From Clostridiales bacterium GWF2_38_85 (GTDB lineage: Bacteria; Bacillota; Clostridia; Oscillospirales; CAG-382), in contig MGOY01000001.1 of assembly GCA_001797275.1 (NCBI GenBank), positions 1-45,065 on the forward strand: 45,065 bases of DNA, in the 5' to 3' direction. Both the position numbers and the translations under genes were made by a program. Of this stretch, positions 1 through 45,065 are shown one piece after another. The notes under the pieces are model-generated. The model searched no databases. It was given only the letters and a program-made list of their open reading frames with translations, and had not been told where the DNA came from. Position 1 is the stretch's first letter; every line of letters begins with the position of its first letter.

Positions 1-20
1 TCCTTTTCGTATTGTTGCAT
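1..20 (-). CDS. 5' end of a leftward gene, product unknown (partial)
   Basis: Only the first six codons (M-Q-Q-Y-E-K) are inside the window. The start is supported by a GAGGAAAG ribosome site just upstream on the minus strand and by a promoter-like pair at 47-76. Nothing can be said about function. It lies directly behind the decayed gene at 71-2774. Confidence 0.4.
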
Positions 21-46
21 TTTTCTTTCCTCTTTCCTTTATAGTT

Positions 47-76
47 ATTATACTATATTAGGTCAAGGTGTTACAA
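47..76 (-). promoter_or_regulatory. Sigma-A-like promoter for the gene leaving the left edge
   Basis: On the minus strand TTGTAA (76-71) is followed after 18 bases by TATAAT (52-47), with a GAGGAAAG ribosome site and ATG downstream. The -35 overlaps the stop codon of the broken gene at 71-2774, so the promoter lies in the ruined 3' end of that gene. Confidence 0.4.
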
Positions 77-2774
77 CTTTATTATACCATGACAACCCAT
101 CTCGTGAGCTATTATATCAACAGCTTTTTGTCTATCTATACTAGGGTAATTAGCGAAATCCGATGAATTTAGATCTATTGAACCTAAGAATTGATAACAG
201 CAAGCCGTAGAGCCAGTATATGGAATTGCTTTTATAGTGCGAAAGTTTAATATGCTATTATCAATTCCAAATAAATTTGTTCCATCTCCTTTAATATCTA
301 GAGAGTTCCATAAACTTATTGCGTCTAAAAATAAATCATAGTATGTAACATCAGAACCATTAACGTTTTTCCAAACATCATTCATTCCTGTGCTGATTTT
401 ATAATTTATTGTTGGTGTTTCTTTATAACCTCTATATGTCCAACCATATATTTCAGCTCCATATGGAGTCGTGGTTTTATGAAATTTTATTGAATATTCG
501 TTTTGAGTGGAATAATCACTACTGCCCTGAGAAAAAACTTTCACATAGAATGTTTTTGGTACATTAAGTCTTACCGTTAAATCTATAATATCATAGTATG
601 CAACAGCAGCTCCTTCAAAAACTAGATTACTAGGTGTACCAGAATAGACTTCAATACCGAGATTAGCGTGTCCAGTGTAAGTATCATTGTCGGGTTTATT
701 CAATTCAATTCTTAACCTATTAGTATCGTCCTGTTGAAGAGTAATTTTGAACCAATCTTTATCATATGAATCATTAATTTTATTATTAGATATTGTATTT
801 GAATTAAATAAATCTAAAGTTACCTCAACTGCGCCACTTGCATAATCATTCGCATACTCATTTACATCGGAAGCAAATTGGACAGGTACAGAATATATAT
901 TATTACTCTCGTTATTTTCACCTATAATATTATCAGCATCTATTCTAGCTTGAAATGTATAAGATAAATTAGCATTAGTAATATTTATTGGATCTGAATA
1001 AAATCCAATTGTAGAATTGCTTCCCATGGACCCAGTGTACTTTGTACTACTCCATATTATATCTTGACCACTTTTTAATTCAAATACAATTTTAAGATTG
1101 AACGGGAAAACTAGAATTATTTTTTATTGAAATATATGCTTCATTTTCTACATTATATACTAATGTTTCATTATTTCTTATGTTTGTAGCCGATATATAT
1201 AAATCAGGTAAAGAATAAGTAATAATCAATTCCAATGGATTCACGTTTTCACTTGTATAAAGTGTTCTTGCATAACTTGTTGTTGCTTCATTATTATTTA
1301 TTAAAATCAAGCCATATGCAGGATTTCTACCACCACTGACACCTCGATTATAATTACACCATGCTTTTACTGTGTTTAAAATACTTATGCTCTTATTTCC
1401 AGTTGTTGAACCTACAGAAGTTGTGCTTAATGTTGCGGTATCATAATATGAATTCCATGTACTGATATTCCCGACAACAGTATTTTCTACCCATGAAGTT
1501 GTATATGCATATGATTTTATTGACGTTGCATAAGTAGAAGATGATACTACATACGTTTTTATATAAGCAGATATAATTTGACTGCTGTATAAAGATGAAA
1601 AAGTATAGTAACTACTATTATTTAGAGTGGGGAATTTAACAAGCATTCTGCTTGTGCCTTGACCACCGAAAGCAGCGCCTATTGCTGTTGAAGTTTCAGT
1701 TCCACTACCCACACCACCCATTGCTCCAATTGATATGCGAGCATCTTCAATTTTTGCGCCTGAATAAGTTGGATCATATGTTGTTGGAGTAATGCTTATC
1801 GTTGGATCAATAGTTAACGGAAATACCGTTTTAGGGTCTGTAAGATAATCAGGATCAACTTTTATTATTACAGTATATTCCTGATTTTCCTTTACTGTTA
1901 CGAAATCGCATTCACCAAAAGAATTATTGCCATTATCTGCGGTAAATATAATTACCTGACCAAGATTTGCTACTGTTTCACCCTTCTCATTGCGGAGAAA
2001 AAGAATATCGCCATCTTTAAATAACTCTAATCCATTTGTGTACAGAGTAAATTCAAATTCAGATTGGCCTGTATATTCTGTTAATATTATGTTCTCTTTA
2101 AATCCAGTATATGTTGGTTTATATGTAATAAATGTGTTATCACCAAAAACTTTATCGTACTTAACAGAATCGGTTTGTTTTTCTCCTGTTTTTGAATCGA
2201 CGGCATTTTCTACAAGAGATACAGCAGATTTCGAATCAGATATAGGCAACATCACGATTTCAAGTTCATTATACACTAATGATATTTCATTGTCAATAAT
2301 ATTTGGAAAATTAACTCTGATATTATTGTCGCTGTTTGTGTAATATCCGGTTTTGGAGCTGTCAGCAACAATTTTATTTGATTTATCCTTGACATCACCA
2401 TTCTCGTCTATGTACTTGATTGGTTCGGAGTACATGTACATAGTGTTTGTTCCGTCAGAGTTTTTGAAAATTACCGAGTATAAATCTTTTTCTTCGTGCT
2501 TCAATCTTGCTATATGACCTTTTTCGACAGCTTTATCATAACCAATGATATCGGGAACACTTTCCTGTGTTAATTCTTCCATAATAACATCATTACCAAC
2601 CTCAGCAGGTAATTCTGTCACTCCCAATAAAGCTTCGTTACCTGCAAGAGCTTCAATGGATTGATCTGCTGTGTTACCTACAGCTGTTAACGCTGGGGAA
2701 GATTAGCCTGTAAGCATTGTCATCAGCATGCAAAGGCACAGGCAGAGCGAGATGAAAGCGGATTTTCTTTTCAC
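71..2774 (-). pseudogene. Decayed secreted protein, DNRLRE/CARDB type with metalloprotease-like C-terminus
   Basis: The original start is GTG at 2774 behind an AAAGGA site. It opens a signal peptide (KRK, then a Leu/Cys/Met-rich core), but TAA at 2705-2703 stops it at codon 24, and the same frame then stays open. The long middle part (to about 1107) has the YSVIFKNSDGTNTMYMYS-type N-terminal region and a DNRLRE-like module of clostridial surface proteins, then the start of a CARDB repeat (PDLYISATNIRNN). The frame is lost in a G run at 1104-1106: removing one base joins SFP to FNLKIVFEL and restores the CARDB strand, whose second half continues in the other frame from about 1103 leftwards. 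The C-terminal part ends in HEMGCHG, an altered HExxH zinc motif whose third ligand is displaced by one residue, and stops at once. At least two clear lesions make this a pseudogene; one could be a sequencing error. Confidence 0.72.
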
Positions 2775-3099
2775 TATTTTAATCCTTTCTATATTATAAT
2801 TACTTTAGATTGATATACCATGTTTAATATAGCTAATATGGTATATTCATCTACATAATACCATCGCCTTATGACAAAGTCAATATAAAATTAAACATAA
2901 ATGTTAAAATATCATAAACTTCTATATAAGCAGCTTGATGTATGTATAAATCAGCTTTCATTCAACATAACGAAAAAAATCGAAAAGGTGTTGCAGAAAT
3001 CAAAATTATTTTTTATGAATGTAGTTCTCGATTATAATAAATTTTATAAACTTCGAATGTTATATCGATTTATCAACTTGATTTTTTACATTATTTCTA
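2775..3099. other. AT-rich intergenic region between the pseudogene and recF, with an inverted repeat
   Basis: No convincing gene. A perfect 9-base inverted repeat, ATATACCAT at 2813-2821 and ATGGTATAT at 2838-2846, lies upstream of the old start of the leftward gene and could be an operator. A 90-codon open frame starting at 2901 crosses the recF promoter, has no ribosome site and a low-complexity composition, and is not called. Confidence 0.4.
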
Positions 3100-3128
3100 T
3101 TGAAAACACGAATTATTTAGTGTATAAT
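3100..3128 (+). promoter_or_regulatory. Sigma-A promoter of the recF-miaB-ylbF run
   Basis: TTGAAA at 3100-3105, a 17-base spacer and a perfect TATAAT at 3123-3128, about 35 bases before the recF start. Confidence 0.75.
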
Positions 3129-3162
3129 ATAATGATTTATTATGTTTTCAGATTGGTGAGGT

Positions 3163-4251
3163 ATGAAGCTTAATTCGGTTTCGTTTTACAATTTCAGAAA
3201 CAACGACAACACAATTCTACCGTTTTCAGAAGATGTTAATGTTATTTACGGAAAAAATGCTGCCGGAAAGACCAATATCCTCGAAGCAGTGTTTTTTTTC
3301 GCTGCGGGCAAATCCTTCCGTTCATGTAAGGAACGTGATATGATTCGATTTACCGAGCAAGAAGCAAGAGTTGATGTTACTTTTTCTAATAAAGACGGAG
3401 CTCAATCACTATCTGTTAAACTGTCTAAAAAAGAAAAAAAAGAAATGTTCCGCAACAATATTCAAATTTCAAGACTTTCGGAATATCTTGGCCGATTTCG
3501 TGCTGTTGTCTTTACTCCTGATCATCTCTGTCTTGTCAAAGGCTCGCCTGAACGCAGGAGAAAATTTGTCGATATTGCCATCAGTCAGACGACTCCAAAG
3601 TATGTTGCGCTTCTTAACGAATACAATCGTGTTCTTCTTCAGAAAAATTCTTATCTGAAGTGTGAGGAATTCAAGAAAGATACTTTGATTGAAGTATATA
3701 ATGAAAGACTGGCCCATATAGGAGCACAAATAAGCATTCGCAGATATCATTATTTAACTCATATGAATAAATCCGCTGCCGATATATATAGTAATATGAC
3801 CTCCGGAAGAGAATCGCTTGGAATAAGATACGTTTCAAGTGTCTGTTCTTCAATCGATTCCGAAGAAGCTGCAAAACAGGCATATATGACTCTGTATCAG
3901 TCAAAGCTGACACTTGAAAAACGCTATGGAATGACAGTAGTCGGCGCTCACAAGGACGATTTCGATATTTCAATAAACAACAAAGATGCAAGGTTGTTTT
4001 GTTCCCAAGGACAACAGCGCAGTGCGGTTTTATCTCTTAAACTTTCCGAAGGTGAACTTTCAAAGCAGTTTACAGGCGAATATCCGGTATTTCTGCTTGA
4101 CGACATTCTCAGCGAGCTTGATTCTGAAAGAAAAGGCTTTATATTGCATAATCTTTTAGGAAAACAGGTCATAATTACCTCATGTGAGGATATACTTGAA
4201 TTTAACGGAAGAAAAATTCTTGTTGAGAACGGAAAATATAAAATAAATTGA
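3163..4251 (+). CDS. recF: DNA replication and repair protein RecF
   Basis: RecF is an SMC-like ATPase that helps load RecA onto gapped DNA at stalled forks. The 362 residues match the usual family length. Walker A is GKNAAGKT at residues 30-37, the ABC-type signature is CSQGQQRSAVLSLKLSEGE and Walker B is VFLLDDILSELD near the C-terminus. The start is fixed by an upstream in-frame stop; the ribosome site GGTGA sits very close to the ATG but pairs with the inner part of the anti-SD. It is the first gene after a strong promoter, 15 bases before miaB. The usual dnaA-dnaN-gyrB neighbours are not here. Confidence 0.97.
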   Translation: MKLNSVSFYNFRNNDNTILPFSEDVNVIYGKNAAGKTNILEAVFFFAAGKSFRSCKERDMIRFTEQEARVDVTFSNKDGAQSLSVKLSKKEKKEMFRNNIQISRLSEYLGRFRAVVFTPDHLCLVKGSPERRRKFVDIAISQTTPKYVALLNEYNRVLLQKNSYLKCEEFKKDTLIEVYNERLAHIGAQISIRRYHYLTHMNKSAADIYSNMTSGRESLGIRYVSSVCSSIDSEEAAKQAYMTLYQSKLTLEKRYGMTVVGAHKDDFDISINNKDARLFCSQGQQRSAVLSLKLSEGELSKQFTGEYPVFLLDDILSELDSERKGFILHNLLGKQVIITSCEDILEFNGRKILVENGKYKIN

Positions 4252-4266
4252 TCGGGAAAATACTTA

Positions 4267-5667
4267 ATGAATAATAAATACGACTTTTTATCAGATACAA
4301 CACAGAAAAAATATATAGAAACAGTTCGTAAGCTTCTTTCAGCAAATAATAAACGTCCCGTTGCTGCTATTGTTACCTTCGGTTGCCAACAAAATGAAGC
4401 TGACAGTGAACAAATTGCAGGTATTTGCAAGCTGATGGGTTATGAAGTAAATATAAACGAAACTGATTACGAAAACTCCGAATTGATAATACTCAACACA
4501 TGTGCAATAAGAGAACACGCTGAGCTGAAAGCTCTTTCCAACACCGGAAATTTGAAAAAGTTGAAAGAAAATAAAAAACACCTTCTTATTGGTATGTGCG
4601 GCTGTATGATTCAAGAGAAGCACCGCTTTGAACAAATAAAAAAGAGTTATCCATACGTTGACTTCATGTTCGGAACAGACAGTATTCCCAAATTGCCCGA
4701 ACTATTGTACAAATTGATGACCGAAAACAAAAGAGTATTTTTTGTAAACCATTTGCCGCATAATGAGCTTGGCATTATCCCAGAAAACATGCCTATAATA
4801 CGGAATTCTACTTATAGAGCATGGCTTTCGATTATGTATGGCTGCAACAATTTCTGTACTTATTGTGTTGTTCCGAGTGTAAGGGGGTATGAACGTTCGA
4901 GAAGTGAGCAGTCTATAATTGATGAAGTCAGGCAGCTTATTGAAAACGGTTACAAGGAAATAACTCTGCTCGGACAGAATGTAAACTCATATAATGGCGA
5001 GAATGGTAATGCTTTTCCGAGACTGCTCGAAAAAATTCTTGATGTAGACGGTGATTTCAGAATCAGATTTATGACCTCACATCCTAAGGATGCATCAGAT
5101 GCATTAATCGAAATAATGAATCATCCAAAAATGGCAAAGCATTTTCATCTTCCCTTCCAGGCTGGAAGCGACCGAATTCTTAAGCTGATGAACCGCAAAT
5201 ATACAAAGGAACAATATCTTGAAAGAGCCTTATCAATACGCGAAAGAGTCAAGGAATGTGCAGTCAGCACTGATATTATCTGCGGATTTCCGACCGAAAC
5301 ACCCGAAGAATTTGAAGAAACACTTGATGTAGTTAATAAAGTTAAATTCGATATGCTGTATTCATTCGCCTATTCTCCGCGTAAAGGTACACCGGCAGCA
5401 GCATTCGAAGATCAGATACCTCATGAAGAAAAAATAAGACGATTCAAGCTGCTTACAGACCTTTACGATACAGTTTCACATGAGCAGAATTTAAAATTGT
5501 TAGGTACTGTACAGCGTGTACTTTGTGACAGTAATGATATCGGCCGTAACAGTCAGAATAAAATAATCAAATTTACAGATTCTGAAAACAGAACAAAAAT
5601 CGGTGAATTTGCTGACATTAAAATCAAAGAAGTAACCAAGTATTCTATTACCGGAAACAGCCTTTAA
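4267..5667 (+). CDS. miaB: tRNA-2-methylthio-N6-dimethylallyladenosine synthase MiaB
   Basis: Radical-SAM methylthiotransferase that adds the 2-methylthio group to i6A37 of tRNAs reading U-starting codons. It has the expected order: an N-terminal UPF0004 domain with cluster ligands C40, C79 and C113; a radical SAM domain with CNNFCTYC (C193, C197, C200); and a C-terminal TRAM-like domain (GTVQRVLCD...). The 466 residues are normal for the long clostridial MiaB. It follows recF by 15 bases and precedes ylbF, a pairing common in Firmicutes. Confidence 0.97.
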   Translation: MNNKYDFLSDTTQKKYIETVRKLLSANNKRPVAAIVTFGCQQNEADSEQIAGICKLMGYEVNINETDYENSELIILNTCAIREHAELKALSNTGNLKKLKENKKHLLIGMCGCMIQEKHRFEQIKKSYPYVDFMFGTDSIPKLPELLYKLMTENKRVFFVNHLPHNELGIIPENMPIIRNSTYRAWLSIMYGCNNFCTYCVVPSVRGYERSRSEQSIIDEVRQLIENGYKEITLLGQNVNSYNGENGNAFPRLLEKILDVDGDFRIRFMTSHPKDASDALIEIMNHPKMAKHFHLPFQAGSDRILKLMNRKYTKEQYLERALSIRERVKECAVSTDIICGFPTETPEEFEETLDVVNKVKFDMLYSFAYSPRKGTPAAAFEDQIPHEEKIRRFKLLTDLYDTVSHEQNLKLLGTVQRVLCDSNDIGRNSQNKIIKFTDSENRTKIGEFADIKIKEVTKYSITGNSL

Positions 5668-5722
5668 TAATATTAGATGCTGTCGGATGAATAAATAATT
5701 TTTATAAAGGAAGAAACTAAAA

Positions 5723-6124
5723 ATGACAGAAAACCTTAAAAAGCTTCTTCGCGATTTTTCTGAAGAACTCAAAATCGATGCTTCCGTACAAAAGTATCAG
5801 GCAGCAAGAGAGAGTTATCTCGATGATATGAAGCTTATGGCACTTATCACTGAATACAACACTATTCAAACCAAAATGGAAGAAGAAGCCCAGAAAGAAA
5901 CCACAAACAGTGATGAAATATCCGAGCTTGACAGAAAATCTGAAGAGTTTAGAAAAGAGATTTTTGAAAATGCCACTTATAAAGCATATCAGAATGCTGA
6001 AGAGGATATCAATGTTCTTCTTGCAACAATCAACGGCGAAATAATGAGTAGCATTACAGGCGAAGAAAACGAGGATTCTTGCGGAAGTGGCGGTTGTTCG
6101 GGCAATTGTTCTCATTGTCATTAA
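5723..6124 (+). CDS. YlbF/YmcA family protein with a C-terminal cysteine cluster
   Basis: A helical protein of 133 residues in the YlbF (RicF)/YmcA (RicA) family. In Bacillus these proteins form the Y-complex with YaaT, bind [4Fe-4S] clusters and influence RNase Y-dependent mRNA maturation and development. The body is charged and helical; the tail carries C120, C125, C129 and C132 (CGSGGCSGNCSHCH), a plausible Fe-S or metal site. AAAGGAAG precedes the ATG. It follows miaB, as in many Clostridia. No mutS or mutL follows, although that arrangement is frequent in relatives. Confidence 0.88.
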   Translation: MTENLKKLLRDFSEELKIDASVQKYQAARESYLDDMKLMALITEYNTIQTKMEEEAQKETTNSDEISELDRKSEEFRKEIFENATYKAYQNAEEDINVLLATINGEIMSSITGEENEDSCGSGGCSGNCSHCH

Positions 6125-6149
6125 TATAATTTTGTTTCACTAGATTTTG

Positions 6150-6254
6150 CACAGAATCCACATAGGTTGTGTATTATTATCAACCAACCAAAATAGCTGC
6201 TATATAATAGTATTAAAGTTAGTAGTATTAGTAGTAGGAGGTGTGGATTCTGTG
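6150..6254. repeat. 13-base inverted repeat with DnaA-box-like words and an orphan ribosome site
   Basis: CACAGAATCCACA at 6150-6162 is the exact reverse complement of TGTGGATTCTGTG at 6242-6254. Related words TGTGGACAA (6251-6259) and TGTGGATTT (6315-6323) follow. A perfect AGGAGG at 6236-6241 stands before GTG codons, but the frames close after 9 to 12 codons, so no gene is called. This is the main content of the 327-base gap after ylbF. The words resemble DnaA boxes but none matches TTATNCACA exactly. Confidence 0.5.
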
Positions 6255-6351
6255 GACAATCTCAAAAGTGGTTTAAACTAAACGAAAAAACAGAAATTTA
6301 GGCTTTGAAAACTCTGTGGATTTGATCTTAGTAACTTTTAAGTTTTACACA

Positions 6352-6397
6352 TTTGGGCTTTGCCCCAAACCCCATAATCCTTTTTGAAAAAAGGATT
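6352..6397. repeat. Two adjacent hairpins (G/C-rich and A/T-rich)
   Basis: TTTGGGC/GCCCCAAA closes a first hairpin at 6352-6369. AATCCTTTTT/AAAAAGGATT closes a perfect 10-base stem at 6376-6397. There is no T tract behind it, so this looks like an intergenic palindromic repeat rather than a classical terminator. Confidence 0.5.
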
Positions 6398-6451
6398 GTC
6401 CTAAAAACAAAAATATAAAAGTTTATTTGCTTATTGTGAAGGGATGATAAT

Positions 6452-7255
6452 ATGAAGTTGTTTATTTCTGCTGATATTGAAGGTGCTTGCGGCATTTGCG
6501 ACTGGCAGGAAACAAATATCGGAAACCATTACTCAGATTACTTTCTCACTCAGATGTCAAAGGAAGTTGCCGCTGTCTGCCGTGCTGCTCAGAACTGCGG
6601 ATTTGATGAAATTGTTGTAAAGGATGCACACGACACAGCAAGAAATATATTTCCCAATCTGCTGCCAAAAGGAGTTCATATTATCAGAGGTTGGAGCGAG
6701 GATCCTTTGGTTATGATGAGCGGTCTTGACAAATCCTTTGATGCTGTTGCATATACAGGCTACCACTCAAGGGCCGGTAGTGGTGATAATCCACTGTCAC
6801 ATACAATGTCAACAAAAATGCAGTTAGTCAAGATAAACGGAGTGACGGTCAGCGAATTTAATATAAATTCAATTATTGCCTCATATTATGAGGTTCCGAG
6901 TGTATTACTGACCGGAGATAAATCACTTTGCGAGTCTGCAAAACAAATTTTTCATAACATTGGGACTGTTGCAGTGAATGAAGGCTTTGGTGGTGCCGTA
7001 AAATCAATGCAGCCTGAAGATGCAATTGAACTGATTGAAAAAACTGCTAACGAAATTTTCAGCGGTGAATTTATAAAAGACAGCGTATTGCCGATGCCTG
7101 ACAGTTTTGTTGCAGAGCTTACATATAAAAATCATCCCACAGCATATCGAAAGTCTTTCTATCCGGGAGCAAAACTGACCTTCGATCCGAGAACAATTGC
7201 ATTTGAAACAAAGGATTATTACGAGCTTCTCAGATTCTTCTTATTTGTATTATAA
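6452..7255 (+). CDS. M55 family D-aminopeptidase (DppA-like)
   Basis: Zinc-dependent D-stereospecific aminopeptidase of the DppA family, thought to act on D-Ala-containing peptides, for instance from peptidoglycan turnover. The metal ligands are visible: SADIEG gives D8 and E10, KDAH gives H60, GYHS gives H105 and VSEFN gives E135, at almost the positions known for Bacillus DppA. The 267 residues are normal. GAAGGGATG precedes the start. It is not next to a dipeptide ABC transporter, so its substrate supply is unknown. It ends 23 bases before mnmE and may be cotranscribed with it. Confidence 0.92.
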   Translation: MKLFISADIEGACGICDWQETNIGNHYSDYFLTQMSKEVAAVCRAAQNCGFDEIVVKDAHDTARNIFPNLLPKGVHIIRGWSEDPLVMMSGLDKSFDAVAYTGYHSRAGSGDNPLSHTMSTKMQLVKINGVTVSEFNINSIIASYYEVPSVLLTGDKSLCESAKQIFHNIGTVAVNEGFGGAVKSMQPEDAIELIEKTANEIFSGEFIKDSVLPMPDSFVAELTYKNHPTAYRKSFYPGAKLTFDPRTIAFETKDYYELLRFFLFVL

Positions 7256-7278
7256 AATTAACGAAACGGAGGAACTGT

Positions 7279-8655
7279 ATGAGTACGGTTGCAGCAATCT
7301 CAACCCCAATCGGAAAAGGTGGAATTGCGGTTATACGGATCAGTGGAGAAAAGGCTGTTGAGATTGCAAAGAAAGTTTTTATTCTTAACAGTGAAAAAGA
7401 GCTGTCCGGTATAAAAGCAAACACGGCTGTTTACGGCAGCATTTATGCGGGCAAAACTAATATTGATGACGGAATCGCAACAGTATTCAAAGCACCGCAT
7501 TCTTTTACCGGTGAGGATACGGTTGAAATATCCTGTCACGGCGGTCTGATGATAACACAAAGAGTCCTCGAAGCCGTTCTTGATGCCGGAGCAGAGCTTG
7601 CCGGTGCAGGAGAATTTACAAAAAGAGCGTTTCTGAACGGGAAAATAACACTATCCCAGGCTGAAGCTGTCGGAGGTATGATTGATGCAAAGACAGACAA
7701 GCATTTAGCTGTCAGTCTGCTTCAGGCAAAAGGCTCGCTGAGCGAAGCGCTCGGAAAAATTATCGACAGATTGGTTGCTCTTGCAGCCTCGGTTTATGCA
7801 TTCATTGATTATCCCGACGAGGATATGACAGATGTGACTATTCCCGAGATGAAGCAGGAGTTGCAGTTTCTTTCAGAAAGATTAAATCAGTTGATATCCA
7901 CCCACCGCTACGGGAAAGCGATCAGCGAGGGTGTTGATACTGCTATAGTCGGAAAACCCAACACCGGCAAATCCAGCCTTTTAAATCTTATTGTGGGGTA
8001 TGACCGTGCGATTGTAACCGATATCGCGGGAACAACCCGTGATGTTATCAGCGAGCAGGTCAGATTCGGCAGTGTGCTGCTTAATCTTTCAGATACAGCC
8101 GGAATACGTGAAAGCGATGATAAAATTGAATGGATGGGTGTCAAAAAAAGCCGCGAGAAGATAAATGAAGCGGAAATTGTCATTGCTGTTTTTGACGGCA
8201 GCGGTCCGCTGACCGAGCAGGACAGAGAAATCATGCTGCTTCTTTCGAACAGAAAAGACAGCACAATCGCTGTTATTAATAAAATTGATATTGAAGACTC
8301 GGATTTATATGAAATTCGTGATAATTTTAAGAGAGTAGTCAGAATATCGGCAAAAACCGGTGACGGAATGACAAGGCTTAACACTGAAATTGAAGAGCTT
8401 TGCGGTAAACAAAACCGTACTGCCAGTGGCAGTGCCGCCGAGGGCGAAATTATACTTGGTGCAAGACAACACACAGCATTGCTTAAAGCAAAAAAAGCAG
8501 TTGAATCCGCAAAAGAATCGCTTGATTTATATACACAGGATATCGCAGGGCTTGATATCGAGGCTGCGGTTGCAGCACTTTCCGAGGTTGACGGCAGAGC
8601 AGTTTCCGAGCAGATTGTAAACGAGATTTTCTCAAAATTCTGCGTTGGGAAGTAA
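7279..8655 (+). CDS. mnmE: tRNA uridine-5-carboxymethylaminomethyl modification GTPase MnmE
   Basis: Works with MnmG to put the cmnm5 group on U34 of tRNAs. The N-terminal folate-binding domain (about 1-118) starts with the family hallmark ISTPIGKGGIAVIRISG. A helical domain flanks a G domain with G1 GKPNTGKS (225-232), the GTTRD loop (251-255), G3 DTAG (272-275) and G4 NKID. The protein ends in FCVGK with the catalytic cysteine four residues from the end. 458 residues is the standard length. ACGGAGGA precedes the ATG. In relatives mnmG often follows directly; here two genes intervene. Confidence 0.98.
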   Translation: MSTVAAISTPIGKGGIAVIRISGEKAVEIAKKVFILNSEKELSGIKANTAVYGSIYAGKTNIDDGIATVFKAPHSFTGEDTVEISCHGGLMITQRVLEAVLDAGAELAGAGEFTKRAFLNGKITLSQAEAVGGMIDAKTDKHLAVSLLQAKGSLSEALGKIIDRLVALAASVYAFIDYPDEDMTDVTIPEMKQELQFLSERLNQLISTHRYGKAISEGVDTAIVGKPNTGKSSLLNLIVGYDRAIVTDIAGTTRDVISEQVRFGSVLLNLSDTAGIRESDDKIEWMGVKKSREKINEAEIVIAVFDGSGPLTEQDREIMLLLSNRKDSTIAVINKIDIEDSDLYEIRDNFKRVVRISAKTGDGMTRLNTEIEELCGKQNRTASGSAAEGEIILGARQHTALLKAKKAVESAKESLDLYTQDIAGLDIEAAVAALSEVDGRAVSEQIVNEIFSKFCVGK

Positions 8656-8729
8656 CACATATATTCGATTTTAATTATATTTTTAATAAAACAAAAGTAA
8701 ATAATTCGATGTTTTACGGAGTAGGTATA

Positions 8730-9911
8730 ATGATTTTAGATAAAAATAATCTTAGTATTAACGTATTACAAGAACTTATAGATAACAAAGTATTTGAAAA
8801 CAAAGAACTCGAATATAAAAATTACACTTTTACTGATGGAAAAATTTCTGCAATTACTGATAAAGAAAAAGATAAATTTATAAAAGAAATTGCAGCTTTT
8901 GCGAATACAAATGGCGGAGTTATTGTTGTTGGTATGCAAGAAAATGAGGATAGATTGCCACAACAATTAACTGGCTGTGGAATGAAAATGGCTGATTTTG
9001 ATGATTGGCTTTCGTCTTTTAGACAAGTAGTTTTATCAAAAATACGACCACATTTACATGGAGTAGAATGCTTTCCTGTAGAATTATCAGATAAAACAAT
9101 CGTGATTGTTGTTTTCATTCCAAAAAGCTATTCAAGACCTCATAGTTTTTGGGATGGCAACAAAGATGAATTTTATTTAAGATATGCTAATGGAATAACA
9201 AATATGGATATTGACGATCTAAGAAAGGAATTTTTATTCTCGTCATCTTTGCAAAATCAAATATTACAATTTAAAAGAGATAGAATATCAATGATTTTAT
9301 CTAATGAATGTATAGGTAATATTGATGATAATGCTAAATTGGTTCTTCATGTTCTACCTGAATGGAGTTTTGAATTAGGCAATCTAATAAGCATATCTAA
9401 TATTTCAAACGATACTAATATAATTCCAATTTCAGGAGATATAGGGAATTATCGATACAATGCTGATGGATTCTATAGGTATTCTAATAATGATGAAACT
9501 CATGATGTTGATACATATATTCAATTATTTCACAATGGAATAATTGAAGCAACAGAAATTAAATTGATATCAGGATGGAAAGAGAAACTTATTTTTGATT
9601 TAAAAGAAATTCAAAGTGCAATTATCCAAGCTATGAATAGATATCAATGTTTTCTTCAAAAACATGGTGTTCTAAAGCCGTGGCATATATTTATTACGTT
9701 ATTGAATGCAAAAGGATATCAAACTACATGGACTTATAAAAATAGTTCAAAATTAATTGATAGAAATATTGTTACAACTCAATCCGGAATATGGAGAGAA
9801 GATAATAATATAGATGATGCTATAAAACCGGTGCTTGATTCTTTATCAAATGCTTTTGGTTTTGAAAGGTCATATTGTTATGATAAAGAAGGAAAAATTA
9901 ATTTCAAATAA
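8730..9911 (+). CDS. AlbA_2 / Schlafen-like putative DNA-binding protein
   Basis: The N-terminal 150 residues match the AlbA_2 (AAA_4, Schlafen-like) domain: KELEYKNYTF at the start of the fold, then FANTNGGVIVVGMQEN and a second block ending FYLRYANGIT. The remaining 240 residues are not recognised. Related proteins are often found in mobile or defence-linked regions, but no partner is visible here. I chose ATG 8730 because GGAGTAGG stands eight bases before it; an in-frame ATG at 8709 lacks a site. The gene is visibly more AT-rich than mnmE and mnmG on either side, which suggests acquisition by transfer. Confidence 0.75.
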   Translation: MILDKNNLSINVLQELIDNKVFENKELEYKNYTFTDGKISAITDKEKDKFIKEIAAFANTNGGVIVVGMQENEDRLPQQLTGCGMKMADFDDWLSSFRQVVLSKIRPHLHGVECFPVELSDKTIVIVVFIPKSYSRPHSFWDGNKDEFYLRYANGITNMDIDDLRKEFLFSSSLQNQILQFKRDRISMILSNECIGNIDDNAKLVLHVLPEWSFELGNLISISNISNDTNIIPISGDIGNYRYNADGFYRYSNNDETHDVDTYIQLFHNGIIEATEIKLISGWKEKLIFDLKEIQSAIIQAMNRYQCFLQKHGVLKPWHIFITLLNAKGYQTTWTYKNSSKLIDRNIVTTQSGIWREDNNIDDAIKPVLDSLSNAFGFERSYCYDKEGKINFK

Positions 9912-9931
9912 TTAATCAGGTGGTAAAATAA

Positions 9932-10894
9932 ATGGAAATTCCGTATGAATTGAGATATGCCATCGAAAATATTACTTCGGAACTAAAGTTGAATCAACTT
10001 ATCAAGGATGCGCAAAATATCAGCAACAAATACAGAGCCGAGAGCGGTACAGGCAAAAGGCTTGTCACTTCTCCGAATGAGGTCATTGCATATTCAGTTA
10101 CAAGAATGCCTGCTACCTATGGAGCTGTTTTAACGGCATTAAAGAACACATTAGATTTAGTTGAAACGCCCCCTCACTCCTTATTGGATGCAGGTGCCGG
10201 AACAGGTTCAGCAACATGGGCTACACATTCACTACTGGAGCTTGAAAGCATGACTTGTTTTGAAAGAGAAGGTTCAATGTCAGAGATTGGACGAAAATTG
10301 ATGTCAGAATCGGAAAGTTTATCAAAGGCCAAATGGGTAAACGGAGATATTTTAAAATCCGATATTCCGGTAACAGCTGATCTTGTTATTGCATCATATG
10401 TTTTTAATGAAATGAACGCAGAGGAAAGAACAACCGGAATACTGAAACTCTGGGCAGCAACAAAAATGCTGCTCCTTATTGTAGAGCCGGGCACACCAGC
10501 CGGATATAAGCAAATTATGAATATAAGAAAGCTGCTGCTTGAGAATGGTGGCAAAATAGCCGCTCCTTGCCCACATGACAATGCTTGTCCGTTGGATAAT
10601 GATAATTGGTGTCATTTCAGCTGTAGAGTGCCGAGAAGCAAGCTACATAAGGAACTGAAAAGTGGGAACGCACCATATGAGGATGAGAAGTTTTCATATA
10701 TAGCTGTTGTTCGTGATGATCTCAAAAAAGCAGATGCACGAATTTTGAGACATCCATATATAGAAAAAGGTCAGATTACCCTTGAGCTTTGTAAAGCTGA
10801 TGGGTTAAAACAAGTTAAAATCACAAAAAGAGATGAAAATTCATATAAACAAGCAAAAAAAGCAGGTTGGGGAGACGGCTTTAATTATAAATAA
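9932..10894 (+). CDS. Rsm22-family small-subunit rRNA methyltransferase-like protein
   Basis: Class I SAM-dependent methyltransferase of the Rsm22 family, whose eukaryotic members act in mitochondrial small-subunit assembly. The SAM-binding loop is LLDAGAGTGSATW (84-96) and a second motif is IASYVFNEM (153-161). The family's cysteine/histidine motif follows: C213, H215, C219, C227, H228 and C231 (CPHDNACP...WCHFSC), a metal or Fe-S site in relatives. 320 residues is typical of bacterial members. An AGGTGG site precedes the ATG. It lies 45 bases before mnmG, in keeping with a translation-related role; the actual substrate is not known. Confidence 0.85.
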   Translation: MEIPYELRYAIENITSELKLNQLIKDAQNISNKYRAESGTGKRLVTSPNEVIAYSVTRMPATYGAVLTALKNTLDLVETPPHSLLDAGAGTGSATWATHSLLELESMTCFEREGSMSEIGRKLMSESESLSKAKWVNGDILKSDIPVTADLVIASYVFNEMNAEERTTGILKLWAATKMLLLIVEPGTPAGYKQIMNIRKLLLENGGKIAAPCPHDNACPLDNDNWCHFSCRVPRSKLHKELKSGNAPYEDEKFSYIAVVRDDLKKADARILRHPYIEKGQITLELCKADGLKQVKITKRDENSYKQAKKAGWGDGFNYK

Positions 10895-10939
10895 TATAAA
10901 TACAATAATAGACTTAATATAGATTTCGGAGGTTCGTTT

Positions 10940-12835
10940 GTGAACGAATATAAAATTACTGGCAATAGGATTATAGTTGTAGGCGCAGGCCATGCAGGAA
11001 TTGAGGCTGCACTGGCTGCTGCACGCATGGGATTCAAGACAATTTTGTTTACGCTTACAATGGATCTGATTGCAAACATGCCCTGCAATCCGTCAATCGG
11101 CGGAACGGGAAAGGGACATCTGGTGTTCGAGCTGACAGCGCTCGGCGGTGAGATGGGTATTTCCGCAGATAAAGCAATGCTTCAGAGCCGTATGCTCAAC
11201 TGCAGCAAAGGTCCTGCCGTACATTCACTGCGTATGCAGGAGGACAGGGTAAAATACCGCGAGATAATGCGGCATACATTGGAGAATCAACCTAACCTCA
11301 CAGTCATCCAAGCCGAAGTCGTCCGACTTTGCGTTGAAGAAGGCAAGGTTACCGGTGTTGTAACAAGACTCGGAGCTTTTTATACTGCCGATGCGGTTAT
11401 TATAACGACTGGAACTTCACTTGAGGGCAGCATTATTATCGGCGAATGCACATATTCCGCAGGTCCTGACAACACAATTGCATCTGTTGGTCTGTCGGAC
11501 AGCCTTCGCGAAGCAGGGATAAAGGTAGTTCGTTTTAAAACAGGCACCCCTGCCAGAGTGCATTCGGACAGCATCAACTATTCCGTGCTTGAAAAACAAT
11601 CGGGAGATGAAAAAGCTGTTCTGTTCTCATCACATGAATACGGCGAAAACAAGCGTGATTGCTATATAACATACACTAACGAGAAAACACACGAAATAAT
11701 AAATGCGAATCTTCATCGCTCACCCTTGTTCTCAGGTAATATAAAGGGTGTCGGTCCGCGTTATTGTCCGTCTATTGAGGACAAGGTTATACGCTTTGCA
11801 GACAAAGAGCGTCATCAGCTGTTCATAGAGCCGCTTGGCGAGAACACAAAGGAAATGTATATCCAGGGGTTAAGCTCGTCAATGCCTGAGGATGTGCAGG
11901 ATCAGATTATCCATAGCATAAAAGGACTTGAGAACGCAGTCGTTATGCGTGCCGCATATGCAATCGAGTATGACTGCATAGACCCTACACAGATCTACCC
12001 GACACTTGAGTTCAAGGCGATATCAGGACTTTACGGTGCCGGTCAGTTTAATGGTACATCAGGATATGAGGAAGCGGCGGCACAGGGTCTGGTTGCCGGC
12101 ATAAACGCGGGGCTGAAGCTCGTAGGCAAAGAGCCGATGATAATCGATCGCTCGGAGGCATATATCGGAACGCTGATTGATGATATTGTAACGAAAGGCA
12201 CAAATGAACCTTACAGAGTAATGACTTCACGCAGCGAATACAGATTGCTGCTGCGTCAGGACAACGCTGAAGCAAGACTTATCGAAAAAGGCAGATATGC
12301 CGGACTGATCAGCGACGAGAGATATGCAAAATATCTCGAGGACAAAGCAGCACTTGAAGCTGAAATCGAACGCATGAAAAAGACAACTCTTCCGCTGTCA
12401 GACAGACTTTGCGAAATTTTCGAAGCTGCAGGTTATGAAAAACCCACCGGAGGAATACGAATCGGTGAGGTATTGAAACGACCATACATTGATTATGAGA
12501 AGATAAAGGAGCTTGATCCCACTGGTGGAGAAGTCCCTGAATATATCAGACAACGTGCGGAAATTGAGATAAAATATGAGGGATATATCAAAAAGCAGCT
12601 TATTCAGGTTGAGCAGTTCAAAAAGCTTGAAGTAAAACAGCTGCCTGATGATATCGATTACACAAAAATAAAGGGTATCAGACTTGAAGCAGGACAGAAG
12701 CTTGCGAAATACAGACCGAAGAGCATCGGACAGGCGTCAAGAATCTCGGGCATCAGTCCAGCAGATATATCTGTTCTTCTGATATATTTACAACAAAAGA
12801 ACAATAAAAAAGGAATGAACAGTAATGATTTCTAA
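10940..12835 (+). CDS. mnmG: tRNA uridine-5-carboxymethylaminomethyl modification enzyme MnmG (GidA)
   Basis: FAD-dependent partner of MnmE for wobble-uridine modification. The dinucleotide-binding motif is [12 protein letters not shown] near residue 13, and the family motifs [15 protein letters not shown] and YSAGPDNT are intact. The helical C-terminal domain that contacts MnmE is complete. The start is GTG at 10940, seven bases after GGAGG. It overlaps rsmG by 11 bases, so the two are translationally linked. Confidence 0.98.
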
Positions 12836-13526
12836 AATACTGAGAAAACACATCAGCTTATCTGATGAAGAAGCGAAAAAGATGGATTTCATCGCCGATT
12901 CGCTTGTCGAAAAGAATAAATTGCTGAACCTGACTGCTCTGACCGAGCCGGTTGATGTTGCTATGCTGCATTTTTACGACAGTCTGACAGTGCTTGACGG
13001 TGAAATGCTTGCAAAAACAAGCAAAAAGCAGGTTATTGACATCGGATGCGGTGCAGGGTTCCCATCGCTGCCGCTTGCGGTGAGCTGCCCTGAATCGCAT
13101 TTTACACTGCTTGACAGCACGGCAAAAAAGCTGAGTTTCGCTGAGGAGATGAAGTCGGCACTTGGGCTGAATATTACAACGCTTGCCGCAAGAGCGGAGG
13201 AAGTTTCGCATAAAGCCGAATACCGTGAGCAGTTCGATATCGCAACGGCAAGAGGTGTTGCAAGGCTGAATATACTCTGCGAGTGGGCATTACCATTCGT
13301 GAAGGTCGGCGGTGTGTTTGTCGCAATGAAAGGCTCAAACGGAAAAGCCGAAGCCGATGAGGCCGAAAACGCAGTCAAAACACTTGGTGGTAGAATCGTC
13401 GCAATAAAATCGGTTGAAATCCCGCTGTCCGAGCATACGCATACATTGATATACATCAAAAAAGAACATCCCACATCAAAAGAATACCCTCGTGAAAACC
13501 GAAAAATTCAAAAGAAACCTTTATAA
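12825..13526 (+). CDS. rsmG: 16S rRNA (guanine527-N7)-methyltransferase RsmG (GidB)
   Basis: Methylates N7 of G527 in 16S rRNA. The SAM motif [14 protein letters not shown] (residues 65-78), the TLLDSTAKK region and the ATARGVA motif are all present. 233 residues is the usual size, with a lysine-rich tail. The ATG lies inside the last codons of mnmG, the common arrangement in Firmicutes. Chromosome-partition genes that often follow in relatives are absent. Confidence 0.97.
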
Positions 13527-13566
13527 ATTATACAACTAAACCCTTGTCAGAATGAAATTACTAATG

Positions 13567-13650
13567 AATTGTGATTTTATTAATTTTGGAAAAGCCATTC
13601 AGTATAGACTTTTACAAAATTGCTGAGGTAATTCATTTGTTAGTTTAATA
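13567..13650 (+). repeat. Dispersed intergenic repeat, copy A
   Basis: The block with AGACTTTTACAAAAT (13606-13620) and GGTAATTCATT matches, in reverse complement, the block at 15676-15750 over roughly 80 bases. A 19-base arm, GTAATTCATTTGTTAGTTT (13628-13646), recurs inverted and exact at 13820-13838. It lies in the 487-base gap after rsmG; the rest of that gap holds a terminator at 13696 and no gene. Confidence 0.6.
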
Positions 13651-13695
13651 TTGATGAAAACCCTGAAAAATGGAGCGAATACAAGTTATAGTATT

Positions 13696-13726
13696 GAGGT
13701 ATCTGACAAAAGCAGATACTTCTTTT
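13696..13726 (+). terminator. Rho-independent terminator downstream of rsmG
   Basis: Stem GAGGTATCTG/CAGATACTTC with a seven-base loop, followed by TTTT. It lies 170 bases after the rsmG stop codon, inside the repeat-bearing gap. Confidence 0.6.
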
Positions 13727-13819
13727 GTTAGGCACAATCAATAATTTTTGTGCGGTTGTTTTAGATAGATTAACTATATACAAAAACATGCAAAGATAGT
13801 ATAATTTATACTGTATATG

Positions 13820-13838
13820 AAACTAACAAATGAATTAC
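13820..13838 (-). repeat. Inverted arm of the 13.6 kb repeat
   Basis: AAACTAACAAATGAATTAC is the exact reverse complement of 13628-13646. The two arms enclose about 170 bases including the terminator, giving a small MITE-like layout. Confidence 0.6.
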
Positions 13839-14013
13839 AGCCATCGTTTTATTATCTATTGAAATTAATAATAAGCAGGATTTTGGGATTTATAGTTTGT
13901 TATATTTTATTGATATGCGGGGCGACAATGAAATAGTTTGAAACCGAATGTGATTTTGCTACACTATATAAATAGATGAGCAAGATCTGTGCTTTGAAAG
14001 GAGCAATTGCTTT

Positions 14014-14499
14014 ATGAGTTTAAAAGACGTTGTTATTTATTATTCGCTTGAAGGCAGTACAAAATTTATTGCCGAGACAGTTGCCGCTGAGTTGAATGCG
14101 GATATTATTGAACTTAAAACCAAAAAAGAATTCGCAAAAACAGGTTTCAAGAAATATTTTATTGCCGGGATGACGGTTGTTTTCGGACTGAGACCGAAGA
14201 TTCAGAACCAATACATCGATCTCAACAAATACAATAACATAATTCTCGGAACTCCCATCTGGGCAGGCAGCTTTGCGTCACCCTTTAACACATTGATTGC
14301 ACAGGACAAATTTCAAAGGCGAAAGGTTGCAATTTTTACAACGAGTCTTGGCAGTGATACAAAGAAATGCTTTGACAATTTCAAAAAGAAGCTTCCAAAC
14401 AATGAATTTATCGGTGAAATATCATTTCTTGAACCGAAAAAAACACCCGACGAAAGTAAAACAAAAGCAGTAGAGTGGGCGAAAGGGTTGAATTTCTGA
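14014..14499 (+). CDS. Flavodoxin-family protein
   Basis: A short flavodoxin (161 residues) likely to bind FMN and carry electrons between redox enzymes. The N-terminal phosphate loop is YYSLEGSTKFIAE (residues 9-21); the 60-90 region holds LGTPIWAGSFASPF, a flavin-contact loop of the family. AAAGGAG lies ten bases before the ATG. The gene is followed by two membrane-protein genes on the same strand; the redox partner is not evident. Confidence 0.85.
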   Translation: MSLKDVVIYYSLEGSTKFIAETVAAELNADIIELKTKKEFAKTGFKKYFIAGMTVVFGLRPKIQNQYIDLNKYNNIILGTPIWAGSFASPFNTLIAQDKFQRRKVAIFTTSLGSDTKKCFDNFKKKLPNNEFIGEISFLEPKKTPDESKTKAVEWAKGLNF

Positions 14500-14544
14500 T
14501 GTTTTTATAGTAAAATCAATAATAAAAAATATTGGAGAAACAAG

Positions 14545-14859
14545 ATGAATAAAAACAATGACAACAAAAATATTATAAAATTTTCGCAAATGAAGCCGTT
14601 ACAGAAGACAATTTTTGTCGGAGTGATAGTTTTTGTTGCTGCCGGTCTGGTTTTCATGGCTCTGGGCATGTTCAATGTTATCCAGGTTAAGCTCAGCAGT
14701 TTGATAAGTAACACAATTTTCCCGATTGCGTTCTTTTTGTTTGCTATAATGATACGGACAGACGAAAAGCTCAAGCTGATTTCAAAGCTTATGTTTGTAA
14801 TAAGCATAATTGCTCTTTTAATCAATTCAATCGCATTGATAACATATTTGAATCAATAA
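14545..14859 (+). CDS. Small membrane protein, unknown function
   Basis: 104 residues with three hydrophobic segments (about 22-44, 50-67 and 79-101) after a basic, Asn/Lys-rich start. TTGGAGAAA precedes the ATG. No family is recognised. It stands between a flavodoxin and the LspA-like gene, 22 bases before the latter, so the two are probably cotranscribed. Confidence 0.7.
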   Translation: MNKNNDNKNIIKFSQMKPLQKTIFVGVIVFVAAGLVFMALGMFNVIQVKLSSLISNTIFPIAFFLFAIMIRTDEKLKLISKLMFVISIIALLINSIALITYLNQ

Positions 14860-14881
14860 AGATAAGGATTGATGTAAAATA

Positions 14882-15574
14882 ATGAAAAAATATTCGAAGT
14901 ACATAATAATTATTCTTTTGCTTGTTGCACTTGACCAAGGAGCAAAGCTGATTGTTGCACATATTTTTGACGGGGATGTTGTATTGGCATCGGAAATAGA
15001 CAACGCTAATAAAATAACGGCAAATTCGGACACATTTCAAATATATCCAATAATAAACGATTCACCTGTACAAAAACTTCTACAAAAAGCTGAGGGAAGT
15101 AAAATAAGCATTGGGTTTTTAATGCTTATTGATATAATTATGAACGCTATCATTTCCGCTTTAATCCTTTTGGCGTTGTATAAAATATTTCGTTTTCTCT
15201 CCAAAACAAAATTAAAAATGTCTACTAAAATAATCAACGGTTTAGTATATTTTTCAATTGCTTCATGGGCAGTGAGATCTATTGACAAGATTTTTTGGGA
15301 CGGAACTCTTGATTTTCTCTGTATATCATGGAAAGGCACACAATGGAGAGTGGATCATTACCATCCGATGACTTATTACCGTGCTTTTGATATTACGGAC
15401 ATTTATTTGATAATATGCATGCTATTAGGTTTATTATTATTAATTCTTATTATAATTAATTTATTAAAACTAAGCAAAGAAGAACGGAAAGACATAGATA
15501 AAGAATTTAAGCAAAGACTAAAGAGCTTTTTCAAGAAGGTTTTTCGTATCCGCAAAGACGAAAAGCAAGGTTGA
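14882..15574 (+). CDS. Divergent signal peptidase II (LspA)-like membrane protein
   Basis: The topology and landmark residues follow LspA, the membrane aspartyl protease that trims lipoproteins. The first helix contains LDQGAK (D18, Q19, K22), like the LDQ.tK motif. A later helix has SIDKIFWDGTLDF, matching the family's NliDRi..g.vvDF region with D135 as the putative catalytic residue. The last helix follows AFDITDIYL, matching FNvADs.i with D173 as the second one. It differs from true LspA in length (230 rather than about 160 residues), the loss of the Asn before D135, an FD for FN change, and a charged tail. Whether it is active is uncertain. A large lipoprotein gene follows. Confidence 0.6.
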   Translation: MKKYSKYIIIILLLVALDQGAKLIVAHIFDGDVVLASEIDNANKITANSDTFQIYPIINDSPVQKLLQKAEGSKISIGFLMLIDIIMNAIISALILLALYKIFRFLSKTKLKMSTKIINGLVYFSIASWAVRSIDKIFWDGTLDFLCISWKGTQWRVDHYHPMTYYRAFDITDIYLIICMLLGLLLLILIIINLLKLSKEERKDIDKEFKQRLKSFFKKVFRIRKDEKQG

Positions 15575-15594
15575 TTAACAGAATACTATTTTAT

Positions 15595-15635
15595 AAAAAA
15601 GCGTGCGGTTTTTACAAAAAACTACTTGCTTTTTC
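15595..15635 (+). terminator. Terminator after the LspA-like gene
   Basis: AAAAAGC...GCTTTTT outer arms with an inner GTTTTT/AAAAAC pairing around a short loop, ending in a T run. It closes the flavodoxin-to-LspA-like transcript. Confidence 0.6.
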
Positions 15636-15675
15636 TGTTTACAAGGAACTTTTACGGTGTTATAATAAAATCATA

Positions 15676-15750
15676 TTAAGATAAAAAATGAATTACCTTA
15701 GAGATTTTGTAAAAGTCTCTGCTGTATGACTTTTTCAAAATTAATTTATC
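15676..15750 (-). repeat. Dispersed intergenic repeat, copy B
   Basis: In reverse complement it aligns with copy A. AGACTTTTACAAAAT is identical (15704-15718 on the plus strand reads ATTTTGTAAAAGTCT), as are GGTAATTCATT and the flanking TTAATTTTG and AAAAG words. It lies just upstream of the DUF4855 lipoprotein gene. Confidence 0.6.
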
Positions 15751-15797
15751 CCAATTCTTTTTTAGTTTAATATTATAATAGTTTTGTGGGGGAATAT

Positions 15798-18335
15798 ATG
15801 AAAAAATTACTTTCGACTATATTAGTTGTTTTAATATCTATAACAGCAATATCATCCTGTAAACTTGCAAACAATGAAAGCAGTGCGGAAAGCGGCGACA
15901 CAAGTGTTAAAAACGAAAAAACAGATATTGACACTCTTTATACTGCAGAAGTTGACCGAAGCCTTGAAAAGCTGTCGGTAACGCAGGGCAAGAACTATAT
16001 TGTTACTGCGGCCGCTTCTGATATAGCTGAGCTTGCGGATGACGGTGAAAAGCTGACAGACGGAAAATTCAGCACAGTCTTTGATATTGACGACAGCTGG
16101 TCAGCCTTCAGTTATGTAAATGATATTGCCATAACTGTTGATCTTGGCGGTGTAGTTGATGGAATTTCGGATTTTGAGCTTGACATGCTCAGACATTTCA
16201 ACAAAAAAGCACATCTTGCCGATGAAATTAAAGTTGAAGTATCTGTCGATGGAATTGAATATACCGAAGTCGGAGTTATGAACAATATGTCCGGTGTAGG
16301 CAATTTAATGTCGCACAATTATTATCTAAAGCTTAACGGCGGAGTGTCTGCAAAATTTATTCGTTTTACACTGAGCTGCGAGCAGGAGGGAATAGCGATG
16401 ATTGATGAAATCGGAGCATTAAAATATCAAGGCGAAGCGGAACAACGCGAAATCGTTACCTACGAGCCATATTACAATGGAAAAATGCCCGAAAAGGTGA
16501 CAGAAGAGCTGTTCTGGAGTGAATCGGAGCCTGATTATGCCACAACACAAAACCTTGTCGCCGGGTTGATACCACAGACCTTTACTATGAGAACCGATAT
16601 CGACAGCGAATCCAATTCACCTGTTGAGGATTTATATAAATTAACAGACGGCAAATATGCAAACACCGCAAGCTATGCAGATCCGGCGCTGTTTTGGTCA
16701 GCACAGGCAAACAGAGCGACCGATGCAAGGTTGTTTGTGTTCGACCTCGGGAAAACCTCAACAATAACAAGCGCAAAAACAACCTTCTGTCATGTTTCAT
16801 CAGCCGGAGTTATTCTGCCTGAGAGCTACAGTGTTTATGCTTCTGAGGACGGAGTTGTCTGGGATGTTGTTTACCGCAGAGACGGAATCAGGGAATCAAA
16901 CAACCCCGACAACTCGCTTGTCAGCGTTGTCGCAGAGTTTGAGAAGCAGTATAAAGCACGTTTTGTTGCCGTTTTCTTTGATGTTGAAGGTCATACAAGG
17001 TTTGATGAAATCGAGGTGTTCGGAACAAAAGCAATCGCAGACAATGCTATCGCTGTTTCCGAGAACGGAGATACCAAGCTGCGTACCGGCGAATGGCCTA
17101 CAGCAGATGATCTTAATGGTGTGCATGACATACTACTTATGTTCCACTGTTATTCGAATACAATTGTTGATGGAGTTGCGCCTGCGGGCGGATTTGATGT
17201 TGACCATTTTCTGAAGCTGATGGCTTATTATGATAAAAATATGAAGATAACAGATACCATGTTCGACACTTTTCTATTTATCCCCGGCGGCGGCACTATG
17301 ACCTGGACAAATGCGGCTCGCTGGAAGGCTTATTATGAGAACCTGTTCAGCGAAGGTTATAATCTTGACGCAATGAATCAGGCTGCGGCGCAGGTTCAGG
17401 AAGCCTTGGGTGATGAAAACTATAAGGGGAAGGTTATGTTCCCAATATTTCTGGCAAGTAATCAATACACTCAGTTCGGAGACCTTGACGGTGACGGTAT
17501 TGACGAGAACTTCAACACGCTCGAGAATAAATCCAAGGCGATAAAATGGGTTATTGACGAATATCTGAGAAGATTCAACGAAGGTAATTATGAAAACCTT
17601 GAGGTTGTAGGCTTCTATTTTGAGAGCGAAACGATTGATTATACGGATGTCAACTGCCCTGCATCAATGAGATATGCGGCTGATTATGTGCATGAGCTTG
17701 GATATATGATAATGTCCTGCCCGTATTATATGTCGTCAGGCTACTATGATTTCTATAACCTCGGTTTCGATGCAGCATTCAAGCAGCCGAGCTATTATTT
17801 CTGGAACAATCAGCCTGAAGCTTTCCCCAGAACCTGCACAACTGCGAAATGGCTGGGCATGAGTACCGAGATGGAGGTTGAACCTGATGCAAATACAGAC
17901 AGTGCAGCGCTGGCGAAATACATTGAATACCTGAGAGCAGGCGTTGACTATGGGTATATGAATGCAACCCATATGTATTATTACAGCGTACCGTATTATC
18001 AGTCAATAAAGAGCGGGACAGCGAGAGGGCGTTTAATTTACGACCTCACTTACAAATTTATAAAGCACAAATTGATCTTCTCAACTGTCGAAAAGGACTA
18101 CGAAACAATATTCACAGGTCCGGCTGACACGAAAATCACCGGAAAAATTGAAGCTGACGGTATGTATCAGGATATCGGAAGCTCAACCAGATACGGCAAC
18201 ATTAAATTTGAACGCAACGGTAAATTCACCTATACTCCGAAGCCCGGGTTTGCCGGTGAAGATAGCTTCACTGTCATTGTCAACGACGGCGGCGAGGAGA
18301 AAACGCTGTATACAGTAAAGATTAAAGTGGAATAA
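15798..18335 (+). CDS. Large DUF4855 lipoprotein with discoidin-like N-terminal domains
   Basis: A secreted, lipid-anchored protein of 845 residues. The signal peptide ends in the lipobox ISSC (Cys 21 or so). Two beta-rich regions (about 45-210 and 250-405) resemble F5/8-type C (discoidin) carbohydrate-binding modules. The central region (about 440-760) matches DUF4855, a family with a glycosidase-like barrel: MFDTFLFIPGG, YENLFSEGYNLDAMNQA, FGDLDGDGIDENF and FDAAFKQPSYYFW. The C-terminal 80 residues form an Ig/cadherin-like domain ending in FTVIVNDGG. ATG 15798 is chosen because a GGGGGA site precedes it; an in-frame GTG 12 bases earlier is possible. A role in polysaccharide handling is inferred. 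Confidence 0.8.
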   Translation: MKKLLSTILVVLISITAISSCKLANNESSAESGDTSVKNEKTDIDTLYTAEVDRSLEKLSVTQGKNYIVTAAASDIAELADDGEKLTDGKFSTVFDIDDSWSAFSYVNDIAITVDLGGVVDGISDFELDMLRHFNKKAHLADEIKVEVSVDGIEYTEVGVMNNMSGVGNLMSHNYYLKLNGGVSAKFIRFTLSCEQEGIAMIDEIGALKYQGEAEQREIVTYEPYYNGKMPEKVTEELFWSESEPDYATTQNLVAGLIPQTFTMRTDIDSESNSPVEDLYKLTDGKYANTASYADPALFWSAQANRATDARLFVFDLGKTSTITSAKTTFCHVSSAGVILPESYSVYASEDGVVWDVVYRRDGIRESNNPDNSLVSVVAEFEKQYKARFVAVFFDVEGHTRFDEIEVFGTKAIADNAIAVSENGDTKLRTGEWPTADDLNGVHDILLMFHCYSNTIVDGVAPAGGFDVDHFLKLMAYYDKNMKITDTMFDTFLFIPGGGTMTWTNAARWKAYYENLFSEGYNLDAMNQAAAQVQEALGDENYKGKVMFPIFLASNQYTQFGDLDGDGIDENFNTLENKSKAIKWVIDEYLRRFNEGNYENLEVVGFYFESETIDYTDVNCPASMRYAADYVHELGYMIMSCPYYMSSGYYDFYNLGFDAAFKQPSYYFWNNQPEAFPRTCTTAKWLGMSTEMEVEPDANTDSAALAKYIEYLRAGVDYGYMNATHMYYYSVPYYQSIKSGTARGRLIYDLTYKFIKHKLIFSTVEKDYETIFTGPADTKITGKIEADGMYQDIGSSTRYGNIKFERNGKFTYTPKPGFAGEDSFTVIVNDGGEEKTLYTVKIKVE

Positions 18336-18343
18336 AACACATT

Positions 18344-18377
18344 AGGAGGCGGTGAGTAACCGCTTCCTGCTTTTTTT
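18344..18377. terminator. Terminator between convergent genes
   Basis: Stem AGGAGGCGGT/ACCGCTTCCT with a five-base loop, then GC and seven T. It ends the DUF4855 transcript and touches the stop codon of the opposing gene. Confidence 0.75.
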
Positions 18378-20334
18378 AATTTATAAACTCAATATTCCCG
18401 ATTTCAATTTTCTTGTCCTTGCAGTCGTCGCCGCCATAGAACAGCAGTTGAAAGCCGTCGACAGAATCAAGCGGAATGGTTTTGTCATTTGCTTTATTAT
18501 AGAGATACCTGACTGGGAACCTGATATAACCGCAACAGCTTCCGAAGTATTCAAGAGTGCCATCAAAGCTGAAGGGTACGGACTTCCAGCCGTCAGCTTC
18601 CTGTATATATGCCTTCATATCATAATTGTTCAGATCATCGGGCGTGTATGCGACATCATTCGAATACAATGTAAAGCTCAATCTGTTGAAATTTATCTCA
18701 TTCAAATCAACCCATATTTGAATCTGATTGCAGCCGCTTGCATCAACCGGCTGTTTTTTTGTGAAGCGATACAGCTGATAACAGCCGGAGCGTAATATCA
18801 TCGACAGCTTTCCGTCTTTCTCGGCTGTCAGATGATGTGCACCGTCACCCCGTTCAAAGGGCGGCCAGGTGTTGTAATCCTTGTTGTAAATCAGCTCGTT
18901 TCCGACACTGTATTCCGAAAAATCAAGGAAAGGAGTAGTTGTACCAGGGTTTATATCCAGATAGGGATCGATGTTTTCATAATCAGAGTTTTTAATGATC
19001 GTACTGACAATCGGTTCGCTGTTTTTACCGTAGCAATTGAATGCTGTAAGCCTTATATAATAAGGCTCTTTCTGAAAAGGTGAAAAGGGTTTCAATTTTC
19101 CAATGGCAAGCTGTTTTGTAATAACTTTAGCCATGTTTCTTCCGCTGTCTGCACGGAAAAAGTCGGAATATAGAGCGAATCGCTTCAATACACTGTTGTC
19201 ATCGGCAGAAATATATTCAATATAATATCCTTTAACCATATCTGCATCTTCTGCTGCGGTAAAGGTGATTTCATACATAGGAAGCACCGGATCGTTGTTT
19301 TTTATGCTTTCGGTAATACAGGCGTCAGCTGAAAATACAGGAGCTGTGCTGTTTTTAATACGTACATCGTTTCTGTATGGGAGCAGATGGCTTAAGTTAT
19401 CTTTTGGAGTAGGGATAAACCAAGGCTCTTTAATTGTTTTGTTGTTATAAAAATCAATTCTGTTCAGTCTTGTGTTTCCGTCGTTGTCAACCTCAACCAA
19501 CAATCCTTGCGAATACTCGTGCGCTTCCTTAGGCTCACTTCCTGAGGAGATATCGAGATAAGGAACGCCGTCCTCTGTTTCGGCTTCAATCGATGCAAAA
19601 TAAACCGAAGATGTGCAGATTGCAGTGAACTCGTTCTGCCAGATACTAAGCTCGTTCTGCAACGGGAAATGAAGATGCCCGCCGAAATATACTGTTCTGG
19701 GATGATTCATCAATATACTGTAAAGCTTCGATGATGCCCAATAACCGCCTGTTTCACCGCCGTAGTTGCTGCCGTAGCAGGTGCCGACGATCATTGGATG
19801 AGCGCATACAAAAATCGGGGTATTTTTTTCGCTGCTTTCAGCTTCTTTAATCTCATTTTCGAACCAAATCAAGTCTTTCTCATGAAAATCCACACCGCCC
19901 GAATATTTATAAGCGTTTAAAGCGATAAAGTGTACGCCGTTCACAACAGCATGATGATTGCAGGCTTCGATGTCTTCAGCCGTAGCTCCCTTGTAGGCAT
20001 AATCGCCAAAGATACGCTTAAAGTCGGGACCGACAGTGAGTGGTGCGCCGAGAAGCTCGTTGTTGTACAGATCATGGTTGCCGATTGAGAAAATCAGCTG
20101 AGTCTCCTTCAAGTCAAAGCATTCGGAGGTTATATCGTAGAATTCCTGAATCTGCTCCTCAAGTCCGAAGTCGGTTATGTCACCGACAAATAAAAAGGCA
20201 TCAGTATGTCCGAGACTCTTGGCTTTTTCATAGGCTTTGCGTAGCTTATGCGATGTAACACGGTCCTTCCCGATTATATGAAGATCGCTGATGACTAAAA
20301 AACGCAGTCTTATATCGTTGTTATTGAATTTCAT
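18376..20334 (-). CDS. Calcineurin-like metallophosphoesterase with C-terminal beta domains
   Basis: The N-terminal 280 residues carry the full phosphoesterase signature: SDLHIIG, VGDITD, GNHD, CAHPM and GGHLH, the ligands of a two-metal centre. The rest (about 330-650) is not catalytic: a fibronectin III-like segment (YEITFTAAEDADMVKGYYIEY) and a beta-rich C-terminal domain. No signal peptide is visible, so the protein may be cytoplasmic. I use ATG 20334, eight bases after AAGGA; ATGs at 20343 and further upstream are possible. A plausible minus-strand promoter (TTGCGC, 17, TATTAT) lies upstream. It is convergent with the DUF4855 lipoprotein gene and divergent from the MutS-like pair. Confidence 0.85.
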   Translation of the reverse strand: MKFNNNDIRLRFLVISDLHIIGKDRVTSHKLRKAYEKAKSLGHTDAFLFVGDITDFGLEEQIQEFYDITSECFDLKETQLIFSIGNHDLYNNELLGAPLTVGPDFKRIFGDYAYKGATAEDIEACNHHAVVNGVHFIALNAYKYSGGVDFHEKDLIWFENEIKEAESSEKNTPIFVCAHPMIVGTCYGSNYGGETGGYWASSKLYSILMNHPRTVYFGGHLHFPLQNELSIWQNEFTAICTSSVYFASIEAETEDGVPYLDISSGSEPKEAHEYSQGLLVEVDNDGNTRLNRIDFYNNKTIKEPWFIPTPKDNLSHLLPYRNDVRIKNSTAPVFSADACITESIKNNDPVLPMYEITFTAAEDADMVKGYYIEYISADDNSVLKRFALYSDFFRADSGRNMAKVITKQLAIGKLKPFSPFQKEPYYIRLTAFNCYGKNSEPIVSTIIKNSDYENIDPYLDINPGTTTPFLDFSEYSVGNELIYNKDYNTWPPFERGDGAHHLTAEKDGKLSMILRSGCYQLYRFTKKQPVDASGCNQIQIWVDLNEINFNRLSFTLYSNDVAYTPDDLNNYDMKAYIQEADGWKSVPFSFDGTLEYFGSCCGYIRFPVRYLYNKANDKTIPLDSVDGFQLLFYGGDDCKDKKIEIGNIEFIN

Positions 20335-20403
20335 ATGCTTCATCCTTATATTATATATTATGTATAATATCACAAACATCTAAATTGCGCAACTGATTTT
20401 TGC

Positions 20404-20432
20404 TTTACATCGTAAACACCTTGATATATAAT
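20404..20432 (+). promoter_or_regulatory. Sigma-A promoter of the MutS-like gene pair
   Basis: TTTACA at 20404-20409, 17 bases, then a perfect TATAAT at 20427-20432, about 60 bases before the first start codon. Confidence 0.65.
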
Positions 20433-20494
20433 AACATATGGAATTTAAAGTGATTCCTGACTGCAAGGATAATACATAAGAAGGATAGATTGAA

Positions 20495-22027
20495 ATGAAA
20501 TACGAGATTCTTTTTTCCTCTGAAAATGTGTATAAAAAATGGTATGACTCCAGCCGTACTAATGTCGATGTTATAAATAATGACATCAACCTTGATGCAG
20601 TTGCAGAGCAAGTTCTGAAGACAAGCAGCGGATTTCCTGTTCAGATCTTTTTATATCCCTGCAATGATATTAACACAACAAAGCTCAGAGCTGAAATTTT
20701 CAGAGAGCTTTACGAAAAGCCGTCTGTTTGTGAAAGTCTGAGAGAATATATACAGCAACTGATAAAGTTAAAAAAGCAAAAGCAGGATGAATTTAATTCA
20801 CCAAACCCGATACAAAAGCAGCAATACTTTCTTACCTCTGTATTATCATATATAAATTGCATCGAAAGGTTAGCTGAGATTATTTCAAGCCTGAAATCGA
20901 AGGCATTCGTATCACTTTATAATAAATTTAACACAATAATAACTTCACCGGAATACGGTAAAATGAAAATAAAAGCAGAAAATCTGTATGAGAGAGTTGA
21001 CAATTTACTTGGTATGTCACTGTCATTTGATATCAGAAATTCTGCTGTTGGTATAAGAGAAAACAAATCAGGAGTTATGGTCAGATTATCAGAACTGTAT
21101 GAAAACCTGATCGGTACAAAGCTGAACCCGGGTTTTTCGATTGTAAACAGCAATCCGATTTCTGCGCTTGAGGAAGATATAATAAATGTCTTAAAACTTC
21201 GTTCACCCGAAACCTTTGAAGAGTTGGCTGAATTCTATAATTTTTATGCCAAAATCAAATTCTTCGATATTATCGAACTGAAGGAACAATTGCATTTCTA
21301 TCTTGATTATATCGACTTTGTAAAGCAAATGCAGACTAAAGGCTTCCACTTCACCCTACCTGTATTTACCGATAACAACCTTAATGCTGTAAACGCATAT
21401 GACTTAAGTCTTGCGGTTAAGCTCAGTGATTCTGAAGCTATTGTTTCAAATGATATAAGCCTGAGCAAAGGCAATTTGTTTGTGCTGTCCGGCCCGAATC
21501 AGGGAGGGAAAACAACCTTTGTACGCAGCGTTGCACAGAATATAGTCCTTGCACAAAACGGATGCTTTGTTGCTGCGGAAAAATATGAAACACCTTATTT
21601 TGATATACTTCTTACCCATTTCAACCACTCCGAAACGCTTGGGCATGGCAGACTTGAGGAAGAGCTGGAACGGATCAGAGAGATGTTATCCCGACTGACA
21701 CCGGACACCTTTGTTCTATTCAACGAATGCTTTATGAGCACAAGACGAATCGACGGGGTTGAGCTTTCACTGAAGCTGTTTGATAAACTTTTTGAAATAG
21801 GATGCAGCGGTGGTTTTGTTACACATTATTACGAGATAGCAGAAAAGGATGAAAGATTACGCAGTTTTGTTGCAGGAGTGAAAACAGACGGCGACAAAGA
21901 TGATATAAGAACATATAAAATCTCAGAATGTCCGCCGAAATCAACAGCCTACGCAAGGAGTATTGCGGAAAAATGCGGAATCACCTTTGAAAGGTTACAG
22001 GAGTTAATCAACAATGAAAAAGCTTGA
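20495..22027 (+). CDS. MutS-family ATPase, first of a tandem pair
   Basis: 510 residues. The C-terminal 200 form the MutS domain V ATPase: Walker A GPNQGGKTT (333-341), then the ETLGHGRLEEELERIREML segment in place of the MutS D..fg.StF..E block, Walker B FVLFNE (406-411) and the FVTHYYEIAE block (441-450). The Walker B Asp is Asn (N410) while the catalytic Glu is kept. The N-terminal half is helical, like MutS domains III/IV (core and lever), and no mismatch-binding domain I with its Phe-x-Glu is present, so ordinary mismatch repair is unlikely. An AAGGA site precedes the ATG. It overlaps the next gene by 14 bases. True function unknown. Confidence 0.85.
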   Translation: MKYEILFSSENVYKKWYDSSRTNVDVINNDINLDAVAEQVLKTSSGFPVQIFLYPCNDINTTKLRAEIFRELYEKPSVCESLREYIQQLIKLKKQKQDEFNSPNPIQKQQYFLTSVLSYINCIERLAEIISSLKSKAFVSLYNKFNTIITSPEYGKMKIKAENLYERVDNLLGMSLSFDIRNSAVGIRENKSGVMVRLSELYENLIGTKLNPGFSIVNSNPISALEEDIINVLKLRSPETFEELAEFYNFYAKIKFFDIIELKEQLHFYLDYIDFVKQMQTKGFHFTLPVFTDNNLNAVNAYDLSLAVKLSDSEAIVSNDISLSKGNLFVLSGPNQGGKTTFVRSVAQNIVLAQNGCFVAAEKYETPYFDILLTHFNHSETLGHGRLEEELERIREMLSRLTPDTFVLFNECFMSTRRIDGVELSLKLFDKLFEIGCSGGFVTHYYEIAEKDERLRSFVAGVKTDGDKDDIRTYKISECPPKSTAYARSIAEKCGITFERLQELINNEKA

Positions 22028-23474
22028 TTTTTTGTTATTGGATGAAAGAATCAATACCAGCAGTCGTATTTTAGAGGATTTCTGTTTCCAAAATATAAAA
22101 GAAACTATTTTCCCGGGCGAAGATGAGCTGTATAATAATTTTTGTGATGTACTAATGCATCCATCGTATGACATTAACACTTTGCAGAAAAGACAACTAA
22201 TTTTCAGCGATTTCTGTGAATACAGTCATCTTACCGAACAAATATACTCGATTTGCAGCAAAGCAGAGGATTTTAAAATATATACTCAGGTTTCTTTATA
22301 TCGCAGTATGTCGCCACAGGAACGATTGAAAAATTATATTGAGCAGACAATACCGTTAATCATTGAAATGGATAATCTGGCATTACTGTTCAAACACAAG
22401 AGCTTTAAGTCAGAAATTCTAAGAAAGCTTAAGTTCGAATCGGTGACACCACTTATTGAAGAAATCCGTGCATTGGGGAAAGTAATCAATACACAATGTT
22501 ATGAATTGAAGGTGAATTTCAGTGAGGGATTTAAACTCAGGACTGCTGAAATTGTAAACACCGAGAAAGTATCAATTCAATTTAAAACAAAAGACAGTAA
22601 AAACCCTGTAAAATACGATGAAAATAATATTTACTTTTATGGGTTCAGCATGACTGGGTTCGTAGCCGAAGAACTTTACAAAACATCGATTCAAAATTTG
22701 TGTTCGATTGTTTCGCAAATAAACAGTGCTATTCTCGAAATTTTCAGAGAATTGAAAAAAGCAGCGGGATTTTTTATTGCTGCAATGAAAATAATGTATT
22801 ACCTTGATACAATAAGGTTTCCATATTGCATTCCGGAGTTATCTGACGACATTAGCTTCGGCATCGAAGCGAAAGGTCTGTATGATCTAAGCCTTACAGC
22901 ATACGAGCATGAAGGTAATATTACGGTCAACAGCTTTGATTGCACCGAGAGCAACATATTGATTGTAACCGGATTGAACAGCGGAGGGAAAACAACCTTT
23001 CTTCGCAGTGTAGGAATAGCGCAGTTGTTTGCTCAGGCAGGATTGTTTGTGCCGGCGGAGCATTACAAATGCAGTTGTTTTTGCGGGATTCTGACTCATT
23101 TTCCCACCGAAGAAGACAGCAAAATGGATTTCGGAAAGTTGGCTGATGAGCTGACAAGGCTAAGAAAGGATTTTCCGATTATTACCCGCGGAGGTCTTGC
23201 GTTGTTTAATGAATCCTTTTCAACCACAACAACCAGAGAGGGTGCAGAAATTGCAGTTGATGTTCTTCGTGCGTTATCACAAACCGACGCAACAGTAATT
23301 TTTGTTACACATCTGTATGAGCTTGCAGCAAATATCGACAAGCTAAACAGCTGTCTTTGCAACGGTATAAAAGCTGTCAGCATGGTGACCGAATACAAGG
23401 AGAACGGCACCCGTACATATAAAATTATAAAAGGTCAGCCGATTGAAGATCTTCACGCAACAGAGTTGTTTTAG
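22014..23474 (+). CDS. MutS-family ATPase, second of a tandem pair
   Basis: 486 residues, a distant paralogue of the preceding protein. The ATPase domain has Walker A GLNSGGKTT (320-328), the DFGKLADELTRLRKDF segment, Walker B LALFNESF (395-402) with the same Asp-to-Asn change, and FVTHLYELA (430-438). The N-terminal part (1-270) is helical with no recognisable mismatch-sensing domain. The ATG lies within the last codons of the upstream gene, giving translational coupling and probably equal amounts of both proteins. I infer that they form a heterodimer like eukaryotic MutS homologues; this is not proven. Confidence 0.85.
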   Translation: MKKLDFLLLDERINTSSRILEDFCFQNIKETIFPGEDELYNNFCDVLMHPSYDINTLQKRQLIFSDFCEYSHLTEQIYSICSKAEDFKIYTQVSLYRSMSPQERLKNYIEQTIPLIIEMDNLALLFKHKSFKSEILRKLKFESVTPLIEEIRALGKVINTQCYELKVNFSEGFKLRTAEIVNTEKVSIQFKTKDSKNPVKYDENNIYFYGFSMTGFVAEELYKTSIQNLCSIVSQINSAILEIFRELKKAAGFFIAAMKIMYYLDTIRFPYCIPELSDDISFGIEAKGLYDLSLTAYEHEGNITVNSFDCTESNILIVTGLNSGGKTTFLRSVGIAQLFAQAGLFVPAEHYKCSCFCGILTHFPTEEDSKMDFGKLADELTRLRKDFPIITRGGLALFNESFSTTTTREGAEIAVDVLRALSQTDATVIFVTHLYELAANIDKLNSCLCNGIKAVSMVTEYKENGTRTYKIIKGQPIEDLHATELF

Positions 23475-23676
23475 TATTGTTGTTTTATATAACCTTAAAG
23501 ATAAAAGATTATGATAACAGTTTATTTTTTCACTAATATATAGTATAATAAAGACAACACAAGAATATATAGAGATTTTATTTGATTAGCTTTTAAAAAA
23601 TGCTTCGCATTTTCAGATATTTAGCTTTTATTTATAGTACAATATATAATACAAATTATAGAAAAGGATAAAAGAT

Positions 23677-24252
23677 ATGAGTAAAATCAAATGGAAACCG
23701 GGAACGTTGCTTGCACCGGTACCACCGGTAATGGTCAGCTGCGGCAGTCTGGAACAACCGAATGTTCTGACGATAGCATGGGCAGGTATTCTCAACAGCG
23801 ATCCGCCGAAAACATATATATCTATCCGCCCGTCAAGATATTCTTATGAAATCATAAAATCAAGCGGCGAATTTGTTATCAACCTGACAACAACCGCTCT
23901 TGTCCGAACAGCAGATTATTGCGGTGTAAAAACCGGCAAAAATACCGACAAGTTTTCGGAATGCAAACTGACTGCAGAAAGGTCGTTTGAAGTTTCAGCG
24001 CCATCTATTGCTGAAAGTCCGGTTTCGATTGAGTGCAGAGTTTGCGAAATCGTTCCGCTGGGAACCCATGATATGTTTATTGCTGATATTATCGCAGTTT
24101 CAATCGATGATCAGTATATTGATAAAACCAACAAGCTGCACCTTGAAAAATGCGGACTTGTTGCTTATGCACACGGTGAGTATTATGCTCTCGGCAAACA
24201 GTTGGGAAGCTTCGGTTTTTCAGTAAAAAAGAAGTCAACTAAGAAGAAATAG
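23677..24252 (+). CDS. Flavin reductase-like (flavoredoxin) protein
   Basis: 191 residues of the flavin reductase/flavoredoxin fold, binding FMN. Family features are the opening KPGTLLAPVPPVMVSCG, the NVLTIAWAGI strand with conserved Trp, the SIRPSRYSYE block and FVINLTT. AAAAGGA precedes the ATG. The upstream gap contains a small hairpin, AAAATGC/GCATTTT, near 23600. The basic tail KKKSTKKK is unusual but not unique. The physiological electron partner is unknown. Confidence 0.88.
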   Translation: MSKIKWKPGTLLAPVPPVMVSCGSLEQPNVLTIAWAGILNSDPPKTYISIRPSRYSYEIIKSSGEFVINLTTTALVRTADYCGVKTGKNTDKFSECKLTAERSFEVSAPSIAESPVSIECRVCEIVPLGTHDMFIADIIAVSIDDQYIDKTNKLHLEKCGLVAYAHGEYYALGKQLGSFGFSVKKKSTKKK

Positions 24253-24258
24253 AAATTG

Positions 24259-24290
24259 TATGAGCAGTGAAAATCTGCTCATATATTTTG
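24259..24290 (+). terminator. Terminator after the flavin reductase gene
   Basis: Stem TATGAGCAG/CTGCTCATA with a seven-base loop, followed by TATTTTGTCTGTTTTT. Confidence 0.75.
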
Positions 24291-24386
24291 TCTGTTTTTC
24301 AATATTGATTGTCTGGATTGCAAATCAGACAAATTCGACTTGAAAATTATACAATAATAGTGTAATATAATGATGAGGAAAACGAT

Positions 24387-25331
24387 ATGGAATTTTTAAC
24401 GGCATCAAAAGAACAGTGCCCGCATAAGATAGTTGAGATAAAATGTATTCAGAAGGACAATCTGAACGATATTGAAATAAAGGATAAATGTTTTCTGCTG
24501 TTGATTATAACCGAAGGCTGTGCGGTGTTCAGACTCGGTAATAAACAAATTATTGCTGAAGCACCTTGCTTTGTCTGCTTCGATGAGAGATTTAATCCGA
24601 CAATATTAAAAAAACGCAAGTTAAAATGTAAAAGCGTATATTTTCATCCTCGTTTCCTGAATATCAACATGACCTTTGAATTTATAAGGTCTCAGAGTTT
24701 TTCAAGCATTGCCGAAATACATGATATGTTCCTTCTCACTCCGTTTACCGGAGAAAATCATGTCATTCCGATAATCCCTACATATAAGGAAAAGATTGAC
24801 CATTGCTTTGAGCATATGGTTGGTTCATTGGAAGATCAGCCGAACTGGTATTGGTCCTGCCATACCAGGTCATATTTTTTTGAGCTGATGCTTGCTATCG
24901 AAAGGATAAACCAGATGATTACAAGCGGCAACTATAAAATGGTCGAAAGCGATAACACCAAAATCAGTGACGATAGAGTTAAAAGCGCAATACAATTTAT
25001 CGAAAGTCACTATTCCAAGGATATAACTACCGAGGATGTCCTCGCGGTAGCGAGAACAAATCACACAACTTTAGCAGATATCTTTCGCAAGGAGGTTGGG
25101 AGAACACCTGCGGAATACATAAAATTTTACCGTATCAAGCTGGCAAAGAAGCAGCTTGCCTTTACCGATGTCCCGATCAAGGGAATTGCACTGATGGTGG
25201 GCTTCAAGACAGATGCACATTTTTCAAGAATATTCAAACAGCTGACCGGAATATCGCCGCTGGAATACCGTATCGAAGCGGTCAAGAACCGTAAAGAAGA
25301 ATTCATAATACTCAAAAAAGGTGCAAGATAA
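24387..25331 (+). CDS. AraC-family transcriptional regulator
   Basis: 314 residues. The C-terminal ~100 contain the two AraC helix-turn-helix units: SKDITTEDVLAVARTNHTTL and the recognition block PIKGIALMVGFKTDAHFSRI, closing with FKQLTGISPLEYR. The N-terminal ~190 residues are a cupin-like sensing domain. A TGATGAGGA ribosome site precedes the start. An imperfect palindrome, GTCTG...CAGAC at 24311-24330, lies just upstream and could be its own operator. The target is not obvious: the flavin reductase gene is upstream and a divergent-type AraC gene downstream. Confidence 0.88.
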   Translation: MEFLTASKEQCPHKIVEIKCIQKDNLNDIEIKDKCFLLLIITEGCAVFRLGNKQIIAEAPCFVCFDERFNPTILKKRKLKCKSVYFHPRFLNINMTFEFIRSQSFSSIAEIHDMFLLTPFTGENHVIPIIPTYKEKIDHCFEHMVGSLEDQPNWYWSCHTRSYFFELMLAIERINQMITSGNYKMVESDNTKISDDRVKSAIQFIESHYSKDITTEDVLAVARTNHTTLADIFRKEVGRTPAEYIKFYRIKLAKKQLAFTDVPIKGIALMVGFKTDAHFSRIFKQLTGISPLEYRIEAVKNRKEEFIILKKGAR

Positions 25332-25410
25332 TAAACCAGCTGTTTGTCTATACGATCGTTGACAACAACACGAATCTCCCGATTTTCATCGGCACAGTAG
25401 TTGATTTTGA

Positions 25411-25448
25411 GTAAAAAAAGGTATTCCTTCAGATGAACGAATACCTTT
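25411..25448 (-). terminator. Terminator of the minus-strand AraC gene
   Basis: Perfect 10-base stem AAAGGTATTC/GAATACCTTT at 25417-25448. Read on the minus strand it is followed by seven T. A second hairpin, CCCCTCCA/TGGAGGGG, lies at 25490-25520, immediately after the gene. Confidence 0.75.
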
Positions 25449-25537
25449 ATCTATATAAATATAATTACAATGCCAACTCTATACCCTCCCCTCCAAGGCA
25501 AATGCCGCCGTGGAGGGGCCTTTCCATTTTTAGGGCT

Positions 25538-26362
25538 TTATCGCGGAATTGATTTGGTTTCACGCAGCCTTTTACGATAATCAGAAGGCGAAACATTGTA
25601 AACGGATTTGAAAAAGTTATCGAAGTAATATCTGTCCGGGAAATTCATCAGCTGTGCAATTTCCTTTATTGGAAGGTTTGTGTCTGATAAGAATTGCTTT
25701 ATAGCAGCTGCGCGTTTATTTATGTAGTATTTATATGGTGTGCAGTTATACTTTTCCTTGAAAACGTTTATTATTTGATTTTTTGAGTATGCAAAATGTC
25801 TGCATATCTGTTCAAGAGTCAGCTTTTTGTTTATGTTTGCGGCAATATATTGTTCAATATGACTGGCGAACGAGGAGTCGTTTTTACTCAGCCGGTTTTT
25901 TATTGCAATGAATATCTTATGCAATATTACCGTTACTCTGTCAACTGTGCCGATGTAATTTTCATTTGTATGAATCAGCTCGATTATTTCACTCATTTCA
26001 CTGGATATATCGCAAGCTTCAACGAGAAATATATCCTTAGAGATATAGCTTTTCATAAGATTGTCTGCAAGCGGTCCGTCAAAACAAATCCAAACCTTGG
26101 TCCAAGGGTTTTCTTCACTTGACCAATAACGGTGCTTGCTGTGTTTTTTCAGTATGTAGATGTCATTTTCTTTTGGTGTAAATATTTGTCCGTCGATTTT
26201 AACTGTTCCCGAACCCTTGTATATGTACTCAAAAGAATTTAATTCTGAATCTTCTCTTGCGATACAATAGGTTTCGTCGCAATACGAAACTCCGCCAATC
26301 ATTATATTAATCGGAAGATTATCGTTGTAATATTGAGAAAGGTTATATGCAATTTCTTTCAT
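25538..26362 (-). CDS. AraC-family transcriptional regulator with cupin domain
   Basis: A typical sugar-response AraC protein of 274 residues: an N-terminal cupin (EYIYKGSGTVKIDGQIF..., KENDIYILKKHSKHRYW), then the C-terminal double helix-turn-helix (LTLEQICRHFAYSKNQI and PIKEIAQLMNFPDRYYFDNFFK), ending YNVSPSDYRKR. I place the start at ATG 26362, nine bases after GAGG; an in-frame ATG at 26386 has no site. It is divergent from the solute-binding lipoprotein gene, with a perfect palindrome in between, so it probably controls that gene. Confidence 0.9.
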   Translation of the reverse strand: MKEIAYNLSQYYNDNLPINIMIGGVSYCDETYCIAREDSELNSFEYIYKGSGTVKIDGQIFTPKENDIYILKKHSKHRYWSSEENPWTKVWICFDGPLADNLMKSYISKDIFLVEACDISSEMSEIIELIHTNENYIGTVDRVTVILHKIFIAIKNRLSKNDSSFASHIEQYIAANINKKLTLEQICRHFAYSKNQIINVFKEKYNCTPYKYYINKRAAAIKQFLSDTNLPIKEIAQLMNFPDRYYFDNFFKSVYNVSPSDYRKRLRETKSIPR

Positions 26363-26414
26363 TGTGATATTCCTCATTTTTTGCATCAGATATTTAATTT
26401 TTCTTTTTTATGGA

Positions 26415-26428
26415 ATATGATATCATAT
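26415..26428. promoter_or_regulatory. Perfect 14-base palindrome between divergent araC and lipoprotein genes
   Basis: ATATGATATCATAT is its own reverse complement. It lies 53 bases before the regulator's chosen start and 86 before the lipoprotein start, where an operator would be expected. The AT-rich setting makes a chance palindrome possible. Confidence 0.4.
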
Positions 26429-26513
26429 AATATATTATAAATAAAAAAACCTAAAAATCAAGGTCAAATAATCAATTCTTAAGATTTTATTATTTGGGAG
26501 GTAAGAATTATTC

Positions 26514-28007
26514 ATGAAAAAGCTATTCAGAGCGATAATGTTTAGTATTACTTTTTCACTTATCATCAGTTTGTTTGCATCCTGCAGCGGCAATGGCAAA
26601 GCGAATTCAGAGCAAGACAATTCAGCGGCGGTTTCCACTGAAGAGGAGTTGGTTCCGCATCTTGAAAAAAGGGATCTTGACGGCTTTGAATTAATCATAC
26701 TATATTTTTCTAACAGAGATGACAACTATGACGATTGCGAGTTTAATACAGATGAGTTGACCGGCGAACGGGTAAATGATGCGTTTTATAATCGCAACAG
26801 AGCAATTGAGGAAGAATACAACTGCAAAATCAGTGCAATATCGGTTACAAATTGGGGTGATGTTACAACCAAAGTGAGACAGAGTATAGAATCAGGCAGC
26901 CAGGATTTCCATATCGCAGCAGCCGGCATTCATGATATTTGTCAACTTGCTGTAGAGGGCAGCCTTTATGATTTAAATAATCTTGATGGGTCGAATCTTG
27001 CCTTAGATCAGATTTGGTGGGATCAGACTGCGATAAGAGATATCTCGATTGCAAATAAGCTGCATTTCGTAACCGGAGATATAATTATTACCGACAACGA
27101 AGCAACCTGGGCAGTTTATTTTAACAAAGATATAATCGAGGAACTTGATCTTGAGGACCCATTTACACTTGTTCGTAACGGGGAGTGGACAATAGATAAG
27201 ATGATGGAGATGGCGAAAGCAGCGAAAATGGACCGTGACGGCGACAGCCAAATGACTGTCGCAAGCAACGACAGATGGGGGCTGCTCGCAGGTACATACG
27301 AAGGCATTACTTTTATGTGGGGATGTCAGCAATCAATGATCAGCAAGGATGCCAATGATATGCCCTCGTTCAGATTTATGGAAACCGAGAATGTAAATGC
27401 ATGGCAAAAGGTATACGAGCTTGTCTGCAACGGCGATTATACCGCTGAAGGCTCGCAGTATTATGTCTGGAATGATCCGAATTATCATGATGTATTTGAA
27501 AAGAACTTCGTTAATGGCAACGCCCTTTTCTTCCCGAGCTCAATAATGTATGTCAGCAACGCGGAGATGAGAGATGCTGATATCCATTACGGTATTCTTC
27601 CGATGCCGAAATATGATGAAAATCAGGCGGTGTATTCGTCTTCCTGTACGGTTTACTGGGCTACCTTTTTAACAATTCCGATATTGAACAATGATATTGA
27701 CAAAACAACCTATGTCATGGAAGCAATGGCATATCGCGGATATAAAGATGTCACAAACGAATATTATGAAAAAACTCTAAAAAATAAGCGTTTTGAGGAT
27801 AGCGACTCAACAGAAATGCTCGATCTTATATTCCGCAACCGCACCTACGATCTTTCGGCAATATATGATTGGGGCGGCTCATTGTTTCTGTATCCATATA
27901 TGATAATCGATCTTGATCCGGGTATTGCGGCAAGAGTAGAGCAGAACATTTCAAGCTATGAAGCTGAAATGAACGAAACCATTGAAGCCTTCAAAGCGAT
28001 GGAATAG
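26514..28007 (+). CDS. Extracellular solute-binding lipoprotein (ABC family 1 type)
   Basis: 497 residues with a lipoprotein signal ending in FASC, then an acidic linker and a two-lobed binding-protein fold: RNRAIEEEYNCKI near the start, the central TWAVYFNKDIIEELDLEDP and GEWTIDKMMEMAKAA motifs, and YGILPMPKYDENQ. These are standard for carbohydrate-type family 1 binding proteins. No permease or ATPase genes follow, so it must work with a transporter encoded elsewhere or act as a sensor. A GGGAGG site lies rather far (13 bases) before the ATG. Control by the divergent AraC regulator is likely. Confidence 0.88.
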   Translation: MKKLFRAIMFSITFSLIISLFASCSGNGKANSEQDNSAAVSTEEELVPHLEKRDLDGFELIILYFSNRDDNYDDCEFNTDELTGERVNDAFYNRNRAIEEEYNCKISAISVTNWGDVTTKVRQSIESGSQDFHIAAAGIHDICQLAVEGSLYDLNNLDGSNLALDQIWWDQTAIRDISIANKLHFVTGDIIITDNEATWAVYFNKDIIEELDLEDPFTLVRNGEWTIDKMMEMAKAAKMDRDGDSQMTVASNDRWGLLAGTYEGITFMWGCQQSMISKDANDMPSFRFMETENVNAWQKVYELVCNGDYTAEGSQYYVWNDPNYHDVFEKNFVNGNALFFPSSIMYVSNAEMRDADIHYGILPMPKYDENQAVYSSSCTVYWATFLTIPILNNDIDKTTYVMEAMAYRGYKDVTNEYYEKTLKNKRFEDSDSTEMLDLIFRNRTYDLSAIYDWGGSLFLYPYMIIDLDPGIAARVEQNISSYEAEMNETIEAFKAME

Positions 28008-28098
28008 ATTATATCTGAGTAGTTATATATGAATCTTCCTGATGAATACCGGACCAAATAGTGCTTCTTTCAAACAATATGTCAGCCCGGTAAAAGCG

Positions 28099-28147
28099 AA
28101 GCTCCATATGCACATGTTTATACTTTCATGTGTGTAGGGAGCTTTAT
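28099..28147 (+). terminator. Terminator after the solute-binding lipoprotein gene
   Basis: A long imperfect stem, AAGCTCC...TGCACATG paired with CATGTGTG...GGAGCTT, followed by a T-rich tail. Confidence 0.65.
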
Positions 28148-28170
28148 TTAATAAATATTCAAAAAAGCTA

Positions 28171-28199
28171 TTGACAAAAATATATATCTATCATATAAT
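28171..28199 (+). promoter_or_regulatory. Consensus sigma-A promoter of the TetR/ABC operon
   Basis: TTGACA at 28171-28176, a 17-base spacer and TATAAT at 28194-28199: a full consensus match and one of the strongest promoters in the window. Such strength fits a promoter held off by a repressor. Confidence 0.85.
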
Positions 28200-28230
28200 T
28201 GGACTGAGCAGTACAGACCGAGCAGTCCAA
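28199..28230. promoter_or_regulatory. Probable TetR operator overlapping the transcription start
   Basis: TTGGACTG (28199-28206) and CAGTCCAA (28223-28230) are perfect inverted repeats. Inside are direct repeats GACTGAGCAGT and GACCGAGCAGT. The site starts on the last base of the -10 and covers the start of transcription, ideal for repression by the TetR-family protein encoded downstream. Confidence 0.65.
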
Positions 28231-28254
28231 TAAATTTTATATGGAGGCATTTTT

Positions 28255-28380
28255 ATGGAATGGTGGGCATGGGTTCTTATAGGTATAGGTGTTGTAGCTA
28301 TTGCATATATCAAAATTGCAGTGTTCAAAAAGATAAAGAACAAACCAAAGAAAACAAAATTTAAATATGAAGATCAATAA
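28255..28380 (+). CDS. 41-residue single-pass membrane peptide heading the operon
   Basis: ATG 28255 follows a TGGAGG site by seven bases. The peptide opens MEWWAWVLIG, has one hydrophobic helix (about residues 4-24) and a strongly basic tail (KKIKNKPKKTKFK). It ends three bases before the TetR start, which gives tight coupling. No family is recognised. The strong promoter, good ribosome site and spacing support a real gene; a role as a small regulator or subunit of the exporter is inference. Confidence 0.7.
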   Translation: MEWWAWVLIGIGVVAIAYIKIAVFKKIKNKPKKTKFKYEDQ

Positions 28381-28383
28381 AAA

Positions 28384-29034
28384 ATGAATAACGAAAAAAT
28401 AAAAGTCAACCAAAAATTCAATTATAAAGCAATATTAGATGAAAACAATCCCCTGATTAAATATCCAGCACTTTACGAGGCATCAATCAATGAATTCTCA
28501 CAGAAAGTATATGAAGACGCTTCTTTGAATGACATTCTGAAAAGTGCAGACATGAGTAAAAGCTCGCTCTATCATCATTTCGGAGATAAGTTCGGTCTGT
28601 ATCTTGCAACTCTTGATATAATTGTGAAAAAAAAGATTGAGTTTTTAACGCCGCTTCTTAAAAATAGAATGCCGAGCGGCGACTTTTTCAAAACTATGAG
28701 AGAGCTATCTCGAGATACGGTTGAATTTATGTTCAAGGATAAACGGCTTTACAGCTTTACAAACATGATTTTAGCTTCGGGTGAGAGCTTGACAGAATTG
28801 ATACATGAGTATTTTCCTTACGATTTTCAAAGTAATTTTGGGGGACTGATTGCTGCATCAATAAGATCCGGACAGATAGACAGTAAATATCCGCCCGAAT
28901 TTGTAACAAAACTGCTGTCACTGCTGTTTACTAATATGGATAAACTGCTCAGCTCATCAAAACCAGAGGATGCATTTGAATCGCTGACAATGGTTTTTGA
29001 TGTGTTGGAGAATGGTATCAGAAATAAGAATTAA
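28384..29034 (+). CDS. TetR/AcrR-family transcriptional regulator
   Basis: 216 residues. The N-terminal helix-turn-helix is recognisable from ALYEASINEFSQKVYEDASL, the NDILKSADMSKSSLYHHF recognition region (the usual agvskgtlYhyF pattern) and the following DKFGLY. The C-terminal part is an all-helical ligand domain. It lies in the operon of an ABC exporter and most likely represses it through the palindrome at 28199-28230, responding to a compound that the exporter removes. Confidence 0.9.
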   Translation: MNNEKIKVNQKFNYKAILDENNPLIKYPALYEASINEFSQKVYEDASLNDILKSADMSKSSLYHHFGDKFGLYLATLDIIVKKKIEFLTPLLKNRMPSGDFFKTMRELSRDTVEFMFKDKRLYSFTNMILASGESLTELIHEYFPYDFQSNFGGLIAASIRSGQIDSKYPPEFVTKLLSLLFTNMDKLLSSSKPEDAFESLTMVFDVLENGIRNKN

Positions 29035-29046
29035 GGAGCCGGGACA

Positions 29047-29907
29047 ATGCAAAACGCTTTTACGATTGATAATTTAACATACAAATATCCCACAGCAAAA
29101 GCCGATGTTATCAAAGGAATTACTTTTGATGTCAGACAGGGAGAGATATTCGGTTTGCTTGGACCATCCGGTGCAGGCAAATCCACAACGCAAAAAATAC
29201 TGACGAAACTGCTTGACGGTTACAACGGTATGATTTCATACTTCGATAAAGATTTGAAAAAGCAAACAAATGCCTTTTATGAGGAAATCGGTGTCGGGTT
29301 TGAGATGCCGGTACACTTCGGCAAGCTCACAGCAATTGAGAACATGAACTACTTTTCATCTTTTTATAAAAATAAAGCAAACATCAGAGAGCTGATGGAG
29401 CGAGTTGGACTCTGGGAGCACCGCAATATAAAGGTTATAGAATATTCGAAGGGCATGAAGGTACGCCTTAACTTCGTGCGTTCGATGTTGAACAATCCGA
29501 AAGTGCTGTTCCTCGATGAGGTAACAAACGGACTTGATCCTAAGAATGCAAAAATCATCAAGGATATGATTGCCGAATACAAGCAAAACGGCGGTACTGT
29601 GTTCCTGACAACCCATCTTATGAACGATGTCGAACAGCTCTGCGACCGAATTGCTTTTTGTGTTGAGGGAACACTCGGTGAAACCTCGACACCAAGAGAT
29701 CTGAAGTTGAAATATGGTAAACGAGAGGTAAAGGTTGAGTATCATGAAAACGGTGCAACCGAAGCCAGAACCTTTGAGCTTGATGGAATAGGTGATAATG
29801 ATGAATTCCATTCTTTGCTGAAGGCAAAAAAGATTGAGACAATCCACAGCGGAGAAACATCGATGGAGGATATATTTATTATCGTAACAGGAGTTGGTTT
29901 GAAATGA
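29047..29907 (+). CDS. ABC transporter ATP-binding protein
   Basis: 286 residues of the drug/export type (ABC-2 system). Walker A is GPSGAGKST, the signature loop is the variant YSKGMKVRL (LSGGQ position), Walker B is VLFLDEVTNGLDP and the switch is LTTHLMNDVEQL. The C-terminal 70 residues are an accessory domain. AAGGAGCC precedes the ATG. It overlaps the first permease gene by 4 bases (ATGA), so subunits are probably made in step. Confidence 0.93.
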   Translation: MQNAFTIDNLTYKYPTAKADVIKGITFDVRQGEIFGLLGPSGAGKSTTQKILTKLLDGYNGMISYFDKDLKKQTNAFYEEIGVGFEMPVHFGKLTAIENMNYFSSFYKNKANIRELMERVGLWEHRNIKVIEYSKGMKVRLNFVRSMLNNPKVLFLDEVTNGLDPKNAKIIKDMIAEYKQNGGTVFLTTHLMNDVEQLCDRIAFCVEGTLGETSTPRDLKLKYGKREVKVEYHENGATEARTFELDGIGDNDEFHSLLKAKKIETIHSGETSMEDIFIIVTGVGLK

Positions 29908-30623
29908 AAAATATTATAAAACTGACGCTTGGAGAGGTTAACCGGCTCGGGAAGTATAAGATTTTGCCTATCAGCCTGGCAACAACTTTAATTTGGTGCA
30001 TACTTTTCTTTCTTATCACATCAGATGAAGCGAAAGAGTTAACTCCGCTGTTCCTGTTTGCAGATATTGCGCTTATGTCAATAATTCTGCTCGGTGCATC
30101 CTATCATCTTGAAAAGCAGGAGGGAACAATTAAATCTGTTTTGATGTTACCGGTAACACAGAGCGAAATCCTGATTTCAAAGACGATAGCATCAATGTTT
30201 CTTACTTTGGAATCTGCGATAATAACATCAATCGCACTCTACTTCATACACGGAATCACATATAATTATGCGATCTTGCTTGCTTTTGTACTTGTTGCAT
30301 CGGTCGCACATGCGGCAATTGGTATGCTGCTTTCGTTGTATAGCCGTGATTTTTCGTCCATGCTCGGTATACTGATGACATATATGGCTGTGTTTACAAT
30401 ACCAGCTTTGTTTTTCGGATTCGGAATAATCCCGGAAAAATATGAGTTACTGATGCTGATATCACCTTCACAGTGCGTATATACACTTGTAAATAGCGCG
30501 GTAATGAATGAATATGATGCGGCAAAGATAGCAATCGCAATCGGTTATATGATATTGCTATCGGTAGTGCTGTTCAGATTTGTTGTATTCCCGAAATTCA
30601 AGAGAAACTCAATTGAGATATAG
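29904..30623 (+). CDS. ABC-2 type permease, first subunit
   Basis: 239 residues with six predicted membrane helices, beginning after a short cytoplasmic N-terminus (KLTLGEVNRLGKYK). The SYHLEKQEGTIKSVLMLPVTQSEILISK loop, between the second and third helices, is the cytoplasmic coupling region typical of ABC-2 permeases. It overlaps the ATPase gene and is followed by a second, different permease, so the exporter is presumably ATPase dimer plus a permease heterodimer. Confidence 0.88.
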   Translation: MKNIIKLTLGEVNRLGKYKILPISLATTLIWCILFFLITSDEAKELTPLFLFADIALMSIILLGASYHLEKQEGTIKSVLMLPVTQSEILISKTIASMFLTLESAIITSIALYFIHGITYNYAILLAFVLVASVAHAAIGMLLSLYSRDFSSMLGILMTYMAVFTIPALFFGFGIIPEKYELLMLISPSQCVYTLVNSAVMNEYDAAKIAIAIGYMILLSVVLFRFVVFPKFKRNSIEI

Positions 30624-30642
30624 GAAAGGGGTGGCTAAAGCT

Positions 30643-31431
30643 ATGTCAAAGTATTTTCAACTTTTAAGATATGAAATAAAAACAATATATCGTGACGGAT
30701 TCCAGCTTTACCTGCTTGCGTTTCCGTTGGTATTGCTTGCACTAAGTGTGTTTGTGTTTCCACGGATATTTGATATAATCGGTACAGATGAGGCGGCGCT
30801 GAGATATACAACGCTGATCATGATAATAATGCTGATATCGTTCGGCACGTTTCTGATCGGTGCAATGGGCTCGTTTCTGTTGCTTGAGCATAAGGATGAA
30901 CGGACAATCAGTACAATTTCGGTTACACCGATGGGACTTTCGGGATATCTGCGGTTCAAGATAATATATATCTATGTGTTTGCGGTAATAAGCATATTGA
31001 TTGTGCTGTTCGGAATCAAGCAGTTCGCGGCAGACGAATATATAATCGGCGGAGTATCACTTTTTGAGAGCATTGAAGCGTGGCATATCCTCACATATGC
31101 GCTGATTGCCGGAATGTTCGCACCGACACTCGCACTGTTTCAGGCAAGCTTTGCAAAGAACAAGGTCGAGGGTTTCGCTTTGATGAAGATGAGCAGTATG
31201 GCGGCAATGATACCTATCATAATGATTCTGAACACGTTCAAGGACGGGCTTCAATATGTGCTTGGAATCTTCCCCAACTTCTGGAGCATAAAGGGACTGA
31301 TGAACGAGCTGTACCCGTTTGAAAGCAGTGCAAATCTGCCTTATGTTGGCTATCTCGCGGGCGGTGTTGTGATGAGTTTACTTATCCTCGTCATTTGTTA
31401 TCGTATGTTCCTGAAAAAGGTCAATTATTGA
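30643..31431 (+). CDS. ABC-2 type permease, second subunit
   Basis: 262 residues from ATG 30643, with six helices and the same coupling-loop pattern (LLLEHKDERTISTISVTPMGLSGYL). AAAGGGG lies about ten bases before this ATG; an in-frame GTG at 30631 is a possible alternative. The longer frame extending back into the previous gene is not needed. It ends the operon, just before a strong terminator. Confidence 0.88.
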   Translation: MSKYFQLLRYEIKTIYRDGFQLYLLAFPLVLLALSVFVFPRIFDIIGTDEAALRYTTLIMIIMLISFGTFLIGAMGSFLLLEHKDERTISTISVTPMGLSGYLRFKIIYIYVFAVISILIVLFGIKQFAADEYIIGGVSLFESIEAWHILTYALIAGMFAPTLALFQASFAKNKVEGFALMKMSSMAAMIPIIMILNTFKDGLQYVLGIFPNFWSIKGLMNELYPFESSANLPYVGYLAGGVVMSLLILVICYRMFLKKVNY

Positions 31432-31447
31432 ATATTCATTTACAACA

Positions 31448-31476
31448 CAACAGGCACCAAACGGTGCCTGTTGTTA
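31448..31476 (+). terminator. Terminator of the TetR/ABC operon
   Basis: Perfect 11-base stem CAACAGGCACC/GGTGCCTGTTG with a four-base loop. The T tract behind it is short. Confidence 0.75.
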
Positions 31477-31616
31477 TGTGGAATAATTATATAGTGAGTG
31501 CCTTTGAGGTATTGAATATTTTTCGTAGGAGACGGCATCCTTGACGTCCCAAATAGCCAAAACAATTACACAATACAATAAAATGTACAAAATAACGACA
31601 AATTCCAATATAAGCA

Positions 31617-31644
31617 TTGACAATGGATGAAAAAGGTGTAGAAT
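31617..31644 (+). promoter_or_regulatory. Sigma-A promoter for the next gene
   Basis: TTGACA at 31617-31622, 16 bases, TAGAAT at 31639-31644, then an AGGAG ribosome site before ATG 31679. Confidence 0.6.
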
Positions 31645-31678
31645 AAAAGTAAATTACTTTAATTTAGGAGAATATTAT

Positions 31679-32359
31679 ATGGCGGAAATATTTAAAATTG
31701 CATCAGCGATTATCTTGAGTCTAGGAGGGAGTGGAATCGTTTTATTTGGATTATCTAGTTGGTTAGGTAAGGTATGGGCAAACAGGATTCTTGAGAAAGA
31801 AAAACATCAATACGATATAGAAATTGAAAATTATAAGGCGAAACTAGAAACAGAATTATCAAAAATAAATATTCTATATGAGAGAGCTAGTTATATTTCT
31901 AAAGCTCAATATGATAACGAGATTAGAATATATATTAATATATGGAATGATATGCATAATTGTATTATGAACACTTTATCTTTGTATAAGATAATGGAAG
32001 ATGTGCCATTGGATGAAAAAGTAAAACAAGATTTTAATTTTAAAAAATATAGTACTTTTGTTTCATCATATAATTCTTTTCTAGATACTATAGAAAAAAA
32101 TGCTCCATTTTATAAAGAATATTTATATAATGATTTTATATTAATAAGAAACAAATGTCATGAATTGGGGAATATATTCAAAAAATATGAAATTGATATT
32201 CCGTATAATATGTCATTTACATTAGCAAGAGACATACAAATGGATGATGAGACTCATGACAAGGTATATGATAAGATTCCAAAAGAAATTAACGATATGA
32301 AAGGAAAATTATGCAAGGATATCAGAGAATACTTATTAAGTCTACAGATTGTAAGTTGA
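31679..32359 (+). CDS. Membrane-anchored coiled-coil protein, unknown function
   Basis: 226 residues: one N-terminal membrane helix (about 7-30, IASAIILSLGGSGIVLFGL), then a charged coiled coil (RILEKEKHQYDIEIENYKAK...) and a helical C-terminal half. Similar small 'TM plus coiled coil' proteins occur in accessory and phage-rich regions, but no family can be named. It has its own promoter and is clearly more AT-rich than the exporter genes before it, which suggests transfer. A hairpin, GTAGCTTTTT/AAAAAGCGAC at 32384-32405, follows. Confidence 0.7.
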   Translation: MAEIFKIASAIILSLGGSGIVLFGLSSWLGKVWANRILEKEKHQYDIEIENYKAKLETELSKINILYERASYISKAQYDNEIRIYINIWNDMHNCIMNTLSLYKIMEDVPLDEKVKQDFNFKKYSTFVSSYNSFLDTIEKNAPFYKEYLYNDFILIRNKCHELGNIFKKYEIDIPYNMSFTLARDIQMDDETHDKVYDKIPKEINDMKGKLCKDIREYLLSLQIVS

Positions 32360-32445
32360 AAAATTTAATTTTAAAATTTTTGCGTAGCTTTTTTCAAAAA
32401 GCGACTATGTCTAATAGCATCCAACTTTATCTTTGTTTCGTTCTA

Positions 32446-33828
32446 TTATTTCAAAAACTCTTCTATCTCTTCATATGGTATCTCGAATTTGACATAGTCG
32501 CCCATCGAACGGGTGGCTTCAAAACTAAGTCCCAGGCCGGTTTCGGTTAAATACCAGCAGTTTTCGCTGTCGTATGTATCGATTTCATTGAGTTTTTCAA
32601 GTAAATTTGTATCAGTCATACTTCCCAAAATATATTTTACGTTTTCATCATCGGAAGCGGCAGCAGCTTCCTTTAATTTTGTCGCAAAACTCTTGTTGAC
32701 GGTATAGATTTCTACCAGATCCAACTGGTTTTCGGTTGAAAGGTCGATGTTGGATGTATCTATATCGTGGAACGGGAATGTCATATTCATACTGTTAACT
32801 TCAGTATTTCCCTCAAAGACGATGCTGATTATATCGTCAGTCATATATGCAATCTGATAATCAACATTAGCAGTAATTCCATCAAGATTGATATCGAGGT
32901 TTGTATCCACTAATTCGGCAGCTAACATATGAACCCACATATTAAGAGAAAAGAAGTCCTGTGTTTCGCTTGAAAACTCAGGGTATTTGATAGTTATGTT
33001 GTTGTTAATAAGAACCTTGTTTTCAGTTATAGTGTAGTCAGTAGCTTCAATGAAAGCCGGTGGATTCGAGTGAGGGATTTCATCATACTCAATCTCGACA
33101 ATTGCATAATCATGCATCATATGAGGAACAAAGACACTTACTCCAAGTTTTGTACCGCTCATATAAAAATCTGCGTATTCGAGGTCGGAAAGAAGTTCTT
33201 CATCGCTCAGTTCACTAAGGTATTGTTCTGCTTCGGGTAATTCGACGCTGTCAAGGCTGTTCCTGAATGCAGCTATAAAGCCTTCATCAATTGTGAAAGT
33301 GTCTGTAAGTTCAAATTCCTTTGCATCCTGTAAATCAATGTTTAATGGTATAAATGTACATATCGGATGTGGCATCGTTGTATTTTCAAAATAATACAAA
33401 TCTAACCCAATACACAAAATATTTCCGCTGCTCATTTTTATATCATAATTCAGTTTGACATCAGCATCGACAAATCCACCGATGAAAGCCTCGTCCATCC
33501 TTGACTTTATCAACGCATTTACAGCAGAGTAGTCTGCTTTATCGCTCTGCAAATAAGGATATACAATATAAGTATCAGGCTTTATTATAATTTCTTTTTG
33601 CGTAACTGTGTAGCTTATAGGTGTTGATTCTTCTGCAACACTTGTTTCACTTGTTGTGTTATCGGAAGAGACATCAGTTGTTGAAGCTTCAGATTCAGCG
33701 GAAGCTTCACTGACACTCTCGTCATTACTAACAGGCTTGCTGTTGTTATTACAGCTTGTTAACAGCAAAATAAGCGACAGGATAATAAAGCCCGATAAAC
33801 GAGCATTAAACTTCTTTCTCACAATCAT
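32446..33828 (-). CDS. Lipoprotein with RsiV-like (DUF4163/DUF3298) regions
   Basis: 460 residues, lipoprotein signal ending in LLTSC, then a Ser/Glu/Thr-rich linker (about 28-68). Two tandem regions follow, each resembling the DUF4163 plus DUF3298 pair found in RsiV and PdaC: YPYLQSDKADYSAVNALIKSRMDEA, then LTDTFTIDEGFIAAFRNSL; and again YPEFSSETQDFFSLNMW, then VEIYTVNKSFATKLKEA. Such domains bind peptidoglycan-related ligands in some relatives. The start could also be GTG 33822, better spaced from AGAGG. It has its own promoter and no obvious partner. Confidence 0.8.
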   Translation of the reverse strand: MIVRKKFNARLSGFIILSLILLLTSCNNNSKPVSNDESVSEASAESEASTTDVSSDNTTSETSVAEESTPISYTVTQKEIIIKPDTYIVYPYLQSDKADYSAVNALIKSRMDEAFIGGFVDADVKLNYDIKMSSGNILCIGLDLYYFENTTMPHPICTFIPLNIDLQDAKEFELTDTFTIDEGFIAAFRNSLDSVELPEAEQYLSELSDEELLSDLEYADFYMSGTKLGVSVFVPHMMHDYAIVEIEYDEIPHSNPPAFIEATDYTITENKVLINNNITIKYPEFSSETQDFFSLNMWVHMLAAELVDTNLDINLDGITANVDYQIAYMTDDIISIVFEGNTEVNSMNMTFPFHDIDTSNIDLSTENQLDLVEIYTVNKSFATKLKEAAAASDDENVKYILGSMTDTNLLEKLNEIDTYDSENCWYLTETGLGLSFEATRSMGDYVKFEIPYEEIEEFLK

Positions 33829-33849
33829 ACCTCTAGATTTTTCTATCTA

Positions 33850-33879
33850 ATTATATATTAGTTTCTACTGTGTTGTCAA
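33850..33879 (-). promoter_or_regulatory. Sigma-A promoter of the RsiV-like lipoprotein gene
   Basis: Minus strand: TTGACA (33879-33874), 18 bases, TATAAT (33855-33850). Confidence 0.7.
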
Positions 33880-34084
33880 GTATTGACTGAATGAATTTTA
33901 TGTAATTTTAACACATCGCGAATATTGTCATATTATATAATGTGATAGCTTAGCTTCAAAAAAGGCTTAGTTATACCTTCGAGCGTACTTCCACTAAATT
34001 AATATTTAAACATGTAATTGTAAAGGTGTGGAAGTTGCCATAAATAATACGATTCATATAGTATAAGAATGAGGAGGGAAGCTA

Positions 34085-34129
34085 TTGACGCAGATTATTA
34101 TGCGAAAAATAGCAGATTATTATGTATAA
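34085..34129 (+). CDS. 14-codon leader frame overlapping the Cys-rich gene
   Basis: The only strong ribosome site here, GAGGAGGG at 34071-34078, is six bases before TTG 34085, not before the Cys-rich start. The frame (MTQIIMRKIADYYV) stops at 34127-34129, overlapping ATG 34122 by eight bases. It could feed ribosomes to the Cys-rich gene by termination-reinitiation. The exact direct repeat GCAGATTATTATG (34090-34102 and 34112-34124) shows that the overlap arose from a 22-base duplication. Confidence 0.4.
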   Translation: MTQIIMRKIADYYV

Positions 34130-34388
34130 CAGAAATTTATGCGGTGGTTACAGAAATTGTTTTGAGAATGATTGCGACAGAGGCTGCGGGTGTGGAATTT
34201 GCGGCTGTATAAGGAAAATATGCAACTGCATATGCGGCTGTATTTGTCCCGGCAGACGGTGTAATGTTGAAAGAGACTGCAATATAAACGAACAGTGCAG
34301 GGCGAATCAGATATTTGATGATCTGAGAAACCGCAGATGCTGCCCAGATACGAGACATCACGGGTTCTGCTGCGGACCGTTGCGCTGA
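34122..34388 (+). CDS. Small cysteine-rich protein (19 Cys in 88 residues)
   Basis: 88 residues with 19 Cys, arranged as CGC, CGIC, CNCIC, CGCIC, CC and CC clusters, rich in Arg and Asn and without a signal peptide. The composition resembles spore-coat or metal-binding proteins, but no family is recognised. A CATATAGTA word at 34055-34063 fits the sigma-K -10 pattern CATAnnnTA, though a good -35 is missing. A strong terminator follows directly, which supports a real gene. Translation is probably coupled to the leader frame at 34085. Confidence 0.6.
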   Translation: MYNRNLCGGYRNCFENDCDRGCGCGICGCIRKICNCICGCICPGRRCNVERDCNINEQCRANQIFDDLRNRRCCPDTRHHGFCCGPLR

Positions 34389-34401
34389 TTGAAATAAAAC
34401 A

Positions 34402-34440
34402 TATGCCTGCCGTTTTGGCAGGCATAATTTATGTTGCTTT
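34402..34440 (+). terminator. Terminator after the Cys-rich gene
   Basis: Perfect 10-base stem TATGCCTGCC/GGCAGGCATA with a five-base loop, followed by a T-rich stretch. Confidence 0.75.
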
Positions 34441-34623
34441 TTCTTTGACTTTTTTAATTATAACCAAAGCTCCGAAAAGCAGCAGAACTGCAGCAATAAT
34501 ATCACCGAGAAGCAAGAGCTGGTTGTTGCCGGGGTCATTTTCAGGAACAGATACAACCTCAATTGCAGCAAGATCATTGTAATTAGACCAACAATAGGAT
34601 GTACTTTTAACTGAAGCAAGATA
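34429..34623 (-). other. In-frame 64-codon extension after rsgI encoding a membrane-anchor-like tail
   Basis: Directly after the rsgI stop (34626-34624) the same frame runs on for 64 codons. It encodes a Tyr/Ser-rich segment, VPENDPGNNQ, a hydrophobic helix (LLLLGDIIAAVLLLFGALVI) and the basic end KKVKEKAT. This is the layout of a surface-protein anchor. There is no ATG, GTG or TTG in the part before the helix, so it is not an independent gene. It is either the remains of another gene's 3' end or a tail reached by stop-codon loss or readthrough. Confidence 0.55.
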
Positions 34624-35772
34624 TTATCTTTTTCCGGTTGCACTGTTGTTAGAATTGCCGTTACTGTTTGTGTTGTTTCCATTGCTTTGGCTTATATCTG
34701 TTTGGATTCCCTTGCTCTCATCAGATTGATTACCTTGGCGCTCATCGGATTGGTTGCCCTGACTTACATCAGATTGATTGCCTTGGCTCTCATCGGACTT
34801 ATTGCCTTTACTTTCGTCAGACTTATTGCCTTTACTTTCGTCAGACTTATTGCCTTTACTTTCGTCAGACTTATTGCCTTTACTTTCGTCAGATTGATTA
34901 CCCTGACTTTCATCAGATTGATTGCCTTGGCTCTCATCAGGTTTGTTGCCTTGACTTTCGCCATTACCATTACTTTCTTCATTCTGATTCTGTTCCTGGT
35001 TCTGAGATTCTTCGCCTTGATTTGCTTCTTGCTCTTTATTCTTCTCTTTGTTTTCATTTGTCTTTGCCATAATATCCTTTACGGATTTATTGAGCCATTC
35101 AGTTTGATCTATACTGTCGGGATCCTCAGCGCTTTCGATTAGCTTTTGAACAAGATTCAGTTTGCCGGGTGTTACACCCAGCTCTTTTGCTTCAGCTACA
35201 CGCTCAGCACCGACAGCTTCAGCATTTACAACCGCTTCACATTCGTTTTCTTCACAGGTTTCTTCTGCGGTTTCTTTAAGATTGTCAGCAAGTTCACTGG
35301 CTTGCTTAAGGTCCTTTGCCGATGTTGTGATAACGATATCAGCTTCACCATCTGCGAAATATCCTGCTTCAGCTAATTGATTAACAGTTGTTTTAATTGC
35401 TTCATCAATAGTTTTATTACTGAGGTTTTTAAGCTCAATTTGATTAATTATCTCTGCACCATCATCATTTACAGCCTTAACTGAAAGTACTCTGTCAAAC
35501 ATATTCAACTGATATTCAATTGAAGGATTTACATCCAGACTAACATATGTTGTGGGGGTGTAATAAGCAATTGCTCCACCGCCAAATACAAGAAGGAAAC
35601 ATGCTGCAACCGCTGCAAGCATAGCAACCTTTTTAAATTTAATATTTTTATTCATGTTCATTTCTACCTCCTGACCGATTTTATAGCTTGTGTTCTTGAC
35701 CTTCACTATACATCCTTCATCAGAAAGCAATGCCGCCATATTATTTTTTATTTCAACTACTACAGCTTTCAT
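34624..35772 (-). CDS. rsgI: Anti-sigma factor RsgI-like, with a repeat-rich ectodomain
   Basis: 382 residues. The N-terminal ~48 form the cytoplasmic RsgI domain that binds SigI (KAVVVEIKNNMAALLSDEGCIVKV). A single membrane helix follows (49-70), then the conserved extracellular middle domain beginning YYTPTTYVSLDVNPSIEYQLN (to about 205). Beyond residue 240 is a low-complexity, hydrophilic stalk with 11 octapeptide repeats (275-362). In cellulolytic Clostridia this end usually carries a carbohydrate-sensing domain; here there is none. The ATG overlaps sigI by 4 bases. Confidence 0.92.
   Translation of the reverse strand: MKAVVVEIKNNMAALLSDEGCIVKVKNTSYKIGQEVEMNMNKNIKFKKVAMLAAVAACFLLVFGGGAIAYYTPTTYVSLDVNPSIEYQLNMFDRVLSVKAVNDDGAEIINQIELKNLSNKTIDEAIKTTVNQLAEAGYFADGEADIVITTSAKDLKQASELADNLKETAEETCEENECEAVVNAEAVGAERVAEAKELGVTPGKLNLVQKLIESAEDPDSIDQTEWLNKSVKDIMAKTNENKEKNKEQEANQGEESQNQEQNQNEESNGNGESQGNKPDESQGNQSDESQGNQSDESKGNKSDESKGNKSDESKGNKSDESKGNKSDESQGNQSDVSQGNQSDERQGNQSDESKGIQTDISQSNGNNTNSNGNSNNSATGKR
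34687..34950 (-). repeat. Eleven 24-base tandem repeats inside rsgI
   Basis: Each unit encodes GN(K/Q)SDES(K/Q); 11 units, 264 bases in all. The four central units are nearly identical, the outer ones degenerate (PDES, SDVS, SDER, TDIS), the usual pattern of an array that grows and shrinks by slippage. It is coding DNA, not a CRISPR. Confidence 0.9.
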
Positions 35773-36491
35773 TGTGTGGCCCCTCTCTTCCTAATGAATG
35801 ACATATACTCAGCTAAATACGGGTACTCTCCGGAAAGTATCACCATCGCTGCTATTATATATTTACGATGATGTTCAAGTAATTTTCGGGGTAGGTAGAT
35901 ATTTTGCTGTATCTTTTTTATTGGTAATTTTTTTGTTTCGTATATTTCCTGAAATATAAGCTTATTGTCAAGCACAAAAAGCACTGCTTTTTTGCAGGCT
36001 TCCTTAGTTTTAATTGATTTGGGTGAACAATCGGCAAGGTCAAAGAAGGAGAATCCGAATTTTTTGAAAACTACATTTAACGCTTCAATTTCATATTTAA
36101 TAGAATCATCTTTGGTAACACTCAGCTTTTCAGCTACAGCAAGCTTAATCGAAAGCTCTTCATCATCATCATCCGGTTCGTTCTCAAAAACCTTAGGATT
36201 GACCGTTAACTCAAAACGGTGTTTTTGTTCACTTCTGAAATAATCAATCAGACGGTTTTTAATTATTGTTTCGGCATATGTAAGAAATTCGCTCTTTTTG
36301 CCATCATAGGATTTTACTGCGTCAGAAAATGCAATTAGTGCAACAGACCACTCATCATCGCTGTTTGTTATGTATTTCTTTGTTGCACGGTATGTGCAGC
36401 TCAGGATATACTGTTTTTGCTCGTCGATAAAATCAGCAAGCAGCTCATCATTATTTTTTGCCAATAATGCTTTTCCGTCAATTTCTTTCAT
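35769..36491 (-). CDS. sigI: RNA polymerase sigma factor SigI
   Basis: 240 residues of the sigma-70-like SigI family, which answers heat, envelope or polysaccharide signals. Region 2 is represented by DEWSVALIAFSDAVKSYDGKKSEFLTYAETIIKNRLIDYFRSE, and the C-terminal SigI-specific domain contains KKLPIKKIQQNIYLPRKLLEHHRKYIIA. It is cotranscribed with the anti-sigma gene. Transcription comes from a strong sigma-A-type promoter at 36529-36557; a SigI-dependent promoter may also exist but was not identified. Confidence 0.93.
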   Translation of the reverse strand: MKEIDGKALLAKNNDELLADFIDEQKQYILSCTYRATKKYITNSDDEWSVALIAFSDAVKSYDGKKSEFLTYAETIIKNRLIDYFRSEQKHRFELTVNPKVFENEPDDDDEELSIKLAVAEKLSVTKDDSIKYEIEALNVVFKKFGFSFFDLADCSPKSIKTKEACKKAVLFVLDNKLIFQEIYETKKLPIKKIQQNIYLPRKLLEHHRKYIIAAMVILSGEYPYLAEYMSFIRKRGATQ

Positions 36492-36528
36492 CTTGTGTCA
36501 ACCTTTCAAAGATTGATTCTGCAATTTT

Positions 36529-36557
36529 ATTATAAATGCAATTTATATATATGTCAA
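36529..36557 (-). promoter_or_regulatory. Sigma-A promoter of sigI-rsgI
   Basis: Minus strand: TTGACA (36557-36552), 17 bases, TATAAT (36534-36529), a full consensus match. Confidence 0.8.
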
Positions 36558-36664
36558 CCAATATATCGTATGTAAATTACAGATTATTAATATAGAAATT
36601 TATATTGCACTTTGCTTCCAAAAATTATATAATATAATTATAACAAAATGACTTTATTTCATAT

Positions 36665-36769
36665 TATATATGAAACTAATAAACGGAACACACCAGTGAG
36701 TTGATAAAAGGTCTTTAGTATTCAGCTTTTTATCAGGTTATAAAAGCATAATTTATTTGTTAGTTTAGA
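36665..36769 (+). repeat. Dispersed intergenic repeat, copy C, reaching the next start codon
   Basis: AAACTAATAAA at 36673-36683 and TTTGTTAGTTT, ending near 36766, form near-perfect inverted ends; they match the arms at 13628-13646 and 13820-13838. Between them the words ATAAAAGGTCT and CAGCTTTTT parallel GTAAAAGTCT and GGCTTTT of copy A read in reverse. The element abuts ATG 36770, so it supplies the 5' untranslated region of that gene. Confidence 0.5.
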
Positions 36770-37471
36770 ATGGAAAGTATAATTACACATATGGATATAA
36801 CAACCTATAAAATCAAAACACCAAAACTGAAAAGAAAGCTTTGTATTGCACTCGCAACAGATCTGCATAATTATCCGTACGAAGAAATAATTGCAGCAAT
36901 CAAAGACAGGAAACCCGATATAATAGCTATTCCGGGAGATATTGCAAACAGCTACACGCACGGAACCGATAACTCGATCGGATTCCTTTATGCCTGCGCG
37001 AAGATTACACCTTCATTTTATTCGCTTGGGAATCATGAAAGGCGATACGGAGGAATTTTGCCTGAGGAAGTAGATAAAGCCGGAGTTGTTTTGCTTAACA
37101 ACACACATATAAGATTCGAGGAGTTCCACATCGGCGGATTTCCGACTGTTGGGAACCTGAAATGGTTGCAGGAATTTTCTGAGCTTGAGGGGTTTAAGCT
37201 GCTGCTGTCACACCACCCGGAGTATTATAACAAATATATTAAAGAAAAAGATATCGATATTATTCTATCCGGTCATGCACATGGCGGTCAGGTAAGGATC
37301 TTCGGACAGGGGTTGTATTCTCCCGGTCAGGGGATATTCCCAAAATATACATCAGGAGTGCATGATAACCGGCTTGTAATCAGTAGAGGGCTGTCAAACA
37401 GCAGAAAAGTTCCACGCTTGTGGAATCATCCGGAGATGGTGTTTGTAGAAATAATCGGAATAAAATTGTAA
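36770..37471 (+). CDS. Metallophosphoesterase (YaeI/YkuE-like)
   Basis: 233 residues with a complete two-metal phosphoesterase core: ATDLHN, IPGDIAN, LGNHERRYGG, LSHHPEYY and SGHAHGGQ. The GHAHGGQ...PGQG end is typical of the YkuE/YaeI group, whose members act on membrane lipids such as UDP-diacylglucosamine-like or related phosphodiesters; no signal or membrane helix is present here. No good ribosome site stands before ATG 36770; the repeat element fills the leader. Substrate unknown. Confidence 0.88.
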   Translation: MESIITHMDITTYKIKTPKLKRKLCIALATDLHNYPYEEIIAAIKDRKPDIIAIPGDIANSYTHGTDNSIGFLYACAKITPSFYSLGNHERRYGGILPEEVDKAGVVLLNNTHIRFEEFHIGGFPTVGNLKWLQEFSELEGFKLLLSHHPEYYNKYIKEKDIDIILSGHAHGGQVRIFGQGLYSPGQGIFPKYTSGVHDNRLVISRGLSNSRKVPRLWNHPEMVFVEIIGIKL

Positions 37472-37554
37472 ACAATTTGTAAACGGGAGAAATTAATGTG
37501 TTTTTTGTAACAAAAATTGAACTTAAAATGTATTAATTATATGAGGTTAAAAGT

Positions 37555-38241
37555 TTGAAAGATAAATCTTTCAAATTCATCAAGAAAGACATGGTAATAT
37601 ATATGCAGCAATATAACAGATGGGCAGGCAAAAAAATGAATGCGCTCGGCGACAGTCTGACAGAAGCGGATATAAGCGGAATCGGTGATATGGGGACACC
37701 TTGGACAGCCTATATGCAGAAACTCTGCGGATTCGAGATGTGCAGGAATTACGGCATCTGCGGTGATTTTCTGTCGGGAAAAGGCGGCATGGCAGAACGT
37801 TATCAGGCGATGGATAATGACGCAGATATAATCTGTGTTTTCGGGGGTACAAATGATTTTTGGGTCAGTTCTCCGCTTGGCGACAAAGACGATTCGGACA
37901 TCTCTACATTCTACGGTGCATTGGATACATTGATTAAAGGTCTTGCAGTAAAATATCCGTATGCGGAAATTTTCTTTGTAACTCCACCAAAATTCAGGAG
38001 TACCTTATACGGTTGGGAAACATTCAAACAAAATGCAAACGGAAATATTCTAAAAGATTTTCGGGATGCTATCGTTGAAATAGCAGACTATTACAGCCTG
38101 CCTGTGCTTGATCTGTATACAAACTGCGGCATGAGCTGCTATCTTGACACCGGTATATTTCGCCCTGATGGTCTGCATTTTTCAAACGAAGGCTACAAAA
38201 GAATCGCTTATAGAATTGCAGGCTTTGTTAACAACCTATAA
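37555..38241 (+). CDS. SGNH/GDSL hydrolase
   Basis: 228 residues of the SGNH esterase/lipase fold. Block I is ALGDSLTEAD with Ser34 as nucleophile, block II has the conserved Gly around NYGICGD, block III is GGTND with Asn100, and block V is DGLHFS with Asp205 and His208. TTG 37555 is used because GAGG lies eight bases before it; ATGs at 37591 and 37603 are alternatives that keep all motifs. No secretion signal, so it probably acts inside the cell as a deacylase of unknown substrate. Confidence 0.87.
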   Translation: MKDKSFKFIKKDMVIYMQQYNRWAGKKMNALGDSLTEADISGIGDMGTPWTAYMQKLCGFEMCRNYGICGDFLSGKGGMAERYQAMDNDADIICVFGGTNDFWVSSPLGDKDDSDISTFYGALDTLIKGLAVKYPYAEIFFVTPPKFRSTLYGWETFKQNANGNILKDFRDAIVEIADYYSLPVLDLYTNCGMSCYLDTGIFRPDGLHFSNEGYKRIAYRIAGFVNNL

Positions 38242-38277
38242 GTTGCTTGTTAAGTAACAATTGAAAGGAAATTGTTT

Positions 38278-38937
38278 ATGAAGATTAAACCTGTTTCTTA
38301 TTACAAAGCACCCAAATACCCAGATATGCAGACAGCAAGCATTAATCCAGAACTATTGAAAAAACTGCCCTCACGCTGGCAGCATAACAAGGCTGTTATT
38401 GCAGCAATAACAGCGCTGACAGCAATATCGCTTGCAAGCTGTGAATCTACTATAAGAACATATTCCGAAACCAGTGATGGTTCGTTAGTATATATCGGAC
38501 CTTCAGCGGTTGCACCTATATTTGAGCATGGTAAGGGCACAGGAGCTTTAGGTTGCGAAGTTGTTGCACCGCCGGCATTTATGAGTGAGCAGGAAGCACT
38601 TGCAATAATCAAGAATGAAGCTCGAAAAGCAGGTATTGATCTTGATGATACGCCTGAGGGTTATCCGGTTAGTCCGGATGTAAGCGAAGCACAATCAAAT
38701 GAAAATGCATACTATCAACCGGTTTCTCTGGAATTATCCGACGAAGATAAAGGAATTGCTATAAGTTTTATTTCGTGGGAAGAAGCTGAAACCGGCACTC
38801 CTGCTTTATATGCTTCATACAAAACAAAAGAAAGAGCAAAACTACAGAGCTGTAAAAAATCACAGCTCTGCTTTTCTCTTATACTAATTCCGATTAAAAG
38901 CATTGATAAAATTCAAGAAAAAACCTTTGCTATATGA
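38278..38937 (+). CDS. Lipoprotein-like protein, probably truncated at its C-terminus
   Basis: 219 residues from ATG 38278 (AAAGGAAA site). The N-terminus KIKPVSYYKAPKYPDM...KKLPSRWQHNKA is followed by a hydrophobic stretch ending in LASC. This long pre-region is seen in a family of clostridial proteins I recognise only as hypothetical. The body contains LGCEVVAPPAFMSEQEALAII and FISWEEAETG. The last ~30 residues are translated through a terminator hairpin (38845-38880) and look foreign, so a deletion or frameshift near 38840 probably removed the true end. Confidence 0.6.
   Translation: MKIKPVSYYKAPKYPDMQTASINPELLKKLPSRWQHNKAVIAAITALTAISLASCESTIRTYSETSDGSLVYIGPSAVAPIFEHGKGTGALGCEVVAPPAFMSEQEALAIIKNEARKAGIDLDDTPEGYPVSPDVSEAQSNENAYYQPVSLELSDEDKGIAISFISWEEAETGTPALYASYKTKERAKLQSCKKSQLCFSLILIPIKSIDKIQEKTFAI
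38845..38880 (+). terminator. Terminator hairpin lying inside the end of the lipoprotein frame
   Basis: Stem CAGAGCTGT/ACAGCTCTG with an eight-base loop followed by CTTTTCTCTT. Its position before the nominal stop codon suggests that the reading frame has been altered. Confidence 0.65.
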
Positions 38938-38955
38938 TTTTTTCACAGAATTTTA
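38910..38955 (+). repeat. Possible fourth, weak copy of the dispersed repeat
   Basis: CTTTGCTATATGATTTTTTC resembles TCTCTGCTGTATGACTTTTTC of copy B (around 15715-15736). The match is short, and no terminal arm is seen. Confidence 0.3.
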
Positions 38956-38990
38956 GCGTAATGTTTTATGAGAAATTAGTATTAATACGA

Positions 38991-39605
38991 TTATGTTGTC
39001 TCGATTATTTTGATATCATCGGGGTGGATACCTGTTTCGTTGTAAACTATCTCAAGAATCTGTGCAACACTTGAATCAAGCAGTCCTTCGGTTTTTACGA
39101 TTACATTGCAGTTGTTGCCGGACAGAACCGCAAGCACCTCTGTTATCCCTTTTGCTTTGACCAATGTTTCAATATTTACTTCCTTTGTCATCTCAGCAAC
39201 AAGAGCATTCATATCTGCCATTGCATCGTCCTTGGTGTCGGGCAACACATCGGGGTTGTCGATTATCTGCTGCAGTACATCCATAGCTTCTTCTCTGACT
39301 GTTTCTCTGGTCATTGCAGCAACAGTAAAGTAATCCTCTTCGTCGACCTCTTCAGTTATATCGCTGACATCGCCGTTCACAAGCACAGACTGGCCGAGCG
39401 AGCGTTGGCTTTCGTTGTTGAGAACATCCTTGCTGTCGTCAATCTGCCCGCTTATAACCGCAACAGCTGTAACAACTGCGCCGATAAGCAAAAAACTGCC
39501 GATCATAATAGAGACTTTATTGTTTAATATTTTTTTATAATCAACTTCCTTTATTTTTTCGATAATCTTTTTTACACCCTTACCGGTTTTCTCTAAGAAA
39601 TTCAC
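38991..39605 (-). CDS. spoIIIAH: Stage III sporulation protein AH
   Basis: 204 residues. The mother-cell partner of SpoIIQ (or its clostridial equivalent) in the channel that links the mother cell to the forespore. One membrane helix (about 33-52) follows a basic N-terminus; the extracellular part is acidic and ends in the YscJ/FliF-like ring-building domain (IIDNPDVLPDTKDDAMADMNALV..., GLLDSSVAQILEIVYNETGI). GTG 39605 follows AGGAGGT by seven bases. Last gene of the operon. Confidence 0.95.
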   Translation of the reverse strand: MNFLEKTGKGVKKIIEKIKEVDYKKILNNKVSIMIGSFLLIGAVVTAVAVISGQIDDSKDVLNNESQRSLGQSVLVNGDVSDITEEVDEEDYFTVAAMTRETVREEAMDVLQQIIDNPDVLPDTKDDAMADMNALVAEMTKEVNIETLVKAKGITEVLAVLSGNNCNVIVKTEGLLDSSVAQILEIVYNETGIHPDDIKIIETT

Positions 39606-39641
39606 AAAAAGACCTCCTGTTATGTATGTATAATATATATA

Positions 39642-40133
39642 TTAATTAGTTACATAAATATATTCGTTTGGCAGTTGAAAAAGTGTTGCAAGCAGCACTT
39701 TTATACGATCTGCAGCATTATTGTCTCCATTATACACAACCGCAATACCCGATATCTTGGGAGTGTATTCGCAAATAACAATGGGTGACTGTTTGCCGTC
39801 GGAGGTAACAATAACAACCTCCTTTTCAACATCCTTGTTTTCGCCGTCAGTTTTCACTCGCTGATTACTTGCATATAGATAGCTGTATCCGTCGGATATG
39901 CTTATCATAACATCGCAGCTTTTTACGCCTTCAATTTTGCATATCAACACTTCCGCTTGCTTTTCGGCAGCTGTTATAAATTGGTCTGAGTCGGCAACAA
40001 CAACTGTACTGCCTGTAGTTTTCTCCCCATTAGGCCAAAGCAGCAGTATAAACCCTGCGACTAAAGCAAGAATAATAAAGCCTATCCCCTTGAAGTTCGA
40101 TAGCTTTTTGATTAATTCATTCAACGGCATCAT
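39642..40133 (-). CDS. spoIIIAG: Stage III sporulation protein AG
   Basis: 163 residues: one membrane helix (about 15-33) and a ring-building domain (AEVLICKIEGVKSCDVMISISDG...). It forms the large multimeric ring of the feeding-tube channel. The frame overlaps spoIIIAF by 17 bases. AAGG abuts the first ATG, so the in-frame TTG at 40124 (nine bases away) may be the real start. Confidence 0.93.
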   Translation of the reverse strand: MMPLNELIKKLSNFKGIGFIILALVAGFILLLWPNGEKTTGSTVVVADSDQFITAAEKQAEVLICKIEGVKSCDVMISISDGYSYLYASNQRVKTDGENKDVEKEVVIVTSDGKQSPIVICEYTPKISGIAVVYNGDNNAADRIKVLLATLFQLPNEYIYVTN

Positions 40134-40584
40134 CCTTAATATTTACTTCGACTTCAATACTTAATAAATCACTCAGATAGTTTTTTACATCGGATTTATA
40201 TTTGCTGTCTGTATCCTTTAGAACAATTATTACCTTGTTTACAACAATATCACCCTCTGTACTCTCTATTTCTATGTCGACAGAGCAGGGTTTTATTCCG
40301 AATTTCTGAAATATTGCGTTCGAAATCGTATTGATTATTCGCTCCTTGCTGACATCAAGTACCCATTTATCACTGTTTGAGACAGTCGGCATACTTTCAT
40401 TATATGTATATGATTCAACATTGAAGGTTACGCCTAAAATGCTTTGAATTGGCAATAAAATTATTATTATGCAGATAAGAGAGACAATGTATTTAACATA
40501 TTTCTCAAAAACACCGCCGGAAAGCATTGTAAACACTGTTCCCATAACAGCGGTAACAACTAGAGCCATAAAATAGTTTTTCAT
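40117..40584 (-). CDS. spoIIIAF: Stage III sporulation protein AF
   Basis: 155 residues. Two N-terminal membrane helices (MALVVTAVMGTVFTMLSGG and YIVSLICIIIILLPI) and a soluble domain related to the other SpoIIIA ring proteins. GAGGT precedes ATG 40584. It overlaps the AG gene and follows AE by a short gap. Confidence 0.92.
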   Translation of the reverse strand: MKNYFMALVVTAVMGTVFTMLSGGVFEKYVKYIVSLICIIIILLPIQSILGVTFNVESYTYNESMPTVSNSDKWVLDVSKERIINTISNAIFQKFGIKPCSVDIEIESTEGDIVVNKVIIVLKDTDSKYKSDVKNYLSDLLSIEVEVNIKDDAVE

Positions 40585-40595
40585 GTGCTACCTCA

Positions 40596-41693
40596 TCAAA
40601 TCTGACCGGCATTTGTATTTATAAAAACCGCAACCGACAGGAAGAAAACCACCGATGCACCGATTAAAATTGCAAGAAGCACTCCAAACAGACTGTTTAC
40701 CTCGTACAGAAATCTGCTTTCCCGTTCCAGTCCCAGAATCCTTCCCAACATACCAGCCAGTAGAATCGATAATTTCGCTGCAACAACGAAAATAAATGGC
40801 GGAATAACAATTGAAAGCATCGTGACAACTCCTGCAGCACCGGCGGTTGCTTTTATCATGCCCACGCTTGTGTATACGCTTTTTGCGGCTTCTCCTATGA
40901 TGCTTCCGATAACAGGAACAAAAACTCCCGAAGCGAATTTTACTGTACGCATCGCCTGCGAGTCTGCGGCGGCTGCAATTGTTGTCTGAAAATACAAAAC
41001 AAACGAAAGCATTGAAAAGAGGAAAGCGAGAATAGTTGTTACGCTGTTCCTGATTAATGACGATAATGAACCAAGCTGTACACATGATGGAAGAGCTGAA
41101 ACTAAACAGAGTGCAAAGCAACAAAGCAGCAGTGGCATCAGAACACTGCTTTCCACCGTTTCAACTAATGTCAGATACAACGACATTGTGGACCAGTTTG
41201 CCGCAGCGGCAACCGGATTTCCGCCAAGAGTATAAAGTGTGGTTGTGATGGGGATGTATGCAAGCGAGAATGTAGTGATTGTTTTCAAAGCTGTTGCAGT
41301 TATTGTAAATGCAACCTGGGCAATGTTGAATACGGCGGCAGAAAGCACAAGTACACTTATGTAGTCGTATGTATTGCTGAGCGCAGGGTTGTCTCCTTTC
41401 AACCCAGACAGCAGGGATGCAGCAATAAGAATACCTGCAAGAATCGAAAAACTTCCGAACACCTTCTTGAAAGCTTCACTTATCGAATCGCTGAGTACTT
41501 GAAGCAGCTTTGCAGCTATGGTTATGTCCTTATCTCCGGCAACTTCATCCTTGTCAACATACTCATCGTAATCGGAATCACCGATATCTGCGGCAATAGA
41601 GTTTGTCAGCTCGTCCTCATATGCAAACACAGGTACTGCGAATAAAATTAACAACACCGAACAGATTGCCGATATTTTTATCAACCTTTTCAT
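40596..41693 (-). CDS. spoIIIAE: Stage III sporulation protein AE
   Basis: 365 residues. An N-terminal signal peptide (LLILFAVPVFA), then a polytopic membrane protein of about eight helices with the family motifs LSGLKGDNPALSNTYDYIS, TLYTLGGNPVAAAAN, SLIRNSVT and FVPVIGSIIGEA. It is thought to form the membrane pore part of the SpoIIIA complex. Its ATG overlaps the AD stop codon. Confidence 0.95.
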   Translation of the reverse strand: MKRLIKISAICSVLLILFAVPVFAYEDELTNSIAADIGDSDYDEYVDKDEVAGDKDITIAAKLLQVLSDSISEAFKKVFGSFSILAGILIAASLLSGLKGDNPALSNTYDYISVLVLSAAVFNIAQVAFTITATALKTITTFSLAYIPITTTLYTLGGNPVAAAANWSTMSLYLTLVETVESSVLMPLLLCCFALCLVSALPSCVQLGSLSSLIRNSVTTILAFLFSMLSFVLYFQTTIAAAADSQAMRTVKFASGVFVPVIGSIIGEAAKSVYTSVGMIKATAGAAGVVTMLSIVIPPFIFVVAAKLSILLAGMLGRILGLERESRFLYEVNSLFGVLLAILIGASVVFFLSVAVFINTNAGQI

Positions 41694-42073
41694 TACACCA
41701 ACCCGCTTATCGCCTTTATTATCTGCTGTAGAAGTGGTATAGACAACAGTAAAATTCCTATTTTCCCGCCCAGCTCAACCTTGATGGCAATTGCGTTCTC
41801 ACCGCAGTCTTTGCAGATTTCCGAACATATCCTACTGCAAAGAGCAATGCCCAACGCTTTTATCATTATGCCGAGATAGCCTTCCATCCCGTAGCCTTTG
41901 GCAAGCTCGGTAACGAAGTCATAAAGCGGCATGGCTGTTTTTATCAGCGCTGCAAACATCACAATTGCAGCAGCTGCAACAAGTGCGGGAGCTATCTCGC
42001 TGCGGAGCTGTCTGATAACAACAATGATAATACAAATACCTACCGCCGCAAAGCAAAATGCTGATATATCCAT
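41693..42073 (-). CDS. spoIIIAD: Stage III sporulation protein AD
   Basis: 126 residues, four membrane helices, with the family's DFVTELAKGYGMEGYLGIMIKALGIAL core and C-terminal LLLSIPLLQQIIKAI. ATG 42073 (MDISAFCF) lines up with Bacillus SpoIIIAD; an in-frame TTG at 42079 is an alternative. The AC stop codon is at 42078-42076. Confidence 0.92.
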   Translation of the reverse strand: MDISAFCFAAVGICIIIVVIRQLRSEIAPALVAAAAIVMFAALIKTAMPLYDFVTELAKGYGMEGYLGIMIKALGIALCSRICSEICKDCGENAIAIKVELGGKIGILLLSIPLLQQIIKAISGLV

Positions 42074-42075
42074 AA

Positions 42076-42270
42076 TCAAAACCCAAATACGCTGCGGATG
42101 GTTGAAAACAGGTTGTCTATTTCCGAAACTAACAATAGCATAACGATGATAACACCTGCAATACTGATAAAAGTGGCCTGTTCTTCTCGACCCGATTTAT
42201 GCAGTATCTGATATGCAACGCTGACTAAAAGCCCGACACCGGCGATTTTCAAAAGTAATGCAATCTGCAA
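42076..42270 (-). CDS. spoIIIAC: Stage III sporulation protein AC
   Basis: 64 residues, two membrane helices, with LLLKIAGVGLLVSVAYQILHK and the end DNLFSTIRSVFGF. I start it at TTG 42270, nine bases after GAAAGGG, which gives the usual family size; starting at TTG 42291 would add seven residues and lacks a ribosome site. Confidence 0.9.
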   Translation of the reverse strand: MQIALLLKIAGVGLLVSVAYQILHKSGREEQATFISIAGVIIVMLLLVSEIDNLFSTIRSVFGF

Positions 42271-42287
42271 AACAACATCCCTTTCTT

Positions 42288-42779
42288 TCAAAGAAGCAGA
42301 ATTGATATCACCACTCCGACCAGCAGCGATACTGATTTGTAAATCTTTTGCTTGCCTTCCAAAGCTTTTCTTTGTTCTTTTAAAGCTTCTGCGAGTATAT
42401 TTTCAAGATAAATCAGCTGTTCAAGCTGGGTTTTCAAGTCAAGTCGGCCAAGTCTCCTACCGACACTGATGGCTGCCTGCGATATCTCAGGCGGCAGCAA
42501 CATCAGCTGTATTCCCCGCTGCCAACGAACCGAATAATCATTGGTTGAGTTGGGATATTTCAATATCCCAAGAAAACCGCATTCGGTCAGTATTTTATCA
42601 TTGTATCTGCCGAACACTTCGCCAAGCGGAATGCGTGTGACAGAAATCGTATTTTTTATATGTATGACAAGCCGGAGCAGTGCGGAAATCCTGTCGCAGG
42701 TCTGTTTCTCCGATCTTGCCGCAAGCACACCAAGGATAAAGCAGGACGAACAAATCATAACCGCTCCGACAAGTTCCAA
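42288..42779 (-). CDS. spoIIIAB: Stage III sporulation protein AB
   Basis: 163 residues: an N-terminal membrane helix (ELVGAVMICSSCFILGVLAA), a long helical body related to the type II secretion protein GspF, and a C-terminal helix (KSVSLLVGVVISILLL). TTG 42779 follows GGAGG by five bases and matches the MLKLLGA start of relatives; GTG 42791 is less likely. Confidence 0.9.
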   Translation of the reverse strand: MELVGAVMICSSCFILGVLAARSEKQTCDRISALLRLVIHIKNTISVTRIPLGEVFGRYNDKILTECGFLGILKYPNSTNDYSVRWQRGIQLMLLPPEISQAAISVGRRLGRLDLKTQLEQLIYLENILAEALKEQRKALEGKQKIYKSVSLLVGVVISILLL

Positions 42780-42874
42780 GCTAACCTCCACGCCTTATCG
42801 GACACAAATTTGAACGAAAGAATGGTGGAGGTACGCATATATGTATGCTTTTCCTCTTTGTTTTTCATGCTGAA

Positions 42875-43807
42875 TCAAATCCTTTCAATTTCATAGCGGA
42901 AATTATCATCGATTTTCACTGCATATTCGAATATTCCACTGTCAACCATACGTTTTATAAAAGGACGACGGCAGATGCTCTCGAAATCCCTGCCGTGTGC
43001 CGATGCAATAAGGATAACCCCGCTGTTCTGGGCGTTGATAAGTGCATCGCAATCGCTTTGAGCAATCTCATCGCAGATAATTACTTGGGGAGACATGGTT
43101 CGAGTAACAAGTTCGATTCCTTCGGATTTGGGACAGCCGCTGATAACATCGATCAACCCACCGCACATGCCCGGCAAAAACAACTCACATCGCTCGTCCA
43201 CTATAACCACCTTCAACGGTATGCCATTGCTCTCCTCCGAAAGCAACACTGCTGCAGAACGCAGAAGGGTTGTCTTGCCGAGCGCCGGCGGTGAGAAAAC
43301 CAGAGTTCCGCCAAGCCCGAATTTCTTGTAATACTCAATCAGCTGACCGGCGAAATATCTGTAAAGTCTGTGAATACGAAGGTTTATTGAGTAAATGGAA
43401 GAAAATGCGGTTATCTCTGCCTTGTCGCAGACAGACATTCCGCAAATCCCCGCTCTGCCGCCACCAGGGAGAGGAATATAGCCTTTTCTAATGGTTTCGT
43501 CAAAGGAATAGAGTGAGAATGAAGACAGTAGCGACATGCAGTCATCGATGTCCTGCTTTGTGCAGCGGATTCCATCGGATAGACTGCAGATGTGCCCATC
43601 GTTATCTACTGCAACCGAACGGTCACCGACAGACAGGGTAAACACCGAGCCAAGCCTGAGCCTGACCTCGGTTGCATTGATTATGACAGCTTCAGGCAGG
43701 TTTGCGAGCGAGCGGGTGAATTTTTCGGGGAGAAATTTAAAAAGCGAGGTTATGTTCGAGAAAATAATAACTCTGCCCCTTATAATTATTTTAATGAAAC
43801 TATTCAT
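42875..43807 (-). CDS. spoIIIAA: Stage III sporulation protein AA (secretion-type ATPase)
   Basis: 310 residues from ATG 43807. ATPase of the SpoIIIA complex, related to type II/IV secretion ATPases. The N-terminal ring domain has AVIINATEVRLRLG; the ATPase core has the P-loop SPPALGKTT, where relatives have GPPxxGKTT, then VIVDERCE and VIICDEIAQ. The start is uncertain: neither ATG 43807 nor GTG 43849 has a good ribosome site, while AAGGGG near residue 26 would suit a non-standard start closer to FSNITSLFKFLPEKF, where family members usually begin. First gene of the operon. Confidence 0.9.
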   Translation of the reverse strand: MNSFIKIIIRGRVIIFSNITSLFKFLPEKFTRSLANLPEAVIINATEVRLRLGSVFTLSVGDRSVAVDNDGHICSLSDGIRCTKQDIDDCMSLLSSFSLYSFDETIRKGYIPLPGGGRAGICGMSVCDKAEITAFSSIYSINLRIHRLYRYFAGQLIEYYKKFGLGGTLVFSPPALGKTTLLRSAAVLLSEESNGIPLKVVIVDERCELFLPGMCGGLIDVISGCPKSEGIELVTRTMSPQVIICDEIAQSDCDALINAQNSGVILIASAHGRDFESICRRPFIKRMVDSGIFEYAVKIDDNFRYEIERI

Positions 43808-43890
43808 TAATTTGAATTGTAATATAACTTTAATTAATGAAAAAAGCACAATGAATTGCTTTGATATTTATTTAACGACTCCTTATATAA

Positions 43891-43919
43891 ATGATATAGA
43901 CAGAAGGCGAAAAATATTC
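43891..43919 (-). promoter_or_regulatory. Sigma-E-like promoter of the spoIIIA operon
   Basis: Minus strand: GAATATT (43919-43913) fits the sigma-E -35 pattern, followed after 14 bases by TATATCAT (43898-43891), a 5 of 8 match to CATACAAT. Expression of spoIIIA from a sigma-E promoter is established in Bacillus. An inverted repeat, AGACAGAA/TTCTGTCT (43899-43929), overlaps it. Confidence 0.45.
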
Positions 43920-43928
43920 GTTTCTGTC

Positions 43929-43956
43929 TTGACAAAACACAAATATTGTGTATAAT
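43929..43956 (+). promoter_or_regulatory. Sigma-A promoter of tRNA-Val
   Basis: TTGACA at 43929-43934, 16 bases, TATAAT at 43951-43956. The leader that follows can fold: GCTGTCCGCA (43964-43973) against TGCGAACAGC (43992-44001), ending 14 bases before the tRNA. Confidence 0.75.
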
Positions 43957-44015
43957 AAATAGTGCTGTCCGCAAGAGATATAAGCTCTGTGTGCGAACAG
44001 CGTCAAATTTAATAT

Positions 44016-44091
44016 GGGCGTTTAACTCAGCTGGTAGAGTACTCGCTTGACGTGCGAGATGTCAGGGATTCGAGTTCCTTAACGCCCACCA
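44016..44091 (+). tRNA. tRNA-Val, anticodon GAC
   Basis: 76 bases. Acceptor stem GGGCGTT/AACGCCC, D-arm ACTC...GAGT, anticodon arm CTCGC-TTGACGT-GCGAG with GAC, T-arm with TTCGAGT loop, discriminator A and an encoded CCA. All four arms pair well. It has its own promoter and terminator, so it is a single-gene transcript. Confidence 0.97.
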
Positions 44092-44147
44092 AAAAATACC
44101 GTTGATTTACTATAAAACATAGTGAATTCAGTGGTATTTTTTATTTG
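44091..44147 (+). terminator. Terminator of tRNA-Val
   Basis: Long stem with outer arms AAAAAATACC/GGTATTTTTT and inner TTGATTTACTAT pairing with ATAGTGAATTCA. Confidence 0.8.
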
Positions 44148-44434
44148 TCTATTTATTCTTATTAAATATAAAAGTACACTTTGACACACATAAACGCATT
44201 TTTAGGTTGTCAAAAGGTTGTCAAAAAACAAATAAAAAGCACTCAAAAACCGAGTGCTTTTTAGGTTTTATGATAAATGTTGGGGTTGAGTAAGAGCTTT
44301 ACGAAAAAAATAAAAAAGCAGAGCATAAAACGAAGAAATCTTGTATAATGGAAATAACTACAAGACCATTAAAGGAGTTCCTGGCAATTAAAGTATAATT
44401 TCGCCTTCGGGTAGGCTTATCTTTTGCCCAGTTC
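44148..44434. other. Gene-free stretch with direct repeat and hairpin
   Basis: AGGTTGTCAAA occurs twice in tandem at about 44203-44224. A strong hairpin, AAAAAGCACTC/GAGTGCTTTTT, lies at 44234-44262. A 16-codon frame at about 44349 (MEITTRPLKEF...) ends at once and looks like a gene remnant. No real gene is seen. Confidence 0.45.
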
Positions 44435-44462
44435 TTGACATTGTAGAAATATGGTATATAAT
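44435..44462 (+). promoter_or_regulatory. Sigma-A promoter for the small gene at 44484
   Basis: TTGACA at 44435-44440, 16 bases, TATAAT at 44457-44462. Confidence 0.65.
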
Positions 44463-44483
44463 GCTTAATATAGAGGTGTATTA

Positions 44484-44687
44484 ATGTTTAAAAAAAGCAA
44501 ACCGAAGAAAAATAATAAAATATATTTAATAGAAGATATGGTTACTGATAACAATGGTATTCCAATAATAAAAGATTTTATGGGTACGAGTGAAAAACTG
44601 ATAATAAATTATGAAACCCAAAATAATAAATCAAAAAATATCGATTCAAAAATCACTTCATTTTTAAATCATTTTAAGGTTGACTAA
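44484..44687 (+). CDS. Small hydrophilic protein, unknown function
   Basis: 67 residues, Lys/Asn-rich, no membrane helix or signal. A consensus promoter lies just upstream and an AGAGGTG site precedes the ATG, so it is probably expressed. Nothing in the sequence reveals a function. The surroundings (tRNA-proximal, transposase remnant) suggest accessory DNA. Confidence 0.55.
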   Translation: MFKKSKPKKNNKIYLIEDMVTDNNGIPIIKDFMGTSEKLIINYETQNNKSKNIDSKITSFLNHFKVD

Positions 44688-44739
44688 CCATATATAAAAT
44701 ATTTGTGTAAATATATAACTCATCCATCAGAATCCATTC

Positions 44740-44915
44740 TCAGATAAAGCTGATACCTAATCGTTTGAATAGTTTTATAACAGCGGGGGTATAAAGAGTC
44801 ATTTTATTGTTCTTGAACGGACAACAGTATTTTTGCCTTGTTTTGCCACATGATTTATCCTTGCCGTTTTTGTGCATCGCAAGACCAACTTTACAGATAC
44901 TGTCGGTAGATAACG
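44740..44915 (-). pseudogene. Transposase remnant, frameshifted
   Basis: The minus strand encodes GLAMHKNGKDKSCGKTRQKY then CCPFKNNK, a zinc-finger-like pattern seen in some transposases (M..nG.D.srGr.kyrCP). It stops at 44742-44740. The preceding piece, GDDRYLPT, is in another frame, and there is no start. The exact IS family cannot be named from this fragment. Confidence 0.5.
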
Positions 44916-44958
44916 ATCATCTCCTTGGTACCATTTTATATATATTTGGAGTGATTAT

Positions 44959-45065
44959 TTGTTGACCATGGCTTATTTTTTTATACAATTTTATTGGAAG
45001 TCCAATGTAACGGACAACGGAGTTGTTAGAATAGATAACGAAGGGAGCGGTGTATATGACATAGA
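44959..45065 (+). CDS. 5' end of a gene leaving the right edge, unknown (partial)
   Basis: From TTG 44959 (GGAG seven bases before) or ATG 44968 the frame stays open to the window end: MAYFFIQFYWKSNVTDNG then VVRIDNEGSGVYDI. Too short to identify. Confidence 0.4.
   Translation, partial: MLTMAYFFIQFYWKSNVTDNGVVRIDNEGSGVYDI

Follow-up and report, generated by a model that had tools for sequence, protein, structure and literature searches.

Described bacterial MutS1 and MutS2 proteins are homodimers, according to the available part of PMC12292046. MutS1 (TIGR01070) carries domains I and II in addition to the core and an ATPase fold with its P-loop, while MutS2 (TIGR01069; PDB 7vuf and 7vuk) is encoded by one gene and has domains III–V in a dimer-forming fold, together with Smr. 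In E. coli MutS, the water molecules of Mg2+ are held by residues 693–696, and substituting these residues impairs ATPase activity and repair (PMC3848065, available sections); the D693N protein is a laboratory mutant (PDB 3k0s). KamC (NF052383), the lysine 5,6-aminomutase reactivase, is another MutS-fold ATPase (approximately 510 aa), placed outside DNA repair by its NCBIfam name. Genes annotated as 'mutS' have also been linked to the crcB motif (RF01734) as DNA repair genes (Weinberg et al. 2010; PMC2864571, accessible text). No explanation of this link was found in the literature searched, and the terms MutS and DNA repair occurred zero times in a text search of a 2024 review on fluoride resistance (PMC11139923). 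A literature search combining MutS with fluoride/crcB riboswitch, heterodimer, reactivase and the names MutS3–MutS8 gave, among the entries listed, no paper on the gene pair described below, which may nevertheless hold a subfamily number in the schemes of Ogata 2011 or Lin 2007.

A pair of MutS-like genes without domains I and II

The window, i.e., the whole 45,065-nt stretch of DNA that was analysed, contains two MutS-like genes, A and B (Table 1). Their ORF coordinates confirmed the original prediction of two overlapping MutS-family paralogues, and the promoter proposed ahead of them was also located. This promoter was the top of 16 promoter-like sites between positions 20200 and 23800 (threshold, 9 of 12 consensus positions), compared with 12.0 ± 2.7 sites in shuffled sequence, and no Rfam riboswitch was detected between it and gene A. 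Translation of A and B is likely coupled through the overlap of their frames. Across the family, a start codon permitting a 4-nt overlap was present in 73 of 87 pairs, but in only one of the eight window-type pairs. A and B shared 32% identity over 238 columns (E = 1e-31), and both are acidic, with calculated pI values of 5.4 and 5.3, respectively. The pair is additional to the other MutS genes of the genome, since MutS1-type (860 aa) and MutS2-type (792 aa) frames are also present.

Table 1. Coordinates of the A/B gene pair and its expression signals in the window
Feature	Position	Strand	Description
Gene A	20495..22027	+	MutS-like ATPase, 510 aa, domains III–V only, Walker B Asn410-Glu411, switch-loop His444
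Gene B	22014..23474	+	Paralogous MutS-like ATPase, 486 aa, domains III–V only, Walker B Asn399-Glu400, switch-loop His433
A/B frame overlap, 14 nt	22014..22027	+	From ORF coordinates
Sigma-70-like promoter, TTTACA-17-TATAAT	20404..20432	+	11/12 consensus positions
Putative ribosome binding site of gene A, aagaagga	20478..20485	+	Probable, from sequence reading

Both proteins belong to the MutS superfamily, as seen from the MutS_V ATPase domain (Pfam; 67 and 68 bits for A and B, respectively; cut-off, 30.2) and the MutS core fold. Pfam yielded neither a domain I nor an Smr match in A or B (E up to 10), and no MutS_I, II or IV match in the 86 A and 85 B proteins of the family (E 0.01). In the single-chain models (pLDDT 90.6 and 89.7), A residues 10–504 aligned with E. 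coli MutS residues ~258–789, and B residues 10–486 with ~261–777. The models matched MutS only past E. coli residue ~258–264 (best Z up to 30), and both chains terminated shortly past domain V. Domain I, whose absence had been suggested originally, is missing from Pfam matches and predicted structures alike, and so is domain II. Because these two domains are absent, A and B would not sense mismatches.

The architecture is that of the MutS2 core, with 7vuk_B superposing on A at Z 28.1 (rmsd 4.1, 372 residues). Holliday junctions or D-loops can be held by MutS2 lacking domains I and II (PMC12292046, in the part available), and A and B might likewise act as a DNA clamp, recognising branched DNA and regulating recombination; we consider this unlikely, as no nuclease domain is attached to them, in contrast to MutS2 with Smr, and their acidic pI is a further, weak argument against it. 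Structural matches also included MutS2 from collided ribosomes (7qv3_w on A, Z 27.3, rmsd 4.3, 369 residues; 7qv3_v on B, Z 25.6, rmsd 8.5, 393 residues). These would suit a role in translation, at stalled ribosomes, similar to that of MutS2, but the 7qv3 match covers only the shared core, A and B have no Smr part, and the MutS2 clade is distinct, making such a role quite improbable. By analogy with the MutS2 core, the target may be a bulky nucleic-acid or ribonucleoprotein structure, for which we put the chances a little short of even; branched DNA and the ribosome are sub-cases of such a target, and their odds therefore overlap with it.

The P-loops read GPNQGGKT in A and GLNSGGKT in B, and the Walker B motifs VLFNE and ALFNE. 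The shared Asn-Glu, highlighted in the original prediction, turned out to be a family trait: the Asn was invariant in 86/86 A and 85/85 B proteins, whereas Asp was retained in the MutS1, MutS2, KamC and single-gene relatives read, with the exception of two single-gene proteins (L124 and L165). Since these two exist, the Asn does not strictly need a partner. By motif, the change is the same Asp-to-Asn substitution as in the E. coli D693N mutant; substitutions in that residue stretch impair ATPase activity and repair there (PMC3848065, available sections), whereas here the Asn is fixed in both subunits of 85 pairs. The family offers a direct test of how a MutS machine works with Asn naturally in place of its Walker B Asp.

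Pairing, phylogeny and the proposed heterodimer

The expectation that the two genes travel together was borne out: A was adjoined by B in 79 of the best 80 genome loci and, among 348 genomes, in 15 of 16 high-scoring A genes, the locus of the 16th being cut by a contig end. All five plasmid regions opened, from 54 plasmid records with a match, likewise carried the pair. A and B constitute a widespread two-gene bacterial family, and the window pair shares its features, namely adjacent A and B genes with Asn in both Walker B motifs. A viral contig collection contained no relatives (query P0001), and nine distant records in a phage collection all remained below 80% query coverage.

In phylogenetic trees, A and B formed separate paralogue clades, and together with the single-gene relatives they were split from MutS1, MutS2 and KamC with 100/100 support, which bears out the proposed placement outside MutS1 and MutS2. 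Monophyly of A and B against the single-gene relatives was supported in one tree (96/91), whereas the other did not separate the alternatives (AU p = 0.535); the joined A+B tree was a quick tree. The largest clade, referred to here as the fluoride clade, comprised 50 of 87 pairs. The window pair fell outside this 50-row clade (support 100), within a set of eight Clostridia rows (99; both values SH-aLRT only).

Scores against the named families were uniformly below cut-off: 81.4 and 56.6 bits for A and B, respectively, with MutS1 (cut-off, 641.7), 40.3 and 63.4 bits with MutS2 (400), and 63.2 and 72.1 bits with KamC (300), which was the best NCBIfam match of B. Asp-Glu was found in 4/4 MutS2 and 20/20 KamC loci read, and KamC formed one clade (100/99) beside MutS2, away from the A/B pair. 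Membership of the KamC/KamB reactivases was excluded by the scores, Walker B and the tree, even though KamC is the top named match of B.

A and B have the same architecture and a common ancestry and occur as a pair, and from this gene pairing we infer a heterodimer. Our preferred reading, with a probability of roughly 0.55, is that A and B act as an ATP switch, obligately heterodimeric and timed, that has no part in mismatch repair and, across the family, is linked to stress. Each protein would supply one subunit, made of a core, a small clamp/lever part and an ATPase domain only, to a complex from a separate branch of the MutS superfamily, and ATP binding would shut both levers about a target. 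With Asn replacing the Mg2+-coordinating Asp of Walker B in both subunits, ATP would be hydrolysed slowly or with a different metal dependence, and the complex would accordingly behave as a timed switch and not as a fast motor. Such a family would represent a prokaryotic MutS heterodimer, in contrast to the homodimeric MutS1 and MutS2.

Fluoride riboswitches and the window branch

Fluoride riboswitches in the largest clade did not feature in the original prediction. In this clade, a riboswitch was located within 600 nt upstream of the pair in 28 of 50 loci, and another 10 had one at a different place in the locus, leaving 12 loci without one in the available stretch, as against 0/37 pairs outside the clade; without the five plasmid loci used for training the search model (R1), the ratios were 33/45 and 0/37. 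Among genomes, a riboswitch was present in 14/15 with high-scoring pairs versus 127/333 others (Fisher p = 2e-5).

Rfam itself was applied to all eight window-type, all four Paenibacillaceae-type, 12 of 25 Lachnospiraceae-type and the five plasmid loci, and no fluoride riboswitch exceeded its gathering score in the first three sets. R1 alone was used for the 13 remaining Lachnospiraceae-type loci and for every non-plasmid fluoride-clade locus. This custom model has 5 base pairs, was trained on 12 sequences from the five plasmid loci, and had its matches accepted up to E = 1 (search space, 1.3 Mb); some of them were weak, down to 18.6 bits. In a control set of 51 loci, amounting to only 0.32 Mb, R1 matched twice among the 50 pair-free loci, both times weakly (16.0 and 15.6 bits), and recovered with 30 bits the riboswitch of the own genome that Rfam had confirmed (L156).

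Pairs of the main clade lie under fluoride riboswitches and may be induced by fluoride, which makes stress physiology the strongest functional lead and the pair a candidate component of the response to fluoride. The 'mutS' genes reported under the crcB motif in 2010 very probably represent the main clade of this family, in which 38/50 pairs have the riboswitch. The available text of PMC2864571 mentions neither pairing nor missing domains nor Asn-Glu, and the window pair differs from those genes in its branch and in having no riboswitch.

The two branches also differ in the switch loop, whose His is replaced by Phe in A of 49/49 fluoride-clade proteins and retained in A of the window (His444). 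With this His only in B, one site probably hydrolyses ATP in the fluoride clade. The window branch has His at both sites and an ordinary promoter-like site, and its biochemical task is most likely the same, but without control by fluoride. As its loci carry neither a riboswitch (0/8) nor an informative recurrent neighbour, its physiological role has been extrapolated from the rest of the family. For the window pair itself, regulation by fluoride was rejected: neither Rfam nor R1 detected RF01734 in the window, and the single match of the genome (C4:4788-4860) lies ahead of a sodium/hydrogen exchanger gene.

Neighbouring genes and alternative functions

Near the fluoride-clade pairs, the neighbour clusters included enolase (13/50 loci), phosphoglycerate mutase (9/50) and CrcB (8/50), with one member of each checked. 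The gene set next to the Klebsiella pair resembles the E. cloacae operon for which fluoride resistance was established by knockout and complementation (PMC5533749, in the part available). These neighbours, as well as the KamC match of B, are consistent with a KamC-like reactivase, in which a MutS-fold ATPase reworks an inhibited protein; the fluoride clade would free metal enzymes, such as enolase and pyrophosphatase, from Mg-fluoride dead ends, and the window branch would serve another client. We regard this as doubtful, because KamC differs from the pair in its Asp-Glu and in its grouping with MutS2, no client gene recurs near window-type pairs, and neighbours in a stress island are not necessarily clients. 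Equally tentative is a further reading, namely a prokaryote-wide heterodimeric MutS machine that carries, in both ATP sites, the substitution known to disable ordinary MutS and serves in fluoride or magnesium stress, where it would, for example, remodel or release Mg-fluoride-trapped enzymes or complexes; a gut Clostridia branch with the window pair would have been repurposed beyond fluoride control.

The clusters that recurred in at least four of the 25 Lachnospiraceae-type loci were ABC transporter ATPases in six, phage-integrase-family genes in four and penicillinase-repressor-type regulators in four, a single member per cluster being read. The integrase-family gene is the sole recurrent candidate in favour of the recombination control suggested originally, and it would fit the DNA clamp; however, it lies three to six genes off the pair and in one clade only, no second recombination gene was found recurrently, and the clamp leaves the fluoride link unexplained. 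Clusters common to two of the eight window-type loci were an ABC ATPase, a HAD-type phosphatase and a gyrase/topoisomerase subunit, and none was common to the four Paenibacillaceae-type loci. Overall, no consistently adjacent gene was found beside the non-fluoride pairs, and no function was read from their neighbours.

A role in anti-phage defence, also raised originally, would agree with two ATPases in a compact operon, sporadic distribution, changing neighbours and presence on plasmids. It is nonetheless highly improbable, as no PADLOC model scored higher than 22.7 bits and almost all of these matches fell in the P-loop region, no defence gene was seen among the recurrent neighbours checked, and the main clade has a riboswitch. 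Plasmid genes of the family in Klebsiella, Citrobacter, Enterobacter and Rhodococcus carry the label 'DNA mismatch repair protein MutS', although they probably do not act in mismatch repair.

Genes and domain architecture of the pair

Reading of the open frames confirmed the positions originally predicted for the two MutS-like genes of the window, hereafter A and B, with their 14-nt overlap, and the TTTACA-17-TATAAT element was found in front of them as described. The proteins, which had been called MutS-family paralogues, shared 32% identity across 238 columns, and both scored well above the Pfam cut-off for MutS_V and matched no domain I model.

Features of the MutS-like pair in the window
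Feature	Position	Strand	Description
gene A	20495-22027	+	ORF, 510 aa, MutS-like
gene B	22014-23474	+	ORF, 486 aa, MutS-like
promoter-like TTTACA-17-TATAAT	20404-20432	+	11/12 consensus positions, 5' of A

AlphaFold models based on 82 aligned A and 81 aligned B sequences had mean pLDDT values of 90.6 and 89.7, respectively. Against solved structures, residues 10-504 of A and 10-486 of B aligned to E. coli MutS ~258 to 789 and ~261 to 777, respectively, and the best matches were 8omo_A for A (Z 30.2, rmsd 3.8, 384 aligned) and 8rz8_A for B (Z 30.5, rmsd 9.1, 415 aligned), each tied with other MutS chains. Because the models align to MutS only from these points on, A and B lack domains I and II and retain domains III to V. 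The absence of the mismatch-sensing domain I, part of the original prediction, also held in Pfam, whose models for domains I, II, and IV matched none of 86 A and 85 B proteins at E 0.01. A short, low-confidence stretch of the models (A ~173-222, B ~183-212) is, from its position, the presumed clamp region.

MutS1-type and MutS2-type genes are present elsewhere in the same genome. In the HMM comparison proposed with the original prediction, A and B fell below the NCBIfam MutS1 and MutS2 cut-offs; with six further members included, the highest score was 95 bits, compared with cut-offs of 300 to 642 (MutS1, MutS2, and KamC, the MutS-fold reactivase ATPase of lysine 5,6-aminomutase), and no NCBIfam model covered any of them. 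According to the available text of PMC12292046, prokaryotes have many uncharacterised MutS subfamilies that lack domains I and II, and thus the pair may be one of the numbered subfamilies.

Pairing across genomes

Adjacency of the two genes, which the original prediction had singled out for counting, recurred across genomes. With seven A proteins as queries, a contig scan covering one genome from each of 84,980 species yielded at least 588 candidate stretches, 316 of which were confirmed. The best 80 loci were ranked by similarity to the window's A, the B gene being no part of the search; B directly followed A in 79 of these 80, the exception being locus L124, and the B reading frame was interrupted in L095. 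By record titles, the loci came from members of Bacillota, Actinomycetota, Chloroflexi, Acidobacteria, and Proteobacteria, two archaeal MAGs, and others. Matches occurred in 54 plasmid records, with pairs in all five regions opened. Among 348 genomes sampled evenly from the window's phylum, A was matched at E 1e-60 or better in 24, of which 15 carried 16 A genes scoring >560 bits; B adjoined 15 of these 16, and the remaining one (G345) stopped at a contig end. Lower-scoring pairs were present in the window genome, G124, G197, and G302. Among 63 genomes searched in the window's family, G000, G062, and G025 carried pairs and G005 a pair cut by a contig end, and ten further genomes with loci read carried only single-gene relatives, i.e., short MutS-like proteins without a partner gene. 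A 4-nt overlap was possible by start codon in 73 of 87 pairs overall and in one of the eight window-type pairs.

Two further matches were noted. G124 also contains a MutS-like gene broken by a stop codon and lying next to a second one that looks like a fragment (L160:3441-5759), in addition to two other MutS-like sets. The 7.7-kb record MT837116.1 (human faecal 'Bacteriophage sp.') was matched by the query protein P0001 at 3596-4777, one of two places (27.6% over 79%), and may be either a bacterial contig filed in error or a pair carried by a phage.

Walker B Asn-Glu, switch-loop histidine, and ancestry

The Asn-Glu originally reported as common to both proteins extended to the family: Asn was invariant at position 410 of A (86/86 aligned proteins) and position 399 of B (85/85), followed by Glu in 86/86 A and 84/85 B proteins (Asp in B of L057). 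In contrast, the Walker B motif is Asp-Glu in KamC (20/20 loci) and in 18 MutS1/MutS2 loci. Asp-Glu was also kept in 12 single-gene relatives from the window genome's family (L036 and L039-L049; 433-561 aa), and a second set of single-gene proteins comprised five with Asp-Glu and two (L124 and L165) with Asn-Glu and no partner. The latter two (L124:3322-5067 and L165:3796-5523), which scored about as well against A as against B and had no partner gene within the stretch examined, may be similar to the form that preceded the A/B duplication. According to the available text of PMC3848065, E. coli MutS residues 693-696 hold Mg2+-bound waters, and changes there abolish ATPase activity and inactivate repair. 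PDB 3k0s is E. coli MutS D693N, a laboratory mutant with this Asp-to-Asn change; in A and B the Asn would probably slow hydrolysis.

The switch-loop His (His444 in A, His433 in B) was replaced by Phe in A in 49/49 rows of one clade of pairs, the fluoride clade, and kept in 37/37 rows of the other three clades, including the window's A; B retained it in 85/85, the window's B included. The two ATP sites are therefore unequal in the fluoride clade.

Trees were inferred from 63 C-terminal halves (tree 1) and 56 rows (tree 2). In tree 1, A formed one clade (98/96), as did B except for L058; the corresponding values in tree 2 were 93/88 and 95/92. A, B, and the single-gene relatives were split from MutS1, MutS2, and KamC at 100/100 in tree 1 and again in tree 2, and so the phylogeny suggested with the original prediction places the pair outside MutS1 and MutS2. 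A and B were joined to the exclusion of the Asp single-gene proteins at 96/91 in tree 1, and a union of all Asn proteins was neither recovered nor rejected in tree 2 (AU p 0.535). Thus, A and B are old paralogues that have travelled as a pair.

Fluoride riboswitches and proposed role

Rfam detected fluoride riboswitches in 5/5 plasmid loci; in L053 and L054, one lies directly 5' of the pair. A covariance model was built from 12 of these riboswitches and run on 90 sources; mapped to the 87 pairs, its matches placed a riboswitch <600 nt upstream of A on the same strand in 28 and elsewhere in the locus in 10, and 49 had none. All 38 riboswitch pairs fell into a single 50-member clade drawn from many phyla in the joined A+B tree, and none of the 37 other pairs (25 Lachnospiraceae-type, 4 Paenibacillaceae-type, and 8 window-type) had one. 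As an independent check, Rfam's own model (cut-off 34 bits) was applied to the 24 genomes of the window's phylum matching A. Among the 16 high-scoring pairs, a riboswitch preceded A's matched start by 64 to 411 nt in 10 (one, G182, slightly below the cut-off at 33.5 bits) and lay farther upstream on the same strand, at 1.4 to 1.7 kb, in three (G299 below the cut-off at 28.4 bits); three (G320, G325, and G345) had none nearby. At E 0.001, 14/15 genomes with high-scoring pairs contained a riboswitch, compared with 127/333 others (Fisher p 2e-5, relatedness not corrected). The link itself is not new, since the available text of Weinberg 2010 (PMC2864571) describes mutS genes that lie downstream of the crcB motif; among the papers listed by literature searches on the fluoride riboswitch/crcB with MutS, MutS3-MutS8, and KamC, none was found to deal with the pair, with its Asn-Glu trait, or with the branches outside the fluoride clade.

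Neighbours in the 50 fluoride-clade loci, named from one member read per cluster, included enolase (13), phosphoglycerate mutase (9), dynamin-like GTPase (9; L125:13741-15450 and 8 further loci), CrcB (8), ABC transporter ATPase (7), MFS transporter (7), DUF190 (6), and a hydrogenase/NADH dehydrogenase-type subunit (6). On a Klebsiella plasmid, the pair faces genes for a P-type ATPase, crcB, bPGM, eno, USP, and a DHHA2 protein, a set that strongly resembles the E. cloacae FRM operon as presented in the available text of PMC5533749, which reports fluoride resistance by knockout and complementation and makes no mention of MutS. On the best reading, A and B would form an obligate heterodimer that closes upon ATP, hydrolyses it slowly, and then releases slowly, and the fluoride-clade genes would be induced by fluoride, judging from the riboswitches 5' of them. 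By comparison with MutS2, a bulky nucleic-acid or ribosomal target is most likely; the fluoride island makes reactivation of an enzyme the main rival explanation for A/B. In four Lachnospiraceae-type loci (L068:8250-9314 and three further), the pair has a phage-integrase-family gene at a distance of three to six genes.

The Clostridia branch that holds the window pair also contains L056 (identity 36% and 38%) and L035 (31% and 31%). No fluoride riboswitch was found in the window; the single match in its genome is on another contig, 5' of a sodium/hydrogen exchanger gene (L156:4788-6093, C4). Recurrent neighbour clusters of this branch were common to at most two of eight loci and not adjacent to the pair. 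The pair of L038, from the one other genome of the window's genus in the search, was only 25% and 25% identical to the window's, a divergence that suggests exchange or fast change. The window pair is neighboured by genes for a metallophosphoesterase, a flavin reductase-like protein, and two AraC-type regulators, and a large protein with DUF4855, F5/8-type C, and Ig-like domains is encoded upstream (15786-18335).
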